Shown one piece after another: positions 1 through 64,000 of a stretch of 64,000 nucleotides of DNA (position 1 is its first letter; each line of letters begins with the position of its first letter). Source of the stretch: an uncultured Acetatifactor sp. (GTDB taxonomy: Bacteria > Bacillota > Clostridia > Lachnospirales > Lachnospiraceae); NCBI GenBank assembly GCA_944383825.1, contig CALWRA010000004.1, positions 1-64,000 of the forward strand, in the 5' to 3' direction. Made by a program: the position numbers and the translations under genes. The notes beneath the pieces were generated by a model. The model saw only the letters and a program-made list of their open reading frames with translations. It was not told where the DNA came from and made no database searches.

Positions 1-1
1 C

Positions 2-1003
2 GAGCCCATCGTCATGGACGGGATCAAGACAAAGAAGCTGGTGGAAAATGCGGAAATGGATTTTGCCGAGCTGATGTTTCAAATGTATGCGGAACCGGGC
101 AACTCCTACGGCGATATAACCCGGTACTTTGTCAAACACTCCATCAAGGTTTATGACAAGGCTCTCCAGCGGGCGTTTATCTCCAAACTGCTGAGAAACC
201 CCGTTTATGTCCAGGCTGATATGGACATCTACGAATACTTCAAAGCCCAGGGCGTAAAAATCGAAAGTCCCCCGGAAATGTTCACAGGGGACAATAGCTG
301 TTATCTCTATCAAGGGCGCGAGGGCGAGGAGCAAATTCTTGTGATTGCCCCGCACCAGGGCCGCATTTCTTCCCAGCTCTGGCTGACTGTTCAGCGCAAG
401 CTGTCACAGAACACCTCTTTCCAGAATGGCCGCAAATGCCATAATACATGGCTGGCCGGGAAAATCAAGTGCGGGCGCTGCGGCTATGCGCTGGCTGCTC
501 TGAGAGCCCAAAATGGCGTTACCTACCTGCGGTGCAAACAGCGGGCGGAAAACGGGAGCTGTGAGGGGGCTGGTACGCTGACAGCGCAAAACATGGAGGC
601 GTTTGTGTACGGCGAGATGGTTAAGAAGATGCGGAAATTCCACACGCTGAAAGGCGGAAAGGAACAAAGCTACAATCCGAAGCTGACCGCCGCCCGTGTT
701 GCCCTTGCAAAGACGGAGGGCGAGATCGAGAAACTTCTGGACACTTTGTCCGGAGCAAATCCGCTGCTCCTGCAATACGCAAACACCCGCATTGAGGAAC
801 TGGACGCGGAACGTCAAAAGCAGCTCCGGCTGGTTGCAGACTTGACCGCTAATTCTGTTTCCACTTCACAGATTGATAGCATTACGGGCTATCTTGACGA
901 TTGGGAGTCCGTGAACTTTGACGATAAGCGCAAGGTGGTTGATATTCTCATATCACAAATTGACGCTACCAGTGAGGGTGTTACAATCCACTGGAAGATC
1001 TAA
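2..1003 (+). CDS. Large serine recombinase, C-terminal part (5' end outside window)
   Basis: The frame is open from the first base of the window, so this is the 3' part of a longer gene; the ATG at 14 is internal. The visible 333 or so residues read as the recombinase domain followed by a zinc ribbon (CGRCGY near residue 155 of the visible part, with later Cys residues in RCKQRA and GSCEG) and a C-terminal coiled-coil segment rich in Glu, Lys and Leu. This order is that of large serine integrases, which integrate and excise phages, ICEs and other elements by strand exchange at att sites. The N-terminal catalytic resolvase domain must lie upstream. The gene ends 39 bases before a disrupted chromosomal reading frame, which fits its being the terminal gene of an integrated element. 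Family call is firm; the element type is unknown. Confidence 0.9.
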   Translation, partial: EPIVMDGIKTKKLVENAEMDFAELMFQMYAEPGNSYGDITRYFVKHSIKVYDKALQRAFISKLLRNPVYVQADMDIYEYFKAQGVKIESPPEMFTGDNSCYLYQGREGEEQILVIAPHQGRISSQLWLTVQRKLSQNTSFQNGRKCHNTWLAGKIKCGRCGYALAALRAQNGVTYLRCKQRAENGSCEGAGTLTAQNMEAFVYGEMVKKMRKFHTLKGGKEQSYNPKLTAARVALAKTEGEIEKLLDTLSGANPLLLQYANTRIEELDAERQKQLRLVADLTANSVSTSQIDSITGYLDDWESVNFDDKRKVVDILISQIDATSEGVTIHWKI

Positions 1004-1041
1004 AACCTTTTCACTTGGCATTATGCCTTTGTATAAAATAG

Positions 1042-1332
1042 TTTGAAAAAACAAAACATTTTAAAGGAATTAAATGGCTCCATCATATTCTTACGCAACT
1101 TGGAAAATATTCATTGGATATATTCATGTGGCATATTATGATTCAGCGCTTTTGGGTGCTTTATGGCGGAGGTGTTTCAAACATATGGCTGAAAAGAATT
1201 CTGGCGTATTTTACAATGTTGATGTTGCCGGTTTTTGGAAGGCAATTATTCGAGATTATGAAAAATAAAGTAAAATATTTATCATTTCACAGAGAAGCAG
1301 AAAACGGCGGAAAAGAAAGTCCCCGCACTTGA
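1042..1332 (+). pseudogene. 3' remnant of an acyltransferase-3 (OafA-like) gene cut by element insertion
   Basis: Read in the frame of the ATG at 1114 but starting after the stop at 1039-1041, this stretch is open and contains LGKYSLDIFMWHIMI, which resembles the C-terminal transmembrane signature of acyltransferase family 3 proteins (typically LGkySL-IYl-H). A further hydrophobic helix follows (ILAYFTMLMLPVFGRQ) and then a basic cytoplasmic tail. No start codon with a ribosome binding site is present, and the upstream sequence belongs to the integrated element. I read it as the truncated 3' end of an integral membrane O-acyltransferase gene interrupted by the recombinase-bearing element; the attachment junction should lie between about 1004 and 1042. 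The family call rests on one motif and hydrophobicity. Confidence 0.5.
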
Positions 1333-1357
1333 CACTTTCTGAAAGTTACTTTACAAT
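1329..1357 (+). promoter_or_regulatory. Sigma-A promoter of the yicC operon
   Basis: TTGACA at 1329-1334, exactly 17 bases, then TACAAT at 1352-1357. It lies about 50 bases before the YicC start and just past the acyltransferase remnant, so the housekeeping operon has its own promoter. Confidence 0.8.
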
Positions 1358-1406
1358 AAAATGAAGTATGCGGCAGTATAATGCCGCTGCCCGGATTGGA
1401 GCACAT

Positions 1407-2285
1407 ATGATAAAGAGCATGACTGGTTTCGGCAGGTGCGAAATTGCAGAGCAGGACAGGAAGTTTATTGTGGAGATGAAGTCCGTAAATCACCGTTATC
1501 TGGATGTCAACATTAAAATGCCCAAGAAACTGAACTATTTTGAATCTGCTGTCCGCAGCGAGCTGAAGAAATATATCTCCAGGGGCAAGGTGGATATTTT
1601 CATCAGTTACGAAGACTTTTCGGAGAAGATTGCGAACGTTTGCTATAACAGGGAAGTGGCAGAGGAATATCTGAAGTATCTGCGGCAGATGGCTCAGGAT
1701 TTTGGACTGGAGGATGACGTCAGAGTGTCCACTCTGTCAAAATATCCAGAGGTCTTTACCATGGAAGAGCAGGCGGCGGACGAAGAGGCGCTATGGAAGG
1801 AGCTGCAGAGGGCTGTGGACGGCGCCGCGCAGAAGTTTGTGGACGCCCGAATAGAGGAGGGCTGCCATTTAAGGGACGATCTTCTCAATAAGCTGGAAGG
1901 CATGGGGGAAATGGTTGATTTTGTGGCAAGGCGTTCTCCCTTGATTATGAAACAGTACAGGGAAAAGCTGGAGGAAAAGGTGAGGGAGCTTTTGGAGGAT
2001 GCCTCGGTGGACGAAGACAGACTCCTTTTAGAGGTGACCATTTTTGCCGACAGGGTCTGCGTGGATGAGGAAGTTGTGCGTCTTCGCAGCCATATGGAAA
2101 CCACACGGAACGCTCTTCTGGAGGGCGGAAGTATCGGCAGAAAGCTGGATTTTCTGGCGCAGGAGATGAACAGGGAGGCCAATACCATTCTTTCCAAGGC
2201 CAATGATCTGGAAATTTCCAATTGTGCTATAGAGCTGAAAACAGAAATAGAAAAAATCCGGGAGCAGATTCAGAATATAGAATAG
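1407..2285 (+). CDS. yicC: YicC-family endoribonuclease
   Basis: The product (about 292 residues) begins [10 protein letters not shown], the near-invariant YicC start, and continues with [13 protein letters not shown]. The C-terminal half holds the DUF1732 region ending near [17 protein letters not shown] and a final helix. YicC proteins are endoribonucleases (YicC/YloC family) linked to RNA turnover and stationary-phase survival. I chose the ATG at 1407 over the ATG at 1368 because GGAG lies 5 bases upstream and homologues start here. It is first in a tight run with remA, gmk and rpoZ, an order widespread in Clostridia and Bacilli (yloC-remA-gmk-rpoZ). Family is certain; the cellular RNA targets are not visible from sequence. 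Confidence 0.93.
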
Positions 2286-2292
2286 AGGAACT

Positions 2293-2583
2293 ATGAATCA
2301 GTTAATTCACATCGGCTTTGGGAATATTGTAAATACAGAGAAGATTATCGCTATTGTAAGCCCTGATTCGGCGCCAATAAAGCGCCTTGTACAGAAGGCC
2401 AGGGAAATGGGGACGGCGGTGGACGCCACTCAGGGCCGCAAAACAAAATCAGTCCTGATTATGGATAGCAGCCAGATTGTGCTTTCGGCGCTTCTGCCGG
2501 AAACCATAGCTGGCCGGGCCCAGTCCGGAGAGGCAGGAGAGGAAGAGGCAAAGCAGGAAGACTCCGGAAAAGCAAAGACATAA
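2293..2583 (+). CDS. remA: RemA-like extracellular matrix regulator (DUF370)
   Basis: A 96-residue protein starting [22 protein letters not shown] and containing [20 protein letters not shown], both characteristic of RemA/DUF370. In Bacillus subtilis RemA is a ring-forming DNA-binding protein that activates biofilm matrix and osmoprotection genes; whether it has that regulon here is unknown. The last 25 or so residues are acidic and variable ([14 protein letters not shown]) and longer than in Bacillus. It lies 7 bases after yicC and is followed by gmk, the conserved neighbourhood of this family, so an operon is likely. Confidence 0.9.
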
Positions 2584-2636
2584 GAGAAAGAGAGAAAAGA
2601 TCGGTTAGAGCTGAAATGGGAAGAGGAGGGCCAGAA

Positions 2637-3269
2637 ATGGAAAAAGGGATTTTAATTGTGATTTCAGGCTTTTCGGGAGCCGGCAAGGGGACTATTGTAA
2701 AGAAGCTTCTTAAGACATATGACAATTATGCCCTGTCTGTTTCCATGACCACGAGATCTCCCAGAGAGGGGGAGCGGGAAGGAATAGAATATTTTTTTAC
2801 CGATCAGGAAAGCTTTAAAAGGGAAATCAGTGCAGGGGGCCTGATCGAGTACGCTATGTACTGCGGCAATTATTACGGTACCCCAAGAGGGTATGTGGAG
2901 GACCAGCTTCAGGCGGGCAGGGACGTGATTCTGGAGATTGAGATTCAGGGAGCCCTTAAGATAAAGGAGCAGATTCCCGAGTGTCTTCTTCTTTTTGTGA
3001 CGCCTCCAAGCGCAAAGGAGCTGGAGAGGAGGCTTACGGACAGAGGCACGGAGAGCGATGATGTGATTCGCAGACGGCTTGCCCGGGCCAGCGAGGAATC
3101 GGAAGGCATGGAGGCCTATGACTATATTGTGGTGAACGACAAACTGGACGAATGCGTCAGGGAGATTAACGGCCTGGTGGACGCAGCGCGCAGAGCGCCC
3201 GTACGCAGAAAGGCATTTATAAAAGAAATCAGAGACGAGCTGAAGGAGTTCGCGAAAGGAGCAGAGTAA
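2637..3269 (+). CDS. gmk: Guanylate kinase
   Basis: Phosphorylates GMP (and dGMP) to GDP with ATP, an essential cytoplasmic step of purine nucleotide supply. The P-loop GFSGAGKGT sits at residues 10-18, followed by SVSMTTRSPREGE and the GMP-binding EYFF and EYAMYCGNYYGTP segments. Length (210 residues) is normal. I chose the ATG at 2637 rather than that at 2616: GAGGAGG at 2623-2629 is 7 bases upstream, and the protein then begins MEKGILIVISGFSG as in homologues. The stop codon overlaps the rpoZ start by one base (taATG), implying translational coupling. Confidence 0.97.
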   Translation: MEKGILIVISGFSGAGKGTIVKKLLKTYDNYALSVSMTTRSPREGEREGIEYFFTDQESFKREISAGGLIEYAMYCGNYYGTPRGYVEDQLQAGRDVILEIEIQGALKIKEQIPECLLLFVTPPSAKELERRLTDRGTESDDVIRRRLARASEESEGMEAYDYIVVNDKLDECVREINGLVDAARRAPVRRKAFIKEIRDELKEFAKGAE

Positions 3270-3511
3270 TGTTACATCCATCTTATTCTGACCTAATGAA
3301 GGTCGTAAACAGTGACGTGGAGCCGGGAGAGGCGCCGGTGGTTAACAGCCGTTATTCCATTGTGATGGCCACATCAAAAAGGGCAAGGCAGATCATTGCA
3401 GGAGAGGAGCCTTTGGTGGAAGGTAAGGATAAAAAGCCTCTTTCCATTGCCGTGGAGGAACTCAATCAGGGAAAAATTAAAATTTTAGGTGACGAAGATA
3501 CAGAAGAATAA
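3269..3511 (+). CDS. rpoZ: RNA polymerase omega subunit
   Basis: An 80-residue omega subunit, which helps assemble RNA polymerase by holding the beta-prime C-terminus. The core RYSIVMATSKRARQI and the later KPLSIAVEELNQGKI are the conserved omega elements. It overlaps the gmk stop by one base and is the last gene before a strong terminator at 3556-3590, so yicC-remA-gmk-rpoZ probably form one transcript. Acidic C-terminus (GDEDTEE). Confidence 0.95.
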   Translation: MLHPSYSDLMKVVNSDVEPGEAPVVNSRYSIVMATSKRARQIIAGEEPLVEGKDKKPLSIAVEELNQGKIKILGDEDTEE

Positions 3512-3555
3512 CTTCCTGGGAAATTTGCGGGGAGGAGCCGCTTCAGGGAAAAGCC

Positions 3556-3590
3556 GGGCTGCCATAAAACTTTGTGAGGCAGCCCTTTTC
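3556..3590 (+). terminator. Intrinsic terminator after rpoZ
   Basis: Perfect 8-bp stem GGGCTGCC (3556-3563) / GGCAGCCC (3578-3585) followed by TTTTCCTTT. It separates the yicC-rpoZ unit from rimO, although some read-through is possible because no obvious promoter follows before rimO. Confidence 0.8.
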
Positions 3591-3610
3591 CTTTGCGGAG
3601 AAAGGTTTTT

Positions 3611-4957
3611 ATGAAGATATTGTTTATATCGCTGGGCTGCGACAAAAATCTGGTGGATTCGGAAATGATGCTGGGAATGCTTTCGGAAAAAGGTTTTTCA
3701 TTTACCGACGACGAAAATGAGGCGGATATTGTAGTGGTGAATACCTGCTGCTTCATCGGAGACGCCAAGGAGGAGAGCATTCATACGCTGCTGCAGATGG
3801 GCGAGCTCAAGGATCAGGGGCGCATCAAGGTCTTGATTGCCGCAGGGTGTCTGGCTCAGCGTTACCGAGAGGAGATACAAAAGGAGATTTCTCAGGTGGA
3901 CGCCATTGTGGGTACTACAGCCATAGCAGATATTGCAGCTGCAGTGGAGGAGGCGCTTGCCGGGAAGTCTCTCAATCACTACAAGGATATTAATGCGGCG
4001 CCGGTTACAGGCAAAAAACGTGTGGTGACTACCGGAGGACATTTTGCCTATCTGAAGATTGCTGAAGGATGTGATAAGCGCTGTACTTACTGCATTATTC
4101 CCAAAGTAAGGGGAAGCTATCGCAGTGTTCCTATGGAAAGCCTGACGGAGGAAGCCCGGCGTCTGGTGGAAGGCGGTGTAAAAGAACTGATTCTGGTGGC
4201 TCAGGAAACCACTCTCTATGGTGTGGATCTGTACGGGAAAAAAAGTCTTCCTGAGCTGCTGCGCCGTCTGTCGCAGATAAGCGGCCTTTACTGGATCAGA
4301 ATTCTGTACTGCTATCCTGAGGAAATCACGGATGAACTGATAGAAACCATAGCCAGTGAGCCGAAGGTATGCCATTATCTGGATATTCCCATTCAGCATG
4401 CCTCCGATGTCATTTTGCGGCGCATGGGAAGAAAAACCAGCCGGGAAGAGCTCCAGAGCATGATAAAAAGGCTTAGGAAGAAGATTCCGGACATCTGCCT
4501 GAGAACAACGCTGATCAGCGGATTTCCGGGGGAGACTCAAGAGGATTTTGAAGAGTTGTACCGCTTCGTGAACGAGATGGAATTCGACAGGCTGGGAGTC
4601 TTTCCTTATTCCAGGGAGGAGGATACTCCGGCGTCCTCCATGCCCGATCAGATAGAAGAGTCAGTAAAGGAGAAAAGGAGAGACGAGCTTATGGAGCTTC
4701 AGCAGGCCATCGCCTTTGAGAAAGCAGAGGATTCAGTGGGACAGATTCTTACGGTGATGGTGGAGGGCAAGGTGGCGGATGAGGACGCCTATGTGGCCCG
4801 GACCTACAGAGATGCTCCCAATGTGGATGGGTACCTGTTCATCAATACCTCCGCACCCCTGATGACAGGCGACTTTGTGAAGGTCCTGGTTACCGGTTCA
4901 AACGAATATGATTTGATTGGAGAAATATATCATGAGCAAAATGAATTTACCCAATAA
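3611..4957 (+). CDS. rimO: Ribosomal protein uS12 methylthiotransferase RimO
   Basis: Radical-SAM enzyme that adds a methylthio group to the conserved Asp of ribosomal protein S12. It begins MKILFISLGCDKNLVDSE; the N-terminal UPF0004 domain supplies Cys residues of the auxiliary [4Fe-4S] cluster (GCDKN, NTCCF, AGCLAQRY). The radical-SAM CxxxCxxC is seen in EGCDKRCTYCIIPKVRG near residue 155. A TRAM-like domain ends the protein. LGCDKN and CCFI mark RimO rather than MiaB or MtaB. The start at 3611 (ATG) is preferred over the upstream in-frame TTG at 3593 because GGAGAAAGG lies just upstream. It overlaps pgsA by 26 bases. Confidence 0.95.
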   Translation: MKILFISLGCDKNLVDSEMMLGMLSEKGFSFTDDENEADIVVVNTCCFIGDAKEESIHTLLQMGELKDQGRIKVLIAAGCLAQRYREEIQKEISQVDAIVGTTAIADIAAAVEEALAGKSLNHYKDINAAPVTGKKRVVTTGGHFAYLKIAEGCDKRCTYCIIPKVRGSYRSVPMESLTEEARRLVEGGVKELILVAQETTLYGVDLYGKKSLPELLRRLSQISGLYWIRILYCYPEEITDELIETIASEPKVCHYLDIPIQHASDVILRRMGRKTSREELQSMIKRLRKKIPDICLRTTLISGFPGETQEDFEELYRFVNEMEFDRLGVFPYSREEDTPASSMPDQIEESVKEKRRDELMELQQAIAFEKAEDSVGQILTVMVEGKVADEDAYVARTYRDAPNVDGYLFINTSAPLMTGDFVKVLVTGSNEYDLIGEIYHEQNEFTQ

Positions 4958-5495
4958 GCTGACAATTTTCAGAATGATTATGATTATTCCCTTTGTGGTG
5001 CTTCTGCTGGGAGGTCATGCCGGGTGGTTTGGAGAAAGCGCCGCTTTGACAGATCTGATTTCCCTGGGGATTTTTATCATTGCCAGCCTGACAGATCTAA
5101 TAGATGGAAAAATTGCCAGGAAATATAATCTTGTGACCAATTTCGGGAAATTTATGGATCCTCTTGCGGATAAGCTGCTGGTGTGTTCCGCTTTGATTGC
5201 GCTGGTGGAAATGGGCAGAATTCCTTCATGGATGGTCATTATCATTATCAGCAGAGAATTTATTATCAGCGGCTTTCGGCTGGTTGCCTCCGATAACAAT
5301 GTAGTGATTGCGGCCAGCTACTGGGGAAAATTCAAGACCACCTTCCAGATGCTTATGGTATGCCTGATGATTGCGAATATTTCACAGCTTCGTATTCTTA
5401 CGGATGCGGTTATGTGGATCGCTCTGGCGCTTACATTGATTTCCCTTGTGGATTATCTGATGAAGAATAAGGATGTGATGAAGGACACAAAATAA
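4932..5495 (+). CDS. pgsA: CDP-diacylglycerol-glycerol-3-phosphate 3-phosphatidyltransferase
   Basis: Makes phosphatidylglycerol-phosphate from CDP-DAG and glycerol-3-phosphate in the membrane. The CDP-alcohol phosphotransferase signature DG-x2-AR-x8-G-x3-D-x3-D is present as DLIDGKIARKYN followed by FGKFMDPLADK. Four or five hydrophobic helices; about 187 residues, normal length. It begins MSKMNLPNKLT, a typical start, inside the rimO 3' end with TTGGAG upstream, so translation is probably coupled. Its substrate comes from CdsA encoded at 23.4 kb in this window. Confidence 0.95.
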   Translation: MSKMNLPNKLTIFRMIMIIPFVVLLLGGHAGWFGESAALTDLISLGIFIIASLTDLIDGKIARKYNLVTNFGKFMDPLADKLLVCSALIALVEMGRIPSWMVIIIISREFIISGFRLVASDNNVVIAASYWGKFKTTFQMLMVCLMIANISQLRILTDAVMWIALALTLISLVDYLMKNKDVMKDTK

Positions 5496-5561
5496 AGTTT
5501 GTTCATGCAAAGAAAGATGTGCGGAATAGGCATGCGGCAACAGGATGAGAGGGAGAGCGAT

Positions 5562-6803
5562 ATGACAGTTGAGCTTATTTGTGTGGGAACGGAGCTGCTT
5601 TTGGGCAGCATTGTCAATACGAATGCGGCCTATCTGGCGGAAAAATGTGCCGATCTGGGTCTTTCCTGTTATTTTCAGACAGTGGTGGGGGACAATGAAG
5701 AGCGCCTTTCACTGACTCTGTCCCAGGCGGTAAAACGATCTGATATTGTGATTCTCTGCGGAGGACTGGGGCCCACCGAAGACGATTTGACCAAGGAGAC
5801 GGCTGCAAGGGTGTGCGGTGTGGAGCTGGAACTCTCCCAGAGTGTAAAGGAATCCATCAGAGCGTACTTTGAAAAAAGGGGAATGGATGCTGCGGAAAAT
5901 AACTGGAAACAGGCGATGATTCCCCGGGGGGCGCAGATAATGGTGAATCACAACGGGACTGCTCCGGGAATCATAATGGAGACCGGAGGATGCCTTCTGA
6001 TTCTTCTGCCGGGGCCTCCAAATGAACTGATTCCCATGTTTGAGGAAAGCGCGGCTCCTTACCTCAGAAAGCTTACTCCGGAAGTGATTTTTTCCAGAAC
6101 GGTGAAAATTGGGGGCGGCTGTGAGAGCAAAGTTGAAATGCTGGTGAAGGATATGATTGACAGACAGTCCAATCCTACCATTGCCACCTATGCCAAGACC
6201 GGAGAAGTGCATATTCGGGTGACTGCAAAGGCTTCCGGCCTCAGGGAAGGTAAAAAGCTGGTGAAACCAGTGGTAAAGGAACTGAAAAAACGTTTTGGAG
6301 ATGCGGTATATAGCTCAGGCGAGGATTGTACTTTAGAAGATGCGGTGGTAAATCTTCTACATGCAAAAAAGCTGACTGCAGCCTGCGCGGAATCCTGCAC
6401 CGGAGGAATGCTCTCGGCAAGGTTGGTGAGTGTGCCGGGTGTGTCGGAGGTTTACAGGGCCGGGTTTGTCACGTACTCCAACAAGGCAAAGAAAAAATTA
6501 TTAAATGTAAAGTCTGAGACGCTGAAAAAGCATGGCGCGGTGAGCCGTAAAACTGCCAGGGAGATGGCGCTTGGAGCCGCCGCGGTATCCGGGGCGGATG
6601 TGACGGCGGCCATTACGGGAATTGCCGGGCCCGGCGGCGGCACGGAAAAAAAGCCGGTGGGGCTGGTATATATTGCTTGCAGTGTCAGGGGAAAAGTAAC
6701 GGTCAAGAAGTTTTTCTTCAACGGAAATCGCCAGAAGATCAGGGAAGCTGCGTGTACCTCGGCCTTGCTTTTGATGAGAAACTGCATTCTGCATTTTGGA
6801 TGA
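5562..6803 (+). CDS. cinA: CinA: competence/damage-inducible protein, NMN amidohydrolase
   Basis: Two-domain CinA of 413 residues. The N-terminal MoCF_biosynth-like domain (VGTELLLGSIVNTNAAYLA; CGGLGPTEDD near residue 68) is an ADP-ribose pyrophosphatase in studied homologues. The C-terminal domain (AESCTGGMLSARLVSVPGVS, TGIAGPGGGTEKKPVG) is the nicotinamide mononucleotide deamidase that recycles pyridine nucleotides. I chose the ATG at 5562 because it follows GAGAGGGAGAGCG and gives the family start MTVELICVGTE; the ORF extends further 5' without support. cinA directly before recA is a conserved order and links it to competence and recombination. Confidence 0.95.
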   Translation: MTVELICVGTELLLGSIVNTNAAYLAEKCADLGLSCYFQTVVGDNEERLSLTLSQAVKRSDIVILCGGLGPTEDDLTKETAARVCGVELELSQSVKESIRAYFEKRGMDAAENNWKQAMIPRGAQIMVNHNGTAPGIIMETGGCLLILLPGPPNELIPMFEESAAPYLRKLTPEVIFSRTVKIGGGCESKVEMLVKDMIDRQSNPTIATYAKTGEVHIRVTAKASGLREGKKLVKPVVKELKKRFGDAVYSSGEDCTLEDAVVNLLHAKKLTAACAESCTGGMLSARLVSVPGVSEVYRAGFVTYSNKAKKKLLNVKSETLKKHGAVSRKTAREMALGAAAVSGADVTAAITGIAGPGGGTEKKPVGLVYIACSVRGKVTVKKFFFNGNRQKIREAACTSALLLMRNCILHFG

Positions 6804-6888
6804 AGCAATAGAGGGGGCGGACGGCGAACTTTACATTGACACAGGCAGTAAAAACGCTTTTCCGGAGTTTTTGATTGGCATGAATGAA

Positions 6889-6937
6889 ATGTATCACAAG
6901 CACTTGCCGCAGCAAGGATTTTGTGATACATTTTTTA
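6889..6937 (+). terminator. Intrinsic terminator between cinA and recA
   Basis: An 11-bp inverted repeat, ATGTATCACAA (6889-6899) and TTGTGATACAT (6921-6931), followed by TTTTTTAT. It isolates recA from the upstream operon. The remainder of the 6804-7149 gap shows no gene I can support. Confidence 0.8.
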
Positions 6938-7149
6938 TATGGCGCCAGGGATAAAAATGAACTTTCGGCCCAATATCTTTATATCTCATCTTTTTGAACG
7001 CTTCGGCATTTCGCCGTGAATTTCATCAGAAAACAGGAAACAGTGAATGAGGGGGGATGCTTTTAAGGGAGTTTTATTGTACATTGAAAAAGGTAAGATA
7101 AATCAGAACTGAGAGTTAAGATTTGCTGCAGGAAAGCTGCAAAAAAGAG

Positions 7150-7178
7150 TTGACAAATACGAACGGATGTTTTATGCT
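7150..7178 (+). promoter_or_regulatory. recA promoter
   Basis: TTGACA at 7150-7155, 17-base spacer, TATGCT at 7173-7178. A LexA box fills the spacer and a second box lies just downstream of the expected start of transcription, so this is an SOS-controlled promoter. Confidence 0.85.
7160..7173 (+). promoter_or_regulatory. LexA (DinR) box 1 of recA
   Basis: cgaacggatgtttt matches the Gram-positive LexA box CGAAC-RNRY-GTTYC at all but the last base. It sits between the -35 and -10 of the recA promoter, where repressor binding would exclude polymerase. Confidence 0.75.
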
Positions 7179-7188
7179 GTTAAAAGCA

Positions 7189-7200
7189 GAACATTTGTTC
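7189..7200 (+). promoter_or_regulatory. LexA (DinR) box 2 of recA
   Basis: gaacatttgttc has the perfect GAAC-N4-GTTC core of Gram-positive LexA sites and starts about 10 bases after the -10 element. It is 29 bases from box 1, a little under three helical turns. Confidence 0.75.
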
Positions 7201-7221
7201 CTTGATGAAAAGGAGAACTTC

Positions 7222-8319
7222 ATGGAAAAAGACGAAAAACTGAAAGCATTGGACGCGGCCTTAAGCCATATTGAAAAGCAGTACGGCAAAGGAGCTGTGA
7301 TGAAGCTGGGAGATCCTTCCGCGCAGATGAATGTGGAGACCATTCCTACGGGTTCCCTGAGCCTTGACATTGCTCTGGGGCTGGGAGGAATTCCCCGGGG
7401 CAGAATTATTGAAATATATGGACCGGAGTCCAGCGGTAAGACGACAGTGACCCTACATATGATCGCCGAGGTTCAGAAAAGAGGAGGCATTGCGGGCTTT
7501 ATAGATGCGGAGCATGCTCTGGATCCTGTCTATGCCAAAAAGATAGGGGTGGACATTGATAATCTTTATATTTCCCAGCCTGACAATGGGGAGCAGGCCC
7601 TCGAGATTACGGAGACCATGGTGCGTTCCGGAGCTATTGACATCGTAGTGGTGGACTCGGTTGCGGCTCTTGTGCCAAAGGCGGAGATCGATGGCGATAT
7701 GGGAGATTCCCATGTAGGTCTGCAGGCCCGCCTTATGTCCCAGGCGCTGCGCAAGCTCACGGCGGTAATCAGCAAGTCCAACTGCTGTGTAGTTTTCATC
7801 AACCAGCTTCGTGAGAAAGTCGGAGTTATGTTTGGCAATCCGGAGACGACCACAGGAGGACGGGCTCTGAAATTCTATTCCTCCGTTAGGCTTGATGTAA
7901 GAAGAATTGAGGCATTGAAGCAGGGCGGAGAAGTGATCGGCAATCGAACGCGGGTTAAGGTTGTCAAGAACAAGATTGCGCCTCCTTTTAAAGAGGCTGA
8001 ATTTGACATTATGTTCGGCGAGGGAATCTCCATGGCGGGCGATATTCTGGATCTGGCGGCAAGCATTGATGTGGTCAATAAATCGGGAGCCTGGTATGCC
8101 TATAATGGTGCGAAGATTGGTCAGGGCCGTGAGAATGCCAAGCAATATTTAAAGGATAATTCTCAGGTCTGCGAGGAGATAGCGCAGAAGGTGCGCTCTC
8201 ACTTTGGCCTGGACTCAGCGGACAGGAAATCAGAAGCGGCCGGCGGCGATCCGGCGGGGAAAGATGAAATGAAGCCGGAAGGCGCCGCTAAGGGGACAAA
8301 GAGCAGAAGCGCTCAGTAA
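7222..8319 (+). CDS. recA: RecA recombinase
   Basis: The ATP-dependent strand-exchange protein and LexA/SOS co-protease. Walker A is GPESSGKTT (about residues 66-74), Walker B ends [10 protein letters not shown], the L1/L2 loop region includes [20 protein letters not shown] and [20 protein letters not shown]. About 365 residues, with a variable Ala/Gly/Lys-rich tail. The ATG at 7222 follows AAAGGAGAACTT; the ORF opens upstream from a TTG at 7123, but that stretch contains the promoter and LexA boxes, so it is not translated. recX follows 45 bases later. Confidence 0.98.
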
Positions 8320-8364
8320 ATATTGAAAATGAGCGAACACCCGCTGAAGCGGACGGGGGGCAAC

Positions 8365-8976
8365 ATGACAGTAACACAAATCATACCAATTACGAAATCC
8401 CGCAGTAAAATATATGTTGATCAGGAGCTTGCCTTTGTATTGTACAAAGGCGAGCTTCGCCTTTATCATGTGCGGGAGGGAGAGGAGATACCGCCGGAGG
8501 ACTGCCGGAGGATATTTCAGGAAGTACTGCCGAAGCGTGCCAGGCTAAGAGCAATGAATCTTTTGAAAAACAGAGAGTATACTACAAGCCAGCTAAGGGC
8601 CAAGCTGAAGGAGGGATTTTATCCCCAGGAAGCGATTGAGGATGCGCTGGAGTATGTGGCGTCCTTTCATTATACGGATGACCTGCGGTATGCGGTGGAT
8701 TTTATTACTTGTCACGAGAATGACAGGAGCCGAATGCGCATTGAGCAGGATCTTTTAAGAAGAGGAATTTCCAGGGAGATTCTGGAAAAGGCGTGGCTGG
8801 AATGGGAAGATAAGGGAGGAATACAGGACGAACAGAGCATGATTTTAGAACTTCTTGCGAAAAGGCGCTATGATCCGGAGTCCGCGGATAAAAAGGAACA
8901 GCAGCGCACCTATGCTTATTTGATGCGGAAGGGCTTTTCCGGGGAGCAAATCCGCAGAGCCCTTGGCTTATTTTAA
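8365..8976 (+). CDS. recX: Regulatory protein RecX
   Basis: Modulates RecA filament growth in the cytoplasm. The protein shows repeated three-helix units typical of RecX: RARLRAMNLLKNREYTTSQL, the middle segment with FHYTDDLRYAVDFI, and LLRRGISREILEKAWLEW. The C-terminus has another such repeat ending GFSGEQIRRALGLF. I placed the start at 8365 (MTVTQIIPITKSRSK) because GGACGGGGGG lies 4-14 bases upstream; the in-frame TTG at 8323 and ATG at 8329 have poor sites. A small CCGC-TGAA-GCGG hairpin immediately precedes the Shine-Dalgarno sequence, a pattern seen three more times in this window. Position after recA is the standard order. Confidence 0.9.
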   Translation: MTVTQIIPITKSRSKIYVDQELAFVLYKGELRLYHVREGEEIPPEDCRRIFQEVLPKRARLRAMNLLKNREYTTSQLRAKLKEGFYPQEAIEDALEYVASFHYTDDLRYAVDFITCHENDRSRMRIEQDLLRRGISREILEKAWLEWEDKGGIQDEQSMILELLAKRRYDPESADKKEQQRTYAYLMRKGFSGEQIRRALGLF

Positions 8977-8998
8977 AAGCTCTTTTCGCACTTCATAC

Positions 8999-9027
8999 TT
9001 GACATAACAACTGTTTCAGTTTAAAAT
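8999..9027 (+). promoter_or_regulatory. Promoter of rny
   Basis: TTGACA at 8999-9004, 17 bases, TAAAAT at 9022-9027. The predicted leader before rny is about 160 bases and AT-rich; no other element recognised in it. Confidence 0.7.
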
Positions 9028-9196
9028 TTAACTGTTGTAAATTGCTTGTTAGAATGTTTTCAGAGCTCCTTTGGGGGTATGTACATACATTCTATTATAA
9101 ATGGTAAGAAGAATTTCACTGCGGGAATTTTCCCATAGCGAGTTTTCTTACAGCAACAGTGTACAATGAAAATTAAATAAGGAGGTGCTCCTGTAG

Positions 9197-10744
9197 ATGC
9201 TTAGTTATGTGATCACAGCATTGGTCAGCGTCCTTGTAGCGGCTGTCATTACCGCTTTTGTAACCGCGTCCTATGAGAAGAAAGTCACGGCGGCAACCAT
9301 CGGCAATGCAGAGGAAAAAGCAAGGGAAATTATCGACGAGGCTCTGAAGACTGCAGAGACAAAAAAACGGGAATCGCTGCTTGAGGTAAAGGAAGAATCC
9401 ATTCGCACCAAGAATGAATTGGACAAGGAGATCAAGGAGAGAAGAGCGGAGGCTCAGCGCTATGAGCGCCGAGTGCAGCAGAAGGAAGAGAACATCGACA
9501 AGAAAGCTGATGCCATTGAAAAGCGTGAGGCAGGTTTGGCGGCCAGAGAAGAATCTTTAAATAAAATGAAGGAAGAGGTCTCCAAATTAAACGAGCAAAG
9601 AGTACAGGAACTGGAACGAATTTCAGGTTTAACCTCTGAACAGGCAAAAGACTACTTATTGAAAATTGTTGAAGATGAAGTAAAGCATGAAACGGCTGTG
9701 ATGATCAAGGAAATGGAGAGTCGCGCCAAAGAAGAAGCAGACAAAAAAGCAAAGGAGTATGTGGTGTCGGCAATTCAGAGATGCGCAGCAGACCATGTCT
9801 CTGAAACTACTATCTCCGTAGTACAGCTTCCCAATGATGAAATGAAGGGAAGAATTATCGGTCGTGAGGGACGTAATATCCGCACGCTGGAGACCATGAC
9901 GGGTGTTGATCTCATAATCGATGACACACCCGAAGCGGTAATTCTTTCGGGATTTGATCCCATTCGTCGTGAGGTGGCAAGAATTGCCCTTGAGAAATTA
10001 ATCGTTGATGGTCGTATCCACCCTGCCAGAATTGAAGAAATGGTAGAAAAAGCGCAAAAAGAAGTAGAGGTAATGATCAAAGAGGAAGGTGAAGCGGCGA
10101 CTTTGGAGGTCGGCGTACATGGTATTCACCCTGAGCTTGTAAAATTACTTGGCAAGATGAAGTTCAGAACCAGCTATGGCCAGAACGCGCTGAAGCATTC
10201 TATTGAAGTGGCGCAGCTGTCAGGCTTGCTGGCCGCTGAAATGGGATTGGATGTCAGGCTTGCAAAAAGAGCCGGATTGCTCCATGATATCGGCAAGGCC
10301 GTTGATCATGAGATGGAGGGATCCCACATTCAGCTGGGCGTTGAACTTTGCAGAAAATACAAGGAGAACGCCACCGTTATTAACGCGGTGGAATCTCATC
10401 ATGGCGATGTAGAGCCTACTTCCCTGATTGCGTGCATTGTACAAGCTGCTGATACAATCTCTGCCGCAAGGCCGGGAGCAAGAAGGGAAACACTGGAAAC
10501 TTATACCAGCAGATTAAAACAATTAGAAGATATAACAAACAATTTCAAAGGTGTAGATAAATCTTTTGCTATTCAGGCAGGTCGTGAAGTTCGTGTAATG
10601 GTAGTACCCGAGCAGGTTTCAGATGCCGATATGGTTCTGCTTGCCCGTGACATTTCCAAGCAGATTGAGGCTGAACTGGAATATCCCGGACAGATTAAAG
10701 TCAATGTGATTCGGGAGAGCCGTGTGATCGATTATGCAAAATAA
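9197..10744 (+). CDS. rny: Ribonuclease Y
   Basis: Membrane-anchored endoribonuclease that initiates mRNA decay. Order of parts: N-terminal membrane helix (about residues 3-24, [18 protein letters not shown]), a long Glu/Lys-rich coiled coil to about residue 200, a KH domain ([15 protein letters not shown] about 215-230), then an HD domain with the metal-binding HD in [12 protein letters not shown] near residue 360. 515 residues is normal. The start has a strong AAGGAGG, with a spacing of about 11 bases. It stands alone, with its own promoter and terminator. Confidence 0.97.
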
Positions 10745-10827
10745 CTGCCAACACAGTTTTTGGACTTGAAAATTTCATATGAAATAATAGGAAGCATGCT
10801 CTGCGAGCTTCCGGTTATCATCAATCA

Positions 10828-10864
10828 AAACCGCTGCACAAGATAAAGGTGCGGCGGTTTTTTT
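10828..10864 (+). terminator. Intrinsic terminator after rny
   Basis: Stem aaaccgctgcac (10828-10839) / gtgcggcggttt (10849-10860), one G-U pair, followed by a run of T continuing to 10864. Clear rho-independent terminator. Confidence 0.85.
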
Positions 10865-10939
10865 GGCAAAAGGGGTGTATTTGCATTTCAAAGCGGGACA
10901 TATCGAAAAGTTAATTTGTAAAAAATTTGAATTTTCCTC

Positions 10940-10968
10940 TTGTGAAATACTTTCTCGTATAGTATGAT
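10940..10968 (+). promoter_or_regulatory. Promoter of the aminotransferase-Nudix unit
   Basis: TTGTGA at 10940-10945, 17 bases, TATGAT at 10963-10968, about 55 bases before the start at 11026. Confidence 0.65.
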
Positions 10969-11025
10969 ATTTCAAGTGTATGATTGTATACGATTATCCA
11001 ATAAGGCATGAGAGGAATGAAAAGC

Positions 11026-12312
11026 ATGAAAGCGTATCAGGAGCTAAGTAAGGAAGAACTGCTGTCTTTGAAGGCACAGCTTGAGGCTGAGTATGAGAAG
11101 GCTAAGGGCAAGGGATTGAAGCTGGATATGTCCAGAGGCAAGCCTTCCATTGCGCAGCTGAATATGGCAATGGACTTTATGGATGTTATAAATTCCGAGA
11201 GCGATATGAAGACAGAAGAGGGCGTGGACGTCCGCAACTACGGCATTCTTGATGGGATTCCGGAGTCTAAGCATTTGATGGCGGATATTATGGGCGTGGA
11301 TTTTGAGAAGGTGATTGTCTGTGGCAATGCCAGTCTGACCATTATGTTTGACACAGTTGCACGTTCTATGACTCACGGCGTTCTGGGAAGTACTCCATGG
11401 TGCAAGCTGGAACAGGTAAAATTTCTTTGCCCGGTTCCGGGATATGACAGGCATTTTTCCATTTTGGAATATTTTGGGATTGATATGGTGAATGTTCCCA
11501 TGACGCCCCAGGGACCGGATATGGACGCGGTGGAAAAGCTTGTGGCGGAGGATGAAAGTATAAAAGGCATCTGGTGTGTGCCCAAATATTCAAATCCTCA
11601 GGGATATTCTTACTCGAATGAAACGGTGAAAAGGTTTGCTGCTTTGAAGCCTGCGGCAGAGGACTTCCGTATTTATTGGGACAATGCCTACGCTGTGCAT
11701 CATCTTTATGAGGACAGACAGGATGAGATTCTGGACATTCTTGCAGAATGCGAAAATGCCGGCAATTCTGATATGGTATATGTCTTCGGTTCTACGTCAA
11801 AGGTGACATTCGCAGGCTCGGGAATTGCAGCTGTGGCATCTTCTCCGGCAAATCTGGACGCTATCAGAAAGAGCATGACCATTCAGACCATTGGATATGA
11901 TAAAATAAATCAGCTGCGCCATGTGAGATATTTTAATAACTTTGAAGGCGTAAAGGCTCATATGAGAAAGCATGCGGAGATTATGCGACCTAAATTTGAG
12001 ATTGTATGGGAAATTCTGGACAGGGAGCTGACCGGGCTTGGAATTGGTTCCTGGACAAAGCCCAACGGCGGATATTTTATCTCCTTTGACGGGATGGAGG
12101 GCTGTGCAAAAGCGATTGTCAGCAAATGCAAGGAGGCTGGTATGGTGCTTACGGGAGCGGGAGCCACCTATCCTTATGGGAAGGATCCTTCAGACAGTAA
12201 TATTCGTATCGCTCCTACCTTTCCTACAACGGAGGAGATGGCTCAGGCCACGGAGCTGTTCGCTCTGTGCGTGAAGCTTGTTAGCGTGGAGAAGCTGTTA
12301 GAGGAGCGGTAA
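11026..12312 (+). CDS. Aminotransferase of the AspT-like (PF12897) class I group
   Basis: PLP-dependent aminotransferase of about 428 residues. Conserved parts include LDMSRGKPS near the N-terminus, NYGILDG, the substrate loop CPVPGYDRHF, VPKYSNPQGYSYS, the WDNAYAVHHL segment and the Schiff-base lysine in STSKVTFAGSG near residue 260. This pattern fits the divergent aspartate aminotransferase group (PF12897) that is often mislabelled MocR/GntR-like, though no DNA-binding domain is present here. The likely reaction is glutamate-aspartate transamination. Three ATGs lie close together (11008, 11017, 11026); GAGAGG at 11010-11015 best serves 11026. The Nudix gene starts 2 bases after its stop. 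Confidence 0.85.
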   Translation: MKAYQELSKEELLSLKAQLEAEYEKAKGKGLKLDMSRGKPSIAQLNMAMDFMDVINSESDMKTEEGVDVRNYGILDGIPESKHLMADIMGVDFEKVIVCGNASLTIMFDTVARSMTHGVLGSTPWCKLEQVKFLCPVPGYDRHFSILEYFGIDMVNVPMTPQGPDMDAVEKLVAEDESIKGIWCVPKYSNPQGYSYSNETVKRFAALKPAAEDFRIYWDNAYAVHHLYEDRQDEILDILAECENAGNSDMVYVFGSTSKVTFAGSGIAAVASSPANLDAIRKSMTIQTIGYDKINQLRHVRYFNNFEGVKAHMRKHAEIMRPKFEIVWEILDRELTGLGIGSWTKPNGGYFISFDGMEGCAKAIVSKCKEAGMVLTGAGATYPYGKDPSDSNIRIAPTFPTTEEMAQATELFALCVKLVSVEKLLEER

Positions 12313-12314
12313 TT

Positions 12315-12866
12315 ATGGAAGAGTTTAAGAGGATTAAGAGAGAGCTGGTTGCGAAGGGAGCCATAATTGATTACTATCAGGATACCATGCAGATTCCAAA
12401 CGGAAATATTGCGAAATGGGATCTGATTGATCATAAAGGGGCTGCGGCAGCGGTAGCCGTCAGAGAGGATGGAAAATTGCTTATGGTGCGCCAGTACCGC
12501 AATGCCCTGGAACGGGAAACTCTGGAAATTCCTGCGGGAGGACTCAACAGCAGGACGGAACCCACGGACGAGGCGGCCAGGCGGGAGTTAGAGGAGGAGA
12601 CCGGATATGTATGCGGGAGCCTGGAGCTTCTTACCTCCATCTTTACAACAGTGGCCTTTTGTAATGAAAAAATAGACATTTATGTGGCAAGAAACCTAAG
12701 ACCGGGAAAACAGCGCCTGGATGAGGATGAATTTATCAATGTGGAGGCCTATACTGTGGAGGAGCTGAAGCAGATGATATTTCAGTGCAGGATACAGGAT
12801 GCCAAAACAATCTGCGGCATTCTGACATATGCCGCAAAATATCTTGAAGGCGGGCAGAAGCATTAA
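12315..12866 (+). CDS. Nudix hydrolase, ADP-ribose pyrophosphatase type
   Basis: Cytoplasmic hydrolase of nucleoside diphosphate derivatives, probably ADP-ribose to AMP and ribose-5-phosphate (NudF group). The Nudix box G-x5-E-x7-RELEEETG is present from GGLNSRTEPTDEAARRELEEE onward (about residues 76-97), preceded by EIPAGG, which is typical of ADP-ribose pyrophosphatases. 183 residues. It lies 2 bases after the aminotransferase stop, so the two are co-transcribed; a hairpin at 12881-12922 follows. The order nudF-spoIIM-xerD seen here is also common in Bacilli and Clostridia. Confidence 0.9.
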   Translation: MEEFKRIKRELVAKGAIIDYYQDTMQIPNGNIAKWDLIDHKGAAAAVAVREDGKLLMVRQYRNALERETLEIPAGGLNSRTEPTDEAARRELEEETGYVCGSLELLTSIFTTVAFCNEKIDIYVARNLRPGKQRLDEDEFINVEAYTVEELKQMIFQCRIQDAKTICGILTYAAKYLEGGQKH

Positions 12867-12880
12867 CCTTGGGGGATAGG

Positions 12881-12922
12881 AAAAAGACGAGCGAAAAGCG
12901 ATTGCCTTTGGCCCGTCTTTTT
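12881..12922 (+). terminator. Probable terminator after the Nudix gene
   Basis: Outer stem aaaaagacg (12881-12889) / cgtcttttt (12914-12922) enclosing a 24-base partly paired loop, ending in T. Less compact than the other terminators here. Confidence 0.55.
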
Positions 12923-13015
12923 GCATCGTATATGAAATTCATGATTGCCCGGTTCACCGCATACAATAGATTGTCATGAAAGGGCATGGCAGTTTAAGCA
13001 AGGCGGGTGAAGAAT

Positions 13016-13618
13016 ATGATACCGATTTCGGGAAAATACCTGCAGAGGGGAAAGCTTCCCCTTTTGCCGATTTTTCTGGCCGGGTTTCTGGCGGGAATTT
13101 TAATTATGAACATGGGAAAAAGCATTTTGCTTGAAAACACGGGATTATTGGATGAATATGCGTTGTATCATATGAAGTATATGACCGTAAACAGTAATGC
13201 TCTTTTTTATTATGTACTAAAGCAAAGGCTTGGCACTCTGATTATGCTGGCGGTGTTTGCCACTACGTATCTGGGACTTGCGGTATGCGTGGGAGCGGTG
13301 CTCTGGTATGGAGCGGCGGCAGGAGCTTTTTTGTCCGCTTTGGTGATCCGGTATGGGCTGAAGGGTATTTTGTTTGCCTTGACGGGGGTACTGCCGCAGT
13401 ATCTTTTGTACGTGCCGGCCATGCTTGCGATGCTGCTTTGGTGTGAAAGCCTGTGCAGAAGCATTTACTTTCGCAATACGGCTTTTCAGGAAGGGAATCA
13501 TTCTTTGCCAAAACGTCTGATACATTTGGCTGTAATTACGGCCATTGTAATTATAGGATGCTTCCTGGAAAGTTTTGTAAACCCGCATTTAATGTCTGCT
13601 TTACTTAAAATTTTTTAA
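13016..13618 (+). CDS. spoIIM: Stage II sporulation protein M
   Basis: Integral membrane protein (DUF95/SpoIIM family) of the engulfment machinery, which with SpoIID and SpoIIP remodels septal peptidoglycan in the mother cell. It has about five hydrophobic helices, including LLPIFLAGFLAGILIMNM, MLAVFATTYLGLAV, AAAGAFLSALVIRYG and a final VITAIVIIGCFLESFV. About 200 residues, normal length. ATG at 13016 is preferred over GTG at 13007 because the purine-rich AGGCGGGTGAAG at 13001-13012 then falls at the correct distance. It indicates a spore former. xerD lies 93 bases downstream. Confidence 0.9.
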   Translation: MIPISGKYLQRGKLPLLPIFLAGFLAGILIMNMGKSILLENTGLLDEYALYHMKYMTVNSNALFYYVLKQRLGTLIMLAVFATTYLGLAVCVGAVLWYGAAAGAFLSALVIRYGLKGILFALTGVLPQYLLYVPAMLAMLLWCESLCRSIYFRNTAFQEGNHSLPKRLIHLAVITAIVIIGCFLESFVNPHLMSALLKIF

Positions 13619-13711
13619 ATAGTTAAGGATGTCTGGATTGATTTCTCTGATTTCTATTATTATAATTGAAGTTGCGGCGCTATCAGCGTCAGCGAAGGGC
13701 AGGGATTGGAA

Positions 13712-14578
13712 ATGGATCAGGCTATAGATGCGTTTATTTCTTATCTGTATATAAGTAAGGAAACCTCTGAGAATACGCGTCTTGCCTATTATAGAGATTT
13801 ATGTAAACTGAAAATTTTCATGGAAGAGCACAGAATTTCACGGATAGAGGATGTGGGACGTGAGGATTTGGCAAACTTTGTAAAGGAGCTGGAAAAAAGA
13901 AACTTTAAGGCTGCCACTGTTTCACGGTGTATTGCGTCCGTGAAGGCATTTTATCATTTCCTGTACAGAGAGCGCATGGTTTCCCAGGATTTGGGACAAG
14001 ATCTTCACGCGCCCAAGATTGAAAAAAAGCGCCCGGTAACCATGACTGCGGAAGAGATGAGCCGATTGTCCAGTCAGCCTTCCGGGAATTCCCCCAAACA
14101 GCTGAGAGACAGGGCCATGCTGTCTTTGCTGTGCGCAACAGGGATGCGGGTAACGGAGCTCATTAGCCTGCGGCTGTCGGACGTAAATTTTCAATCGGGC
14201 CATGTGCTGTGCAGGGACGATAGAGTTAGGAAAAGAATGATTTCCTTTGGACAGGAGACCTGCGGCGTTCTTTTGCGATATGTGGAATGCGGCAGATCTG
14301 AGCTTGTGGGAGAAAGAGCTGAGGAGGCTTTGTTTGTCAACTGCAGCGGCGGTCCTATGAGTCGCCAGGGGTTCTGGAAGTTATTGAAACATTATGCCCA
14401 GAAAGCGGGACTGGAAGAAATCACTCCTCATACCATACGTCACTCCTTTGCGGTGCAGCTTGTGTCTGAGGGAGTTGATCTGAAGACGGTACAGGAAGTA
14501 ATGGGACATTCAGACATTGCAACAACTCAGGTTTATGTAGAAATGAGCCGCAGCGGTTTAAAGGAACGGAAGAGATAA
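13712..14578 (+). CDS. xerD: Tyrosine recombinase XerD
   Basis: Site-specific recombinase, expected to resolve chromosome dimers at dif. N-terminal SAM-like core-binding domain (DAFISYLYISKETSENT, residues about 6-85) and C-terminal catalytic domain with the R-K-H-R-H-Y set: Arg in TGMRVTELISL, H and R in HTIRHSFAVQL, His in MGHSDIATTQ and nucleophilic Tyr in VYVEMSR. 288 residues, as expected of Xer proteins. I chose ATG 13712 rather than the TTG two codons upstream. It follows spoIIM, a conserved position for the XerD-type protein rather than for phage integrases. Confidence 0.92.
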   Translation: MDQAIDAFISYLYISKETSENTRLAYYRDLCKLKIFMEEHRISRIEDVGREDLANFVKELEKRNFKAATVSRCIASVKAFYHFLYRERMVSQDLGQDLHAPKIEKKRPVTMTAEEMSRLSSQPSGNSPKQLRDRAMLSLLCATGMRVTELISLRLSDVNFQSGHVLCRDDRVRKRMISFGQETCGVLLRYVECGRSELVGERAEEALFVNCSGGPMSRQGFWKLLKHYAQKAGLEEITPHTIRHSFAVQLVSEGVDLKTVQEVMGHSDIATTQVYVEMSRSGLKERKR

Positions 14579-14583
14579 TAAAC

Positions 14584-14622
14584 GGCTCCCCTCGAAGAGA
14601 AGGCTTCTCTGCAAGGGGAGCC
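14584..14622. terminator. Hairpin between convergent xerD and the DAHP synthase gene
   Basis: GGCTCCCCT (14584-14592) pairs with AGGGGAGCC (14614-14622), with a second stem agagaa/ttctct inside. No long T run on either side, so it is a probable bidirectional terminator of modest strength. Confidence 0.6.
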
Positions 14623-14671
14623 AAAGTTGCGTATACCTTTCTTAACGGTGGGATTCGGTGACATGCCTGTA

Positions 14672-15700
14672 TTAGTCATATTCAGCAATATCATAAATCA
14701 ATTTTTCCGAAGCTTCCCAGCCGAGACAGGGATCGGTAATAGATTTTCCGTAAACACCGCCGCCCACCTTCTGACATCCCTCTTCAATGTAGCTTTCAAT
14801 CATGATGCCCTTTACCAGCGCATGAATATCGCTGTTTAGCTTGCGGCTGTGCATGACTTCCTTTGTAATTCGGATCTGCTGCTCGAATTGTTTATTGGAG
14901 TTGGAGTGATTTGCATCTATGACACATGCTGGATTTTTTAAATCCATCTTACCGTACATTTCCAGAAGTCTGTTCAAATCCTCATAGTGATAATTTGGAA
15001 TACTGTGGCCGTGCTTGTTTGTAGCTCCACGCAGTACAGTATGAGCCAGCTCATTGCCTGTGGTGTTTACCTCCCAGCCTCTGTAGATAAAAGAGTGGGG
15101 GCGCTGTGCGGCGTATACTGAGTTCAGCATCACGGAAAAATCGCCGCTTGTAGGATTTTTCATTCCGGCAGGAACATCGAATCCACTGACGGTGAGCCGG
15201 TGCTGCTGATCTTCCACGGAGCGGGCGCCGATGGCCACATAGGATAGAATATCGGAAACATACCGCCAGTTCTCCGGGTACAGCATTTCGTCGGCAGCGG
15301 TCAAACCTGTTTCTGACATTGCTCTGATGTGCATTTTGCGCATAGCCACAAGCCCGGCCAGAAAATCAGGCTTTTTTTCGGGATCTGGCTGATGCACGAT
15401 TCCTTTGTAGCCTTCTCCGGTGGTGCGGGGTTTATTAGTATAAATTCTGGGAATCAGAATCAGCTTGTCCTTTACCTTTTCATTGACTGTTGCCAAACGG
15501 TTTACATAATCGCAGACGGAATCCTCGTTGTCTGCGGAGCAGGGACCGATGATAACCAGAAACTTATTGGTTTTTCCTGTAATTACGTCCCGTATCTGCG
15601 CGTCACGCTCCGCCTTGATCCCGGCAAGGGAAGGGGGGAGCGGATACTGCTCCTTGATTTCCGCGGGAGTAGGCAGTTTTTTGATAAATTCAAAACTCAT
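14672..15700 (-). CDS. 3-deoxy-7-phosphoheptulonate (DAHP) synthase, class I alpha
   Basis: First step of the shikimate pathway: phosphoenolpyruvate plus erythrose-4-phosphate gives DAHP. The AroF/G/H-type sequence is clear: VIIGPCSADNED, IPRIYTNKPRTTGEGYKG, AIGARSVEDQQHR, GMKNPTSGDF and DANHSNSNKQ. About 342 residues. The ATG at 15700 gives MSFEFIKKLPTP, the usual start, but the best Shine-Dalgarno (AAAGGA on this strand near 15726) is too far for it; a TTG at 15718 would be better spaced. A two-codon open frame ATG-GTG-TAA overlaps the spacer (see findings). It is transcribed alone. Which AroF, AroG or AroH feedback class applies cannot be told. Confidence 0.95.
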   Translation of the reverse strand: MSFEFIKKLPTPAEIKEQYPLPPSLAGIKAERDAQIRDVITGKTNKFLVIIGPCSADNEDSVCDYVNRLATVNEKVKDKLILIPRIYTNKPRTTGEGYKGIVHQPDPEKKPDFLAGLVAMRKMHIRAMSETGLTAADEMLYPENWRYVSDILSYVAIGARSVEDQQHRLTVSGFDVPAGMKNPTSGDFSVMLNSVYAAQRPHSFIYRGWEVNTTGNELAHTVLRGATNKHGHSIPNYHYEDLNRLLEMYGKMDLKNPACVIDANHSNSNKQFEQQIRITKEVMHSRKLNSDIHALVKGIMIESYIEEGCQKVGGGVYGKSITDPCLGWEASEKLIYDIAEYD

Positions 15701-15755
15701 TTTATTACACCATGCCAAAGGCAGATCCTTTCTTTCATTTTGTAAAATCTTATAT

Positions 15756-15784
15756 ATTATAGTATACTTATGAATAACCTGCAA
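15756..15784 (-). promoter_or_regulatory. Promoter of the DAHP synthase gene
   Basis: On the minus strand, TTGCAG (15779-15784), 17 bases, TATAAT (15756-15761). The leader would be about 50 bases, too short for a T-box. Confidence 0.65.
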
Positions 15785-16183
15785 GGGAATTTAATGATTT
15801 AAAGCGATAAAATACAAGATAATACATGAAATTTTAAAAATAATACATTTTCTTTTAGATGATCATATTGTAAAATAAGCTAAGGTTTTATAAGGAAATC
15901 TCCCCTTTTTTGGACAACATCCCACCCCCAAGGGATGTTGTCTTTTTTTATTTGTGACAGCAGAATAATTCAGAAAGCCCTTTCTGATGCCTGCGGCAAT
16001 AAAAGGTCTGCAGAGCTTGTCCTTTACTGTTTGCCTGATATTTCAGTTGATCTAAACTATAATAGTACTTATTTCATAAAATCTATGCTTTCTGAATTAA
16101 TGGTAAAATATTTGGAAAAAAATGGTAAATTATAAAACAAGCGAAAGATTAACCGGAGTTTGATATATACAGGCGGATCAAAA
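15785..16183. other. AT-rich intergenic region with one anonymous ORF
   Basis: No recognisable gene. An open frame at 15935-16135 (66 codons, + strand) begins with an ATG that lies inside the right arm of the hairpin at 15913-15949 and has no ribosome binding site of its own; it matches nothing I recognise and I do not call it a gene. The rest is AT-rich and could hold promoters for the DAHP synthase gene (minus) and the sigma factor gene (plus). Confidence 0.5.
15913..15949 (+). terminator. Strong orphan terminator
   Basis: Perfect 11-bp stem GACAACATCCC (15913-15923) / GGGATGTTGTC (15932-15942) followed by seven T. There is no plus-strand gene between xerD (ends 14578) and this point, so either it ends a short unrecognised transcript or it guards against antisense reading from the DAHP synthase region. 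Confidence 0.8.
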
Positions 16184-16732
16184 ATGGACAAAGATACAGA
16201 ATTTTCAAAATTATATAAAGAGCATTACGAAAGTATAAGAAAATATGTGAAAGCCATGCTGGGTGAAGGATTTCTGGCAGACGATATTGTACAGGAAACT
16301 TTTCTGGAGGCGTGGAGGAAATATGATATTTTCAGAGTACATCCCAATCAAATTGGCTGGCTGATGCGTACAGCATGTTTCAAAATACGTAATTTGAGAA
16401 AGCGGCTCAGCAGACGGGATGAGATTTCCCTGGATGAAAAGCTGCCCGAGATTGCCAGGGAAGATTATTCTCTGGAAATGAAGGAACTGGAGATCATCTT
16501 GGAGAAGGCTTTGAATGATGAAGAAAGGCTGCGTTTCAGAAGATATTTTCTGTGGGGCTATACTGTTGCGGAAATGTCAAAGCTTGAGGGTATTACAGAA
16601 AATAATATGAGGGTTAGAATATGTCGCCTGTTGAATAAGCTGAGGAGAGAAATCAAGGCTGTGAGTCTGTTTTCCTTGACGCTGGCAGGTATATTGGGAG
16701 AGCTTTGTCTGCTGATGTGGACATTGATCTGA
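16184..16732 (+). CDS. ECF-type RNA polymerase sigma factor with hydrophobic C-terminal tail
   Basis: Sigma-70 family factor of about 182 residues. Region 2 reads LYKEHYESIRKYVKAMLG then DDIVQETFLEAWRKYDIF; region 4 reads RRYFLWGYTVAEMSKLEGI with a helix-turn-helix and RVRICRLLNKLRREI. Unusually, the protein does not end after region 4 but continues about 22 residues as a hydrophobic helix (SLFSLTLAGILGELCLLMW), which could attach it to the membrane. The ATG at 16184 is chosen over 16160 by family alignment and the AGGCGGA upstream. The next gene, 48 bases on, encodes a membrane protein with a cytosolic N-terminus that is the likely anti-sigma factor. Confidence 0.8.
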   Translation: MDKDTEFSKLYKEHYESIRKYVKAMLGEGFLADDIVQETFLEAWRKYDIFRVHPNQIGWLMRTACFKIRNLRKRLSRRDEISLDEKLPEIAREDYSLEMKELEIILEKALNDEERLRFRRYFLWGYTVAEMSKLEGITENNMRVRICRLLNKLRREIKAVSLFSLTLAGILGELCLLMWTLI

Positions 16733-16780
16733 CAGGGGGGACGGAAGGAGCTGTAGTGAAAGACATTATGAAAAAAGGGA

Positions 16781-17704
16781 ATGAGTGCGGAGTATATGAA
16801 TCAGAGAGATAAAGAGAGCTTTAAAAAAGAGATCAGAGAACGGCTAAAATGGTATACTTTTGAAGCCGGAGAAGATGAAATAGATGTTAAGGAAATGGAG
16901 GCGCTTGCAGAGCTTTTAGAGGCTTTGGAGGGAAAAGATAAAGAAAAGAGTGCAGTGCCGGATGGGGAAAGGGCGTTAGAGTCCTTCCGCGATTATAAGA
17001 AGCGTTGGGAAACGGATCAGAAGAGATTGAACAGAGGTGTGAACGATGAAAAGGTCTTGAAAGGAAGAAACAGAAGGTTCGGAGCCTTTCTCCACAGCCG
17101 GAGGGCAGTAGTGGGGCTGACCGCGGCGGTTCTTGTGGCAGTGGTTGCCTTAGGAGGTGTTGTGGGCGTCAATGCAGAGAGAAATGGAGGATTTTTTCAC
17201 TGGATACAGCGTGATGACACAGGTATTACGGTGATTACGAATCCTGACAGTTTGGATATAGGGGTAAAACAAGACGGCACAGGGATATACTACAGTGTGG
17301 AAGATGTGCCAGAGGTGTATAGAGAGTATGTAATAGAGGAAGTAGAGTTGAAGTTGCTTGAAGGCTTTAACTTTGAAAGGATAGAAATTGCTCAGATGAG
17401 CAAATTTACGCGAATATATACCTCATATCAACATAAAGAAACAGGCAGTAATCTAAAGGTAGGAGCAGTATGCTTTGAAAATGTGGTTTCTTACAATAGA
17501 TATACTTTCTGGGACAGCGAGTATTTGTATAGTATTGAGAAGGGAGAGACTTTATTAGAAGTCTTTTCCCAGGAAGACGAAGGAGATACAGAATATCTTA
17601 TACAATTTTTTAGTGGACGGGCTTATTACTATGTTCAAGGGGAAATGGAGTTGACTTTTTTGGAATCTCTTGCAAAGGAATACTATAAACTTGTATCGAA
17701 ATAA
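16781..17704 (+). CDS. Single-pass membrane protein, probable anti-sigma factor
   Basis: About 307 residues: a charged, mostly helical cytosolic part (residues 1-108), one transmembrane helix (VVGLTAAVLVAVVALGGVVGV, near 110-132), and an extracellular part of about 175 residues with alternating hydrophobic pattern, several Tyr and a DUF4367-like feel (short strands such as YIQFFSGRAYYYVQGEM-like stretches near the C-terminus). Topology and position directly after an ECF sigma gene fit an anti-sigma factor that senses an extracellular signal; no zinc-binding ZAS motif is visible. The start is uncertain: ATG 16781 and ATG 16796 both have poorly spaced sites. Function is inferred from context only. 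Confidence 0.6.
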   Translation: MSAEYMNQRDKESFKKEIRERLKWYTFEAGEDEIDVKEMEALAELLEALEGKDKEKSAVPDGERALESFRDYKKRWETDQKRLNRGVNDEKVLKGRNRRFGAFLHSRRAVVGLTAAVLVAVVALGGVVGVNAERNGGFFHWIQRDDTGITVITNPDSLDIGVKQDGTGIYYSVEDVPEVYREYVIEEVELKLLEGFNFERIEIAQMSKFTRIYTSYQHKETGSNLKVGAVCFENVVSYNRYTFWDSEYLYSIEKGETLLEVFSQEDEGDTEYLIQFFSGRAYYYVQGEMELTFLESLAKEYYKLVSK

Positions 17705-17850
17705 AAATTATTTGCAGAACTTATGATGTTTTTTGTAATAAAAAGGTTTCCCAGTACATATATAAAATAGAGGGGTAAATATGAGGATAAATAAAGAGGA
17801 AAGGAGAAGTGCCCTTCAATTTACAAAAGAGAAAAAAAGGAGTAAATCGA

Positions 17851-18357
17851 ATGCATCAAAAAAAGAAGAGAAAAATTGGGAAGCTTGTTTGTGCTGTATT
17901 GGTTACGGCGTTTTTGGTATCACTTCCCTACACGGAGGTTTCTGCTGCTCCGTCATTAGAAGTGGTTTCTCAGGAGACTCAGGAACTGGAGTTTATTGCG
18001 TATGAGCTGCCAGTAGATGAAAACAGACCAAGTTTGTGGACTATATTAAGTAGTTTAGTCTATATTGATGGTAGCGATGAGGGTATGCTGATTGAAATTT
18101 CCATAGAGAGTAATGGAGTTTCGTCTAAGATTGGCGTAAAAGATGTGCGGGTACAGAAAAAGGTCTGGTATGGCTGGTCTACAGTGGCTACTGCAAGTGG
18201 ATGCGAACTGACTAATGTGGGCACCATAGGTTGCAGTGCATTGTATACAGGAGCAGTAAAGGGCGAAACATATCGCATACTTTATACCGCTTATGGAGAT
18301 GTGGACGGCTACATTGAAAGAGCCGGCGATAGCGGAGAGTTTGTGTATACATATTAA
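17851..18357 (+). CDS. Small secreted protein of unknown function
   Basis: About 168 residues with a clear signal peptide: basic MHQKKKRKIGK, hydrophobic LVCAVLVTAFLVSLPY, cleavage after VSA (about residue 32). The mature part is beta-rich and contains a YGWSTVATASGCELTN segment with two Cys (GC...GCSALYTG) that could form a disulfide, and ends ...GEFVYTY. The ATG at 17851 has GGAG 8 bases upstream. A shorter overlapping frame at 17781-18005 lacks family features and is rejected. It is third behind the sigma/anti-sigma pair and may be a target of that regulator, but that is inference. I do not recognise the family with certainty. Confidence 0.65.
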   Translation: MHQKKKRKIGKLVCAVLVTAFLVSLPYTEVSAAPSLEVVSQETQELEFIAYELPVDENRPSLWTILSSLVYIDGSDEGMLIEISIESNGVSSKIGVKDVRVQKKVWYGWSTVATASGCELTNVGTIGCSALYTGAVKGETYRILYTAYGDVDGYIERAGDSGEFVYTY

Positions 18358-18504
18358 TTTAGAGCACGGATATTATAAAAATTTTTAGGGGAATCTTTCG
18401 GATTTTTTCTACATAGTTTTACACAGCAGATCTTTTTTATAATTTACAAAAAAATAAAATACGGTTGTCTGGGTAGAAGGGTATGTTGTCACTTGTGAAT
18501 TGGG

Positions 18505-18605
18505 GAATTCGGATGGTAGCGGGCCGCAGAGGGCGGCACAAAGGCAGGGCGTAAGCCCGGGATGGCAACTGTAGTAAAGGGGGGCTTATCATCAGACATT
18601 ATAGG
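18505..18605 (+). other. GC-rich structured stretch, possible relic of an IS200/IS605 TnpB end
   Basis: Embedded in AT-rich DNA is a compact GC-rich block with hairpins gccgc-agag-ggcggc type (about 18523-18536) and GGGC-GTAA-GCCC (about 18547-18558, a GNRA tetraloop). One frame reads AEGGTKAGRKPGMATVVKGG then LSSDII. Both the peptide and the hairpins resemble, from memory, the C-terminal end of clostridial OrfB/TnpB genes, where the 3' coding end doubles as guide RNA scaffold. No transposase body is present. Low confidence. Confidence 0.25.
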
Positions 18606-18614
18606 TTCGGTAGT

Positions 18615-18821
18615 ATGCAGATTGAATCTGCGGGATATGATGCACAATGCGAGCTGCTAGAGGTCAGATTTTTGTGCGATGGACAGGTATGGCAATATAC
18701 CGGCGTGCCAGAAGAGGTTTGGTACAGCTTTAAAGGAGAAGCGGCGCCGGATATGTTTTTTCATAAGCATATCAAAGGATGTTTTGATGAAAAACGAATT
18801 TTGTTCAAAAAGAACAACTAA
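18615..18821 (+). CDS. KTSC-domain protein
   Basis: A 68-residue protein whose sequence follows the KTSC domain pattern: ESAGYDAQCELLEVRF, then QVWQYTGVPEEVWYSF and a C-terminal HKHIKGCF. KTSC domains are small beta-rich units found alone or fused to lysyl-tRNA synthetase-like, phage and RNA-related proteins; the function is unknown. The ATG at 18615 lacks a good ribosome binding site, whereas AAAGGGGGG at 18576-18584 lies upstream of an in-frame ATC-ATC, suggesting that the true start may be upstream or non-canonical. Followed by a terminator at 18914-18952. Confidence 0.6.
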   Translation: MQIESAGYDAQCELLEVRFLCDGQVWQYTGVPEEVWYSFKGEAAPDMFFHKHIKGCFDEKRILFKKNN

Positions 18822-18913
18822 AAGTATAAACTGTTTAAGGGGAATAACAGTAAAGTTTGTATTTCTCAGAGTGTCGAAAACCGGTCAACGTTTCGTAACT
18901 TAATATTGCATGG

Positions 18914-18952
18914 AAAAGGGGCGCTATCTTTTTGGATACCCCCTTTTCTATT
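18914..18952 (+). terminator. Terminator after the KTSC gene
   Basis: aaaagggg...ctatc pairs with gata.cccctttt, then TTCTATTTT. Imperfect but long stem with a T-rich tail. Confidence 0.6.
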
Positions 18953-19146
18953 TTCCGATTAGCCGCTTTTTATATTTTGGAGCAATGGTAAGCCCGCTGA
19001 GCTGTCTTGCAGACATATTGACAGGACATACGCAAAGAAGATAAAATGAAAAAGACTTCAGAGAGAAGGCACGGACTTTTGCATCATCGGGATGAACAGA
19101 ATAGGCGGCGGGCATCATAGATTTGTGCAGAGAAAGGATGAGAAAT

Positions 19147-19308
19147 ATGGCCGATATGATATTGACAGCAGCGATTGCGGCAGCAGTTTTTTTTATAATT
19201 CGGGGAAGACTCCGGAAACTTCGCAGCGGTTCCTGCGGCTGCGGCTGCGGAGGCTGCAGCGGCTGCGCAGGCGGTTCAAATAAGGAAGGAAAACAGAGAA
19301 AGGGCTGA
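19147..19308 (+). CDS. FeoB-associated Cys-rich membrane peptide
   Basis: A 53-residue peptide: one N-terminal membrane helix (MADMILTAAIAAAVFFII), a basic stretch (RGRLRKLRSG) and a Cys/Gly cluster SCGCGCGGCSGC, then a Lys-rich tail. This architecture is that of the FeoB-associated Cys-rich membrane protein family, which usually follows feoB in Clostridia and is thought to help iron transport or handling. Here neither feoA nor feoB is nearby, so it is an orphan copy. ATG 19147 follows GAAAGGATG; the longer ORF from 19123 has no site. A terminator at 19362-19393 follows. Confidence 0.75.
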   Translation: MADMILTAAIAAAVFFIIRGRLRKLRSGSCGCGCGGCSGCAGGSNKEGKQRKG

Positions 19309-19361
19309 ATAACCGTGTATGTATTGCGGTCTAGCCCCCTTTGGAATGAATGAGAAAATGG

Positions 19362-19393
19362 AAAAAGGGCATTTTTCATGTCCTTTTTTTATT
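19362..19393 (+). terminator. Terminator after the Cys-rich peptide gene
   Basis: aaaaagg-gcat / atg-tcctttttt hairpin with a small loop, followed by TTTTATTTTT. Confidence 0.6.
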
Positions 19394-19470
19394 TTTATCT
19401 TTCCCAAAAAAGTGGAATATGCTATACTGTTACGGAAGTATGATAAAAAGCAATTGGATTGAGAGAAAAT

Positions 19471-20451
19471 ATGCCGGAAGTTAATCTTGGAGAAGCGGCA
19501 GGAAGAAAGAAAAGGGTGCAGATCCTGAAAAAACTGATTATTTTGTCGCTTTTTATATCTATTTTAATCCCCTTTATATTATGCTTGGTGCTGTTTTCCA
19601 GGGTGAACGGACTGAACAGAGCCTTAAGTGATCTTGAAACAAGGCTTGAAGCCCTTTCACGGACAGCTGAGGAGCAGCAGAATCTGCTGAAGGAGCTGCT
19701 TCGGGAAAAAGAAGAGAAACCGACAGAAAATGTTTCTGAAAACACATCGGCAAATGAGACGCCGGATGACGTTTTAACTGTGGGGGCAGCTGTGGCTTCG
19801 CCCGAAGACGAGGGGAAGCATAAGGTCTATTTGACCTTCGATGATGGTCCAAGTATTTATACAGAGGATATTTTGGAGATTCTGGACAGGTATCAGGTAA
19901 AAGCCACCTTTTTTGTAGTGGGCAGGGAAGATGAGGCCTCGAAGGAAGCGCTCAGTATGATTGTGGATGGAGGGCATACGCTGGGTATGCACTCTTACAG
20001 CCATGAATATTCAGAGATTTATGATTCAGAGGAGGCCTTTGCCGAGGATTTTGTAAAAATACGGGAGTATCTTTATGAGGTCACGGGAGTTCAAAGTACC
20101 ATATATCGGTTTCCGGGAGGGAGCTCCAATACCGTAAGCAGCGTACCTATGCAGGAGTTTGCTGAGTATCTGGACAGCCAGGGCGTACGTTTCTTTGACT
20201 GGAATGTATCGTCCGGTGATGGGGGAAGCCTGGAGATGAGCCCTGAAACATTGGCGGAGAACTGTCTTAAGGGAGTGGGAGAAAGGGAGGAATCAGTGAT
20301 TCTTCTGCATGATTCCGCCCTGAAAGGAACTACATTAGAGGCTCTTCCCCTGATTATTGAGAATATTTTGGCCATGGAGGATACGGTGATTCTGCCTATT
20401 ACAGACGATACAAAGCCGGTTCACCATTTGAAGACACAAACTGATGAATGA
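19471..20451 (+). CDS. Membrane-anchored polysaccharide deacetylase (CE4, NodB domain)
   Basis: Probable peptidoglycan N-acetylglucosamine or xylan/chitin-type deacetylase acting outside the membrane. N-terminal helix (IILSLFISILIPFILCLVLF, about 20-42), a coiled coil (about 45-85), a Thr/Glu linker, then a NodB domain with motif 1 TFDDGPS, motif 2 HSYSHEY (metal-binding H-x3-H), motif 3 RFPGGSS and motif 5 ILLHDS. These catalytic motifs look complete, so the enzyme should be active. About 326 residues. ATG 19471 is preferred to a TTG at 19459. A TGcTATACT extended -10 lies at 19420-19428. Bactofilin follows 17 bases later, which suggests a joint envelope role. Confidence 0.88.
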   Translation: MPEVNLGEAAGRKKRVQILKKLIILSLFISILIPFILCLVLFSRVNGLNRALSDLETRLEALSRTAEEQQNLLKELLREKEEKPTENVSENTSANETPDDVLTVGAAVASPEDEGKHKVYLTFDDGPSIYTEDILEILDRYQVKATFFVVGREDEASKEALSMIVDGGHTLGMHSYSHEYSEIYDSEEAFAEDFVKIREYLYEVTGVQSTIYRFPGGSSNTVSSVPMQEFAEYLDSQGVRFFDWNVSSGDGGSLEMSPETLAENCLKGVGEREESVILLHDSALKGTTLEALPLIIENILAMEDTVILPITDDTKPVHHLKTQTDE

Positions 20452-20468
20452 ATGGAGGTATAAAGCAT

Positions 20469-21317
20469 ATGGGCTTTTTCTCGGAACTGAAGGAAGACTT
20501 ATCGCAGGCGGTCAACGAGCTTATGCCCGAAGAAAAGAAAAATGCCAAAAAGCAGGAAAAAGGCATTCCGCAGACTGGGGAGGAAAGTTATGTTTCTGTG
20601 TCCGCCGGACCGGAGAACGAAACTGAAATGGCATCTAAGGAAGCCGAAATGGTTTCATTGGAAGAAATGCTGCAGAATATCGATTCTATTCAGGTGCCGG
20701 AGGATACAGAGGAGCCAAAATCCTCAGGCGGCATAATGAGAGAAGAGGGAAAAGGAGAAAATTACAAAATGGATAATGCTGCGAACAAACAGATTGTAGA
20801 AGGAATATCGATTATTGCCGCAGGAATGACGGTTACTGGAAATATTTCTCTGGAGGGGCCTTTAGAGGTGGCTGGAACCGTGAATGGAGACATCGACATT
20901 CGGGGCAAATTAAATGTAGTCGGCTGCATTGCGGGTAATTCCAGTGCGGAGGAAGTTTACGCGGAGGGCGCTACCATCAGAGGAGAAATTGTCAGCTCGG
21001 GAGCTGTCAAAATCGGAGCAAGCTCTGTTGTGATCGGAAATATTACGGCAACCAGTGCGGCCATCGCAGGAGCGGTAAGGGGACATATTGATGTAAAGGG
21101 CCCTGTTGTATTAGACGCTTCTGCCATTGTTTTAGGCAATATCAAGTCAAAATCTCTCCAAATCAATAATGGCGCTTTGGTGGAAGGCATGTGCTCACAG
21201 TGTTATTCAGACGTCAGTCCTTATTCTTTCTTTGAGGAGTATAAAGAAGAAGATCGCAAAGAAACGCAGAAAGAAACGGGAGATCAGGAAGATGCGCAGA
21301 ATTCTATTGAAGCTTAG
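20469..21317 (+). CDS. Bactofilin family protein
   Basis: Cytoskeletal polymer-forming protein. After an acidic, variable N-terminus (to about residue 108) comes the right-handed beta-helix core with its repeated short strands: ISIIAAGMTVTGNISLEGPL, VAGTVNGDIDIRGKLNVVG, GATIRGEIVSSGAVKIG, SSVVIGNITATSAAIAGAV, GHIDVKGPVVLDASAIVLG. Bactofilins organise cell-wall enzymes, and the gene directly downstream of a polysaccharide deacetylase fits that. ATG 20469 has GGAGG upstream. Its last 26 bases overlap the start of pyrH, so it may be co-translated with the essential pyrH-frr-uppS-cdsA run, an unusual attachment. Confidence 0.88.
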   Translation: MGFFSELKEDLSQAVNELMPEEKKNAKKQEKGIPQTGEESYVSVSAGPENETEMASKEAEMVSLEEMLQNIDSIQVPEDTEEPKSSGGIMREEGKGENYKMDNAANKQIVEGISIIAAGMTVTGNISLEGPLEVAGTVNGDIDIRGKLNVVGCIAGNSSAEEVYAEGATIRGEIVSSGAVKIGASSVVIGNITATSAAIAGAVRGHIDVKGPVVLDASAIVLGNIKSKSLQINNGALVEGMCSQCYSDVSPYSFFEEYKEEDRKETQKETGDQEDAQNSIEA

Positions 21318-21987
21318 CGGAGAGGCTCTGGCGGGAGATAAGAAGACCGGATTTGATGAAGAGACGGTCAAAGAGGTTGCGTCTCAGGTGAAGGAGCTAA
21401 CGGATGCAGGGCTGCAGGTAGGAATTGTGATCGGCGGAGGCAATTTCTGGCGAGGGCGTTCCAGTGAAAATATTGACCGCACCAAGGCAGATCAGATCGG
21501 GATGCTTGCCACGGTTATGAACTGCATTTATGTATCTGAAATATTCCGCAGCGCCGGAATGATGACAAATATTCTGACCCCTTTTGAATGCGGTTCCTTT
21601 ACAAAGATTTTTTCCAAAGACAGGGCAAATAAATATTTTGAAAAAGGTATGGTGGTTTTCTTTGCAGGGGGAACAGGACACCCATATTTTTCTACGGACA
21701 CAGGGGTGGTGCTCAGAGCCGTGGAAGTGGAGGCGGATGTAATTCTTCTGGCGAAATCCATCGATGGCGTATATGATGACGATCCCAATCAGAATCCTGG
21801 GGCAAGAAAGTATGATGAAATCACCATAGACGAGGTGATTTCCAGAAATCTTCAGGTAGTGGACATGACGGCGTCCATTCTGGCAAGAGACAACAAAATG
21901 CCCATGTGGGTATTTGGACTGAATGAGAAGAACAGTATTGTAAACGCTGTAAAAGGGCGCTTTACGGGAACCAAGGTCACTGTCTGA
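21292..21987 (+). CDS. pyrH: UMP kinase
   Basis: Phosphorylates UMP to UDP. Begins [15 protein letters not shown], with [24 protein letters not shown]-like and the nucleotide loop [24 protein letters not shown] is the usual C-terminal Asp-rich segment. 231 residues, normal. The true start is the ATG at 21292, inside the bactofilin 3' end, with AGGAAG upstream; the ORF extension to 21169 reads through the bactofilin frame and is not real. Conserved order pyrH-frr-uppS-cdsA follows. Confidence 0.97.
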
Positions 21988-22033
21988 GGTGATAACAGAA
22001 AATAAGATCGCAAAATGGAGGAACGGAGGAAAT

Positions 22034-22585
22034 ATGGATACAAGATTACAGCAGTATGACGACAAGATGAAAAAAGCTTATGATTATCTGGAGGCTGATT
22101 ACGCCACTATAAGAGCGGGACGTGCCAATCCTCATGTGCTGGATAAGCTGAGGGTAAATTATTACGGAACTCCCACCCCTATTCAGCAGGTAGGGAATAT
22201 TACCGTTCCGGAGGCACGCATTATTCAGATTGCTCCATGGGAAAAGTCTCTGATCAAGGAAATCGAAAAGGCGATTCTCACTTCTGATCTTGGCATCAAT
22301 CCCACCAGTGACGGCAGTGTCATCCGTTTGGTTTTTCCGGAGCTGACGGAGGAAAGAAGAAAAGACCTGGTAAAGGAAGTAAAGAAAAAAGCGGAAGAAA
22401 GCAAGGTTGCTGTCCGCAATATCAGAAGGGATGGAAATGATTCCTTTAAAAAGCTGGCAAAAACGGAGATTTCGGAGGATGAGATCAAACAGCTGGAGGA
22501 TCAGCTTCAGAAGCTTACGGACAAGTATATCAAAGAGATGGACGCTTTGATGGAGAGCAAGTCCAAGGAAATTATGACGGTTTAA
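22034..22585 (+). CDS. frr: Ribosome recycling factor
   Basis: With EF-G splits post-termination ribosomes. Shows the family core [44 protein letters not shown] and the conserved [11 protein letters not shown] of the three-helix bundle. 183 residues. ATG 22034 follows GGAGGA, spacing about 5; the ORF opens at 21989 without a site. Confidence 0.97.
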
Positions 22586-22692
22586 ATCCGGATCATTGCG
22601 GGGGCGGAGAATGCGAGAGCTGATCCGCTCCTTTGTGCATAGCTTCGGGGTGGCGCACGGCCATGCAAAATCAAGGAAGGGCATAGGTGAGA

Positions 22693-23412
22693 ATGAGCGG
22701 AGAATTGAAAATGCCGAGACATGTGGCAATTATTCTTGATGGAAACGGAAGGTGGGCTAAGGCGAAGGGAATGCCCCGCAATTACGGTCATGTGCAGGGG
22801 GCTAAGACAGTGGAGACCATCTGCGAAGAGGCGTATAAGATGGGGATCCGTTATCTGACGGTTTACGCCTTTTCCACAGAAAACTGGAACCGGCCCGGGG
22901 ACGAAGTGGACGCGCTGATGAAGCTGCTTCGCAGCTACATGAAGACCTGTTTGAAAACAGCGGAAAAGAACCGTATGTGCGTGCGTGTGCTGGGGGAAAA
23001 GAACAGGCTGGATGAAGATATCCGAAGCCGCATCCAGCAGCTGGAGGAGGCTACAAAAAATAATGATGGGTTACACTTTCAAATTGCCATAAATTACGGC
23101 GGCAGGGATGAAATCGTAAGGGCCGTAAAAAAAGCGATGCACAGAGTGCAGGCGGGAGACCTTGCTGCAGAAGAGCTTGATGAGAATATCTTCAGCAATC
23201 TTCTGGATACGTCCGGGATTCCGGATCCGGATTTACTGATCCGCACCTGTAATGAACAGCGCATTTCCAATTTCCTGCTTTGGCAGGTAGCCTACACGGA
23301 ATTCTATTTTACCCCGGTTGCATGGCCTGATTTCACCAAAGAAGAATTGATAAAGGCTGTGGAGGCATATAATCATAGAGACAGAAGATATGGTGGCATA
23401 AAGGAGGAATAA
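22693..23412 (+). CDS. uppS: Undecaprenyl (isoprenyl) diphosphate synthase
   Basis: Cis-prenyltransferase making the C55 lipid carrier for peptidoglycan. Signature HVAIILDGNGRWAKAKG near the N-terminus (catalytic Asp in DGNGRWA), TVYAFSTENWNRP, and the C-terminal DLLIRTCNEQRISNFLLWQ with AYTEFYF. The usual TSGEQR is TCNEQR here, a tolerated variant. Start 22693 (AGGTGAG upstream) or 22711 (CGGAG upstream) are both possible. Confidence 0.95.
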   Translation: MSGELKMPRHVAIILDGNGRWAKAKGMPRNYGHVQGAKTVETICEEAYKMGIRYLTVYAFSTENWNRPGDEVDALMKLLRSYMKTCLKTAEKNRMCVRVLGEKNRLDEDIRSRIQQLEEATKNNDGLHFQIAINYGGRDEIVRAVKKAMHRVQAGDLAAEELDENIFSNLLDTSGIPDPDLLIRTCNEQRISNFLLWQVAYTEFYFTPVAWPDFTKEELIKAVEAYNHRDRRYGGIKEE

Positions 23413-23416
23413 CCCT

Positions 23417-24241
23417 ATGTTTTGGACCAGACTTGCCAGCGGAATTGTGCTGGTTATCGTAGCTCTGTTTGCCATGAGCTTTGGAGGGGCGCCTCTTTTG
23501 CTGATTTTGCTTGCCGTTTCCATGATTGCGTACAGAGAGCTTACAAAGGCTCTGGGGTGCGCTGGGCAGGAAAAGGGCCTGAACGGACTGGAAATTTTAG
23601 GCATGGCAGGAATAATATGTTACTATGTGGTAGTGTATTTTTCAAAGCAGCTCCCCATGCTGCTTATGTGCATTGTAGGCGTATTTTTGGGACTGCTGCT
23701 GGTGTATGTGGTGACTTTTCCCAAATTTCAGGCAGCGCAGGTGTCCGCCGCTCTTTTCGCCTTTTTGTATGCCCCGGTGATGCTGGCCTTTATCTATTTG
23801 ACCAGAGCCAGCGAAGAGGGAATTTATATGGTCTGGATGATTCTGATTAGCTCATGGGGATGTGATACCTGCGCCTATGCTGTGGGAAAGCTGATAGGGA
23901 AAAAGAAAATCTTCCCGGTTCTAAGCCCGCATAAATCCCTGGAGGGATGCATCGGAGGGGTGGCTGGAGCCGCCCTGATCGGAGGGCTGTACGGCTATTT
24001 TTTTGTGGAGAGAGCGTTTCCGGATGACGTGGTGGCCTGGATTATTGCTTTTATCTGCGCTGCCGGCGCGGTTATGAGCATGGTGGGAGATTTGGCGGCT
24101 TCAGCCATAAAGAGAAACCATAATATTAAGGATTATGGGCATATTATTCCCGGGCATGGGGGAATTATGGACCGTTTTGACAGCGTGATAGTGACAGCGC
24201 CGATGATTTATTTTCTCACCGTGCTGATGATCGGCATTTAA
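23417..24241 (+). CDS. cdsA: Phosphatidate cytidylyltransferase (CDP-DAG synthase)
   Basis: Membrane enzyme that makes CDP-diacylglycerol, the precursor used by PgsA. Multiple hydrophobic helices (about seven) and the C-terminal signature SAIKRNHNIKDYGHIIPGHG then GIMDRFDS, the CDS-family motif S-x-K-R-x4-K-D-x5-P-GHGG-x-DR. 274 residues. It starts 4 bases after the uppS stop with AAGGAGG overlapping the uppS end. Confidence 0.96.
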   Translation: MFWTRLASGIVLVIVALFAMSFGGAPLLLILLAVSMIAYRELTKALGCAGQEKGLNGLEILGMAGIICYYVVVYFSKQLPMLLMCIVGVFLGLLLVYVVTFPKFQAAQVSAALFAFLYAPVMLAFIYLTRASEEGIYMVWMILISSWGCDTCAYAVGKLIGKKKIFPVLSPHKSLEGCIGGVAGAALIGGLYGYFFVERAFPDDVVAWIIAFICAAGAVMSMVGDLAASAIKRNHNIKDYGHIIPGHGGIMDRFDSVIVTAPMIYFLTVLMIGI

Positions 24242-24292
24242 CCAAAGAAGCGTAAAAGGATGACAGTTTGAAAATTCCTTTGAAATAATAAG

Positions 24293-24325
24293 CAATGGAA
24301 AGCACGTTGGATGTGTCTTCCATTG
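24293..24325 (+). repeat. Hairpin between cdsA and dxr
   Basis: CAATGGAA (24293-24300) / TTCCATTG (24318-24325), 17-base loop, no T run. It ends about 18 bases before the dxr start and could affect dxr translation or partial termination. Confidence 0.5.
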
Positions 24326-24343
24326 GCATAAATAGGTATAAAC

Positions 24344-25492
24344 ATGAAAAAAATTGCGATTTTGGGATCCACCGGCTCCATAGGAACTCAGACTCTGGAG
24401 GTTGTACGGAGCAACCCGGAGCTGGAAGTGACAGCCCTGGCTGCCGGGGGAAACGTTAGGAAAATGGAAGAACAGATCAGAGAGTTTAAACCTTGTGCAG
24501 CCTGTATGTGGACTAAGGAAGCGGCCTGTGATCTGAAGAACCGGGTGGCCGATATGGACATAAAAATTCTCTGGGGTATGGAGGGGCTGTTGGAAATTGC
24601 AGTTTTGCCCCAGGTACAGGTATTGGTTACCGCCATTGTGGGAATGATTGGTATCAGACCCACTATTGCAGCCATTGAATCGGGGAAGAATATTGCGCTT
24701 GCCAATAAGGAAACTCTGGTCACAGCCGGACACATCATTATGCCTCTGGCAAAAAAGCACAACGTTTCCATTCTGCCTGTGGACAGTGAGCACAGCGCTG
24801 TGTTTCAGTCGCTGAATGGGGAAAGAGCAGACAGAATCGAAAAAATTCTTTTGACTGCTTCGGGAGGTCCTTTTCGGGGCAAAACCAGAAAAGAACTGGA
24901 AAGCGTACAGGTGGAGGATGCGCTGAAACATCCAAACTGGGCTATGGGGCGCAAAATCACCATAGATTCTTCCACACTTGTAAACAAAGGACTGGAGGTC
25001 ATGGAGGCAAAGTGGCTGTTTGGGGTGGAGCTGAACAGAATTCAGGTGGTGGTGCATCCGCAGAGCATTATACACTCCATGGTGGAATATGCGGACGGAG
25101 CTGTGATGGCTCAGCTTGGAACGCCCGATATGAAGCTGCCCATTCAATATGCGCTTTTTTACCCGGACAGAAGGCCCATGAATGGAAAAAAGGTAAACTT
25201 TTTTGAAATCGGAAGCCTTACCTTTGAAAAGCCTGACACGGAAACCTTTACCGGCCTTGGGCTGGCATATCGGGCGGCTGAATTGGGAGGCAGCATGCCC
25301 GCGGTATATAACGCTGCGAATGAAAAAGCGGTGGAGCTGTTTTTGGAACGGAGGATAGCTTATCTGCAGATTCCTGAGCTGATAGAGGAATCTATGGAAC
25401 AGCATGGGGTGATAGAAAATCCCTCAGTGGACGATATTCTCAATACGCAAAAGCAGGTGTATGAATATATTGCAGGAAGGGTTAAAGGATAA
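24344..25492 (+). CDS. dxr: 1-deoxy-D-xylulose-5-phosphate reductoisomerase
   Basis: Second step of the MEP isoprenoid pathway (DXP to MEP with NADPH); isoprene units feed UppS. N-terminal NADPH loop LGSTGSIGTQTLEV, ALANKETLVTAG, the metal site VDSEHSAVFQ, the substrate loop GGPFRG, and HPNWAMGRKITIDSSTLVNK. 382 residues, normal. The ribosome binding site is weak (ATAGGTATAAAC). The rseP start codon follows the stop directly (taaATG). Confidence 0.97.
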   Translation: MKKIAILGSTGSIGTQTLEVVRSNPELEVTALAAGGNVRKMEEQIREFKPCAACMWTKEAACDLKNRVADMDIKILWGMEGLLEIAVLPQVQVLVTAIVGMIGIRPTIAAIESGKNIALANKETLVTAGHIIMPLAKKHNVSILPVDSEHSAVFQSLNGERADRIEKILLTASGGPFRGKTRKELESVQVEDALKHPNWAMGRKITIDSSTLVNKGLEVMEAKWLFGVELNRIQVVVHPQSIIHSMVEYADGAVMAQLGTPDMKLPIQYALFYPDRRPMNGKKVNFFEIGSLTFEKPDTETFTGLGLAYRAAELGGSMPAVYNAANEKAVELFLERRIAYLQIPELIEESMEQHGVIENPSVDDILNTQKQVYEYIAGRVKG

Positions 25493-26548
25493 ATGGTAAC
25501 GCTGATCTTATTTGTCATAATTTTTGGGGTGGTGGTAGTTTCACATGAATTCGGACATTTTTTGCTGGCGAAGGCCAATGGAATCCACGTAGTGGAATTT
25601 GCTGTGGGAATGGGACCAACCATTTTTTCCTTTCAAAAAAAGGAAACGAAATATTCTCTAAAGCTTTTTCCCATAGGCGGAGCCTGCATGTTTGAGGGAG
25701 AGGACGGCCTTGAGACAAAGGAGGGAGAGCCCTCTGAGGGCTCCTTTCTGAATGCAAGCGTCTGGGGAAGAATTTCAACAGTGTTTGCCGGACCTTTTTT
25801 CAACTTTATTCTGGCATTTATCATAGCGCTGATTATGGTAAACTTAATTGTAATCAGGGATCCGGTGGCCACAGAGGTTCTGGAGGGCGGCGCCGCAATG
25901 GAGGCCGGGCTTCAGGACGGAGACAGAATTCTGTCTCTGGATGGAGAAAGGATTTATTTGTATGAGGAGATACAGCTGTTTACTTTGCTGTATAATTCCG
26001 GGCCGGTGGATGTTGTATATGAGCGGGCCGGCCAGGAGTATGAGACCCAGCTCACTCCCCAATATGACCAGTCCACAGGCCGGTATATGCTGGGAATTTC
26101 AAACTCTGACTTTGTAGAGCTTGAAGGCTTGGATGGACTGCGGTACGCGTGGTATGAGATGCGTTACTGCGTGAAGATGACCTATGAAAGTTTGGTTATG
26201 CTGGTGACGGGGCAGGTCAGCCGCCAGGATGTTGCAGGACCGGTGGGAATCGCGGTGAATCTGGTGGGCAGAACCTATGAAGAAACCAGGGATGAAGGCT
26301 TTATGAACGTGTTTGTGAACATGCTCAATATTACTCTGATGCTCTCAGTAAATCTCGGCATCTTGAATCTCCTTCCCATTCCGGCGCTGGACGGAGGCAG
26401 GCTGGTGTTCCTGCTGATAGAGGTAATCAGAGGAAAGCCTGTTCCGCCGGAAAAAGAGGGCATGGTGCATTTTATCGGCCTCATGTTTTTTATGGTTTTA
26501 ATGGTATTTCTGTTTTTCAACGATCTTTCTAATATTTTCTTGAATTAA
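25493..26548 (+). CDS. rseP: Site-2 intramembrane metalloprotease, RseP/RasP type
   Basis: Cleaves membrane segments of substrates such as anti-sigma factors and signal-peptide remnants. Zinc motif HEFGH in the first helix (about residues 18-22), third motif NLLPIPALDGGRLV near the C-terminus supplying the catalytic Asp, and a single PDZ domain between (about 115-190, GAAMEAGLQDGDRILSLDG). 351 residues, about four membrane helices. Starts immediately after dxr, the standard neighbour. It could act on either of the two anti-sigma candidates in this window, but no evidence links them. Confidence 0.95.
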   Translation: MVTLILFVIIFGVVVVSHEFGHFLLAKANGIHVVEFAVGMGPTIFSFQKKETKYSLKLFPIGGACMFEGEDGLETKEGEPSEGSFLNASVWGRISTVFAGPFFNFILAFIIALIMVNLIVIRDPVATEVLEGGAAMEAGLQDGDRILSLDGERIYLYEEIQLFTLLYNSGPVDVVYERAGQEYETQLTPQYDQSTGRYMLGISNSDFVELEGLDGLRYAWYEMRYCVKMTYESLVMLVTGQVSRQDVAGPVGIAVNLVGRTYEETRDEGFMNVFVNMLNITLMLSVNLGILNLLPIPALDGGRLVFLLIEVIRGKPVPPEKEGMVHFIGLMFFMVLMVFLFFNDLSNIFLN

Positions 26549-26689
26549 TTCTTGCTTTCTGCAGTGCGGAGGAAGGGCGGAGCTCTTCCCCGCATGAATC
26601 AAATATTTTCCAAGTTCAACATATATGAGAAATGCATCAGTTCATATGATCGGATGGATGTCCGCTAAAGCGGGCAGGGAGGTATAAAA

Positions 26690-27406
26690 ATGGAATTTTT
26701 AACTTCATATTACTGGAGACAGGGAGAGGGAAGCGAAGGGGGAACATCCCTGATTTTACGCCAGGGAACCTTACGGGAAATCCCGCTGGCCTTTGCATGT
26801 CTGTGTACGGACAGTCAAGGGGGAAGAGAGGCCGATTATATTACAGGACAGCTTCTTGAATGGTACCGTATGAACAGCGGAGCTTTTGTCTCCCGCAGGG
26901 GAGGCGTCAAAATCGAGAGAATGCGGGAAAAGCTGAGAAATGCTTTGGAGCGGATAGAAGACGAATTTTATTCGGAAGGAAAAAAACAGGGGGGAAGAGA
27001 GAAAAGGCAGAACAGCGATTTATCCGGTATTTTGTGCGCAGGCGGCTCTTTTCTTCTGTTCTTCCGGGGAACTCACCGTATTTATCTGGCAAATACAAGA
27101 TTTTTGCGCCCTCATCTGAAACCCATAGCGGCAGGGGAATGTGAGGGCCGCGACAGGGAGCTCCACATGGAAAGCGGAAGGATGGAGCCTGGCATTGGCG
27201 TTCTTTTAGCGACGGCGACGTTTTACGGATGCCTGGCGGAGAAAGATTTGGCACAATGCCTGGAGGCGGACAGACTGCGCTCTCAGATTCAGCTGGACAA
27301 GCGACTGGAAGAGCTGGGGAGAGAGGCGGAAAAAAATGCGCCGTCAGAGACAGGGAGAGAAGGGCTGGGAGCCGTGCTGCTGTCGGTCAGGCGGGAAGCG
27401 GAATGA
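26690..27406 (+). CDS. PP2C-like protein with degenerate metal sites (probable pseudophosphatase)
   Basis: 238 residues. The layout follows PP2C Ser/Thr phosphatases: an N-terminal strand region, FACLCTDSQGGREADYITGQ in place of the usual xxxDGxGGxxxG, a middle SGILCAGGSFLLFFRGTHRIYLANTRF in place of GDSR, and GVLLATATFYGCL in place of LLxTDGxxx. Asp41 is kept but Gly is Ser, GDSR has become ANTR, and the late metal-binding Asp is Ala. It therefore looks like a PP2C fold that has lost catalysis. It sits 39 bases before a Ser/Thr kinase gene. The start ATG 26690 follows AGGGAGGT, preceded by a small CCGC-TAAA-GCGG hairpin. The fold assignment is by pattern, not by search. Confidence 0.55.
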   Translation: MEFLTSYYWRQGEGSEGGTSLILRQGTLREIPLAFACLCTDSQGGREADYITGQLLEWYRMNSGAFVSRRGGVKIERMREKLRNALERIEDEFYSEGKKQGGREKRQNSDLSGILCAGGSFLLFFRGTHRIYLANTRFLRPHLKPIAAGECEGRDRELHMESGRMEPGIGVLLATATFYGCLAEKDLAQCLEADRLRSQIQLDKRLEELGREAEKNAPSETGREGLGAVLLSVRREAE

Positions 27407-27445
27407 CTGAATGAACGCCTGCTTTAGCAGGCGGGGGGAGCGCCA

Positions 27446-28222
27446 ATGAAAGACAGATTGTGTGAAAAGGGTTATGAAATATTGAATATTGTGGGAAAGG
27501 GTTCCTTTTCCACGGTATACCGACTAAGAGAAATGAAGACGGGAAGGCATTGCGCCTGTAAGGTAAGTGAAAATCAAAAAATGCTTTTCAGGGAGGCTGA
27601 GCTTTTGAGAAGGTTGGAGCATCCTCTCTTCCCCGTTTTTTACGATTTTTGGCAGCAGGAAAAGGAAGCCTGTCTCGTTATGGAATACATAGCCGGCACA
27701 AGCCTGGAAAAGCTGGTGGGGGACCGGGGAAGGCTTACTGATAGACGGGCATCGATAATAGGGCTGGAGCTGGCTTCCGGGCTCGCATATCTTCACGAGC
27801 TGCCCATCCCCATCCTGCATAGGGACATAACTCCAGGGAATATTTTAATCAGGCAGGATGGAAGGGTAAAGCTATTGGATCTTGGCTGCGCCTGTGCTGT
27901 GGGAGAGAAAGGAATAAGAGCGGGAACGCCGGGCTTTGCAGATCCCCGGCAGCTAAAGGGAAGCCGGGCCTGTGAAGCGGGAGACATTTACGCCTTTGGA
28001 AAAATTCTGCAGTTTATGCGGGGTGGAAGGCTGTGTAGACTGGCTGAGGCATGCATAAGGCAGCAGCCCGGCGACAGACCCGGGAATATGCGTATCTGTC
28101 TTTACGCTCTGATGGATTGTATGGAAAAGGAGACCGAAAAAAATATAACAGGGATAATTTTTGGAAGAAAGGAAAAGGAAATCTGCCGTAATGCCAAAGC
28201 AGTGTGGAAAAAGTCTCAATAA
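27446..28222 (+). CDS. Ser/Thr protein kinase (soluble, kinase domain only)
   Basis: 258-residue Hanks-type kinase: glycine loop GKGSFSTV (17-24), ATP lysine in CACKVS (K38), Glu of helix C in REAELL, catalytic loop HRDITPGNIL (D127), and DLG (about 145) instead of DFG, followed by AGTPGFADP as activation segment/APE region. The catalytic residues look intact. No PASTA repeats or membrane helix, so it differs from the PrkC/StkP type usually found beside a PP2C and RlmN. The partner gene upstream is the degenerate PP2C. Starts with a GGGGGGAG site preceded by a perfect 6-bp GCCTGC/GCAGGC hairpin. Confidence 0.85.
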   Translation: MKDRLCEKGYEILNIVGKGSFSTVYRLREMKTGRHCACKVSENQKMLFREAELLRRLEHPLFPVFYDFWQQEKEACLVMEYIAGTSLEKLVGDRGRLTDRRASIIGLELASGLAYLHELPIPILHRDITPGNILIRQDGRVKLLDLGCACAVGEKGIRAGTPGFADPRQLKGSRACEAGDIYAFGKILQFMRGGRLCRLAEACIRQQPGDRPGNMRICLYALMDCMEKETEKNITGIIFGRKEKEICRNAKAVWKKSQ

Positions 28223-28280
28223 TGGCAAAAAGCGCCTTACAGCTTTCGGAGAAAAGCAAGGGGCAGAAGGGATATGACAA

Positions 28281-28310
28281 AGGAGGTCAGAGCGGTTGCT
28301 CTGACCTCCT
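28281..28310. terminator. Hairpin between convergent kinase and SASP genes
   Basis: Perfect 13-bp stem aggaggtcagagc (28281-28293) / gctctgacctcct (28298-28310) with a 4-base loop. Little T run either side; likely bidirectional terminator. Confidence 0.7.
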
Positions 28311-28327
28311 GATAGTTTGCCGCAGTG

Positions 28328-28525
28328 TTATTTCATCTGCTCTTCCTGCTTTCTGATCATACGACGCACCATTTCACCGCCGATAGAACCGGCTTCCTTA
28401 GAAGTCAGGTCACCGTTGTACCCCTCCTTCAGGTTTACGCCAAGTTCAGATGCGACCTCAGTCTTAAAACGATCCATTGCCGCCTTAGCTTCAGGAACTT
28501 CCACTCTATTACTTCTGCTTGCCAT
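28328..28525 (-). CDS. Alpha/beta-type small acid-soluble spore protein
   Basis: A 65-residue SASP that coats and protects DNA in the dormant spore. Conserved blocks: NRVEVPEAKAAMDRFKTEVASE, with the germination protease (GPR) cleavage region around FKTEVASELG, and GDLTSKEAGSIGGEMVRRMI, the DNA-binding C-terminal segment. The start follows GGAGGTG. A sigma-G promoter would be expected upstream; I could not identify one with confidence in the AT-rich sequence. Confidence 0.95.
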   Translation of the reverse strand: MASRSNRVEVPEAKAAMDRFKTEVASELGVNLKEGYNGDLTSKEAGSIGGEMVRRMIRKQEEQMK

Positions 28526-28572
28526 TTTGTTTCACCTCCGAATACATTCTTGTTTTTTGCAAATTTATTTTC

Positions 28573-28613
28573 AAGATAAGTTTTGACATCACGTGTTTGT
28601 CATCACTTATCTT
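28573..28613. promoter_or_regulatory. Nested inverted repeat between divergent SASP and lipoprotein genes
   Basis: Outer arms AAGATAAGT (28573-28581) and ACTTATCTT (28605-28613) are perfect; inside them TGACA and TGTCA arms flank a CACGTG. It lies in the divergent intergenic region and is a candidate operator or a hairpin in one of the leaders. Confidence 0.5.
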
Positions 28614-28712
28614 GGTAATAGTATGAGCGCTGGCGAAAAAATTATAATGGTAACTTTTTCATTTTTTTGATATACTATTTTGGTATGATAATAAGAATTT
28701 ATAGGAACCTTT

Positions 28713-29759
28713 ATGAAAAAAGCAAAAAGAATATTCATTGGACTTGTACTTTTCATTGCGCTTGGCGCAGGGGTTTTAGGAGGCTGTACAAGTTTGCAGG
28801 AAAAAGCTGAAGGAAGTGATACCGCAGCGATGACGCCTGGTCTGGAACCAGTTGCCGCAGAAAAAGAAGCGGTGAGAGTCGGTTCACTGAAAGGGCCTAC
28901 ATCCATGGGACTATTATTCCTTATGGAAAAAGCTGGAAATGAGGAAGGGGAGAATGCTTACACCTTTCAAATGGCCGCCGCGGCGGACGAGCTTCTGCCC
29001 CTTATGGTCAGGGGAGAACTGGATATTGCTCTGGTTCCTGCAAATGTAGCGGCCGTTCTTTACCAGCAGACAGAAGGCGGCATTAGCGTAATAGATATTA
29101 ATACGCTGGGCGTGCTTTATATGGTATCAGGAGATGCCTCTGTGGAAAATATTTCCGATCTGAAGGGGAGAAGGATTTATCTGACAGGGAAAGGGACTAC
29201 GCCTGATTACGCACTGCAGTTTCTTTTGAACGAAAACGGAATGACGGTTCAGGATTGTGAGCTGGAATACAGATCCGAGGCAGCTGAGGTTGCGGCACTG
29301 CTTCAGGAAAATCCGGACGACATTGGTCTCCTGCCTCAGCCCTTTGCCACTGCAGCCTGTGAACAGAATCCTGCGTTGAAAGTGGTTCTGGATTTGAACC
29401 GGGAATGGGACAAGGTACAGGGAGAGAATGGCAGCAGCCTGGTTACGGGAGTTACCATCGTGCGGGATGAGTTTCTGGATGAGCATGAGGATGCGGTGGC
29501 TGCGTTTTTAAAGGAGCATGAGGAGAGTGCATCCTCTATCAATCAGGATATTGAAAAAGGGGCAGTTCTGGCGGTGGAACAGGGAATTGTGGCAAACGAA
29601 AATATTGCGGAGAAAGCCATTCCCAGATGTAATATTACGTATATGGATGGGCTTGAGATGAAGCAGGCGCTTTCGGGGTATCTGGAGGTTCTGTTTTCTC
29701 AGTCGCCTGAATCCGTGGGAGGTGAGCTTCCGGATGATGATTTTTACTATGTGAGGTGA
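28713..29759 (+). CDS. ABC transporter substrate-binding lipoprotein (NMT1/SsuA-like)
   Basis: 348 residues with a lipoprotein signal peptide (MKKAKRIFIGLVLFIALGAG, lipobox VLGGC) and a periplasmic-binding fold of the NMT1/TauA/SsuA type: VRVGSLKGPTSMGLLFLM, DIALVPANVAAVLYQ, the hinge ISDLKGRRIYLTGKGTTPDY and a C-terminal helical part. Proteins of this type bind sulfonates, thiamine precursors or similar small solutes; the ligand cannot be read from sequence. The gene for a fused permease-ATPase starts 9 bases after its stop, so the two make a complete importer. Confidence 0.85.
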   Translation: MKKAKRIFIGLVLFIALGAGVLGGCTSLQEKAEGSDTAAMTPGLEPVAAEKEAVRVGSLKGPTSMGLLFLMEKAGNEEGENAYTFQMAAAADELLPLMVRGELDIALVPANVAAVLYQQTEGGISVIDINTLGVLYMVSGDASVENISDLKGRRIYLTGKGTTPDYALQFLLNENGMTVQDCELEYRSEAAEVAALLQENPDDIGLLPQPFATAACEQNPALKVVLDLNREWDKVQGENGSSLVTGVTIVRDEFLDEHEDAVAAFLKEHEESASSINQDIEKGAVLAVEQGIVANENIAEKAIPRCNITYMDGLEMKQALSGYLEVLFSQSPESVGGELPDDDFYYVR

Positions 29760-29768
29760 GTAGGCCAA

Positions 29769-31124
29769 ATGGAGCGCAGAAAGCTGAATGTGAATGCAGT
29801 GCCGTGGCGAAAAGTGCTCATTATCGTTTTTTGGGCGCTCGTGTGGCACGGATTGGCTCTTTGGGTGGATAACTCCATTCTGCTTGTCACGCCGTCAGAG
29901 ACGGTACGGGCTTTGACGGCGCTTTTGCCCTTGGCAGAGTTCTGGCAGACCATTCTGGTTTCGCTGCTGCGCATAGGGGGAGGATTCTTTCTGGGAAGCC
30001 TCTGCGGCGTTGTTTTGGCTGGCCTTGGCTGGAAAAGCAGAATGCTGAAGGAAGCGCTTACTCCGGTGATGAATCTCCTGAAAGCCATACCGGTTGCTTC
30101 CTTTGCGGTGATTTTGCTGATTTGGTGGGGATCCTCCATGCTGGCGGTGGCCATCAGCTTTTTGGTGGTGCTGCCCAATATTTATATTCAGACCTTAGAG
30201 GGTCTGAAAAGTACTGATAAGAAGCTTCTGGAGATGGCGGAAGTGCTTGCCCTTCCCTTTTGGACTCGCTTTTTATATATATACCGGCCTGCACTGAAGC
30301 CTTTTTTGTATGGAAGCATGAAAGTGTCCCTGGGCATGAGCTGGAAATCCGGCGTTGCGGCGGAGGTTATCGGTACGCCGGACTTTTCCATAGGGGAAAG
30401 ACTGTATCTGTCTAAAATATACTTGGATACGGCGGGAGTCTTTGCCTGGACGGTGGTGGTAATCCTGCTGAGTCTTTGTTTTGAAAAGGCTGTGCTCAGG
30501 CTGCTGGATCAGCTTTATGGATGGGAGCCCCCTTGCAAAAAAGCGGGATCGTCAGACGCCGGAAAAGGCGCTCGGACCCCAGGTGAAATCGTTTGCAGCA
30601 AGGTTTCCAAGGGTTACGGAAGGGGGAAGGTGTTGGAGGAATTTTCCGCTTCCTATGGCCCGGGCGGAAAGATTCTGCTCACAAGTCCCTCTGGCAGCGG
30701 AAAGACCACGCTTCTGCGCCTTTTGTGTGGCCTGGAGCAGCCGGACTCCGGTGAAATCGCCCGGAAGGGAAGCTGCAGTATGATGTTCCAGGAGGACAGG
30801 CTCTGTGAGGAATACAGCGCACTCCGGAATGTGGAGATGGTGGTGGGAGATAAAATAAAGGCCCGATCCGCTCTTTTGGAGCTTCTGGAGGAAGAGGCCC
30901 TGGACGGGCCCTGCGGTCGTTTAAGCGGAGGGATGAAGCGTCGGGTGGCTTTGGTGAGGGCAATGGAGGCGGAATCAGATATTGTGCTGCTGGATGAGCC
31001 CTTTACCGGTATGGACGCGGATACTCAAAGAAGAGCCCGCTCCTATATTCAGAAAAAGCAAAATGGGAGACTGCTGGTTATGGCTTCCCACTCGGAAGCC
31101 GGAAGAGAAGAAAGCGTTCTGTAG
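29769..31124 (+). CDS. Fused ABC permease-ATPase (SsuC/SsuB-like in one chain)
   Basis: 451 residues. The N-terminal 250 form a BPD-type permease with six predicted helices and the EAA loop (ALPFWTRFLYIYRPALKPFLY). After a short linker (about 252-275) comes a compact nucleotide-binding domain: Walker A SPSGSGKTTLL, a Q-loop in SMMFQEDRLCEEY, signature LSGGMKRRVALVRAM, Walker B DIVLLDEPFTGMD, and H-loop MASHS. The ATPase part is only about 175 residues, shorter than the usual 250. Normally ssuB and ssuC are separate genes, so the fusion is unusual. With the upstream lipoprotein it should import a sulfonate/taurine-like or thiamine-precursor-like solute. Confidence 0.85.
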   Translation: MERRKLNVNAVPWRKVLIIVFWALVWHGLALWVDNSILLVTPSETVRALTALLPLAEFWQTILVSLLRIGGGFFLGSLCGVVLAGLGWKSRMLKEALTPVMNLLKAIPVASFAVILLIWWGSSMLAVAISFLVVLPNIYIQTLEGLKSTDKKLLEMAEVLALPFWTRFLYIYRPALKPFLYGSMKVSLGMSWKSGVAAEVIGTPDFSIGERLYLSKIYLDTAGVFAWTVVVILLSLCFEKAVLRLLDQLYGWEPPCKKAGSSDAGKGARTPGEIVCSKVSKGYGRGKVLEEFSASYGPGGKILLTSPSGSGKTTLLRLLCGLEQPDSGEIARKGSCSMMFQEDRLCEEYSALRNVEMVVGDKIKARSALLELLEEEALDGPCGRLSGGMKRRVALVRAMEAESDIVLLDEPFTGMDADTQRRARSYIQKKQNGRLLVMASHSEAGREESVL

Positions 31125-31141
31125 AAATTGCGGAAAAACAT

Positions 31142-31170
31142 TTGTGTTTTTTCGGGCCTTATGCTATAAT
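31142..31170 (+). promoter_or_regulatory. Promoter of tig
   Basis: TTGTGT (31142-31147), 17 bases, TATAAT (31165-31170) with an upstream TG (TGcTATAAT extended -10). Confidence 0.65.
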
Positions 31171-31257
31171 TTCAAAATGACTGTGATTATGTGCTGATTT
31201 TTGGATCAAATACCGATGGATACCCGGCACAGGGCAATTGAAGGAGGAAATGTAACA

Positions 31258-32604
31258 ATGAGTTTACAGGTAGAAAAATTAGAAAAGAATATGGCGAAGC
31301 TGACCATCCAGGTATCTGCCGAGGAGTTGGAAAAGGCCCTTGAGGGTGCTTACAGAAAAAATAAGAACAAGATCAGTATTCCAGGATTCCGCAAAGGCAA
31401 AGCGCCCCGGAAAATGATTGAGCAAATTTACGGCAGGGAAGTATTCTATGAGGACGCTGCCAACGAGCTGATACCCGGGGCATATGACAAGGCTCTGGAA
31501 GAATGTGAGGAGCAGATTGTTTCCTCTCCCAAGATTGAAGTAACGCAGATTGAGGCGGGAAAGCCATTTGTTTTTACGGCTGAGGTGGCTTTGAAGCCTG
31601 AAGTGACCCTTGGAAAATATAAGGGTGTGAAAGTGGATAAGATAGATACGGACGTTACCGAGGAGGAAGTGGACGCCGAGATCAATAAGGAGAGGGAGAG
31701 TAACGCCAGGACTCTTACCGTGGAAGACAGACCGGTAAAGGATGGGGACATGACTGTAATCGACTTTGAAGGCTTTGTTGACGGCGTTGCTTTTGAAGGA
31801 GGAAAGGGAGAGAATTATCCGCTGACCATAGGCTCCGGAGCGTTCATTCCCGGATTTGAGCAGGCTCTGATCGGGGCTGGGATCGGCGAGGAGAAGGAAG
31901 TAAACGTAACCTTCCCTGAGGATTATCACGAAAGCACCCTTGCGGGCAAACCGGCAGTTTTTAAGTGCACCGTGAAGGAGATTAAGGAAAAGGAGCTTCC
32001 TGCGCTTGACGATGAATTTGCCGGTGAGGTTTCCGAGTTTGAAACCATGGCGGAGTACAGGGAGGATGTAAAGAAAAAGCTGTCCGACAAAAAAGCAGCG
32101 GATGCAAAAAGCGCTAAGGAGGATGCGGCCATTGAAGCTGTGATTGCAGAGGCGCAGATGGAAATTCCCGACGCGATGCTGGAGACTCAGCAGAGGCAGA
32201 TGGTAGATGAATTTGCCCAGAGAATGCGTTCTCAGGGGCTTTCCATGGATCAGTATATGCAGTTTACTGGAATGAATATGGATCAGATGATGGACCAGGT
32301 AAAACCTCAGGCCCTGAAGAGAATCCAGTCCCGCCTTGTTCTGGAGGCTGTTGCCGCCGCAGAGAAAATCGAGGCTTCTGAGGAAGATTTTGAAGATGAA
32401 GTGAAGGTTATGGGCGAAGCTTATCAAATGGAGCCGGACAAGGTAAAGGAGCTGCTTGGCGAGAACGGTAAAAAGCAGGTAATGGAAGACATTTGTGTAA
32501 AAAAGGCCGTAGAATTTATTGTGGAAAACGCTAAGGAGACAAAGCCGGCAAAGACCAGGGCAAAGAAAGAAAAGGCGGAGGAAGAGACGTCGGAGGAAGC
32601 CTGA
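31258..32604 (+). CDS. tig: Trigger factor
   Basis: Ribosome-bound chaperone and peptidyl-prolyl isomerase. N-terminal ribosome-docking signature PGFRKGKAPRKMIEQIYG, a central FKBP-type domain (GDMTVIDFEGFVDGVAFEGG; FIPGFEQALIGAGIGEEK), and a helical C-terminal chaperone domain. The extreme C-terminus is Lys/Glu/Ala-rich (about 25 residues). 448 residues. ATG 31258 follows AAGGAGGAAATGTAACA. tig-clpP-clpX is a classic order. Confidence 0.97.
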   Translation: MSLQVEKLEKNMAKLTIQVSAEELEKALEGAYRKNKNKISIPGFRKGKAPRKMIEQIYGREVFYEDAANELIPGAYDKALEECEEQIVSSPKIEVTQIEAGKPFVFTAEVALKPEVTLGKYKGVKVDKIDTDVTEEEVDAEINKERESNARTLTVEDRPVKDGDMTVIDFEGFVDGVAFEGGKGENYPLTIGSGAFIPGFEQALIGAGIGEEKEVNVTFPEDYHESTLAGKPAVFKCTVKEIKEKELPALDDEFAGEVSEFETMAEYREDVKKKLSDKKAADAKSAKEDAAIEAVIAEAQMEIPDAMLETQQRQMVDEFAQRMRSQGLSMDQYMQFTGMNMDQMMDQVKPQALKRIQSRLVLEAVAAAEKIEASEEDFEDEVKVMGEAYQMEPDKVKELLGENGKKQVMEDICVKKAVEFIVENAKETKPAKTRAKKEKAEEETSEEA

Positions 32605-32639
32605 ACGGGAGCCGGGACTCACCGGCGGGTTTAAAGTGC

Positions 32640-32673
32640 GGTTGTACTCGGAGATTTTCCGGGTGCAACCTTT
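32640..32673 (+). terminator. Hairpin after tig
   Basis: GGTTGTACTCGGA / TCCGGGTGCAACC with G-U pairs and a short loop, followed by TTTATCT. Probable weak terminator before clpP. Confidence 0.6.
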
Positions 32674-32826
32674 ATCTGTGTGATTAAGTTTTTATTAAAT
32701 AAGTGTTTTATGATTGAAAAAGAAATTTGAGTAGGATATGATATAATTATCACGGCTTTATTAATTCATGACAACGGAAGGGCTGCGGAGCGCGCTTTCT
32801 GTTGTTGACAGATTGGAGGATTTACA

Positions 32827-33426
32827 ATGAGTTTAGTGCCTTATGTCATTGAACAGACAAGCAAGGGTGAAAGATCCTACGATATTTATTCAAGGCTTTT
32901 AAAGGACAGAATTATATTTTTAGGCGAAGAGGTAAATGAAACCACTGCAAGTATTGTGGTGGCTCAGCTTTTGTTTTTGGAGGCCGAAGATCCGGAGAAG
33001 GATATTCATTTGTATATCAATAGCCCAGGAGGCAGCGTGACTGCAGGGATGGCGATTTATGATACCATGCGATATATTAAATGCGATGTGTCCACAGTAT
33101 GTATTGGCATGGCTGCAAGCATGGGAGCGTTTCTGCTGGCAGGAGGCGCAAAGGGCAAGCGGTTTGCTCTTCCCAATGCGGAAGTCATGATTCACCAGCC
33201 GCTTGGAGGAACTCAGGGGCAGGCTACGGAGATTGAAATTGCGGCAAAGCATATCCTGCGTACTAAGGAAAAGCTCAACCGTATGCTGGCGGAAAACACA
33301 GGAAGGGATTATGAAACCATCTGCGCCGACACGGAGCGGGATAACTGGAAGACGGCGGAGGAAGCCTGTGAATATGGACTGATCGATAAAGTGATTACGT
33401 CTCATGAGGTACAGGAGGCAAAATAA
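32827..33426 (+). CDS. clpP: ATP-dependent Clp protease proteolytic subunit
   Basis: Serine peptidase that forms a tetradecamer with ClpX. Catalytic Ser in [11 protein letters not shown] (about residue 97) and His in MIHQPLGG (about 122), Asp near 171. [12 protein letters not shown] and IYDTM are family blocks. 199 residues. Its partner clpX starts 19 bases later. Confidence 0.98.
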
Positions 33427-33445
33427 AACAAACAGGAGTAAATAA

Positions 33446-34708
33446 ATGGCAGGTAAGAATTCCGGTAACGATATAAGATGTTCCTTCTGCAATAAAACAC
33501 AGAGCCAGGTGCGCAAGCTGATCGCGGGTCCTGCAGGCGTGTATATCTGTGACGAATGTGTGGATATCTGCGCCGATATATTGGAGGAGGAGCTGGAGGA
33601 TGAAGAAGTAGAAGAAGAACAGCATCCCGAAATTAACCTTTTAAAGCCAAAGGAAATCAAAAACTTTCTGGACGATTACGTCATCGGACAGGATGAGGCG
33701 AAAAAGGTTTTGTCGGTAGCTGTGTATAATCATTACAAAAGAGTGACGGCGCCCAAGGATCTTGACGATGTGGAGCTGCAAAAGAGCAATATAATCATGG
33801 TAGGTCCTACGGGCTCCGGTAAGACCTACCTTGCCCAGACCCTTGCCAAAATTATCAACGTCCCCTTTGCCATTGCGGATGCAACCACTCTGACGGAGGC
33901 CGGTTATGTGGGCGAGGACGTGGAGAATATTCTTTTGAAGCTGATTCAGGCGGCGGATTATGATGTGGAGCGCGCTCAGTTTGGTATTATTTATATTGAT
34001 GAGATCGATAAGATTACAAAGAAAAGCGAAAATGTGTCCATAACCCGCGACGTTTCTGGAGAGGGAGTGCAGCAGGCTCTCTTAAAAATTGTTGAGGGCA
34101 CCATCGCAAGCGTTCCCCCTCAGGGAGGAAGGAAGCATCCCCATCAGGAGCTGATTCAGGTAGATACCTCCAATATTCTGTTTATCTGCGGAGGAGCTTT
34201 TGACGGACTGGAAAAGATTGTGGAGTCCAGACTGGATCGGAAGTCTATCGGCTTTAATACCGAGGTTTCCAAGAAGTCTGAAAAGGAACTGAGTGATCTG
34301 CTTGCGGAGGTTACCCCACAGGATTTGGTTAAATATGGCTTGATTCCCGAATTTGTGGGCCGTGTTCCCATCTGTGTGTCGCTGAGAGGACTTGACAGAG
34401 AGGCTTTGACAAAGATATTGAAGGAGCCTAAGAACGCTCTGATCAAACAGTATCAAAAGCTGTTTGATATGGATGATGTGGAGCTGACCTTTGAAGAAGA
34501 CGCCATACAGGCGATTGCGGACAAAGCCTTCGAGCGCAAAACAGGAGCCAGAGGACTTCGCTCCATTATGGAAAGCGTTATGATGGATACCATGTATCAG
34601 ATACCTTCGGATGATACTATAGAAGCCTGTGTGATTACAAAGGGAGCGGTAGATGGAAGCAGCGAGCCTCTTACCATACACAGAGAGGCTATGAGAAAAG
34701 CGAAATAA
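33446..34708 (+). CDS. clpX: ClpX ATPase subunit
   Basis: AAA+ unfoldase that feeds ClpP. N-terminal zinc domain with CSFCNK and CDECVDIC (about residues 12-38), Walker [13 protein letters not shown], Walker [11 protein letters not shown], a pore loop GYVGEDVE, sensor-2 [10 protein letters not shown], and the ClpP-binding loop region. 420 residues. A strong terminator follows; the lonA gene that often comes next in Bacilli is absent here. Confidence 0.98.
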
Positions 34709-34740
34709 GAAACATAAGACGGCAGCGTCTTGTGCATCAG

Positions 34741-34766
34741 GCGCCGCCAGTATGGCGGCGCTTTTT
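34741..34766 (+). terminator. Intrinsic terminator after clpX
   Basis: GCGCCGCC (34741-34748) / GGCGGCGC (34754-34761), 5-base loop, TTTTT. Strong. Confidence 0.88.
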
Positions 34767-34827
34767 ACTGCGCGGATTCCCCCGCAGGATACTTTTATCT
34801 CAATCAGACAGGGGAGTGATTAGAAAA

Positions 34828-35439
34828 ATGGTGATAAAAAATGTAAGCCTGGAAACCGTCTGCGGGATAACCAGCAAAATTCCTGAAAATAAGCACCCGG
34901 AGGTGGCCTTTGCGGGGAAAAGCAACGTGGGTAAGTCCTCCCTGATTAACGCGCTGATGAACAGAAAATCTCTGGCGAGAACAAGTTCCCAGCCGGGAAA
35001 GACTCAGACAATCAATTATTATAATGTCAATGACGCCATCTATTTTGTGGATTTGCCGGGTTATGGTTATGCCAGAGCCAATGAAAACGTAAAGGCTCAG
35101 TGGGGCAGAATGATAGAAAATTATCTTCACAAATCCAGACAGCTGAAAACGGTTTTCCTGCTGGTGGATATACGGCATGCGCCTTCCGCCAATGACGCGG
35201 TTATGTATGATTGGATCTGTAATAATAGCTTTCAGCCGGTGATTGTGGCTACTAAGCTGGATAAAATCAAGAGAAGCCAGATACAGAAGCAGATCCGTCA
35301 GATCAGGGATACTCTCGGAGCCTCAGAGAACACGTTGATCATCCCTTTTTCCGCCCAGACAAAGCAGGGAAAAGAAGAGATATATGAGGTGATAGACACA
35401 TTTTTGGAAATAAAGACCCCAAGTCAGATGGGAGAGTGA
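34828..35439 (+). CDS. engB: Ribosome biogenesis GTP-binding protein EngB/YsxC
   Basis: GTPase needed for 50S subunit assembly. G1 AGKSNVGKSSLINAL, G2 region TSSQPGKTQTINYYNV, G3 DLPGYGYA, G4 VATKLDK, G5 FSAQTK. About 203 residues. ATG 34828 is favoured by family alignment although GGGGAG (34811-34816) is about 11 bases away; a GTG at 34816 overlaps that site. The ORF extension upstream runs through the clpX terminator and is not coding. Confidence 0.95.
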   Translation: MVIKNVSLETVCGITSKIPENKHPEVAFAGKSNVGKSSLINALMNRKSLARTSSQPGKTQTINYYNVNDAIYFVDLPGYGYARANENVKAQWGRMIENYLHKSRQLKTVFLLVDIRHAPSANDAVMYDWICNNSFQPVIVATKLDKIKRSQIQKQIRQIRDTLGASENTLIIPFSAQTKQGKEEIYEVIDTFLEIKTPSQMGE

Positions 35440-35444
35440 AAGCT

Positions 35445-36614
35445 GTGCTTAAGTATTGTAAGGCGCTGGTAAATATCGCCATTGCCGTTTTGGTGTTTTT
35501 GGCGGTCTGTTTTCTGGTTCCCAGAATTCTGATTTTTTTTGCTCCTTTTGTGATCGGCTGGATTATCGCTCTGATTGCCGGTCCCTTTGTACGTTTCTTT
35601 GAAGAAAAAATAAAATTGAAAAGAAAGGCCGGAAGCGCATTTGTTATTATCGTGATTATCGGACTCGTGGTTCTTATGCTCTACCTTGTGGGCTCCAAGC
35701 TGGTGGAAGAGTTGGTGGGGCTGGTAAACTCCCTGCCGGAGATCTGGCAGAGCGCGGAAGAGGATTTCCGTGAAATCGGCGACAATCTCAGCGTGATTTA
35801 CAGCCGTCTGCCCGAAGATCTCCAGGATACGCTTACAGGATTTTGGGACCAAATCGGCAACTATATGGGAGAATTGTTTGGGCGGGCCGGCTCTCCCACC
35901 ATCGCTTCCGTAGGCAACTTTGCCAAGCAGCTTCCCACCATTTTGATCGGACTGATTATGGCGCTTCTTTCCTCCTATTTTTTTGTGGCTGAGAGAAATC
36001 TGATCGGGGAATGGTTTCGCCGATACACTCCGAATTTTATACAGGTTCGCTATCGCATGCTGAAGCGGGGAATTGTGAAGGCAGTAGGAGGCTATTTGAA
36101 AGCACAGCTGAAAATAGAGGTCTGGATGTATCTGCTTTTGGTGGTGGGTTTTACTGTGCTTCAGGTGGACTATGCGCTTTTGATTGCGCTGGGAATAGCT
36201 GTTTTGGATTTTTTGCCGTTTTTCGGAACAGGAACAGTTATGGTGCCCTGGGCAATCCTGAAAATACTGAGCGCCGATTATGAGATGGCTATAGGGCTTT
36301 TAATTATCTGGGGTGTGGGACAGCTGGCCCGCCAGCTGATTCAGCCCAAAATTGTAGGAGACTCCATTGGTGTGCCGCCCATCCCCACCTTGTTTCTGCT
36401 GTTTGTCGGATATAGATTCGGAGGTGTGCTGGGGATGATCGTGGCGGTACCCCTGGGATTGATTGTCTACACCATGTATCAGGAAGGGGCTTTTGAGACT
36501 ACGAAAAACAGTGTCCTCATTTTGGCAAACGGTATCAATAAGTTCCGCAGACTGACGAAGGAGGATCTGGAGGGGCTGGACGAGTCTCGAAAGCAGGAGG
36601 ATACAGATGCGTAA
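35445..36614 (+). CDS. AI-2E family membrane protein, sporulation YtvI-like
   Basis: About 389 residues with seven or eight hydrophobic helices in the AI-2E/PerM fold (PF01594): an N-terminal pair (IAIAVLVFLAVCFLV; FFAPFVIGWIIALIAG), a soluble segment of about 80 residues, and C-terminal helices with DFLPFFGTGTVMVPWAI and QPKIVGDSIGVPPI, the family hallmark. The size and pattern resemble YtvI, a sporulation membrane protein; transport of AI-2 should not be assumed. I prefer GTG 35445 (8 bases after GGGAGAG) to the GTG at 35436, which overlaps its own site. It begins just after engB. Confidence 0.8.
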   Translation: MLKYCKALVNIAIAVLVFLAVCFLVPRILIFFAPFVIGWIIALIAGPFVRFFEEKIKLKRKAGSAFVIIVIIGLVVLMLYLVGSKLVEELVGLVNSLPEIWQSAEEDFREIGDNLSVIYSRLPEDLQDTLTGFWDQIGNYMGELFGRAGSPTIASVGNFAKQLPTILIGLIMALLSSYFFVAERNLIGEWFRRYTPNFIQVRYRMLKRGIVKAVGGYLKAQLKIEVWMYLLLVVGFTVLQVDYALLIALGIAVLDFLPFFGTGTVMVPWAILKILSADYEMAIGLLIIWGVGQLARQLIQPKIVGDSIGVPPIPTLFLLFVGYRFGGVLGMIVAVPLGLIVYTMYQEGAFETTKNSVLILANGINKFRRLTKEDLEGLDESRKQEDTDA

Positions 36615-37347
36615 CATCAGACTTTTGGTTCAGTATGAGGGAACCAGATACCTGGGCTGGCAGAGACAGAAGCATGCCGGAAATACCATCCAGGGACGCC
36701 TGGAGACCCTTTTAAGCAGAATGTGCGGCGAAGAGGTGGAGCTGATCGGGAGCGGAAGGACGGATGCCGGTGTTCATGCCGCAGGGCAGGTCTGCAATTT
36801 TCATACAAACTGTACCATGTCCCCTGAGGAGATGCTGGTATACATTAACCGGTATCTGCCGGAGGATATTGCGGTAAAGGAAGTGTCCGAGGCGGGGCCG
36901 CGCTTTCACAGCAGGCTCAACGCCAGAGGCAAGAGATACTGTTATCGGGTTTTAAACAGCGCAGCGCCGGATGTATTCTGGAGGAGGTATGCCCTTCAGG
37001 TACATGGAAAGCTGGATGTGGAGGGGATGAGACTTGCCGCTTCCTATCTGGAGGGGGAGCATGATTTTAAAGCCTTTACATCCGCGAAAAAAGGGAAGAA
37101 ATCCACAGTCAGAAGAATTGATTCCATTGCAATAGAGACGGATGGGGAGCTGCTCAATTTTACTTTTACGGGAAACGGTTTTCTCCATCATATGATCCGT
37201 ATTCTGATGGGAACGCTGCTGGAGGTGGGGAGCGGAAAAAGAGCCGCGGACAGTATTCCCGGGCTGATTGCCTCCGGCAGCCGCCGTCAGGCCGGCGAGC
37301 TGGCTCCTGCAAAGGGTCTTACTCTGATTGAGATTTATTATTCATAA
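36607..37347 (+). CDS. truA: tRNA pseudouridine(38-40) synthase TruA
   Basis: Modifies the anticodon arm of tRNAs. Catalytic Asp in GSGRTDAGVHAAGQV (about residue 53), early YEGTRYLGWQRQ, and C-terminal FLHHMIRILMGTLLEVG. 246 residues. It overlaps the preceding ORF by 8 bases, with CAGGAGG in that gene's end as binding site. Confidence 0.97.
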   Translation: MRNIRLLVQYEGTRYLGWQRQKHAGNTIQGRLETLLSRMCGEEVELIGSGRTDAGVHAAGQVCNFHTNCTMSPEEMLVYINRYLPEDIAVKEVSEAGPRFHSRLNARGKRYCYRVLNSAAPDVFWRRYALQVHGKLDVEGMRLAASYLEGEHDFKAFTSAKKGKKSTVRRIDSIAIETDGELLNFTFTGNGFLHHMIRILMGTLLEVGSGKRAADSIPGLIASGSRRQAGELAPAKGLTLIEIYYS

Positions 37348-37371
37348 AATCTTAAATATTTGAAACTTTTT

Positions 37372-37410
37372 GCCCTGTAAAGTAGTCTAATACTTGTACA
37401 GGGCTTTTTT
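37372..37410 (+). terminator. Intrinsic terminator after truA
   Basis: GCCCTGTA (37372-37379) / TACAGGGC (37397-37404) then six T. Closes the engB-ytvI-truA unit. Confidence 0.85.
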
Positions 37411-37520
37411 CTGCTTTTTGATTGGTTTATATGCAAAAAGTTTACAACTTTGCAGTATATTATGCCTGAGAGGGATATTACATAATAGAAAGGTTTGCTT
37501 TGCGCAGGGCGAATAAAAAA

Positions 37521-38075
37521 ATGACGGAAAAAAGGAAAGACCATCAGGAGTTACAATTAAAAATAGATCAATATGCAGATATGCTGTTTAAACTCAGTTT
37601 TTTAAAATTACAGAATGTACAGGATGCAGAGGATGTGGTGCAGGAGGTATTTTACCAATATGTAAAACGACAGGACAACTTTGAGGGGGACGAGCATGAA
37701 AAAGCCTGGCTGATTAAGGTAACCCTGAATGCCTGCCGTAAAGTCTGGCGCAGCGCCTGGAACCGTCATAGATGCCAGACCGGAGATGGAGAGGCAGGCA
37801 GAGAATTATTAAATGCAGGGGGCTTCTCACAGGAAAGTGCAGCAGGGCCGGAGGAGAGCATTGTGGATCAGGAGGAACGCCAAATGCTTCTCCGGGCGGT
37901 AAGAGAGCTGCCTGTGAGATACAGGGAGGTAATTCATTTGTTTTACTATGAGGAGCTTTCCGTCAGGGAAATTGCAGGCGTGACAGGACGGAAGGAATCC
38001 ACTGTCACATCCCAGCTTACCAGGGGTCGGGTGCTTTTGAAAAAACGGTTGAAGGAGGAATATGATTTTGCGTGA
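37521..38075 (+). CDS. ECF-type RNA polymerase sigma factor
   Basis: About 184 residues. Region 2: DMLFKLSFLKLQNVQDAEDV then VQEVFYQYVKRQDNF; region 4: ELPVRYREVIHLFYYEELSV followed by the recognition helix in REIAGVTGRKESTVTSQLTRG. A 40-residue linker, rich in Gly, Glu and Ser, joins them. ATG 37521 is preferred to TTG 37500. The last 14 bases overlap the next gene, whose product has the layout of an anti-sigma factor, so this is a coupled sigma/anti-sigma pair. Confidence 0.88.
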   Translation: MTEKRKDHQELQLKIDQYADMLFKLSFLKLQNVQDAEDVVQEVFYQYVKRQDNFEGDEHEKAWLIKVTLNACRKVWRSAWNRHRCQTGDGEAGRELLNAGGFSQESAAGPEESIVDQEERQMLLRAVRELPVRYREVIHLFYYEELSVREIAGVTGRKESTVTSQLTRGRVLLKKRLKEEYDFA

Positions 38076-38898
38076 ATTTAAAGAAGCATATAAGTGTGCG
38101 GTTGCCCGGCTGCCCAAATATCATATATCCGCCGAGCGTGTAAGGGATGAACTCCATCACAGGAGACTGGTGCGGCGAAAGAGGCGAAGAACCGCCGCAC
38201 AGACTGCGGCAGCGGCGTTGTTTCTTGTGTGTGGAGTGGGAACGGCTACAGCCATGAATTACAGCAGGAGTATTTTCGAGGTAACAGAAAATGGATTTAC
38301 TGCCGTTAGTGAAGGAGCTCAGGTGCTGGAGGAAGAAAATGATACAGGTGTGGAACCCAAAGCTGCAGTATATGGGGCTGCAGAGGATTTTTCGGGAGCT
38401 GCTCCAGAAGAAGATGCGCCGCAGGATGAGGTGGAAATACTTGAGGCCCGGGAATGGGTGCCAGAGGAATACGCTTCCGTGGAGGAGTTTGAAGAAAAAG
38501 AGGACATTGTGGTGGCTGTGCCTGATCTTGCGCTTTTAGGGGAAGAGCCCATGTCTGAAAATGTTATGGTTTTTGAGGAGGGAGAAAGAGTGATGGTCAC
38601 GGTAAACTATGAGGACCGCAGCTTTTTCCTCTCCCAGTGGGATCACAGAGACTCTCAGGGATATGCTTCAAGCACAATGTTTTCGGGTGAGAGCGTCAAT
38701 GAAAGACGTTTTGTAAATGACCAGGGATTGGAATATGTAATGTTCGACACTCTGGACAACGGAGAGATAACCTTTACACATGCGGTAATTTCCGTAAATG
38801 GGCGCGATCTTCAGCTTGATTTCGGCGGATATGATGAAGTAACCGTGGAAACGGTTTTACGTAAGCTTGATTTGAGCGTCTATTTTAAGGATGAATAA
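38062..38898 (+). CDS. Membrane protein, probable anti-sigma factor (DUF4367-like)
   Basis: 278 residues: a short cytosolic N-terminus with basic RRKRRRTAAQT, one membrane helix (AAAALFLVCGVGTATAM, about 51-68), an acidic linker rich in Glu, Ala and Pro (about 95-160), and a C-terminal beta-rich extracellular domain (ERVMVTVNYEDRSFFLSQW ... GREINGYDEV-like strands). No HxxxCxxC zinc motif is seen. It overlaps the ECF sigma gene by 14 bases, the usual arrangement of regulator and inhibitor. ATG 38062 follows GAAGGAGG. Function inferred from topology and position. Confidence 0.7.
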   Translation: MILREFKEAYKCAVARLPKYHISAERVRDELHHRRLVRRKRRRTAAQTAAAALFLVCGVGTATAMNYSRSIFEVTENGFTAVSEGAQVLEEENDTGVEPKAAVYGAAEDFSGAAPEEDAPQDEVEILEAREWVPEEYASVEEFEEKEDIVVAVPDLALLGEEPMSENVMVFEEGERVMVTVNYEDRSFFLSQWDHRDSQGYASSTMFSGESVNERRFVNDQGLEYVMFDTLDNGEITFTHAVISVNGRDLQLDFGGYDEVTVETVLRKLDLSVYFKDE

Positions 38899-38915
38899 GA
38901 AAGGCGGGATATTCT

Positions 38916-39614
38916 ATGGATAAAACGATTTTAATATACAATAATCGCACCGGAGTAGCGGATGTTATCAGCTCCCTGCTAATGGGGGAGGGAATCCGGA
39001 TGAGGACGGCGCAGGAATATGAAGAGATGAGCAGACTGCTGCAGGAGAGAGAGGTTCAGCTTTTGATTGTGGACGTGGAGCTTTTGGATGAGGGCTGGAG
39101 CAGCGGTGTGGAGATGATAGCCAAAATACGTTCCCAGAGCAGCATTCCGATTATTGTGGTATCCGGACAGTCTGCGGAGACGGTAAAGATCATGGCCTTG
39201 AATGCGGGCGCGGACGACTATGTGCTGTCTGGTTGTAATCCTCTGGAGATTGTGGCCAGAATCAAATCCCAGCTTCGCAGGTATACGCAGCTTGTAAATA
39301 TGTGTGCGAATATAGACAGGATTTACAGAGTGGATGGCCTGGAAATCAATGATATGCAGAGAACGGTGACGGTGGAAGGCAGACAGGTAAGGCTGACGCC
39401 CATTGAATACAGTATTTTGAGGCTTTTGGTGCAGGAGAAGGGAAGGGTGCTTTCCATCAGTCAGATTTATGAAAGAATATGGCATATGCGCGCTATAGGA
39501 GCGGACAACACGATTGCGGTGCATATCCGTCATATCAGGGAGAAAATAGAGGTGAATCCCAAAGAGCCCCGATACCTTAAGGTTGTGTGGGGAACAGGGT
39601 ATAAGGTAGGCTGA
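38916..39614 (+). CDS. OmpR-type response regulator with atypical receiver
   Basis: 232 residues: receiver domain (1-118) and winged-helix DNA-binding domain (about 135-232, LTPIEYSILRLLVQEKGRVLS, then HIRHIREKI and KVVWGTGYKVG). The putative phosphoacceptor Asp53 (LLIVDVELL) is kept, but the acidic pair normally after beta-1 is Asn9-Asn10 (LIYNNRTG) and the conserved Lys in DDYxxKPF is replaced by Ser105 (DDYVLSGCNP). Phosphorylation in the standard way looks unlikely. No histidine kinase gene is adjacent. It lies 17 bases after the anti-sigma gene, so it may be in the same operon. Family firm; mode of control inferred. Confidence 0.85.
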   Translation: MDKTILIYNNRTGVADVISSLLMGEGIRMRTAQEYEEMSRLLQEREVQLLIVDVELLDEGWSSGVEMIAKIRSQSSIPIIVVSGQSAETVKIMALNAGADDYVLSGCNPLEIVARIKSQLRRYTQLVNMCANIDRIYRVDGLEINDMQRTVTVEGRQVRLTPIEYSILRLLVQEKGRVLSISQIYERIWHMRAIGADNTIAVHIRHIREKIEVNPKEPRYLKVVWGTGYKVG

Positions 39615-39718
39615 GAGATCAGGGCAGAAGGTAAAACAAGGCAGGCGTTACGACCTGCTTTTCTGCTGTCCGGATGAAATTCTGCACGTTAAAAAATGAT
39701 AATGTATAGAATCTGACA

Positions 39719-39747
39719 TTGACAAACGGCCAATTATAGATTATTGT
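39719..39747 (+). promoter_or_regulatory. Promoter of traX-like gene
   Basis: TTGACA (39719-39724), 17 bases, TATTGT (39742-39747); ATTAATTAATTAAT-like AT repeat just downstream. Confidence 0.65.
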
Positions 39748-39784
39748 ATTAATTAATTAATACAATGAACAAGGAGATTAAAAT

Positions 39785-40636
39785 ATGGACAGTATGCAAA
39801 TTGAAAATTCCCGCCAGGAGCCCTTGCCAGACTTTCCCTTGCAGGAAAAAAAAGGGATCAGCGGAAGCACTTTGAAAATCATTGCTATTGTGACAATGTT
39901 TATCGATCATGTGGGAGCAGCCCTGCTGGGCAGATATATTATGGCCAGCGGCTATCTCGAGATTGCAGTGTCGGGAGACATGCACGCTATTCTGACATGG
40001 CTGGAGGAATACGGCGTTTTGTATTATGTATATACGGCCATGCGCATGATCGGAAGGATTGCATTCCCTATTTTCTGTTTTCTGCTGATCGAGGGCTTCC
40101 AGAAAACTCATGATGTCAGAAAGTATGCGCTGCGTCTGGGGCTTTTCGCCCTGATATCGGAGATTCCCTTCGATCTTGCCTTCAATGCGCAGATCCTGGA
40201 ATTTGCATATCAGAATGTATTTTTCACATTGTTCCTTGGACTGCTGGCTATGATCGGTTATGACTGGATCTGGAAAAGACGGTGGTTTTCGGCGAAGGTT
40301 CCTGGTACGGCGGTAAAGCTGCTTTTATCTGCAGTGGTTCTGGGATTTTTCTGCTTTGCGGCAGAGGTGTTGAAGACAGATTACGCCGCGATAGGAGTGA
40401 TATGTATTACGGTAATGTATGCTTTCCGCAGAAAAAAAGCGGCGCAGATTGCTGCCGGATGTGTGGCCTTTGTGTGGGAGATTACAGCCCCTCTGGCTTT
40501 CATTCCCATTGGCTTTTACAACGGTAAGAGGGGACTGAAGCTGAAATATATATTTTACCTGTTTTATCCGTTACACCTGCTTTTGATCTATTTGATATGC
40601 ATGGTATTGGGGATTGCAGGCTATTCGGTTGTCTAG
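39785..40636 (+). CDS. TraX-family membrane protein
   Basis: 283 residues, about eight hydrophobic helices. After a 25-residue hydrophilic N-terminus comes GSTLKIIAIVTMFIDHVGAA, then RMIGRIAFPIFCFLLIEGFQ and IPFDLAFN, all typical of TraX (PF05857). TraX of the F plasmid N-acetylates pilin; chromosomal clostridial relatives are uncharacterised and common. C-terminal KRGLKLKYIFYLFYPLHLLLI is also family-like. The start has AAGGAGATTAAAAT. The ABC ATPase gene follows 46 bases later, possibly in the same transcript. Confidence 0.85.
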   Translation: MDSMQIENSRQEPLPDFPLQEKKGISGSTLKIIAIVTMFIDHVGAALLGRYIMASGYLEIAVSGDMHAILTWLEEYGVLYYVYTAMRMIGRIAFPIFCFLLIEGFQKTHDVRKYALRLGLFALISEIPFDLAFNAQILEFAYQNVFFTLFLGLLAMIGYDWIWKRRWFSAKVPGTAVKLLLSAVVLGFFCFAAEVLKTDYAAIGVICITVMYAFRRKKAAQIAAGCVAFVWEITAPLAFIPIGFYNGKRGLKLKYIFYLFYPLHLLLIYLICMVLGIAGYSVV

Positions 40637-40682
40637 GGGATCAATAAATAAGCTTTGCAACATTATGATGGAGGAAAAGGAA

Positions 40683-41396
40683 ATGTTAGAAATCATTCAG
40701 CTATCAAAACGATATGGGAAAACGCTGGCGGCGGATTCTGTGAGCTTTCAGGTGCCGGACGGCAGAGTAGGCATCCTGCTCGGACCCAATGGGGCCGGTA
40801 AATCCACTGTAATTAAGAGCATTGCCGGATTACTTAAGTTTGAGGGCGCTATCAGGATACAGGGTATGGACTCAAAGACTCTGGAGGCGAAAAAAGCCTT
40901 TGCCTATGTGCCGGAAATACCGAATATGTATGAAGCCTTAACAGTCAGAGAGCATATGGAGTTTATCAAAAGGGCCTATGGTCTGCAAACGGATGACAGG
41001 GATGTAGACAGTCTGCTGGAAAGATTCGAGCTTTTGGATAAGCAGGATAAGCTTGGCAACGAGTTGTCCAAGGGAATGATGCAAAAAGTGAGTATATGCT
41101 GTGCGCTTTTGATTTCTCCCAGAGTGATTCTTCTGGACGAACCTATGGTAGGTCTGGATCCTGCCGCAATCAAGGAGTTGAAGCAGGCGGTGGGAGAGCT
41201 TCGAAACAGCGGCTGCACCGTTCTGATCAGTACGCATATGCTGGAAATGGTGAAAGAGCTCTGGGATGTGACCTTTGTTATGGATAAAGGACATATCCTT
41301 GGAACGTATTCCAGAGAAGAAGTGGGAGACGAAGATTTGGAGGAGCTGTTTTTCCAGGTTACCGGCACAGGAAAAGAAGACAGGGAGGAGGATTAA
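40683..41396 (+). CDS. ABC transporter ATP-binding protein
   Basis: 237 residues: Walker A LGPNGAGKSTVIK, Q-loop around AYVPEIPNMYEALTVREH, signature LSKGMMQKVSICCAL (LSKGM variant), Walker B RVILLDEPMVGLDP, H-loop ISTHMLEM. It is of the ABC-2 exporter type (CcmA-like). ATG 40683 follows GGAGGAAAAGGAA; upstream ATGs at 40665/40668 are also possible. Its stop is one base before the start of the membrane subunit gene (taaaATG overlap zone), so the two are partners. Confidence 0.9.
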   Translation: MLEIIQLSKRYGKTLAADSVSFQVPDGRVGILLGPNGAGKSTVIKSIAGLLKFEGAIRIQGMDSKTLEAKKAFAYVPEIPNMYEALTVREHMEFIKRAYGLQTDDRDVDSLLERFELLDKQDKLGNELSKGMMQKVSICCALLISPRVILLDEPMVGLDPAAIKELKQAVGELRNSGCTVLISTHMLEMVKELWDVTFVMDKGHILGTYSREEVGDEDLEELFFQVTGTGKEDREED

Positions 41397-41397
41397 A

Positions 41398-42969
41398 ATG
41401 GGAGCAATCGCTTATCTCTACCGAAGGATCTTTGCAAACAGGGTTAAAGTAGCGTTGAGAAAGCCTGTTACGTATTTTTACATTGTGTTTATTCTGCTGT
41501 ATGCGGTTATGATTCCCTTTTCCATCAACGTGCTTTTGGAAAAATACAGAATGAACTCTCCGGAGGGAATGGCGGCTGTTTTGACTGCTTTTGCCTTCTG
41601 GGTGATTCCCGGCAATCTGGTTGCCTATGCCAAAAGGAAAGGGCTGATTTACCGAAAGAGCGATATTCATTTTCTTTTCGTGTCCCCCATAAGCCCAAAA
41701 AAAATTCTGCTATACGCCCACATCAGAAATCTGCTGATCCAGACAGTGCTGAATATGGTGATAGCCATTTTGGGCGGGATTTTATTTCATGTAGAGTGGT
41801 GGAGAGTGGGAATATACTTCCTTTTTTCCATTATTGTGGAAAATCTTCTTGAGGGAGGTATCATGCTTTTACTGTACGGCACGGAGAGGCTTACGCAGTA
41901 CGGAAGAAGCCTTGTGGTAAAAGGAGCCTATGCCCTTGTGGGAATCCTTTTTCTGATAGGAATTTATACTTATATTACACAGGGGCTCAGCCTGCAGAGT
42001 ATTATGGGCTTTCTTCACAGTGATATGGTTCAGATGGTTCCTGTAGTGGGGTGGTATATTGCGGTGTTGCATTTGATATTTGTAGGCCCCACGGCGGTAA
42101 ACCTGGCGGGCACGGCGGCTTATGCGCTTCTTCTCATTCTGGTTATGACGCTGGCGCTGCGTATGCGCTGCACCGGGGCTTATTATGAGGATGCCATAAA
42201 ATTTGCCGACGATTATGAGGAAATTCTTGTAAACCGTAGAGAGGGAAGAATTGATAAAAGATTAGGAAAAAAACAGAAATTTAAAAAAGCTGACGTCAAG
42301 TATAAAGGAAGCGGCACAAAAGCTATTTTTTACAGGCAGCTTCTGGAATACCGAAAAAACCGTTATTTCATATTTGACTTCAATATGGGAGCGGCGCTGG
42401 TGGCCGGAGCGGGGATTGCATACCTATGTGCTGTGGAGGAGGGTATGGGTGATCTTACGCCCTTTATCATTCCGGGCGTAACGGCTTATGTGATTTTTAT
42501 TTTTACCACCTTGAGCGGCAAATGGTCCAAGGAGATTTCCTCTCCATACACATACCTGATACCTGATACCGCTTTCAGGAAGCTGTGGTATGCTACAGCC
42601 ATGCAGCATATTCAGGCGCTGGTCAGCGGTATTCTGATTACCCTGCCCGGGGCTGTTGTAATGAGAATGTCTCCGTTGACGGCGGTTTTGTGCGTGGCGT
42701 TTTATGTGATTCTGAATGCCAACAAGCTCTATGCGCTGGCGGTGGCGGAGGCAGTGACGGGAAATGTGCTGGGCAGAGTGGGAAAGCAGCTCTTTCAGCT
42801 TTTTATACAGGGAATTGTAATTGGATTTGCTTTTCTAGGAGCCCTTGTGGGCGTACTTGTAGGCGGCCTGAATCTGGCATACATTTTGATGAATGTATTT
42901 CTGTTGCTTGCCACCCTGTTGTTTATGCTTGCTGCGGCTTTGAATTTTTATAAAATGGAGACGGCCTGA
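41398..42969 (+). CDS. ABC exporter membrane subunit (putative ABC exporter family)
   Basis: 523 residues with about twelve hydrophobic helices. It has LRKPVTYFYIVFILLYAVMI at the N-terminus, SPISPKKILLYAHIRNLL and a central basic cytosolic loop (GRIDKRLGKKQKFKKADVKYK) before a second membrane half with MGAALVAGAGIAYL and PFIIPGVTAYVIFIF. This fits the clostridial 'putative ABC exporter' group (PF16962) that pairs with a CcmA-like ATPase. Substrate unknown. The true start is ATG 41398; the ORF opens earlier inside the ATPase gene. Confidence 0.8.
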   Translation: MGAIAYLYRRIFANRVKVALRKPVTYFYIVFILLYAVMIPFSINVLLEKYRMNSPEGMAAVLTAFAFWVIPGNLVAYAKRKGLIYRKSDIHFLFVSPISPKKILLYAHIRNLLIQTVLNMVIAILGGILFHVEWWRVGIYFLFSIIVENLLEGGIMLLLYGTERLTQYGRSLVVKGAYALVGILFLIGIYTYITQGLSLQSIMGFLHSDMVQMVPVVGWYIAVLHLIFVGPTAVNLAGTAAYALLLILVMTLALRMRCTGAYYEDAIKFADDYEEILVNRREGRIDKRLGKKQKFKKADVKYKGSGTKAIFYRQLLEYRKNRYFIFDFNMGAALVAGAGIAYLCAVEEGMGDLTPFIIPGVTAYVIFIFTTLSGKWSKEISSPYTYLIPDTAFRKLWYATAMQHIQALVSGILITLPGAVVMRMSPLTAVLCVAFYVILNANKLYALAVAEAVTGNVLGRVGKQLFQLFIQGIVIGFAFLGALVGVLVGGLNLAYILMNVFLLLATLLFMLAAALNFYKMETA

Positions 42970-43033
42970 AGTATTGAGAAGGCGGATAGAGGGCGGCGTT
43001 TCTCGCATATACGGAAATGAAGCGTCTGGAGGA

Positions 43034-43594
43034 TTAAAAAATCCCCAGATGCTCAAAAAGAATCTGAAATCCCATAAAGATCAATATGACGCCTCCGGCC
43101 AATTCTGCCTTTGATTTATATTTCACTCCAAATACATTCCCCACTTTTACCCCCAGGGTGGAAAGAACAAAAGTGATGACGCCTATAAAGGCAATAGCAG
43201 GAATGATTTCCACCTGCAGGAACGCGAAGGTTACGCCTACGGCAAGAGCGTCGATGCTTGTAGCCACAGCCAGAAGAAGCATGGACTTTATGTCCAGGGA
43301 GGCATTTGCACATTCCTCCTGCTTAGACAGAGCCTCCCTGATCATGGAACCGCCGATCAGAAGCAGCAGGGCGAATGCAATCCAGTGATCGAAGGCTGTG
43401 ATATACTGCTCAAACTGGCTGCCCAGCAGGTAGCCCACGAAAGGCATCAGCGCCTGAAAACCTCCGAACCACAGTCCTACAATTCCCGCTTTTTTGAAGG
43501 ACACCTTCTGCATGGCCAGTCCCTTGCATATGGATACTGCAAAGGCGTCCATGGCCAGTCCAATCGCAATGATAAAAAGACTCAGTAAACTCAT
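43034..43594 (-). CDS. mntP: Manganese efflux pump MntP
   Basis: 186 residues with six membrane helices in two DUF204 repeats: [20 protein letters not shown] and [20 protein letters not shown], each carrying the conserved Asp-Ala motif needed for Mn(II) export. The ATG at 43594 has AAGGAGAG upstream; the ORF extension upstream lies in the riboswitch leader. The leader contains a manganese-type aptamer and an intrinsic terminator (43649-43791), consistent with the metal specificity. Confidence 0.95.
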
Positions 43595-43648
43595 AACGCT
43601 CTCCTTGGTTGAAATATTTGAAAATATGTATAATTCGAAAAGAACAGA

Positions 43649-43695
43649 TAAAAAACTCATGGACAATACACGCCTTAAGCGCCTTGTCCATGAGT
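43649..43695 (-). terminator. Riboswitch expression platform: terminator in the mntP leader
   Basis: On the minus strand, actcatggacaa (43684-43695) pairs perfectly with ttgtccatgagt (43655-43666), then TTTTTT. The first bases of the left arm (ctcat) are also the 3' strand of the aptamer P1 helix, so aptamer folding would prevent termination. Confidence 0.8.
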
Positions 43696-43793
43696 CTCAT
43701 TATCGCAATAGGATTGCTTCGGTAATACCAGATGAAAAACATCATTATGTTGATACTACCACAGCCGAGGCTGTCAACTACTCCCTCACAGTT
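43689..43793 (-). ncRNA. yybP-ykoY (manganese) riboswitch aptamer
   Basis: Minus-strand leader of mntP. Visible elements: GAGGGAGTAG near the 5' end, a hairpin with GACAGCC/GGCTGT, a second helix with GATG/CATC, CCGAAGCAATCC with TTGCG hairpin, and GAGACTC at the 3' end closing P1 with the 5' GTGAG. The order and the conserved GGGAGUAG and GAGAC blocks fit the yybP-ykoY class, which senses Mn(II). A terminator overlapping P1 follows directly, as in known ON switches upstream of mntP. Confidence 0.75.
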
Positions 43794-43815
43794 GTTTGTA
43801 CTTTTCGGTTTTTAC

Positions 43816-43844
43816 ATCATACCCTAAATGATATTTTTTGTCAA
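43816..43844 (-). promoter_or_regulatory. Promoter of the mntP riboswitch transcript
   Basis: Minus strand TTGACA (43839-43844), 17 bases, TATGAT (43816-43821), about 25 bases before the aptamer. Confidence 0.8.
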
Positions 43845-43905
43845 GAAGGATCGGGGCATTCTTTTATAAATCAGAGATCCACAGTGGAAAACGATTAGAA
43901 ACGGA

Positions 43906-43935
43906 GAAACGGCATAGCTAAAGCTGCGCCGTTTC
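43906..43935 (-). terminator. Hairpin after the cold-shock gene
   Basis: gaaacggc / gccgtttc outer stem with an inner agct stem; minus-strand tail tccgtttct. Probable terminator of the csp transcript. Confidence 0.55.
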
Positions 43936-43992
43936 CCGAAAACAATCTTATGATGTTTAATGAGGGCCGGCTGAAAACCGGTTCCTTTTCAT

Positions 43993-44208
43993 TCAGGCTA
44001 CTACCGTAACGTTGGTAGCGCGAACCTTGCTGGTGTTCTGAGGATCGCATTCGGTATCAAAGGTAACCTTCTGGCCTTCTTCCAGGGACTTGAAGCCCTC
44101 TGCGTTGATAGCGGAGAAGTGTACAAACACTTCCTCTCCGGTGGCGTCGTTGGTAATAAAACCGTAGCCTTTCTGTGCGTTAAACCATTTAACTGTACCG
44201 TTATTCAT
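43993..44208 (-). CDS. Cold-shock protein (CspA family)
   Basis: 71-residue single-stranded nucleic acid chaperone. RNP1 KGYGFITND and RNP2 VFVHFSAI are intact, and it begins [14 protein letters not shown]. The start follows AGGAGGTACCAAG. It has a 155-base leader with a stem-loop plus T-run terminator-like structure (44277-44337), in line with post-transcriptional control of cold-shock genes. The class is certain; which Csp paralogue (CspA, B, C, D) it corresponds to is not. Confidence 0.96.
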
Positions 44209-44276
44209 CTTGGTACCTCCTTTAATTGTATAGGGTCTAGCCCGTTTTTGTATTTGGTGATTCTAAAACGTAGGAC

Positions 44277-44337
44277 AAAAAAATCACATATTTTTGTAAA
44301 CCATCATCAAAGTAGCAATGACTTACAAAAATATGTG
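44277..44337 (-). terminator. Terminator-like hairpin in the cold-shock gene leader
   Basis: A perfect 15-bp inverted repeat, CACATATTTTTGTAA (44285-44299) and TTACAAAAATATGTG (44323-44337), with a 23-base loop. On the minus strand it is followed by TTTTTTT (44277-44283). It lies between the promoter and the csp start, so it is a candidate attenuator. Confidence 0.6.
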
Positions 44338-44369
44338 AGTTCAATGACTTTCATTTAGAATACAGCTAG

Positions 44370-44399
44370 AGTATACCATTTCCCCTTGTAAAATGTCAA
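44370..44399 (-). promoter_or_regulatory. Promoter of the cold-shock gene
   Basis: Minus strand TTGACA (44394-44399), 18 bases, TATACT (44370-44375). Confidence 0.75.
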
Positions 44400-44581
44400 T
44401 CATTATTTTATGCAAAAAAACTGCCGGGCAAACAAGGGAAACACGCCTGGGAGACGACGTCTCATGAATAATTTACATTTTTTTGCAGAGAGTATAGAGT
44501 GAAGGAAATCACCGGGCCGGATGATCTCGCCGAGTGACTACGGAAAGGAAATACCTGCATTGGCAGGCTGAGGAAAACAGG

Positions 44582-45301
44582 ATGTATATTACGGTAAGTG
44601 TTTTTGCAATTGTATCTATTACTACAGTGTCATTGATGACAGGTTTCTGGGTGGGAAGAAGCCTCCGCTGGAAGATGGTGGAAAGTCAGGAGGAAGCAGT
44701 GGCAGGCCCGGAAGAAGCGGCGGGGGCTGTCAGGCTTTTTTCTGGAGAGGTTTCTTTGGAAAATACGGAAGAGACAGAGGATACCAGGAGCAGAGAGCCT
44801 CAAACTCGCTTCCGCTTTCAGGAACGCAGACGTAAAAGCGGAGAAAAGATCATTCCAAAGGGATGGGCCATTGGAAGTCCCTGCGCCGGAGATGTGAATT
44901 TTTTTTACGAGGGAAGCCGTCAGGGCGCAGTTATAGAGACGGACAAAGGGCTGGTATACGCTCCTGCGTCTGGGAAAATTACAAAGCTTTATCCTATGGG
45001 AAATGCTTTTCTGCTTCGCACAGACTTTGGAACAGAGCTTCTGATTAAGGCCGGAAGCCACAGAGATGATATGCTCAGCAGGTATTACAGACCCCGGATT
45101 GTTCAGAATGAGATTGTGAATAAGGGAAAGCTGCTTTTGGAATTCGATCTGGAAAAGCTCAAGGCTGAGGGTGTGGATGCCGGAGTATCCATCAGTGTGG
45201 AGGCCGCTGAGGAGGGCCGGGATGTGTTGGTCACTGGACAGAAGCATGTCCGCGTGGGTGAAGAGCTTTTATGGGTAAGGGAGAAAAATTCTCTTGCATA
45301 A
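44582..45301 (+). CDS. Membrane-anchored EIIA(Glc)-like protein lacking the phosphorylation histidines
   Basis: About 239 residues. One N-terminal helix (MYITVSVFAIVSITTVSLMTGF), an acidic linker, then a domain of the PTS_EIIA_1 (glucose EIIA) pattern: GLVYAPASGKITKLYPMGNA, FLLRTDFGTELLIKAGSH, NKGKLLLEFDLEKLKAEGVD and a final GEELLWV. In true EIIA the two catalytic histidines lie at HAxGI and LIHxGxDT; here these read NAFLL and LIKAGSH, so both are lost. Phosphotransfer is therefore unlikely and a structural or ligand-binding role is more plausible. A GTG start at 44534 is possible, but ATG 44582 has GAGGA at good distance. Confidence 0.65.
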   Translation: MYITVSVFAIVSITTVSLMTGFWVGRSLRWKMVESQEEAVAGPEEAAGAVRLFSGEVSLENTEETEDTRSREPQTRFRFQERRRKSGEKIIPKGWAIGSPCAGDVNFFYEGSRQGAVIETDKGLVYAPASGKITKLYPMGNAFLLRTDFGTELLIKAGSHRDDMLSRYYRPRIVQNEIVNKGKLLLEFDLEKLKAEGVDAGVSISVEAAEEGRDVLVTGQKHVRVGEELLWVREKNSLA

Positions 45302-45474
45302 TGTCGTGAAAAGCCTTTATTTTTCGGCAAAAGCGCGAGAAGGCCATTGACGGCGGTGCGCCTGTGAACGGAAATATGCTGGAAAGAAATACTGCTTCCA
45401 GGGGGCCGGCGCAAAAGGCATAAAGCCATGTGCGCCAGCCTGTGTCATTGTAAGGCCAGAAGGGCTGCTTCAGA
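45302..45474. repeat. Intergenic region with a large imperfect palindrome
   Basis: Between convergent genes; no gene seen. At about 45405-45445 GGCGCA...TGCGCC flanks ggcataaagcc, forming a nested stem-loop of about 38 bases. It may serve as a bidirectional terminator, though no T run is present. Confidence 0.4.
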
Positions 45475-45993
45475 TCATTCCACTATGATATAGGAGCCTT
45501 TTTTCTCTGTCTGTCCCGGGAGTGCAGCTGCGGGATACCCCAGGGCAGCCGCACCGAAAACATCATGTTCTGTGGGGATGCCCAGCCCATTCAGTACACT
45601 TCGTACAGCCGGCTCATCGCAGATGCCCCAGAGCTGGTTGATCCACACGGAACCGATTCCAAGGCTGTGGGCAGCAAGAAAGATGTTTTCCAGAGCACAG
45701 GCGTTGTCCTCCCTGGCAAAAGGACTTTCCTTTTCGTTGGAGGCAAGGATCAGAACGGCGGGACGGTACATATCATAATTTTCGCGGCCCAGCACGGTTC
45801 CTGCCACAGCCGCAAGCTCTTGAATTTTACTGCGGCGGGTTATGGCGGTAAACTGCCAGGTCTGACGGTTCATTGCGCTGGGAGCATAGACCGCGGCTTT
45901 CAGGATTCGGACAAGATCTTCCTTTGAGATGGTCTGATCCGTAAAGGAACGGCAACTTCTTCTGGTAAAAATGTTTTCCAAAACCGGATTCAT
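45475..45993 (-). CDS. Nitroreductase family protein
   Basis: 172-residue FMN-dependent oxidoreductase of the nitroreductase fold: MNPVLENIFTRRSCRSFTDQ at the N-terminus (FMN-phosphate contacts RRSxRxF), APSAMNRQTWQF, and GIGSVWINQL and ALGYPAA at the C-terminus. These enzymes reduce nitro groups, quinones or flavins using NAD(P)H; substrate unknown. The start has AAGGAGGTATTTTT. Monocistronic by position. The IS3-type fragment follows on the same strand upstream of it. Confidence 0.9.
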   Translation of the reverse strand: MNPVLENIFTRRSCRSFTDQTISKEDLVRILKAAVYAPSAMNRQTWQFTAITRRSKIQELAAVAGTVLGRENYDMYRPAVLILASNEKESPFAREDNACALENIFLAAHSLGIGSVWINQLWGICDEPAVRSVLNGLGIPTEHDVFGAAALGYPAAALPGQTEKKGSYIIVE

Positions 45994-46056
45994 AAAAATA
46001 CCTCCTTAAGAAATCTGTGGTTTATTTTTTTATCATAGCTCTTTTTTCTGTAAATA

Positions 46057-46842
46057 TCAATCAATGGCAAAGAGCGCCGTAAAGTACATTGATTTTCTCC
46101 ATGGAGAATTGAGTTTTTCGGAAAATGGGTGTGCCATATGAAGAATGGTTGATGCTGAAGGGGAGAAATCCCGCAAAGGTTCTTCTACCCTCATCTGCTC
46201 TGTATCGCAGCGGTCATAGAGAAGCTCTGTCTTCATCCGGGCCCACATGCTCTCACAGCGTGCATTATCATGACAGCGGCCACCGGCACTGTTCATGCTT
46301 TGGTGGATATGGGAATCTTGGATAGCCTTCCGGTAGATCTCGCTGGGATACTGTGTTCCACGATCACTATGTATAGTAGCACCTTCCAGAGCTGGATAAG
46401 CATTCAGAGCATTCTTCAATGTATGGACACATAGGTCCGCTTTCATGTTTGTCTCCATGGCCAGTCCAGGGACGCTAAGATCAAAGCAGTCAAAAATCGC
46501 CGATACATATAGCTTTCCATCAGATGTCTTAATCTCCGTCATATCCGTGATACTCTTTTTTAACGGTGCATCCGAATAGAATTCCCGCTTTAACAGGTCA
46601 TCCGATTTCATGGCTTCCCGATCGGCTTTTGTAATCCCGTTTGGCTTCCTTTTGGGCCGAAGGCTGAGTCCGATCTGTTCCATGATCCGATACACGGTAC
46701 GCTCGCTGGGAATAGGGACTCCCTCCGGCTGCTTCAACAGCAATGCCTGATACATACGGATACGACCATAAGTATCGTTGCATTCATCTTCGCTGACGAT
46801 TTCTTTCATGGCATCCGCCAGAGTCTGGTACTTAAAAATCAA
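46057..46842 (-). pseudogene. IS3-family transposase OrfB fragment (A)
   Basis: Reads as the middle and C-terminal part of an IS3-family DDE transposase: HTH-like start region, RPKRKPNGITKADREAMKSD, the first Asp in ITDMTEIK, second Asp in IHSDRGTQYPSE and Glu in ARCESMWARMKTEL. The N-terminus is missing (frame opens at a TTG without a site, 46842), and after RVEE the usual family C-terminus is replaced by unrelated sequence, so both ends are damaged and it is not functional. It points left; the IS3 fragment next to it points right. Confidence 0.75.
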
Positions 46843-46861
46843 ACGAGTTTTTGGTTAATAA

Positions 46862-46879
46862 ATCATTTTATAAAATGAT
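46862..46879. repeat. 18-bp perfect palindrome between the IS3 fragments
   Basis: atcatttta-taaaatgat. Lies in the gap between fragment A and the left end of fragment B. Confidence 0.5.
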
Positions 46880-46954
46880 GTTAGTATATAAGTGTGGACA
46901 TAAAAAGTTGAACAATCTATACTACCGGATGAAAGAGTAAGGGAGATGTTCAGT

Positions 46955-47233
46955 ATGGCGAAAAACCAAAAATCTTATACTCCGGAATTCAATCAGCAGA
47001 TTATAGATCTGTACAATGCCGAAGGAACCTCGTATCCACAACTGGAACGTGAATATGGCGTAAAACGAAGTACTATCAGCGGATGGGTAAAACAGCTTTC
47101 CCCAATCAAAGTATCTGAGGACGAAAGTGCTACCCTCAAGGAGTTTAGGGCTCTCGGGAAAGAAATCCAGCGCCTTAAGATTGAGAATGAAATATTAAAA
47201 AAATCGACCGCCATATTCGCAAAAGAACAATAG
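46955..47233 (+). CDS. IS3-family transposase OrfA
   Basis: 92 residues: N-terminal HTH (SYTPEFNQQIIDLYNAEGTS and REYGVKRSTISGWVKQ) and a leucine-zipper region (LGKEIQRLKIENEILKKSTA) typical of IS3 OrfA. ATG 46955 is preferred to 46946 because AAGGGAG is then spaced correctly. An A7 run (near 47196-47204, ttaaaaaaatcg) offers a -1 frameshift into OrfB. OrfA itself appears intact. Confidence 0.85.
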   Translation: MAKNQKSYTPEFNQQIIDLYNAEGTSYPQLEREYGVKRSTISGWVKQLSPIKVSEDESATLKEFRALGKEIQRLKIENEILKKSTAIFAKEQ

Positions 47234-47424
47234 ACGAAAGTGTCTCATTTATCCAGAATCATTTGGACCGTTATACCGTATCCCAGCTTTGCAGTACTTT
47301 GAACTTTCCCGGAAGTACCTATTGCAAAGCTCTGGTTCGTGTACCCTTAAACCGGCACCTGGAGTATGAAGAATTCAGCCAAAAGGTAAGAAAGGTCTAC
47401 GAAATGTGGTCATCTGCAAAATGA
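47224..47424 (+). pseudogene. IS3 OrfB N-terminal fragment (B)
   Basis: In the -1 frame relative to OrfA the sequence continues as VSFIQNHLDRYTVSQLCSTL, the N-terminal helix-turn-helix of IS3 OrfB, then FSQKVRKVYE, after which the match ends and a stop follows at 47422-47424. No DDE catalytic domain. Confidence 0.75.
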
Positions 47425-47509
47425 AGCACTGATTGCTTGCGGCGGAAAAATCTGCTATACTTGGGGTAGCAAATAAATCGAAAAATCGGAATTTGCGGAG
47501 GCCAATCAA

Positions 47510-48040
47510 ATGGATTTTCCAGAGGAAATAGCACAAGAACTATACCATGCGGTAAAAACGATTTTGACAGATTTGTTCCGTAACAGAGAACATTATTATT
47601 ATATTACATTGACCTCAGATGGTGGGGGCCATACTCCCTGTATCTCGGCATGGTCTTATGAAGCTCTGCGTAGGAGTAGTGATGTTGAAGAAGAACGGGA
47701 AAAAAATAAATGGTCTTATGCTGATTCGCCATATTGCTGTTGGAAACAGGAAGAATTTCACAAGGTTGAAGCGTTACTGTTGTCCAGGAAGAATATATGG
47801 GACTTGGATTCGGAGGCTTTTGAAACTGAAGTTAATTTAAGGTTTGAAGCTATGGAGGCAGCTATGAAACGCTTAGACCAGGAGGGGATATTTCAGTTAA
47901 ATCAAGAAAGAAGCGAAGTTGTTGTATTAGTAGAAGTCATGCCCCCCGATTATACAAATACAGAACGGGCTTATAGAATGAATCATGCTAATTCCCAAAT
48001 TTTCGTCGAATGGTTAGAAGAAGCGGCAGAAATTGAATGA
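47510..48040 (+). CDS. DUF4303-family protein, possible orphan immunity protein
   Basis: 176 residues. Pattern YYYITLTSDGGGHTPCISAW, SYEALRR, KWSYADSPYCCW and a C-terminal FVEWLEEAAE resemble DUF4303, a family frequent among immunity proteins of bacterial polymorphic toxin systems. No signal peptide or membrane helix. ATG follows GCGGAGG with spacing about 8. It stands between IS fragments with no toxin gene beside it. AT-rich compared with neighbouring housekeeping genes. Family by pattern; role by analogy. Confidence 0.65.
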   Translation: MDFPEEIAQELYHAVKTILTDLFRNREHYYYITLTSDGGGHTPCISAWSYEALRRSSDVEEEREKNKWSYADSPYCCWKQEEFHKVEALLLSRKNIWDLDSEAFETEVNLRFEAMEAAMKRLDQEGIFQLNQERSEVVVLVEVMPPDYTNTERAYRMNHANSQIFVEWLEEAAEIE

Positions 48041-48130
48041 GATTGATATGCTCATGCGGTAAAGTTGCCAACTTCCCATTTATGGGGGAGTTGAGCAGAG
48101 CGGGAAAATGGAATTGGCAGGAGTCAAGTG

Positions 48131-48517
48131 ATGAAGTGGATTGACGGAAGTGAAATTAATATGAAACAATTTACAGGGGAAACACTTTCCGAAAAGCTTG
48201 TAACTGAACTTCGTTATTATGATTATGACCAATATTTGACATGGGCGGATTTTCTTCAAGCGGCAGCTTTCTTAATTGAATTTGATACAGAGCTATCTAT
48301 AAATGGGATCTTTGGCTTTCTTGAAAATTCTATCGGGCATTATGCCCTTAATATTATTCAAGCATGTGAGATTATATCTTTTGATGATAATCATGAAATG
48401 GCTGAAGAAGTGGAGGAACAAATTTCAAGACTTAGTGAACAGCTATATCTATACGGTGACTTTGATATATGGCCGTTACTTTTCAAATATTTAGATAAAC
48501 AGATAGAAGAACTATAA
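48131..48517 (+). CDS. Small acidic protein, DMP19/DUF4375-like, possible immunity protein
   Basis: 128 residues, mostly helical and acidic: WADFLQAAAFLIEFDTELSI, NGIFGFLENSIGHYALNIIQ (resembling the NGGFxQYFxN core of DMP19/DUF4375 proteins), then a helical C-terminus. ATG 48131 follows CAGGAG at about 8 bases. It lies 90 bases after the DUF4303 gene, in the same island. DMP19-like proteins occur as immunity proteins beside toxins; none is present here. Assignment uncertain. Confidence 0.5.
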   Translation: MKWIDGSEINMKQFTGETLSEKLVTELRYYDYDQYLTWADFLQAAAFLIEFDTELSINGIFGFLENSIGHYALNIIQACEIISFDDNHEMAEEVEEQISRLSEQLYLYGDFDIWPLLFKYLDKQIEEL

Positions 48518-48699
48518 CAATTCTCATTTATCGAGCAGATAAAAACATGGGCGGCGGGGTAGGCGCAGACTATCCCCGCCGCCCTGTCTGTTACCGTTCC
48601 ATGTCCTGCGCTCTGCGGGGCTGTCGTTCCCGCTGTTCCTTCCGCAAGATACTGTAAACGCTCTTTCGGATTTGGGCCGTGTCAAGAATTTTTCGCAAA

Positions 48700-49095
48700 T
48701 TGGTTTGCGGGCTGCGGGATGAACGAAGTCAGCCAATAATGAGGCATCCTCAACAACAACCTCCAGGTGCTTCATGTTCATGTACTTCTTGTTGCTCCAT
48801 TGGGTGCCGGCCACATGGCGTGGCCGGGCACAAACCAGCATGAGGGGCAGAACTTCTCTCCGGGAAACTTCCCACCACACGGGTGCGGCGGCGGATCTCC
48901 CGGTTCAGTCTCTCAATGACATTGTTGGTACGGATGCGAGTCCAGTGTTCGCTGGGAAAATCGCAGTAGGTAAGCGTCTCCTCAATGCCATCTTCCACCT
49001 TCTTAGCGGCCTGCTTCAGCATATGGAACGGAGTTCCTCCACCACAGCTTTCGCCTTTTCTCTGGCAGCTCTTTTGCTCTCCTGAGCATGGATCC
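48700..49095 (-). pseudogene. IS256-family transposase fragment
   Basis: Minus-strand C-terminal region of an IS256 transposase: REKAKAVVEELRS (about 49060), EETLTYCDFPSEHWTRIRT then NNVIERLNREIRRRTRVVGS, and, after a frameshift near 48865, LMLVCARPRHVAGTQW and NKKYMNMKHLE. At least two frame changes and one stop, and the N-terminal half is missing, so it is a decayed copy. Confidence 0.8.
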
Positions 49096-49184
49096 CCTTG
49101 GGATACCGCCCCACCTTGCAAAGGGCGGTTATGCCAATCCTCGATGTGGACACAACTTTATTCTACCTTATCGGGGATGCTGTT

Positions 49185-49730
49185 GCAAAAGGCTTTACCG
49201 GCCGGAAGGGGAACGTATTCAATGTGCTTACCATCCGGCACATTTTAGAGAATCCCAAATATAAAGGCTGGTACTGTGCCAACAAAAGTCAGACAGTAGA
49301 CTGCCGCAGCAAGCGGAAGATCTTCCTGAACGAGAGCGAGTGGGTCATGTATCTGGACCCAGCCATTCCGGCCATCGTATCCGGAGAGCTGTGAGATCGG
49401 GCTAATGCTCTCTACAAGCGGCGCAGCGCCCAAATGATGTCCCGCCAGAGGGCTGCCTGTTCCGCGCCTCAGATGCGGACGGCCGAACTGGATCCGATCA
49501 TGGTGCAGATTTTCAATCAACTGGCCCAGGATAAATCAGTGATTATGGACGCCGTGATAAAGGTCATCCAGGCTGTTCCCAATGAGCACGACTACCATCA
49601 GGATGTCAAGCGTGTGAAGAAGGAAGATTTAGACATCTGTTTGAAATTCTGCGACCCCTATGGAGTCGTTTTTGACCGGGAAAATTCCTCCTTCTGCTTC
49701 ACCCGTCTAATATTATTACAAGTAAAATGA
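49185..49730 (+). pseudogene. Serine recombinase fragment with in-frame stop and deletion
   Basis: Plus strand reads KGNVFNVLTIRHILENPKYK then GWYCANKSQTVDCRSKRK and ESEWVMY, the recombinase domain of a large serine recombinase. TGA at 49392-49394 stands where the family has Trp (EELWDRANALYKRR), and the frame continues past it (DRANALYKRRSAQMM). The zinc-ribbon segment is shortened to RAACSAPQMRTAELDP, then a coiled-coil tail. It differs from the recombinase at the window start and is dead. Confidence 0.75.
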
Positions 49731-49752
49731 TAGAAGAAATTTCCAAAAAGTA

Positions 49753-49779
49753 TTGACAGACGCTGTGAAATGCTATAAT
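49753..49779 (+). promoter_or_regulatory. Promoter of metY
   Basis: TTGACA (49753-49758), 15 bases, TATAAT (49774-49779) preceded by TG (TGcTATAAT), so an extended -10 compensates for the short spacer. Leader about 35 bases: too short for a SAM riboswitch. Confidence 0.6.
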
Positions 49780-49822
49780 ATCTACTAAACCTACCTAAAT
49801 AGTATGAAACAGGAGAAGAGAT

Positions 49823-51136
49823 ATGAGCAAAAAACCATACGCGGACAGAAAATTACGGTTTGAAACACTTCAGCTGCACGTGGGACAAGAAGCTCCCGAT
49901 CCGGCTACGGACGCCAGAGCAGTACCCATTTACCAGACTTCGTCTTATGTATTTCGGGACTGCGATCATGCGGCGGCCCGGTTTTCCCTGCAGGAGAGCG
50001 GGAATATTTACGGTCGGCTGACCAATCCCACCCAGGAGATTTTTGAACGCAGGATGGCCGCGTTGGAAGGAGGCAGCGCAGCTCTGGCAGTGGCCAGCGG
50101 CGCAGCGGCTATTACTTATACGTTCCAGAATCTTGCCAAGGCAGGGGATCATATTGTGTCAGCAAAGAATATTTATGGCGGAACCTATAATTTTCTGGAG
50201 CATACCTTAAGGGGATTTGGAGTGGAAACCACTTTTGTGGATCCCTTTGACTATGAAGAAATTGCCGGGGCAATCCGTAAAAATACCAAAGCGGTTTTTG
50301 TGGAAACCCTGGGAAATCCCAACTCTGAGGTGGCGGATATTGAAAAGATTGCAGAGATTGCCCATGCCCATGGCCTTCCTCTGGTGGTGGACAATACTTT
50401 TGCAACGCCCTTCCTGGTGAGGCCCATTTCCTATGGGGCGGATATTGTAGTGCATTCCGCTACAAAGTTTATTGGGGGACACGGAACTGCTATAGGAGGA
50501 GTGATTGTTGAGGGAGGCGAATTTGACTGGGAAGCCGGCGGAAAATTCCCCTGGCTGACAGAGCCTAATCCCAGCTATCATGGAGCGGTGTTCGTCAAGG
50601 CGGCGCCGGGGGCAGCCTTTGTAACATCTATCCGAGCAGTTCTTCTTCGTGATACGGGGGCGGCTCTTTCTCCGTTTCATGCCTTCTTATTCCTGCAGGG
50701 ATTGGAGACGCTTTCTCTCAGAGTAGAACGTCATGTGCAGAATGCCCTGAGAGTAGCGGAGTATCTGAACGGACATCCGCTGGTGGAAAAGGTACATCAT
50801 CCATCTCTTTCCGAGGATGAGCAGCAGCGGGGGCTGTACCGCAAATATTTTCCGGGGGGCGGCGGTTCTATTTTTACCTTTGACATCAAAGGGGGAGAGG
50901 AACAGGCCCGGAAATTTATTGATAATCTGGAGCTGTTTTCGCTGCTGGCCAATGTAGCGGATGTGAAATCTTTAGTGATTCACCCCGCATCCACTACCCA
51001 TTCCCAGCTGACGGAGGAAGAGCTGGCTATGCAGGGAATTGGAAAAAATACCATCAGGCTGTCTGTGGGAACGGAAAATATCGAGGATATTCTGGAGGAT
51101 CTGGAGGGAGCCTTCTACAGTATTGAGCATACGTGA
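49823..51136 (+). CDS. metY: O-acetylhomoserine sulfhydrylase (O-acetylhomoserine aminocarboxypropyltransferase)
   Basis: PLP enzyme that makes homocysteine from O-acetylhomoserine and sulfide. FETLQLHVGQEAPDPATDAR at the N-terminus, YGRLTNPTQEIFERRMAALE, the PLP lysine in VHSATKFIGGHGTAIGG (about 210), and HPASTTHSQLTEEEL at the C-terminus, all Cys/Met metabolism enzyme hallmarks with the long (437 residues) MetY form rather than MetB/MetC. Start follows CAGGAGAAGAGAT. Preceded by mobile-element debris and its own promoter. Confidence 0.93.
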   Translation: MSKKPYADRKLRFETLQLHVGQEAPDPATDARAVPIYQTSSYVFRDCDHAAARFSLQESGNIYGRLTNPTQEIFERRMAALEGGSAALAVASGAAAITYTFQNLAKAGDHIVSAKNIYGGTYNFLEHTLRGFGVETTFVDPFDYEEIAGAIRKNTKAVFVETLGNPNSEVADIEKIAEIAHAHGLPLVVDNTFATPFLVRPISYGADIVVHSATKFIGGHGTAIGGVIVEGGEFDWEAGGKFPWLTEPNPSYHGAVFVKAAPGAAFVTSIRAVLLRDTGAALSPFHAFLFLQGLETLSLRVERHVQNALRVAEYLNGHPLVEKVHHPSLSEDEQQRGLYRKYFPGGGGSIFTFDIKGGEEQARKFIDNLELFSLLANVADVKSLVIHPASTTHSQLTEEELAMQGIGKNTIRLSVGTENIEDILEDLEGAFYSIEHT

Positions 51137-51202
51137 TAATTCCAGGAAGGCTCTTCGGCGGGGCGATATTGTTGGAAGCGCTGCCTTTTTTCATAAAAGC
51201 TA

Positions 51203-51231
51203 TTGACAAATACCCTGTGGGGGTATATTCT
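51203..51231 (+). promoter_or_regulatory. csoR-copA promoter
   Basis: TTGACA (51203-51208), 17 bases, TATTCT (51226-51231). The spacer is almost entirely a CsoR-like operator. Confidence 0.75.
51210..51226 (+). promoter_or_regulatory. CsoR operator 1
   Basis: ataccctgtgggggtat: A/T-flanked G/C-tract dyad typical of CsoR sites (TACCC-N-GGGGTA), placed between -35 and -10. Confidence 0.7.
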
Positions 51232-51243
51232 GTAAAAGAACAG

Positions 51244-51262
51244 AATACCCCTGCGGGGTATT
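51244..51262 (+). promoter_or_regulatory. CsoR operator 2 or leader hairpin
   Basis: aatacccc-tgc-ggggtatt: perfect 8-bp inverted repeat with the same TACCCC/GGGGTA core, about 15-20 bases after the probable transcription start. Confidence 0.65.
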
Positions 51263-51308
51263 TTGGTTCCAGTATCCGCTGAAGCGGACAGGGAGGTGTA
51301 GAAATAAA

Positions 51309-51620
51309 ATGGACGGGAAAAATACAAATCAGTCCTGTTGCCATCACAAGACCACTCCGAGGCAGGAGAAGGAGCTGAAGCAGTTAAAGAACCGTTTAAA
51401 CCGTATGATAGGACAGCTGAACGGCATCGGCAAGATGCTGGATGAAAACCGTTATTGCGGGGATATTCTAACTCAGGTGGCTGCGGTGGAAAGCGCTCTC
51501 CAGGCATTCGGATATCTGGTTTTGAAGGAACATATGGAGACCTGTGTGGTGGAAGAGATCAAAAAAGATCATTTAGAGATCGTGGACGAAGCCGTGGAGC
51601 TGATAAAAAAATTAAAATAG
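51309..51620 (+). CDS. csoR: CsoR-type copper-sensing repressor
   Basis: 103-residue member of the CsoR/RcnR/FrmR (DUF156) family: RQEKELKQLKNRLNRMIGQL, ENRYCGDILTQVAAVESAL and HMETCVVEEI give the Cys-x-His-Cys copper ligand set (about C50, H75, C79). The N-terminus has an extra CCHHK segment. Cu(I) binding releases DNA. Two CsoR-like dyads are upstream, and copA follows 20 bases after it, so this is an autoregulated copper operon. Start ATG 51309 follows GGGAGGT, with a CCGC-TGAA-GCGG hairpin before it. Confidence 0.93.
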   Translation: MDGKNTNQSCCHHKTTPRQEKELKQLKNRLNRMIGQLNGIGKMLDENRYCGDILTQVAAVESALQAFGYLVLKEHMETCVVEEIKKDHLEIVDEAVELIKKLK

Positions 51621-51640
51621 GAAGGGGTTTAAGGCAGGCT

Positions 51641-54328
51641 ATGAAGGAAAGATACCGTATTTCGGGAATGACCTGCTCCGCCTGCTCCTCCCATGTGGAG
51701 AAGAGCGTAAATAAGGTGGAGGGGGTGGAAAAGGCTTCTGTAAATCTTCTGACGGAAACCATGGAGGTGACCTACGACGAACAGGCCATAGGAAAAGCAG
51801 ATATTATAGGGGCTGTGGAGCATGCAGGCTACGGAGCGTGTCTGCTGGAACAGGGATCCTCCGGAGCAGAGACAACATCTGGGAGCAGGGAAAACCAAAG
51901 AGGGGCCAAGGGAGCTTCAGGAAGGGAAGGAATGCAGGAAAAAGCAAAGGCAGAGGACAGAGCCATGAAATGGCGTCTGGGTATATCCGTTCTTTTTTTG
52001 ATCCCTTTGATGTACGTGGCCATGTACCATATGTATCGGGATTGGTTTGGAATACCGATACCGGATTTTGTCATGAATGCTTTTCATGGCAATGAAAACG
52101 CCATGAATTTTGCTATGACCCAATTTTTGCTTTTACTGCCGATTTTATATGTGAACCGGAAGTTTTTTGCAGTAGGCTTTAAGACGCTGGGGCATTTGAG
52201 CCCCAATATGGACAGTCTCATTGCCTTGGGAGCGTCTGCGGCCACAGGCTATGGTATTTTTGCTATGTATCGCATAAGCTATGGACTGGGGCATGGGGAT
52301 ATGGCGTTGGTAGAGCAGTATTCCCATGATCTGTATTTTGAGTCGGCGGGAATGATTCTCACATTGATTACAGTGGGAAAATATTTGGAGGGCCGTTCTA
52401 AAGGCAAAACCAGCGAAGCAATCACAAAGCTTATGGACCTTTCTCCCAAAATGGCCGTCTTGCTGACAGAGGATGGGCAGGAAAAAGAGGTCCCAACAGA
52501 GGCTCTCCGGAAGGGAGACATATTTGTGGTAAAGCCCGGAAGTCTGGTTCCGGTGGATGGGATTGTGACAGAGGGGCGATCCAGCATAGATGAAGCGGCT
52601 ATCACCGGAGAGAGCGTCCCTGTAGAAAAGAAGGAGGGAGACAAGGTGGTCTCCGCCACGATGAATAAGTCGGGCTTTCTGAAATGCAGGGCGGAAAAGG
52701 TGGGAGATGACACGACTCTGGCTCAGATTATCCGCCTGGTGGAGGAGGCCAGCGCCAGCAAGGCTCCCATAGCCCAGCTTGCCGATAAGGTGGCAGGGAT
52801 TTTTGTTCCGGTGGTGATTGTCATAGCCCTGATTACACTGGTTGGATGGCTCATTGCGGGGGCCGGAGCGGAATTTTCCATTTCCACGGCCATAGCGGTG
52901 CTGGTGATTTCCTGCCCCTGTGCCCTGGGACTGGCCACGCCTGTGGCCATCATGGTGGGAACCGGTGTGGGAGCAGGCCACGGAATACTGATTAAATCAG
53001 GAGAGGCATTGCAGCAGGCAAAGGAGATAGACACAGTGGTGCTTGACAAAACGGGTACCATCACGGAGGGCAACCTGAAGGTGATGGAGATCCGGGTTCT
53101 GGCTCGGGAGTATACACAGGATCAGATGCTTGCTTTGGCGGCGGCCCTGGAAAAAAAGAGTGAACATCCGCTGGCCGAGGCCATTGTGAAAGCCGCAGAG
53201 GGGAAGGACTACGGAAGTATTGCGGTTTCGGATTTCAACGCGGTGTTCGGCAGGGGCATCGAAGGACGTCTTGAGGCGTCTTGGCTGAAGCCCGGGAAAT
53301 ATTTTGTGGGTAACGCTGCGTATCTTGCGGAAAATCAAATTGAAACGGAGGATAGCTCCTGGGAGGGCCTGGTGGACGCCATGGCGGACGAAGGGCGCAC
53401 ACCTCTGCTGGTGGCCGATGAGAAACGGCTGTTAGGCATAATCGGCGTGGCGGACGGCATTAAGGAAAGCTCTTTGGAGGCCATAGAGGCATGGCATGAC
53501 ATGAATGTACGAGTGATTATGCTTACCGGGGATAACCGCCGGACTGCGGAGGCAGTCCGCAGAAAGCTCCATTTGGAGGAGGTGGTAGCGGAGGTGCTGC
53601 CCCAAGATAAGGAAAAGAAGATAACTCAGCTGAAGTCCCAGGGGCATAGAGTTGCCATGATTGGGGATGGAATCAATGACGCGCCGGCTTTGGCGGCGGC
53701 TGACGTAGGTATGGCGATTGGGGCGGGGACGGATGTGGCAATAGAAAGCGCCGATATTATTCTGATGAAGAGTGATCTTCGGGATGCGGTAACGGCCATG
53801 CGGCTTAGCAGAGCGGTCATCCGTAATATCAAGGAGAACCTGTTTTGGGCCTTTTTTTATAACAGTATTGGAATCCCTTTGGCAGCAGGTCTTTTGTATC
53901 CTGCGTTTGAGCTCAGACTAAATCCCATGTTCGGCGCAGCGGCCATGAGCCTGAGCAGTATTTTCGTGGTAGGCAACGCATTGCGGCTGAAGGGATTTCG
54001 AAGCCCCTTCACCTCAAGAGGGAAAGGTTTCGGACGGCCGGATCAGGGGAGGGAGGAACAGAATAATTTGGAAACCATAAACAATGATCATACAAAGAAA
54101 GGAAATGATAATATGACAAAGGTATTGAGTATTGAAGGAATGATGTGCGCGCATTGCACAGGAAGAGTGCAGAAGGCTCTGGAGGCTTTGGAGGGCGTAA
54201 GTCGGGTGGATGTAAGCCTTGAGGGCAGATCGGCTCAGGTGGAGTGCGCCGGACAGGTGTCAGACGAAGCTCTCACAGGAGCAATCACGGAAGCCGGATA
54301 TGAGGTAAAGGGAATTCAGTCCAAATAA
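51641..54328 (+). CDS. copA: Copper-exporting P-type ATPase CopA with C-terminally fused CopZ
   Basis: 895 residues. N-terminal HMA domain with metal motif GMTCSAC (C12, C15), a charged linker, eight membrane helices, actuator TGES, the CPC ion-binding helix (SCPCALGLATPV, C425-P-C427), phosphorylation site DKTGT (D469), HP motif SEHPLAEA, and GDGINDAPAL. After the last membrane helix, a 40-residue hydrophilic stretch leads to a second HMA domain (MTKVLSIEGMMCAHC, from residue 825) that looks like a complete CopZ chaperone. An internal ribosome binding site and ATG precede it. True start is ATG 51641; the ORF upstream overlaps csoR in another frame. Confidence 0.93.
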   Translation: MKERYRISGMTCSACSSHVEKSVNKVEGVEKASVNLLTETMEVTYDEQAIGKADIIGAVEHAGYGACLLEQGSSGAETTSGSRENQRGAKGASGREGMQEKAKAEDRAMKWRLGISVLFLIPLMYVAMYHMYRDWFGIPIPDFVMNAFHGNENAMNFAMTQFLLLLPILYVNRKFFAVGFKTLGHLSPNMDSLIALGASAATGYGIFAMYRISYGLGHGDMALVEQYSHDLYFESAGMILTLITVGKYLEGRSKGKTSEAITKLMDLSPKMAVLLTEDGQEKEVPTEALRKGDIFVVKPGSLVPVDGIVTEGRSSIDEAAITGESVPVEKKEGDKVVSATMNKSGFLKCRAEKVGDDTTLAQIIRLVEEASASKAPIAQLADKVAGIFVPVVIVIALITLVGWLIAGAGAEFSISTAIAVLVISCPCALGLATPVAIMVGTGVGAGHGILIKSGEALQQAKEIDTVVLDKTGTITEGNLKVMEIRVLAREYTQDQMLALAAALEKKSEHPLAEAIVKAAEGKDYGSIAVSDFNAVFGRGIEGRLEASWLKPGKYFVGNAAYLAENQIETEDSSWEGLVDAMADEGRTPLLVADEKRLLGIIGVADGIKESSLEAIEAWHDMNVRVIMLTGDNRRTAEAVRRKLHLEEVVAEVLPQDKEKKITQLKSQGHRVAMIGDGINDAPALAAADVGMAIGAGTDVAIESADIILMKSDLRDAVTAMRLSRAVIRNIKENLFWAFFYNSIGIPLAAGLLYPAFELRLNPMFGAAAMSLSSIFVVGNALRLKGFRSPFTSRGKGFGRPDQGREEQNNLETINNDHTKKGNDNMTKVLSIEGMMCAHCTGRVQKALEALEGVSRVDVSLEGRSAQVECAGQVSDEALTGAITEAGYEVKGIQSK
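54100..54328 (+). promoter_or_regulatory. Internal translation start for free CopZ inside copA
   Basis: AAAGGAAATGATAAT then ATG at 54113, in frame with CopA. From this ATG the product would be a 71-residue CopZ-like HMA protein (MTKVLSIEGMMCAHCTGR). The preceding residues (NNLETINNDHTKKGNDN) look like a translated former intergenic spacer. Confidence 0.6.
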
Positions 54329-54340
54329 AATGATGCAAAA

Positions 54341-54375
54341 ATACCGCCGCGGCTTATAGTCGCGGCGGTATTTTT
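54341..54375 (+). terminator. Intrinsic terminator after copA
   Basis: ataccgccgcg (54341-54351) / cgcggcggtat (54361-54371), 9-base loop, then TTTTT. Strong. Confidence 0.9.
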
Positions 54376-54546
54376 CAGTCCGCACCGGAAATTTTGGCCT
54401 TTCGGAGCCCATACATTAATTTTTTTTTAAGATTGACCGGAAAGAATTGTGTCGGAAATCTAAATATGCTAATTTAGAAGAAACGATGGCGGACAAAATT
54501 TGCCGGAGAAGAAATCTGCGCACAAAGACGCGGAAATGAGGTACAT

Positions 54547-55707
54547 ATGAAAAATAAGCTGTATTACATTTTGTTTGTGGTATACGTGCTGACCTTTGCT
54601 TTTGTGCTGTATGCCAACGGTGTGTTTACCGGGGACTCATCCAATCTTCTGAATCTTTTGATCAATGTGGGATTTTTGGTCGTGATAGGGATTTTATTTA
54701 TTATATCTGCGGTCAGCTTTGGACGGCTGAACAGGTGTACGGATGAGCTGGCGGACGCTGCAGATCGGATGTATGAGGAATATAGGGGAACGGGAAAAAA
54801 TCTCTGGGAGAAATACAGAGATAAAACAGATTTGTTTCAAGAGGAGACGCTGCAGACCGCTTTTTCCAAATACAGGGCCAGAATGAGAAACTATCAGACC
54901 AAAAGAGGCTATGTCCATGTATGTGATCCGGAGGAATATATCAATGAGGATCTTCTGGATCAGACTGCTATGACATATTACAATTCCGGCATATCCGGAA
55001 CCATGACGGGGCTGGGCATTCTGGGAACCTTTCTTGGACTGGCTATGGGACTGGGCTCCTTTAACGGGAATGATATTTTTACAATATCCGACAATGTAGG
55101 CTCTTTGCTTTCGGGAATGAAGGTTGCCTTTCACACTTCTGTATACGGCATATTCTTTTCCCTGGTTTTTAATTTTGTATACCGCAGCATTATGTCGGAT
55201 GCCTACGGCAAGCTGGAACGCTTTTTGGTGGTTTTTCGTCAGTGTGCAATGCCTCCGGCGGCGGGAGAGGATGAAAATGCTGCGGCCATGCTGATCTATC
55301 AGGCGAATATGTCCAATTATCTGAAACAGATCACAGAACTCTTAAAGGGAGATGCAAAAGAGCAGACAGATGGTGTGGAGCGGATGGTAAAGCGGTTTAC
55401 GGAGCAGTTGCAGGTCAGCCTGGAGACGGATTTTAAGGAATTCGGAAACCTGATGAAAGACACGGGAAGGGCGCAGCAGGCTTACGGGGACAACTGCAAA
55501 AGCCTTATTCAGGCGGTCACGGCTCTGGTGGAAGTAAACAGGAATGTTCAGAAAGCGCTGGAACAGACAATGAAGCGCCAGGAAGAATTTTCAGAAGAGC
55601 TTGCAGAACAGAAGAAAAAGCTGGAGGATACCTGTGAAAACATCAGCAGCGACATTAGCAGCCAGCTTTATACCTTTGAACAAATGAGGAACGTGTATGA
55701 GAAATAA
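54547..55707 (+). CDS. ZorA-like MotA/TolQ/ExbB-family proton channel protein
   Basis: 386 residues. Two N-terminal helices (LYYILFVVYVLTFAFVLYA; NLLINVGFLVVIGILFIISA), a cytosolic segment of about 85 residues, a helix pair with SGTMTGLGILGTFLGLAMGL (about 147-170) and GMKVAFHTSVYGIFFSLVFN (about 190-210), then a C-terminal coiled coil of about 170 residues ending QLYTFEQMRNVYEK. The helix pair and GMKxAFxTSxxGI match the stator subunits of Zorya (ZorA), MotA and TolQ. The tail is shorter than in typical ZorA but longer than in TolQ/ExbB. It overlaps the next gene by 11 bases. With its partner it should form a proton-driven stator unit. Zorya identity is by pattern only. Confidence 0.75.
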   Translation: MKNKLYYILFVVYVLTFAFVLYANGVFTGDSSNLLNLLINVGFLVVIGILFIISAVSFGRLNRCTDELADAADRMYEEYRGTGKNLWEKYRDKTDLFQEETLQTAFSKYRARMRNYQTKRGYVHVCDPEEYINEDLLDQTAMTYYNSGISGTMTGLGILGTFLGLAMGLGSFNGNDIFTISDNVGSLLSGMKVAFHTSVYGIFFSLVFNFVYRSIMSDAYGKLERFLVVFRQCAMPPAAGEDENAAAMLIYQANMSNYLKQITELLKGDAKEQTDGVERMVKRFTEQLQVSLETDFKEFGNLMKDTGRAQQAYGDNCKSLIQAVTALVEVNRNVQKALEQTMKRQEEFSEELAEQKKKLEDTCENISSDISSQLYTFEQMRNVYEK

Positions 55708-56596
55708 CCGAAAAAACCGGGAGGCCTTTGGAGAGCACAGCTTCTGGCAGTCCTATTCAGACATGATGGCTGCGTTGCTTCTTGTTTTTATTCTGATCAT
55801 TGCCGTTACACTGGCCATATACAGGCAAAAGACTTCCGACTTGGAGCAGACACAGCTGGATTTAACTGCGGCTCAGGCAGATTTGGAAAGCTCAAGGGCG
55901 GAAATTGAGAAGTCAAACCAAGAGTTGGAGGCGTCTCTGGCGCAGCTGCAGGAGGCTTATGCACAGGCTGCACTGACCCAGGAAGAGCTGAACAAAGCGT
56001 ATCAGGAGATTGCAGATGCCCAGGCTGAACTTGCCGCCACGAAAAGCGAGCTGGAGAATATTGTGGGAGTCAGAACGAATCTGATCGGAGAGCTGCAAAA
56101 TACTTTCCAGAATTCCAGCATGACGGTGGATGCTCAGACAGGCTCCATAACTTTCTCCTCAGACGTGCTGTTCCGTTATAATAGCTACACTCTGACCGCC
56201 AACAGCAGAGACATCCTTAGAGACATTATTCCCAGATACCTGGAGGTGTTGCTCCAGGATCAGTACAGGGAATATATTGCGGAGATTATCGTGGAAGGAC
56301 ATACGGATACGGATGGAGGCTATTGGAGTAATATGGAGTTGTCCTACAACCGGGCCAGTGCGGTGGCAAGATTCTGTCTGGATGAGGAAAACGGTCTGAG
56401 CCGGGAAAAAATAGCACAGCTTCAAGAGCTTTTGACCGTAAACGGCAGATCCTACAGCGAGCCTGTTTACGAGACGGACGAAACGGGAACGGCTACGGAT
56501 AAAATAGACATGGCGGCATCCAGAAGAGTGGAGATAAAATTCCGACTGAAGGAAGATGAGATGATTGAGAAGGTTTCCTCCATTTTACAACAGTAG
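55697..56596 (+). CDS. ZorB-like MotB/OmpA-domain stator protein
   Basis: 299 residues. One membrane helix after an N-terminal tail, with the proton-binding Asp in SYSDMMAALLLVFILIIAVT (Asp22), a long coiled coil of about 90 residues rich in Gln, Glu and Ala, and a C-terminal OmpA/MotB domain (about 150-285) with EIIVEGHTDTDGGYWSNMEL, SYNRASAV and ASRRVEIKF, the peptidoglycan-binding motif. This is the expected partner of the upstream channel subunit. Starts inside the ZorA-like gene (11-base overlap). Followed by a terminator, with no further gene in the operon, so it lacks ZorC/D, ZorE, or ZorF/G-like effectors. Confidence 0.8.
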   Translation: MRNNRKNREAFGEHSFWQSYSDMMAALLLVFILIIAVTLAIYRQKTSDLEQTQLDLTAAQADLESSRAEIEKSNQELEASLAQLQEAYAQAALTQEELNKAYQEIADAQAELAATKSELENIVGVRTNLIGELQNTFQNSSMTVDAQTGSITFSSDVLFRYNSYTLTANSRDILRDIIPRYLEVLLQDQYREYIAEIIVEGHTDTDGGYWSNMELSYNRASAVARFCLDEENGLSREKIAQLQELLTVNGRSYSEPVYETDETGTATDKIDMAASRRVEIKFRLKEDEMIEKVSSILQQ

Positions 56597-56637
56597 TTTT
56601 TATCAGATGTTTTACAGGAATCACAGATAAATTTTAC

Positions 56638-56665
56638 GGCGCCCTGATTTTGGGGCGCCTTTTTT
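56638..56665 (+). terminator. Intrinsic terminator after the ZorAB-like pair
   Basis: GGCGCCC (56638-56644) / GGGCGCC (56653-56659), 8-base loop, TTTTTT. Shows that the motor pair is its own transcription unit and is not co-transcribed with the alarmone synthetase gene. Confidence 0.85.
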
Positions 56666-56773
56666 AGATATATAATAATTATCTGAAATCTGTGGAATAA
56701 TTTGTAAGGAAAATAAAACTCTCGGTCTGAAGTGCACCGTAGGGGCGGAAAATGGAAAAGGAAAAGGGAAGAG

Positions 56774-57433
56774 ATGGAGAAAAGGAAGAGAGATACTCAG
56801 TGGGGTATGTTGTTGGAGCACACAAAGGAGCGGCTGGGAGAAAAGGCATTTTCACAGGATTATGTGAGAGCCTGCAGAATTCTGGAGAAAAGACTTCTTG
56901 ATATGAACGAAAAGGCGTACGCACAGCTTGGGAGAGAACTGATCTCATCCGTGGAATGGAGGGTAAAAACTCCCGAAAGCTGTGTAAATAAACTGCTTCG
57001 CAAGGGGAAAAGACCCACCCTGGAAAATGCAAGGGAAAGATTGAACGATATTGCGGGAGTCAGAGTGGTGTGCAGCTTTTTGGACGATATTTATCAACTC
57101 TGCCGCCGTATGGCCTATGACTATGAGTTTGAATTTGTCAAACAGAAGGATTATGTGAAGCATCCCAAGAGCAGCGGCTATCAGAGCCTGCATCTGATTG
57201 TACGGGTGCCTGTGGGAGAGGGCAGAAAGGTCAGGGCGGAAATTCAGTTCCGTACCCAGGCAATGGATTTCTGGGCCTGTGTGGAGCATCATTTTGTCTA
57301 TAAGGGTACGGGAGAGCATGGTAAAAGGGTGGAAAAGGAGCTTCGCAAATGTGCCAGATCCATTTACCGTATAGACAGGAAAATGATGAGCATCCGAAAC
57401 AAAATGGAGGAGGAGAATGCTCTGTCTTTATAA
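56774..57433 (+). CDS. Small alarmone synthetase, RelQ/YjbM-like
   Basis: 219-residue GTP pyrophosphokinase with only the RelA/SpoT synthetase domain. DIAGVRVVCSFLDDIYQLCR, the GTP/ATP loop DYVKHPKSSGYQSLHLIVRV, and EIQFRTQAMDFWACVEHHFVYK are the conserved Rel-Spo core with the catalytic Glu in EIQ. No HD hydrolase or TGS/ACT domain. Makes (p)ppGpp or pGpp under envelope or other stress. Start ATG 56774 (AGGGAAG upstream) is chosen, but 56807 is possible. It sits between the motor pair and clpB. Confidence 0.9.
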   Translation: MEKRKRDTQWGMLLEHTKERLGEKAFSQDYVRACRILEKRLLDMNEKAYAQLGRELISSVEWRVKTPESCVNKLLRKGKRPTLENARERLNDIAGVRVVCSFLDDIYQLCRRMAYDYEFEFVKQKDYVKHPKSSGYQSLHLIVRVPVGEGRKVRAEIQFRTQAMDFWACVEHHFVYKGTGEHGKRVEKELRKCARSIYRIDRKMMSIRNKMEEENALSL

Positions 57434-57452
57434 AAACTTTATACTTTTGCCC

Positions 57453-57480
57453 TTGATTTTTGTTGTCTGTGTGTTATAGT
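57453..57480 (+). promoter_or_regulatory. Promoter of clpB
   Basis: TTGATT (57453-57458), 16 bases, TATAGT (57475-57480). No CIRCE (GCACTC-N9-GAGTGC) repeat is seen, so HrcA control is not indicated. Confidence 0.6.
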
Positions 57481-57523
57481 ATACATAGAACAAGAAAAGG
57501 TTTGAGATGAGGAGGCTGAGAGT

Positions 57524-60127
57524 ATGAACATTCAAAAATTTACCCAAAAGTCCATGCAGGCAGTGGAAGGCTGCGAAAAGCTGGCGTATGAATACGGCAA
57601 TCAGGAAATTGAGCAGGAGCATCTGCTGTACAGCCTTTTGACCATAGAGGACAGTTTGATTTTGAAGCTGGTTGAAAAGATGGGGATACAAAAGGAGCAT
57701 TTTGTAAGCAGAGCGGAGCAGGCTCTGGGCAAATGTGTTAAGGTTCAGGGCGGACAGATATATATCGGGCAATACCTCAATAAAGCCCTTACCTATGCGG
57801 AGGACGAGGCAAAGCAGCTTGGGGACGAGTATGTATCTGTGGAGCATCTGTTTCTAGCCATGATTAAGAATCCCAACAGGGAAATTGCACAGATCTGGAA
57901 GGAATACGGTATTACGAGGGAGCGTTTTCTGCAGGCTCTGTCAACAGTTCGCGGCAATCAGAGAGTAACCAGCGACAATCCTGAGGCTACTTATGACACA
58001 TTGGAAAAATACGGACAGGATTTGGTGGAAAAGGCTGGCAGCCAAAAGCTGGACCCTGTGATCGGAAGGGACAATGAGATAAGAAACGTGATTCGGATTC
58101 TCTCCAGAAAGACCAAAAACAATCCTGTGCTGATCGGAGAACCCGGCGTGGGCAAAACAGCCGTGGTGGAGGGCCTGGCTCAGAGGATTGTACGGGGAGA
58201 CGTGCCCCAGGGGCTGAAGGACAAAAAAATATTCGCCCTGGACATGGGAGCTCTGGTGGCCGGCGCCAAATACAGAGGAGAATTTGAGGAGCGTCTGAAG
58301 GCGGTGCTTGAGGATGTGAAAAACAGCGATGGACAGATTATACTGTTTATTGATGAGCTGCACACCATTGTGGGAGCCGGTAAGACGGACGGCGCGCTGG
58401 ATGCCGGCAACATGTTAAAGCCCATGCTGGCCAGGGGAGAGCTGCACTGTATCGGAGCCACTACCCTGGATGAGTACAGGAAATATATTGAGAAGGATCC
58501 TGCCCTGGAGAGACGGTTCCAGCCTGTTCAGGTGGATGAGCCAACGGTGGAGGATACCATATCCATTCTCCGGGGACTTAAGGAGCGCTATGAGGTTTAT
58601 CATGGGGTAAAAATTATGGATAACGCTCTTGTGAGCGCTGCGGTTTTATCCAACAGATATATTTCAGACCGTTTTCTGCCGGATAAGGCCATCGATCTGG
58701 TGGACGAGGCCTGCGCTTTGATTAAGACGGAGCTGGACAGTATGCCCACGGAGCTTGACGAGCTGCAGCGAAGGATCATGCAGCTGGAAATCGAAGAGGC
58801 CGCTCTGAAAAAGGAGGATGACAGGCTCAGCCAGGAGAGGCTTGCAGACCTGCAGAGGGAGCTTGCGGAGCTGAAGGAGGAATTTACCAACGGAAAGGCC
58901 CAGTGGGATAATGAAAAGTCCTCCGTGGAAAAGCTGTCAAAGCTGCGTGAGGAGATCGATCAGGTGAACAATGAGATTCAAATCGCCCAGAGGGAAGGCA
59001 ACCTTGAGAAAGCAGCGGAGCTCAGCTATGGCAGACTGCCGGCATTGAAGAAGCAGCTGGAGCGGGAGGAGGAAAGAGTGAACGCTTCCGACCTGTCTTT
59101 GGTGCATGAAAAGGTATCCGATGAGGAGATTGCAAAAATCATTTCCAGATGGACGGGAATCCCGGTGGCAAAGCTGACGGAAAGCGAGAGAAACAAGACG
59201 CTTCATCTGGATGAGGAGCTTCATAAGAGAGTGATCGGGCAGGATGAGGGAGTCACCAAAGTGACGGAAGCCATTATCCGTTCCAAGGCGGGTATTAAGG
59301 ATCCTACCAAGCCTATTGGCTCCTTCCTGTTTTTGGGGCCTACCGGCGTAGGTAAGACGGAGTTGGCCAAGGCACTGGCAGCCGCGCTGTTTGACGATGA
59401 GAATAATATGGTCCGTATTGACATGAGCGAGTATATGGAGAAATATTCTGTGTCCCGGCTGATCGGAGCGCCTCCCGGATATGTGGGATATGAGGAGGGC
59501 GGCCAGCTCACTGAGGCGGTGCGCAGAAAGCCCTACAGCGTGGTTTTGTTTGACGAGATTGAAAAGGCCCATCCGGATGTGTTCAACGTGCTGCTACAGG
59601 TGCTGGACGATGGACGAATTACGGATTCTCAGGGCAGGACGGTGGACTTTAAAAATACCATTCTGATTATGACCTCCAATATCGGCGCAGGTTACCTTCT
59701 GGATGGTATCCAGCAGGATGGAAGCATTCAGCCCGAGGCGGAGGAAATGGTTATGAAAGATCTTCGGGCACATTTCAGACCGGAGTTTCTGAATCGGTTG
59801 GATGAAACCATTTTGTTTAAGCCTTTGACCAGAGACAACATCGGCGGAATCATTCATCTGATTATTGATGATCTGAACAGACGTCTGGCAGACAGAGACC
59901 TGAAGATAGAGCTGACCGAGGAGGCGCTGTCTTTTGTGGTGGAAAACGCCTATGATCCTGTTTATGGGGCCCGCCCTCTAAAGAGATATATTCAAAAATA
60001 CGTGGAAACCTTGTCGGCAAAGCTGATTCTGGCAGATCAGGCGGCAGCGGGAGATACAATTCTGATTACGGTGGAGAACGGTCGGCTTTCAGCCGGAATC
60101 AAAAAACGAGGGACGTGTTCCGCATAA
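57524..60127 (+). CDS. clpB: ClpB disaggregase
   Basis: 867-residue AAA+ chaperone that rescues aggregated proteins with DnaK. N-domain repeats (about 1-145), NBD1 with Walker [12 protein letters not shown] and Walker [10 protein letters not shown], the ClpB-specific coiled-coil M domain (about 400-530, [20 protein letters not shown] onward), NBD2 with Walker [14 protein letters not shown] and Walker [12 protein letters not shown], and C-terminal [13 protein letters not shown]. The presence of the full M domain distinguishes it from ClpC/ClpE. Start follows GATGAGGAGGCTGAGAGT. Its last 17 bases form the left arm of the terminator. Confidence 0.97.
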
Positions 60128-60144
60128 GCGGACACGTCCTTTTT
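60111..60144 (+). terminator. Terminator overlapping the clpB stop
   Basis: GGACGTGT (60111-60118) / ACACGTCC (60132-60139), inner CCGC/GCGG stem, then TTTTT. The clpB stop codon lies inside the loop. Confidence 0.85.
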
Positions 60145-60170
60145 GTGCCGAAAAATATTCATTGAAAAAA

Positions 60171-60262
60171 ATTAACTTTAACTGTATAATTTACTTTATA
60201 AATATTATTTATTTAGCTAAATAAAACAAGATTTAACTAAATAAATAAAGTTAAAGATTAAT
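60171..60262. promoter_or_regulatory. AT-rich tandem operator region upstream of the epimerase
   Basis: Contains TTTAGCTAAATAAA (60212-60225) and TTTAACTAAATAAA (60232-60245), exactly 20 bases apart, about two helical turns. The first copy sits in an 18-bp perfect palindrome (60208-60225). An outer inverted repeat, attaactttaact (60171-60183) / agttaaagattaat (60249-60262), surrounds them. This looks like paired repressor sites, such as those of ROK-family sugar regulators. Confidence 0.55.
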
Positions 60263-60346
60263 GCCGTATGTAAAGATGCAATCAACTGCTTTAGGGGACT
60301 GCGCTGGGTGCCGCAGGGGAACAACGGCAAAAGGAGGTACGGAATA

Positions 60347-61531
60347 ATGCTGCAGAAGGAAATGAAAGAGCATCTTCAAAGGAAGATTCTTCCATTCTGG
60401 AAAGGGCTGAAGGATGAGGAGCACGGCGGCTATTACGGATATGTGGATGGAGCTCTTCAGGTGAAAAAGGACGCGGAGAAAAGCTGTATATTGAACAGCA
60501 GAATACTGTGGTTTTTTTCAAACGCGTATATCTGCTTGGGAGAGAAGGAGCTGCGGGAATATGCGGTTCACGCCTATGATTTTTTAAGGAATCATTGTTT
60601 TGACAAAGAGAGAGGAGGCGTATTTTGGTCGCTGACCTGCGACGGGAGAGTGGAGGATGGCACAAAGCATACCTATAATCAGGCTTTTGCGGTATACGCT
60701 CTTTCCTCTTATTATAGAGCTTTCGGGGAGCAGGAGGCGCTTTTGCTTGCGGGTCGGCTCGTGAGGATGATCGAGGAAAAATGTTTTGACCGGTATGGCT
60801 ATAAGGAGGCTCAGACGGAGGATTTTCGGCCTGCGTCCAATGAAAAGCTGTCTGAGAACGGAGTGATGGCGGAACGAACCATGAATACTCTCCTGCATGT
60901 GCTGGAGGCATATACGGAGTATTATAGAGTCACACAGGATGGAATGGCTGGGGACAAGCTTCGCTGGATGCTCGATCTGATTGTGGAGAAGATATATAAT
61001 CCCCTGCTGCGCCGTCAGGAGGTTTTTTTTGACAAACAGATGAATAGCCTGCTGGATCTGCACTCCTATGGGCATGATATTGAGACGGCATGGCTTGTGG
61101 ATCAGTGCACGGAGATTTTGGGCGACGCCGGATACAGAAAGAAAATGGGTCCCATCACTGCAGCGTTGGAACAGCAGGTGTTTGAAAGGGCATACAGAAA
61201 TCATTCGCTGGAGAATGAGTGTGAGAGAGGAAAAACGGACACAAGACGTATCTGGTGGGTGCAGGCGGAAGGAGTGGTTGGCTTTTACAATGCCTGGCAG
61301 AAAAGCGGAGAGAGGCGGTATCTGGAAGCTGCGGAGGATATTTGGGATTATATAAAGGAGCACCTGGTGGACAGGAGAGAAGGGGGAGAGTGGTTCTGGT
61401 ACGCCGATGAAAATGGAAGACCGGCAAAGGACGCCCCGGAGGCGGAACCTTGGAAATGTCCCTACCACAATGGAAGAATGTGCATGGAGATTATACGCAG
61501 AGCCAAACAAAAAGCGATAAAAGAAAAATAG
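60347..61531 (+). CDS. AGE-family epimerase, probable cellobiose 2-epimerase
   Basis: 394-residue cytoplasmic sugar epimerase with the (alpha/alpha)6-barrel of the N-acylglucosamine 2-epimerase family. HDEEHGGYYGYVDG-like start (DEEHGGYYGY), KHTYNQAFAVYALSSYYRAF, SYGHDIETAWLVDQ (catalytic His), RRIWWVQAEGVVGFYNA and WKCPYHNGRMCMEII, a pattern matching cellobiose 2-epimerases (glucosyl-mannose formation) more than renin-binding epimerases. ATG 60347 follows AAAAGGAGGTACGGAATA. Behind it lies manA, so both enzymes handle mannose/mannoside sugars, likely in beta-mannan use. Substrate is inferred. Confidence 0.85.
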   Translation: MLQKEMKEHLQRKILPFWKGLKDEEHGGYYGYVDGALQVKKDAEKSCILNSRILWFFSNAYICLGEKELREYAVHAYDFLRNHCFDKERGGVFWSLTCDGRVEDGTKHTYNQAFAVYALSSYYRAFGEQEALLLAGRLVRMIEEKCFDRYGYKEAQTEDFRPASNEKLSENGVMAERTMNTLLHVLEAYTEYYRVTQDGMAGDKLRWMLDLIVEKIYNPLLRRQEVFFDKQMNSLLDLHSYGHDIETAWLVDQCTEILGDAGYRKKMGPITAALEQQVFERAYRNHSLENECERGKTDTRRIWWVQAEGVVGFYNAWQKSGERRYLEAAEDIWDYIKEHLVDRREGGEWFWYADENGRPAKDAPEAEPWKCPYHNGRMCMEIIRRAKQKAIKEK

Positions 61532-61633
61532 TACATATTTCTTGCATCAGCTTTGAGAACGGTGTATATTCATTGATGGGGAAAAACTGGAAACCTTATG
61601 ACATTTTTTTCATGCTGGAAAGGTAAGTAAAGT

Positions 61634-62692
61634 ATGTTTTCAACGGAGTTTGAACGGGATGAGGCAAAAAGCGCATATCGGACGGAGACAAGGGCGCCGG
61701 GGGAGAGGGAAGGAGAAAGCCCTGCTGGAAATTACAACCCTCGCCCCATGCTGTCCCTAAAGCCGGTTTTGAAAGAGTGTGTGTGGGGCGGGGACAGGCT
61801 TATAAAGGAATTCCATTACCGGAATGAGGGGGATGGCATAGGCGAGTGCTGGGCCGTCAGCGCCCATCCTCACGGAGACTGCGTCATAGAAGAGGGAGCG
61901 TTTCAGGGTAAGACTCTCTCCTGGCTTTATGCAGAGCACAGGGAGCTCTTTGGAGGTCTCAAGGCTTTGGAGTTCCCGCTGCTGGTAAAAATAATCGATG
62001 CCAGGACAGATTTAAGCATTCAGGTGCATCCCGACGACGAGTATGCCAGGGAGCACGAAAGCTGTCTGTACGGTAAGACGGAATGCTGGTATATCATGGA
62101 CTGCCCCCAGGGGGCAGAACTCATAATCGGGCATCACGCCCGCACAAGGCAGGAGCTTCGGGATATGATAGAAGCCGGAAGATATGAGGAGCTGATCCGC
62201 CGGGTGCCGGTACAAAAGGGTGATTTTATTCAGATTAATCCTGGTACGGTTCATGCCATTACGGGAGGCTTTTTGATCCTTGAGACCCAACAGAGCAGCG
62301 ATATTACCTATCGTGTTTATGATTACGGCAGGCTGGTGGATGGAAAACCCAGGCAGCTTCACGTGGAGCAGAGCATTGACGTGATTAATGTGCCGGATGA
62401 GACCTTCAGGGAGGCGGTGTCCCATACTCGGGGAATGCCTTGGAACGAAAGGAAGCTTTTGGTGGAATGCGATTACTACAAGGTGTGGAAAGTATCTTTG
62501 GCAGGGGCGCTTCAGTTTCCTCAGGAGGATCCTTTTTTGATCGTCAGCGTTCTGGACGGAGAGGGTGTCATCGGAGCAAGATCGGTGCGCAAGGGGGATC
62601 ATCTTCTGCTTCCTTCCGGCTACGGAGAGGTATCTCTTTTGGGGAATATGGAGCTGATACTATCCACGGCCAAAGACGGAAAGGAGCGCTGA
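61634..62692 (+). CDS. manA: Mannose-6-phosphate isomerase, class I
   Basis: Interconverts mannose-6-phosphate and fructose-6-phosphate. Zinc ligands lie in QVHPDDEYAREHE, KTECWYI and GTVHAITGGFLILETQ; FHYRNEGDGIGECWAVSAHP is a family block. 352 residues, of which the first 38 (Arg/Glu-rich) are an extension absent from usual ManA, which would start near MLSLKPVLKECVWGG (61748). The GGAAAGGTAAGTAAAGT site supports 61634. Next gene starts one base after the stop. Confidence 0.93.
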   Translation: MFSTEFERDEAKSAYRTETRAPGEREGESPAGNYNPRPMLSLKPVLKECVWGGDRLIKEFHYRNEGDGIGECWAVSAHPHGDCVIEEGAFQGKTLSWLYAEHRELFGGLKALEFPLLVKIIDARTDLSIQVHPDDEYAREHESCLYGKTECWYIMDCPQGAELIIGHHARTRQELRDMIEAGRYEELIRRVPVQKGDFIQINPGTVHAITGGFLILETQQSSDITYRVYDYGRLVDGKPRQLHVEQSIDVINVPDETFREAVSHTRGMPWNERKLLVECDYYKVWKVSLAGALQFPQEDPFLIVSVLDGEGVIGARSVRKGDHLLLPSGYGEVSLLGNMELILSTAKDGKER

Positions 62693-62693
62693 A

Positions 62694-62867
62694 ATGATAC
62701 CTCAGGATCCGGTGATGCTTTTGAGCTTTATAAATATGAAGCTGAGAGATTTTTACAGTGACCTTGCAGAATTGTGCGAAGAATTGGAGATTGACAGAAA
62801 AAAGCTGGAGACGAGTCTGGCTTCCATTAATTATCATTATGACAGGGAGAGAAATCAATTTGTATAA
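62694..62867 (+). CDS. DUF4250 domain protein
   Basis: 57 residues, MIPQDPVMLLSFINMKLRDF to NYHYDRERNQFV, the pattern of DUF4250. Highly charged and helical; function unknown. Start one base after the manA stop, with AAGGAG in the manA end. Its end overlaps the start of the ASKHA gene. Confidence 0.8.
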   Translation: MIPQDPVMLLSFINMKLRDFYSDLAELCEELEIDRKKLETSLASINYHYDRERNQFV

Positions 62868-64000
62868 CAATCACAAAAAAGGACTGCGCTGCCATATCTG
62901 TACAGGATGCGGGCGCTGTCCGGGAATTTACCCGGACAGCGCCCGCACCGGCGAAAGAAACGGTTTGCATGTGCTCACCGAGGGTATGGGTGAGGGCGAG
63001 ACGGGGGATGTACTGAAAAGAGACCTGGGAAACTTGATTACGGCGGACATAGGCACTACCACCATCGCTATGGTGCTTTACGGAGAGGATGGGAGGAAAA
63101 TGGACAGCTTCGTCTGCCTGAATCCTCAGATAAAGTACGGAGCCGATGTAATTTCGAGAATACAGGCTGCGGAGGACCCCCGATCGGCAAGTGAAATGAA
63201 GCTTCAGGTGCGCCAGGCTCTTTGCAGGGGCATCGGACAATTCCGTGAAAGGATTTCCGGCAAGGAGGGACTGCGCATGGTAATTGCCGCAAATACCACA
63301 ATGGTATATCTTTTTATGGGCTGGGACACAAAGGAGCTTGGCGAAGCGCCTTTTCGGGCAAGTCGTCTGGAAGCGGTCCGAACGGAGCTGGATGGAGTTG
63401 CCTGCTATATTTTTCCCGGACTGTCCGCTTTTGTAGGAGGGGATATTACGGCGGGCATTTATGCCTGCGGTATGACCGACAGGGAGGAACCTACGTTGCT
63501 GATTGATCTGGGCACTAACGGAGAAATGGCCCTCGGCAGCCGAAGCAGGGTGTTGGCCTGCGCTACTGCGGCGGGGCCGGCTTTTGAGGGAGGAGTTAAT
63601 AGAGGAGTCTGGGGTTCGGACATGGTGAGCCTTTTGGCGAGGCTACGCAGAGAAGGTGTATTGGATGAGACGGGACTGCTTGCGGATCCTTTTTTTGATA
63701 CAGGAATACGGATTGGAGATGTATGTGTTACCCAGCAGTCCGTCCGTGCGGTTCAGCTGGCAAAGGGAGCCATTGCCGCAGGCATCAGAATTCTGGCCGA
63801 AGCGTATGGACTCAGCCCTGACCGGATTCCAAGAGTAGTGTTGGCAGGAGGATTCGGCTATTACCTGAACCCGGAGGATGCGGCCTGCATCGGTCTTCTG
63901 CCCGGAGAGCTTGCAGGAAGAACCTTTGCAGGGGGAAACACTGCTTTGGCGGGAGCGCGGCTTGTGGGTATGAGGTTTGCGGATTCGGAAGCCTGGATTT
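62860..64000 (+). CDS. ASKHA-domain protein, RACo-like (DUF4445), 3' end outside window
   Basis: Open to the window end with about 380 visible residues. It starts with a short cluster CHICTGCGRC (CxxCxxCxxC, possible iron-sulfur or metal site) in place of the 2Fe-2S domain of classical RACo, followed by an actin-like ATPase fold: ITADIGTTTIAMVLYG (phosphate-1), NPQIKYGADVISRIQA, VGGDITAGI, LLIDLGTNGEMAL (phosphate-2), and LAGGFGYYLNPEDAACIGLL. RACo-like proteins reductively reactivate corrinoid methyltransferase proteins. Start TTG 62860 has GGGAGAG upstream; ATG 62839 has none. The gene is probably cotranscribed with manA. Full length and C-terminus unknown. Confidence 0.85.
   Translation, partial: MYNNHKKGLRCHICTGCGRCPGIYPDSARTGERNGLHVLTEGMGEGETGDVLKRDLGNLITADIGTTTIAMVLYGEDGRKMDSFVCLNPQIKYGADVISRIQAAEDPRSASEMKLQVRQALCRGIGQFRERISGKEGLRMVIAANTTMVYLFMGWDTKELGEAPFRASRLEAVRTELDGVACYIFPGLSAFVGGDITAGIYACGMTDREEPTLLIDLGTNGEMALGSRSRVLACATAAGPAFEGGVNRGVWGSDMVSLLARLRREGVLDETGLLADPFFDTGIRIGDVCVTQQSVRAVQLAKGAIAAGIRILAEAYGLSPDRIPRVVLAGGFGYYLNPEDAACIGLLPGELAGRTFAGGNTALAGARLVGMRFADSEAWI

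Follow-up and report, generated by a model that had tools for sequence, protein, structure and literature searches.

A PP2C-like protein without catalytic aspartates is encoded with a soluble Ser/Thr kinase downstream of rseP in Lachnospiraceae and may act as its regulatory subunit

In Firmicutes, a PP2C phosphatase (Stp or PrpC) is encoded beside a Hanks-type kinase (PrkC or Stk1); Stp is active, and PrkC is membrane-bound and carries PASTA repeats. TAB1 has its TAK1-binding part after the PP2C domain, and the animal proteins PHLPP1 and PHLPP2 are large multidomain proteins. A PPM phosphatase is usually dedicated to a kinase and often shares an operon with it, as stated in the available part of PMC6213207. 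PP2C pseudophosphatases are known from eukaryotes, with TAB1 and PHLPP as described examples (PMC12002173, available part), and our literature search, which chiefly covered open-licence papers, found none from bacteria and no bacterial pair of such a protein with a kinase.

Here we describe a bacterial candidate, found in a stretch of 64,000 nucleotides (the window) from an uncultured Acetatifactor sp. of the Lachnospiraceae (GenBank assembly GCA_944383825.1, contig CALWRA010000004.1, positions 1 to 64,000). On the plus strand the genes dxr, rseP, PPX and KIN follow each other (PPX is our name for the PP2C-like protein, KIN for the kinase), and this order recurs in relatives. The features are as follows.

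25493..26548, plus strand: rseP, M50 protease (TIGR00054, E 5.4e-75), the immediate upstream gene and anchor of the conserved locus
26690..27406, plus strand: PPX, pseudophosphatase of predicted PP2C fold, 238 aa, with Asp at none of the five catalytic Asp positions
27068..27079, plus strand: GTHR, PPX residues 127-130, counterpart of GDSR with Asp replaced by Thr (profile and MAFFT alignments, and the intermediate L122, which has GDAR)
27086..27109, plus strand: LANTRFLR, an LxNxxFxR motif typical of degenerate members, containing ANTR
27203..27223, plus strand: LLATATF, counterpart of LLCSDGF with the metal-binding Asp replaced by Ala (alignments)
27446..28222, plus strand: KIN, soluble Hanks-type Ser/Thr kinase, 258 aa (PF00069, E 3.2e-35)
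28190..28222, plus strand: KIN tail NAKAVWKKSQ, putative PPX docking peptide (divergent, 1.8 bits, assigned by eye)

The initial annotation had the pair following rseP directly, and this is borne out: PPX lies 141 bp after the rseP stop (which ends at 26548) on the same strand, and 39 bp separate PPX from KIN. Downstream, a short minus-strand open reading frame (28332-28525), convergent with KIN, resembles by eye an alpha/beta-type small acid-soluble spore protein. Positions 28713-31124 hold an SsuA-like binding protein and then a fused permease-ATPase ABC protein; relatives of these two genes are also found downstream of rseP in several genomes without PPX and in locus L034. With dxr, rseP and a transporter as the neighbours of PPX and KIN, type VI secretion context is absent here. 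Contig C3 of the window's genome encodes a second Hanks kinase in a 714-residue frame that adjoins a PP2C, the two being probably a PrkC/Stp pair; a whole-genome search returned no second PPX.

In KIN, the catalytic residues K39, E50, D127, N132 and D145 are all present, and the catalytic columns are invariant across 18 aligned kinases. The kinase had been called intact, which holds for the catalytic residues only, because the Glu of the APE motif is replaced (ADPRQ). It is a matter of speculation that this replacement could raise the dependence of the window's KIN on a partner. As had also been noted, PASTA and membrane parts are missing: Pfam and NCBIfam searches and a hydropathy scan of KIN gave no PASTA repeats and no hydrophobic segment (top 19-residue hydropathy 1.08), and KIN scores 104 bits against NF033483, for which the cut-off is 450.

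PPX has no match in Pfam or NCBIfam. A PP2C match is likewise absent when 29 PPX members are compared with Pfam, a PPX profile gives chance matches only among PDB sequences (best E 0.23), and a contig search with PPX itself retrieved no relatives; the search with a kinase alignment worked (80 loci among the matches listed). Descent from PP2C is indicated by a profile built from the 29 PPX relatives alone, which finds true PP2Cs beside kinases, including those of the Stp/PrpC and PrkC/Stk1 type, a gene arrangement that PPX-KIN shares. The same profile matches the intact rseP-linked phosphatase of locus L055 at E 6.4e-30, a protein that Pfam assigns to PP2C_2 (E 7.7e-12).

Such intact rseP-PP2C-kinase modules of other Lachnospiraceae have the same locus and neighbours as PPX-KIN. 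They differ in their phosphatase, which retains the full set of five catalytic Asp in each of the 27 rseP-linked copies sampled (MAFFT), and in their kinase, which in many cases (others lack it) carries a transmembrane helix and an extracytoplasmic part. This part is small in the membrane kinases of L128, L221, L036 and L237, and in the two that were searched (L128 and L221) it had no Pfam match.

For the window's PPX, AlphaFold (33-row alignment) gives a PP2C-fold model with pLDDT 87.2 and pTM 0.87, in line with the PP2C layout that had been read from the sequence. The top Foldseek match of the model is Stp1 of S. agalactiae (2pk0, E 3.9e-10). Structural alignment with VIA-align yields Z 23.2 for PppA (2.2 A, 201 residues), Z 22.8 for S. 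agalactiae Stp1 (2.7 A, 209 residues) and Z 19.8 for TAB1 (2pop; 3.2 A, 219 residues aligned). PppA, of the PppA-PpkA pathway of type VI secretion, is merely the top VIA-align fold match, and the gene context differs. Because intact PP2Cs were included in the input alignment, the fold model depends on the homology call; the profile result is independent. By predicted structure and profile together, PPX has the alpha-beta-beta-alpha fold of PP2C.

At the five Asp positions of the metal site (NxD, DGxGG, GDSR, SDG and DN), the window's PPX has T, T, T, A and G according to MAFFT (the last is E by profile), so that it lacks the metal-coordinating Asp of PPM/PP2C at five positions out of five. The counterpart of NQDS is GGTS, with T at the Asp position. 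The Asp of DGxGG coordinates both main metals in PP2C. The DSQGG that the initial annotation proposed for this site is no conserved remnant, because it is T40 that aligns with the Asp, D41 is shifted by one, and the nearest relative (L002) has CDPA here. Its assignment of ANTR to GDSR does not hold either: the alignments and the intermediate L122 sequence GDARAYLINSRF place the counterpart at GTHR, with ANTR seven residues further. The loss of the late metal-binding Asp in LATATF is confirmed by alignment.

The degenerate members share a set of conserved residues that sets them apart. In the LxNxxFxR motif the degenerate members have N in 75%, F in 75% and R in 69%, against 7%, 4% and 17% in the 27 intact rseP-linked PP2Cs. 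A Cys and a Gly are also conserved mainly in degenerate members, and one Glu (E208 in the window's PPX, in the RLxELG helix) is invariant in the aligned degenerate set and present in about half of the intact members. Judged from the alignments, these residues point to a new constraint on the protein.

To see how widely the loss is shared, we scored 168 PP2C-like genes adjacent to kinases at four Asp positions in a profile alignment, calling copies with 0-2 of the four degenerate and those with 3-4 intact, classes that are set by the counts themselves. A gap at a scored position was counted as a lost Asp, and this bears on truncated or badly aligned rows (L019, L146, L224 and L225, for example). 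Among 105 rseP-linked copies (duplicates removed), all four Asp are kept in 27, three in 0, two in 3, one in 19 and none in 56; the gap between the classes (no copy with three) is the finding, and it applies to rseP-linked copies only. When members not seen beside rseP are added, with the exception of L058 (two of four Asp by profile, itself not seen beside rseP), the 87 degenerate members keep none in 63 cases, one in 21 and two in 3. MAFFT counts, which use five positions and include L058, give none in 50, one in 29, two in 8 and three in 1 of 88 degenerate members. For 47 other intact PP2Cs they give five Asp in 43 and four in 4 (gaps at the first site).

The isolated Asp that some of these 88 members retain at old sites, together with Glu as the commonest residue at the SDG site (25/87), might be taken to mean that the metal site of PPX has been rearranged and the phosphatase is still active. 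We think this very improbable: there is no conserved substitute set of acidic residues, the DGxGG Asp is kept in just 10 of 80 aligned members, and in the window's own copy all five positions lack Asp.

A profile match to PPX is present in 85 of the 138 genomes of the window's genus. The locus was read in 84 of these 85 (G563, with its match at a contig end, was left out), and each copy read is degenerate wherever the motifs can be aligned. One genome, G003, has in addition to its degenerate form an intact PP2C-kinase module (L221) after a second rseP on another contig (C61), which may be a contaminant. In a family-wide draw, 53 of 397 genomes gave a match, and the 30 loci listed are mostly intact PP2Cs.

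RseP lies outside the PPX-KIN pair. In a tree of 53 of the 90 available RseP rows (the degenerate ones hand-picked for spread), a single clade (support 100) contains all 29 degenerate rows and excludes the 24 intact ones; one inactivation suffices to explain the split. On the kinase tree (78 of 125 rows), a clade with support 98 holds 35 of the 38 degenerate rows, and L146, L149 and L058 fall outside it. Several independent inactivations were considered for L146 and L149, but the test does not reject a single clade (p-AU 0.257 when both are included, 0.472 when L146 alone is). Most simply, then, the catalytic residues would have been lost once, in the ancestor of one clade.

For the listed PPX pairs at 50-97% identity, dN/dS (NG86) ranges from 0.10 to 0.37, similar to the values for KIN from these genomes. 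Many of the pairs approach saturation at synonymous sites, no value was obtained for one PPX pair, and a few pairs are a single locus entered under two names. On these ratios the dead PPX is under purifying selection, not decaying. That PPX is a decaying gene without function might be suggested by its fast sequence divergence and by relatives that keep the kinase and have no PPX. Yet dN/dS values far under 1 and like those of the kinase, open frames of ordinary length in many genomes and a confident fold make this reading barely credible. PPX combines what defines a pseudophosphatase: a (predicted) PP2C fold, lost catalytic residues and retention by selection.

The association with KIN is close. 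PPX and KIN share one reading frame in seven distinct genomes (L123, L205, L212, L214, L218, L220 and L224, the last at a contig end), with almost no linker in the two fusions that were aligned; six of the seven were placed on the kinase tree, where they group together (support 94). An AlphaFold model of one natural fusion was too poor for reading an interface (pLDDT 69, kinase C-lobe mostly below 50). Among the PPX loci surveyed, L017 alone had no kinase nearby, and it was rejected as a case of PPX without KIN after a kinase was found about 2.6 kb downstream in the same genome.

The reverse case does occur. In a sample of 38 of the 53 PPX-lacking genus genomes, whose rseP regions were read (several are cut by contig ends), 11 have a kinase after rseP and no PPX, and in the complete cases the gap between rseP and the kinase is below 500 bp, which leaves no room for PPX. 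PPX is dispensable. Four of these PPX-less kinases (L264, L267, L271 and L273) carry YGD instead of HRD and group together (support 100), and a weak PP2C fragment was seen at the edge of L256.

Kinases without PPX, together with the 2.6-kb separation in one genome, would also suit a PPX that serves another partner and is linked to KIN by inherited operon order. We give this little credence, given the PPX-KIN fusions and, as set out below, the absence of a recognisable kinase tail where there is no separate PPX.

A link to a locus on contig C28 of G000 (L117, 14000-30000) was also considered. Two PP2C-like genes (partly degenerate by eye, one below the Pfam cut-off) are found there together with genes for a VWA protein, two FHA proteins, what looks by eye like an Hsp70-like protein, and a 729-aa protein that has no match in Pfam. 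The locus was rejected as a fixed partner because the 729-aa protein occurs in 18 of the 138 genomes of the genus, whereas PPX occurs in 85 of them. At L118 (7637-8785, minus strand) a DUF6382-FHA protein is encoded beside genes that look by eye like Tad/Flp pilus genes; it may read phosphothreonine, and its genome encodes just two Hanks kinases.

The kinases of the dead clade are soluble and usually end in a tail, of which EKNIWESxYKN is the commonest form. We modelled the last 28 residues of the kinase, with a threshold of 5 bits and 5-fold cross-validation in which relatives occur in both halves because the folds were random. At least 5 bits are reached by 62 of 76 kinases with a separate PPX, against 0 of 7 fused kinases, 0 of 9 without PPX (two more of the 11, truncated at contig ends, were excluded) and 0 of 76 shuffled tails. 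The 14 of 76 below 5 bits include the window's own tail. A first model, which took in part of the last kinase helix, did not separate the classes cleanly (medians 33.4 with separate PPX, 8.9 fused and 6.6 without PPX), and the final one was shortened to 28 residues after that outcome was known. The fused and the PPX-less kinases, which are tailless, fall into three groups on the tree, so that about three events underlie the association. It suggests that the tail would be the docking site of a separate PPX.

As the main alternative to docking, the tail could serve a role at the membrane surface. Many kinases of intact modules have an EKNIWLTEKKxxGL-like segment followed by the transmembrane helix and the extracytoplasmic part, and others end soon after the segment; the dead-clade tail looks like this juxtamembrane segment, and a real likeness could point to such a role. 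The likeness rests on the eye, because the tail model finds none of 35 kinases of intact PP2C modules at 5 bits or more (highest 4.5). A membrane-surface role leaves unexplained why PPX-less and fused kinases lack the tail.

Summarizing, the partnership of PPX and KIN is well supported genetically. The initial annotation had raised a pseudophosphatase that binds or regulates the kinase, and the shared loss, purifying selection, co-occurrence, fusion and tail pattern all speak for it at the level of sequence. From these data we infer physical binding of PPX to KIN, the tail as docking site, and regulation. We consider it probable that PPX is a dead PP2C kept as a dedicated subunit of KIN, docked on its tail and regulating it.

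PPX would then descend from the active phosphatase that other Lachnospiraceae encode between rseP and a Ser/Thr kinase; it would have lost its catalytic residues and afterwards been retained as a dedicated subunit of KIN. It may grip the basic-aromatic C-terminal tail of KIN via the former substrate face or a nearby surface, and may set the activity or the substrate choice of KIN, as TAB1 does for TAK1.

The nearest working analogy for PPX-KIN is TAB1-TAK1, by which we claim no common family. PPX resembles TAB1 in its predicted PP2C fold, its lost catalytic residues and the kinase partner that we propose for it. In contrast to TAB1, PPX consists of the PP2C domain alone: its last strand spans residues 226-234 of 238 and no kinase-binding segment follows. 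It also has no Asp at the aligned sites, whereas a single manganese is bound in the M2 site of TAB1 (PMC12002173, available part). The same portion of that paper describes for PHLPP1/2 an active-site loss in a common ancestor and long retention, in which PPX is similar; PHLPP2, unlike PPX, is zinc-bound, and partner and role of PHLPP differ.

The same genetic evidence would also suit a PPX that is a phosphoprotein reader, scaffold or decoy, binding the phosphorylated products of KIN or bringing substrates to it and leaving its activity unaltered. For PHLPP, the authors of PMC12002173 suggest, in its available part, that activity was lost and substrate binding possibly kept. The tail pattern, however, points to contact with KIN itself, and the window's copy retains the Arg of GDSR, which some other degenerate members lack; we regard such a role as unlikely. 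As for the regulatory subunit, it might be the first case known to us of a bacterial PP2C turned into a subunit of its own kinase, acting as activator or specificity subunit that reads the kinase tail, with the reversal of phosphorylation lost; we put this forward tentatively, with belief and doubt not far from balance.

The survey reveals a kinase-phosphatase module in many gut Lachnospiraceae, for which we found no name. One locus shows a series: an active phosphatase (often with a membrane kinase), a dead phosphatase with a soluble kinase, then fusion or loss. Since living relatives preserve the active, dead, fused and lost forms, the transition from phosphatase to kinase regulator is directly testable.
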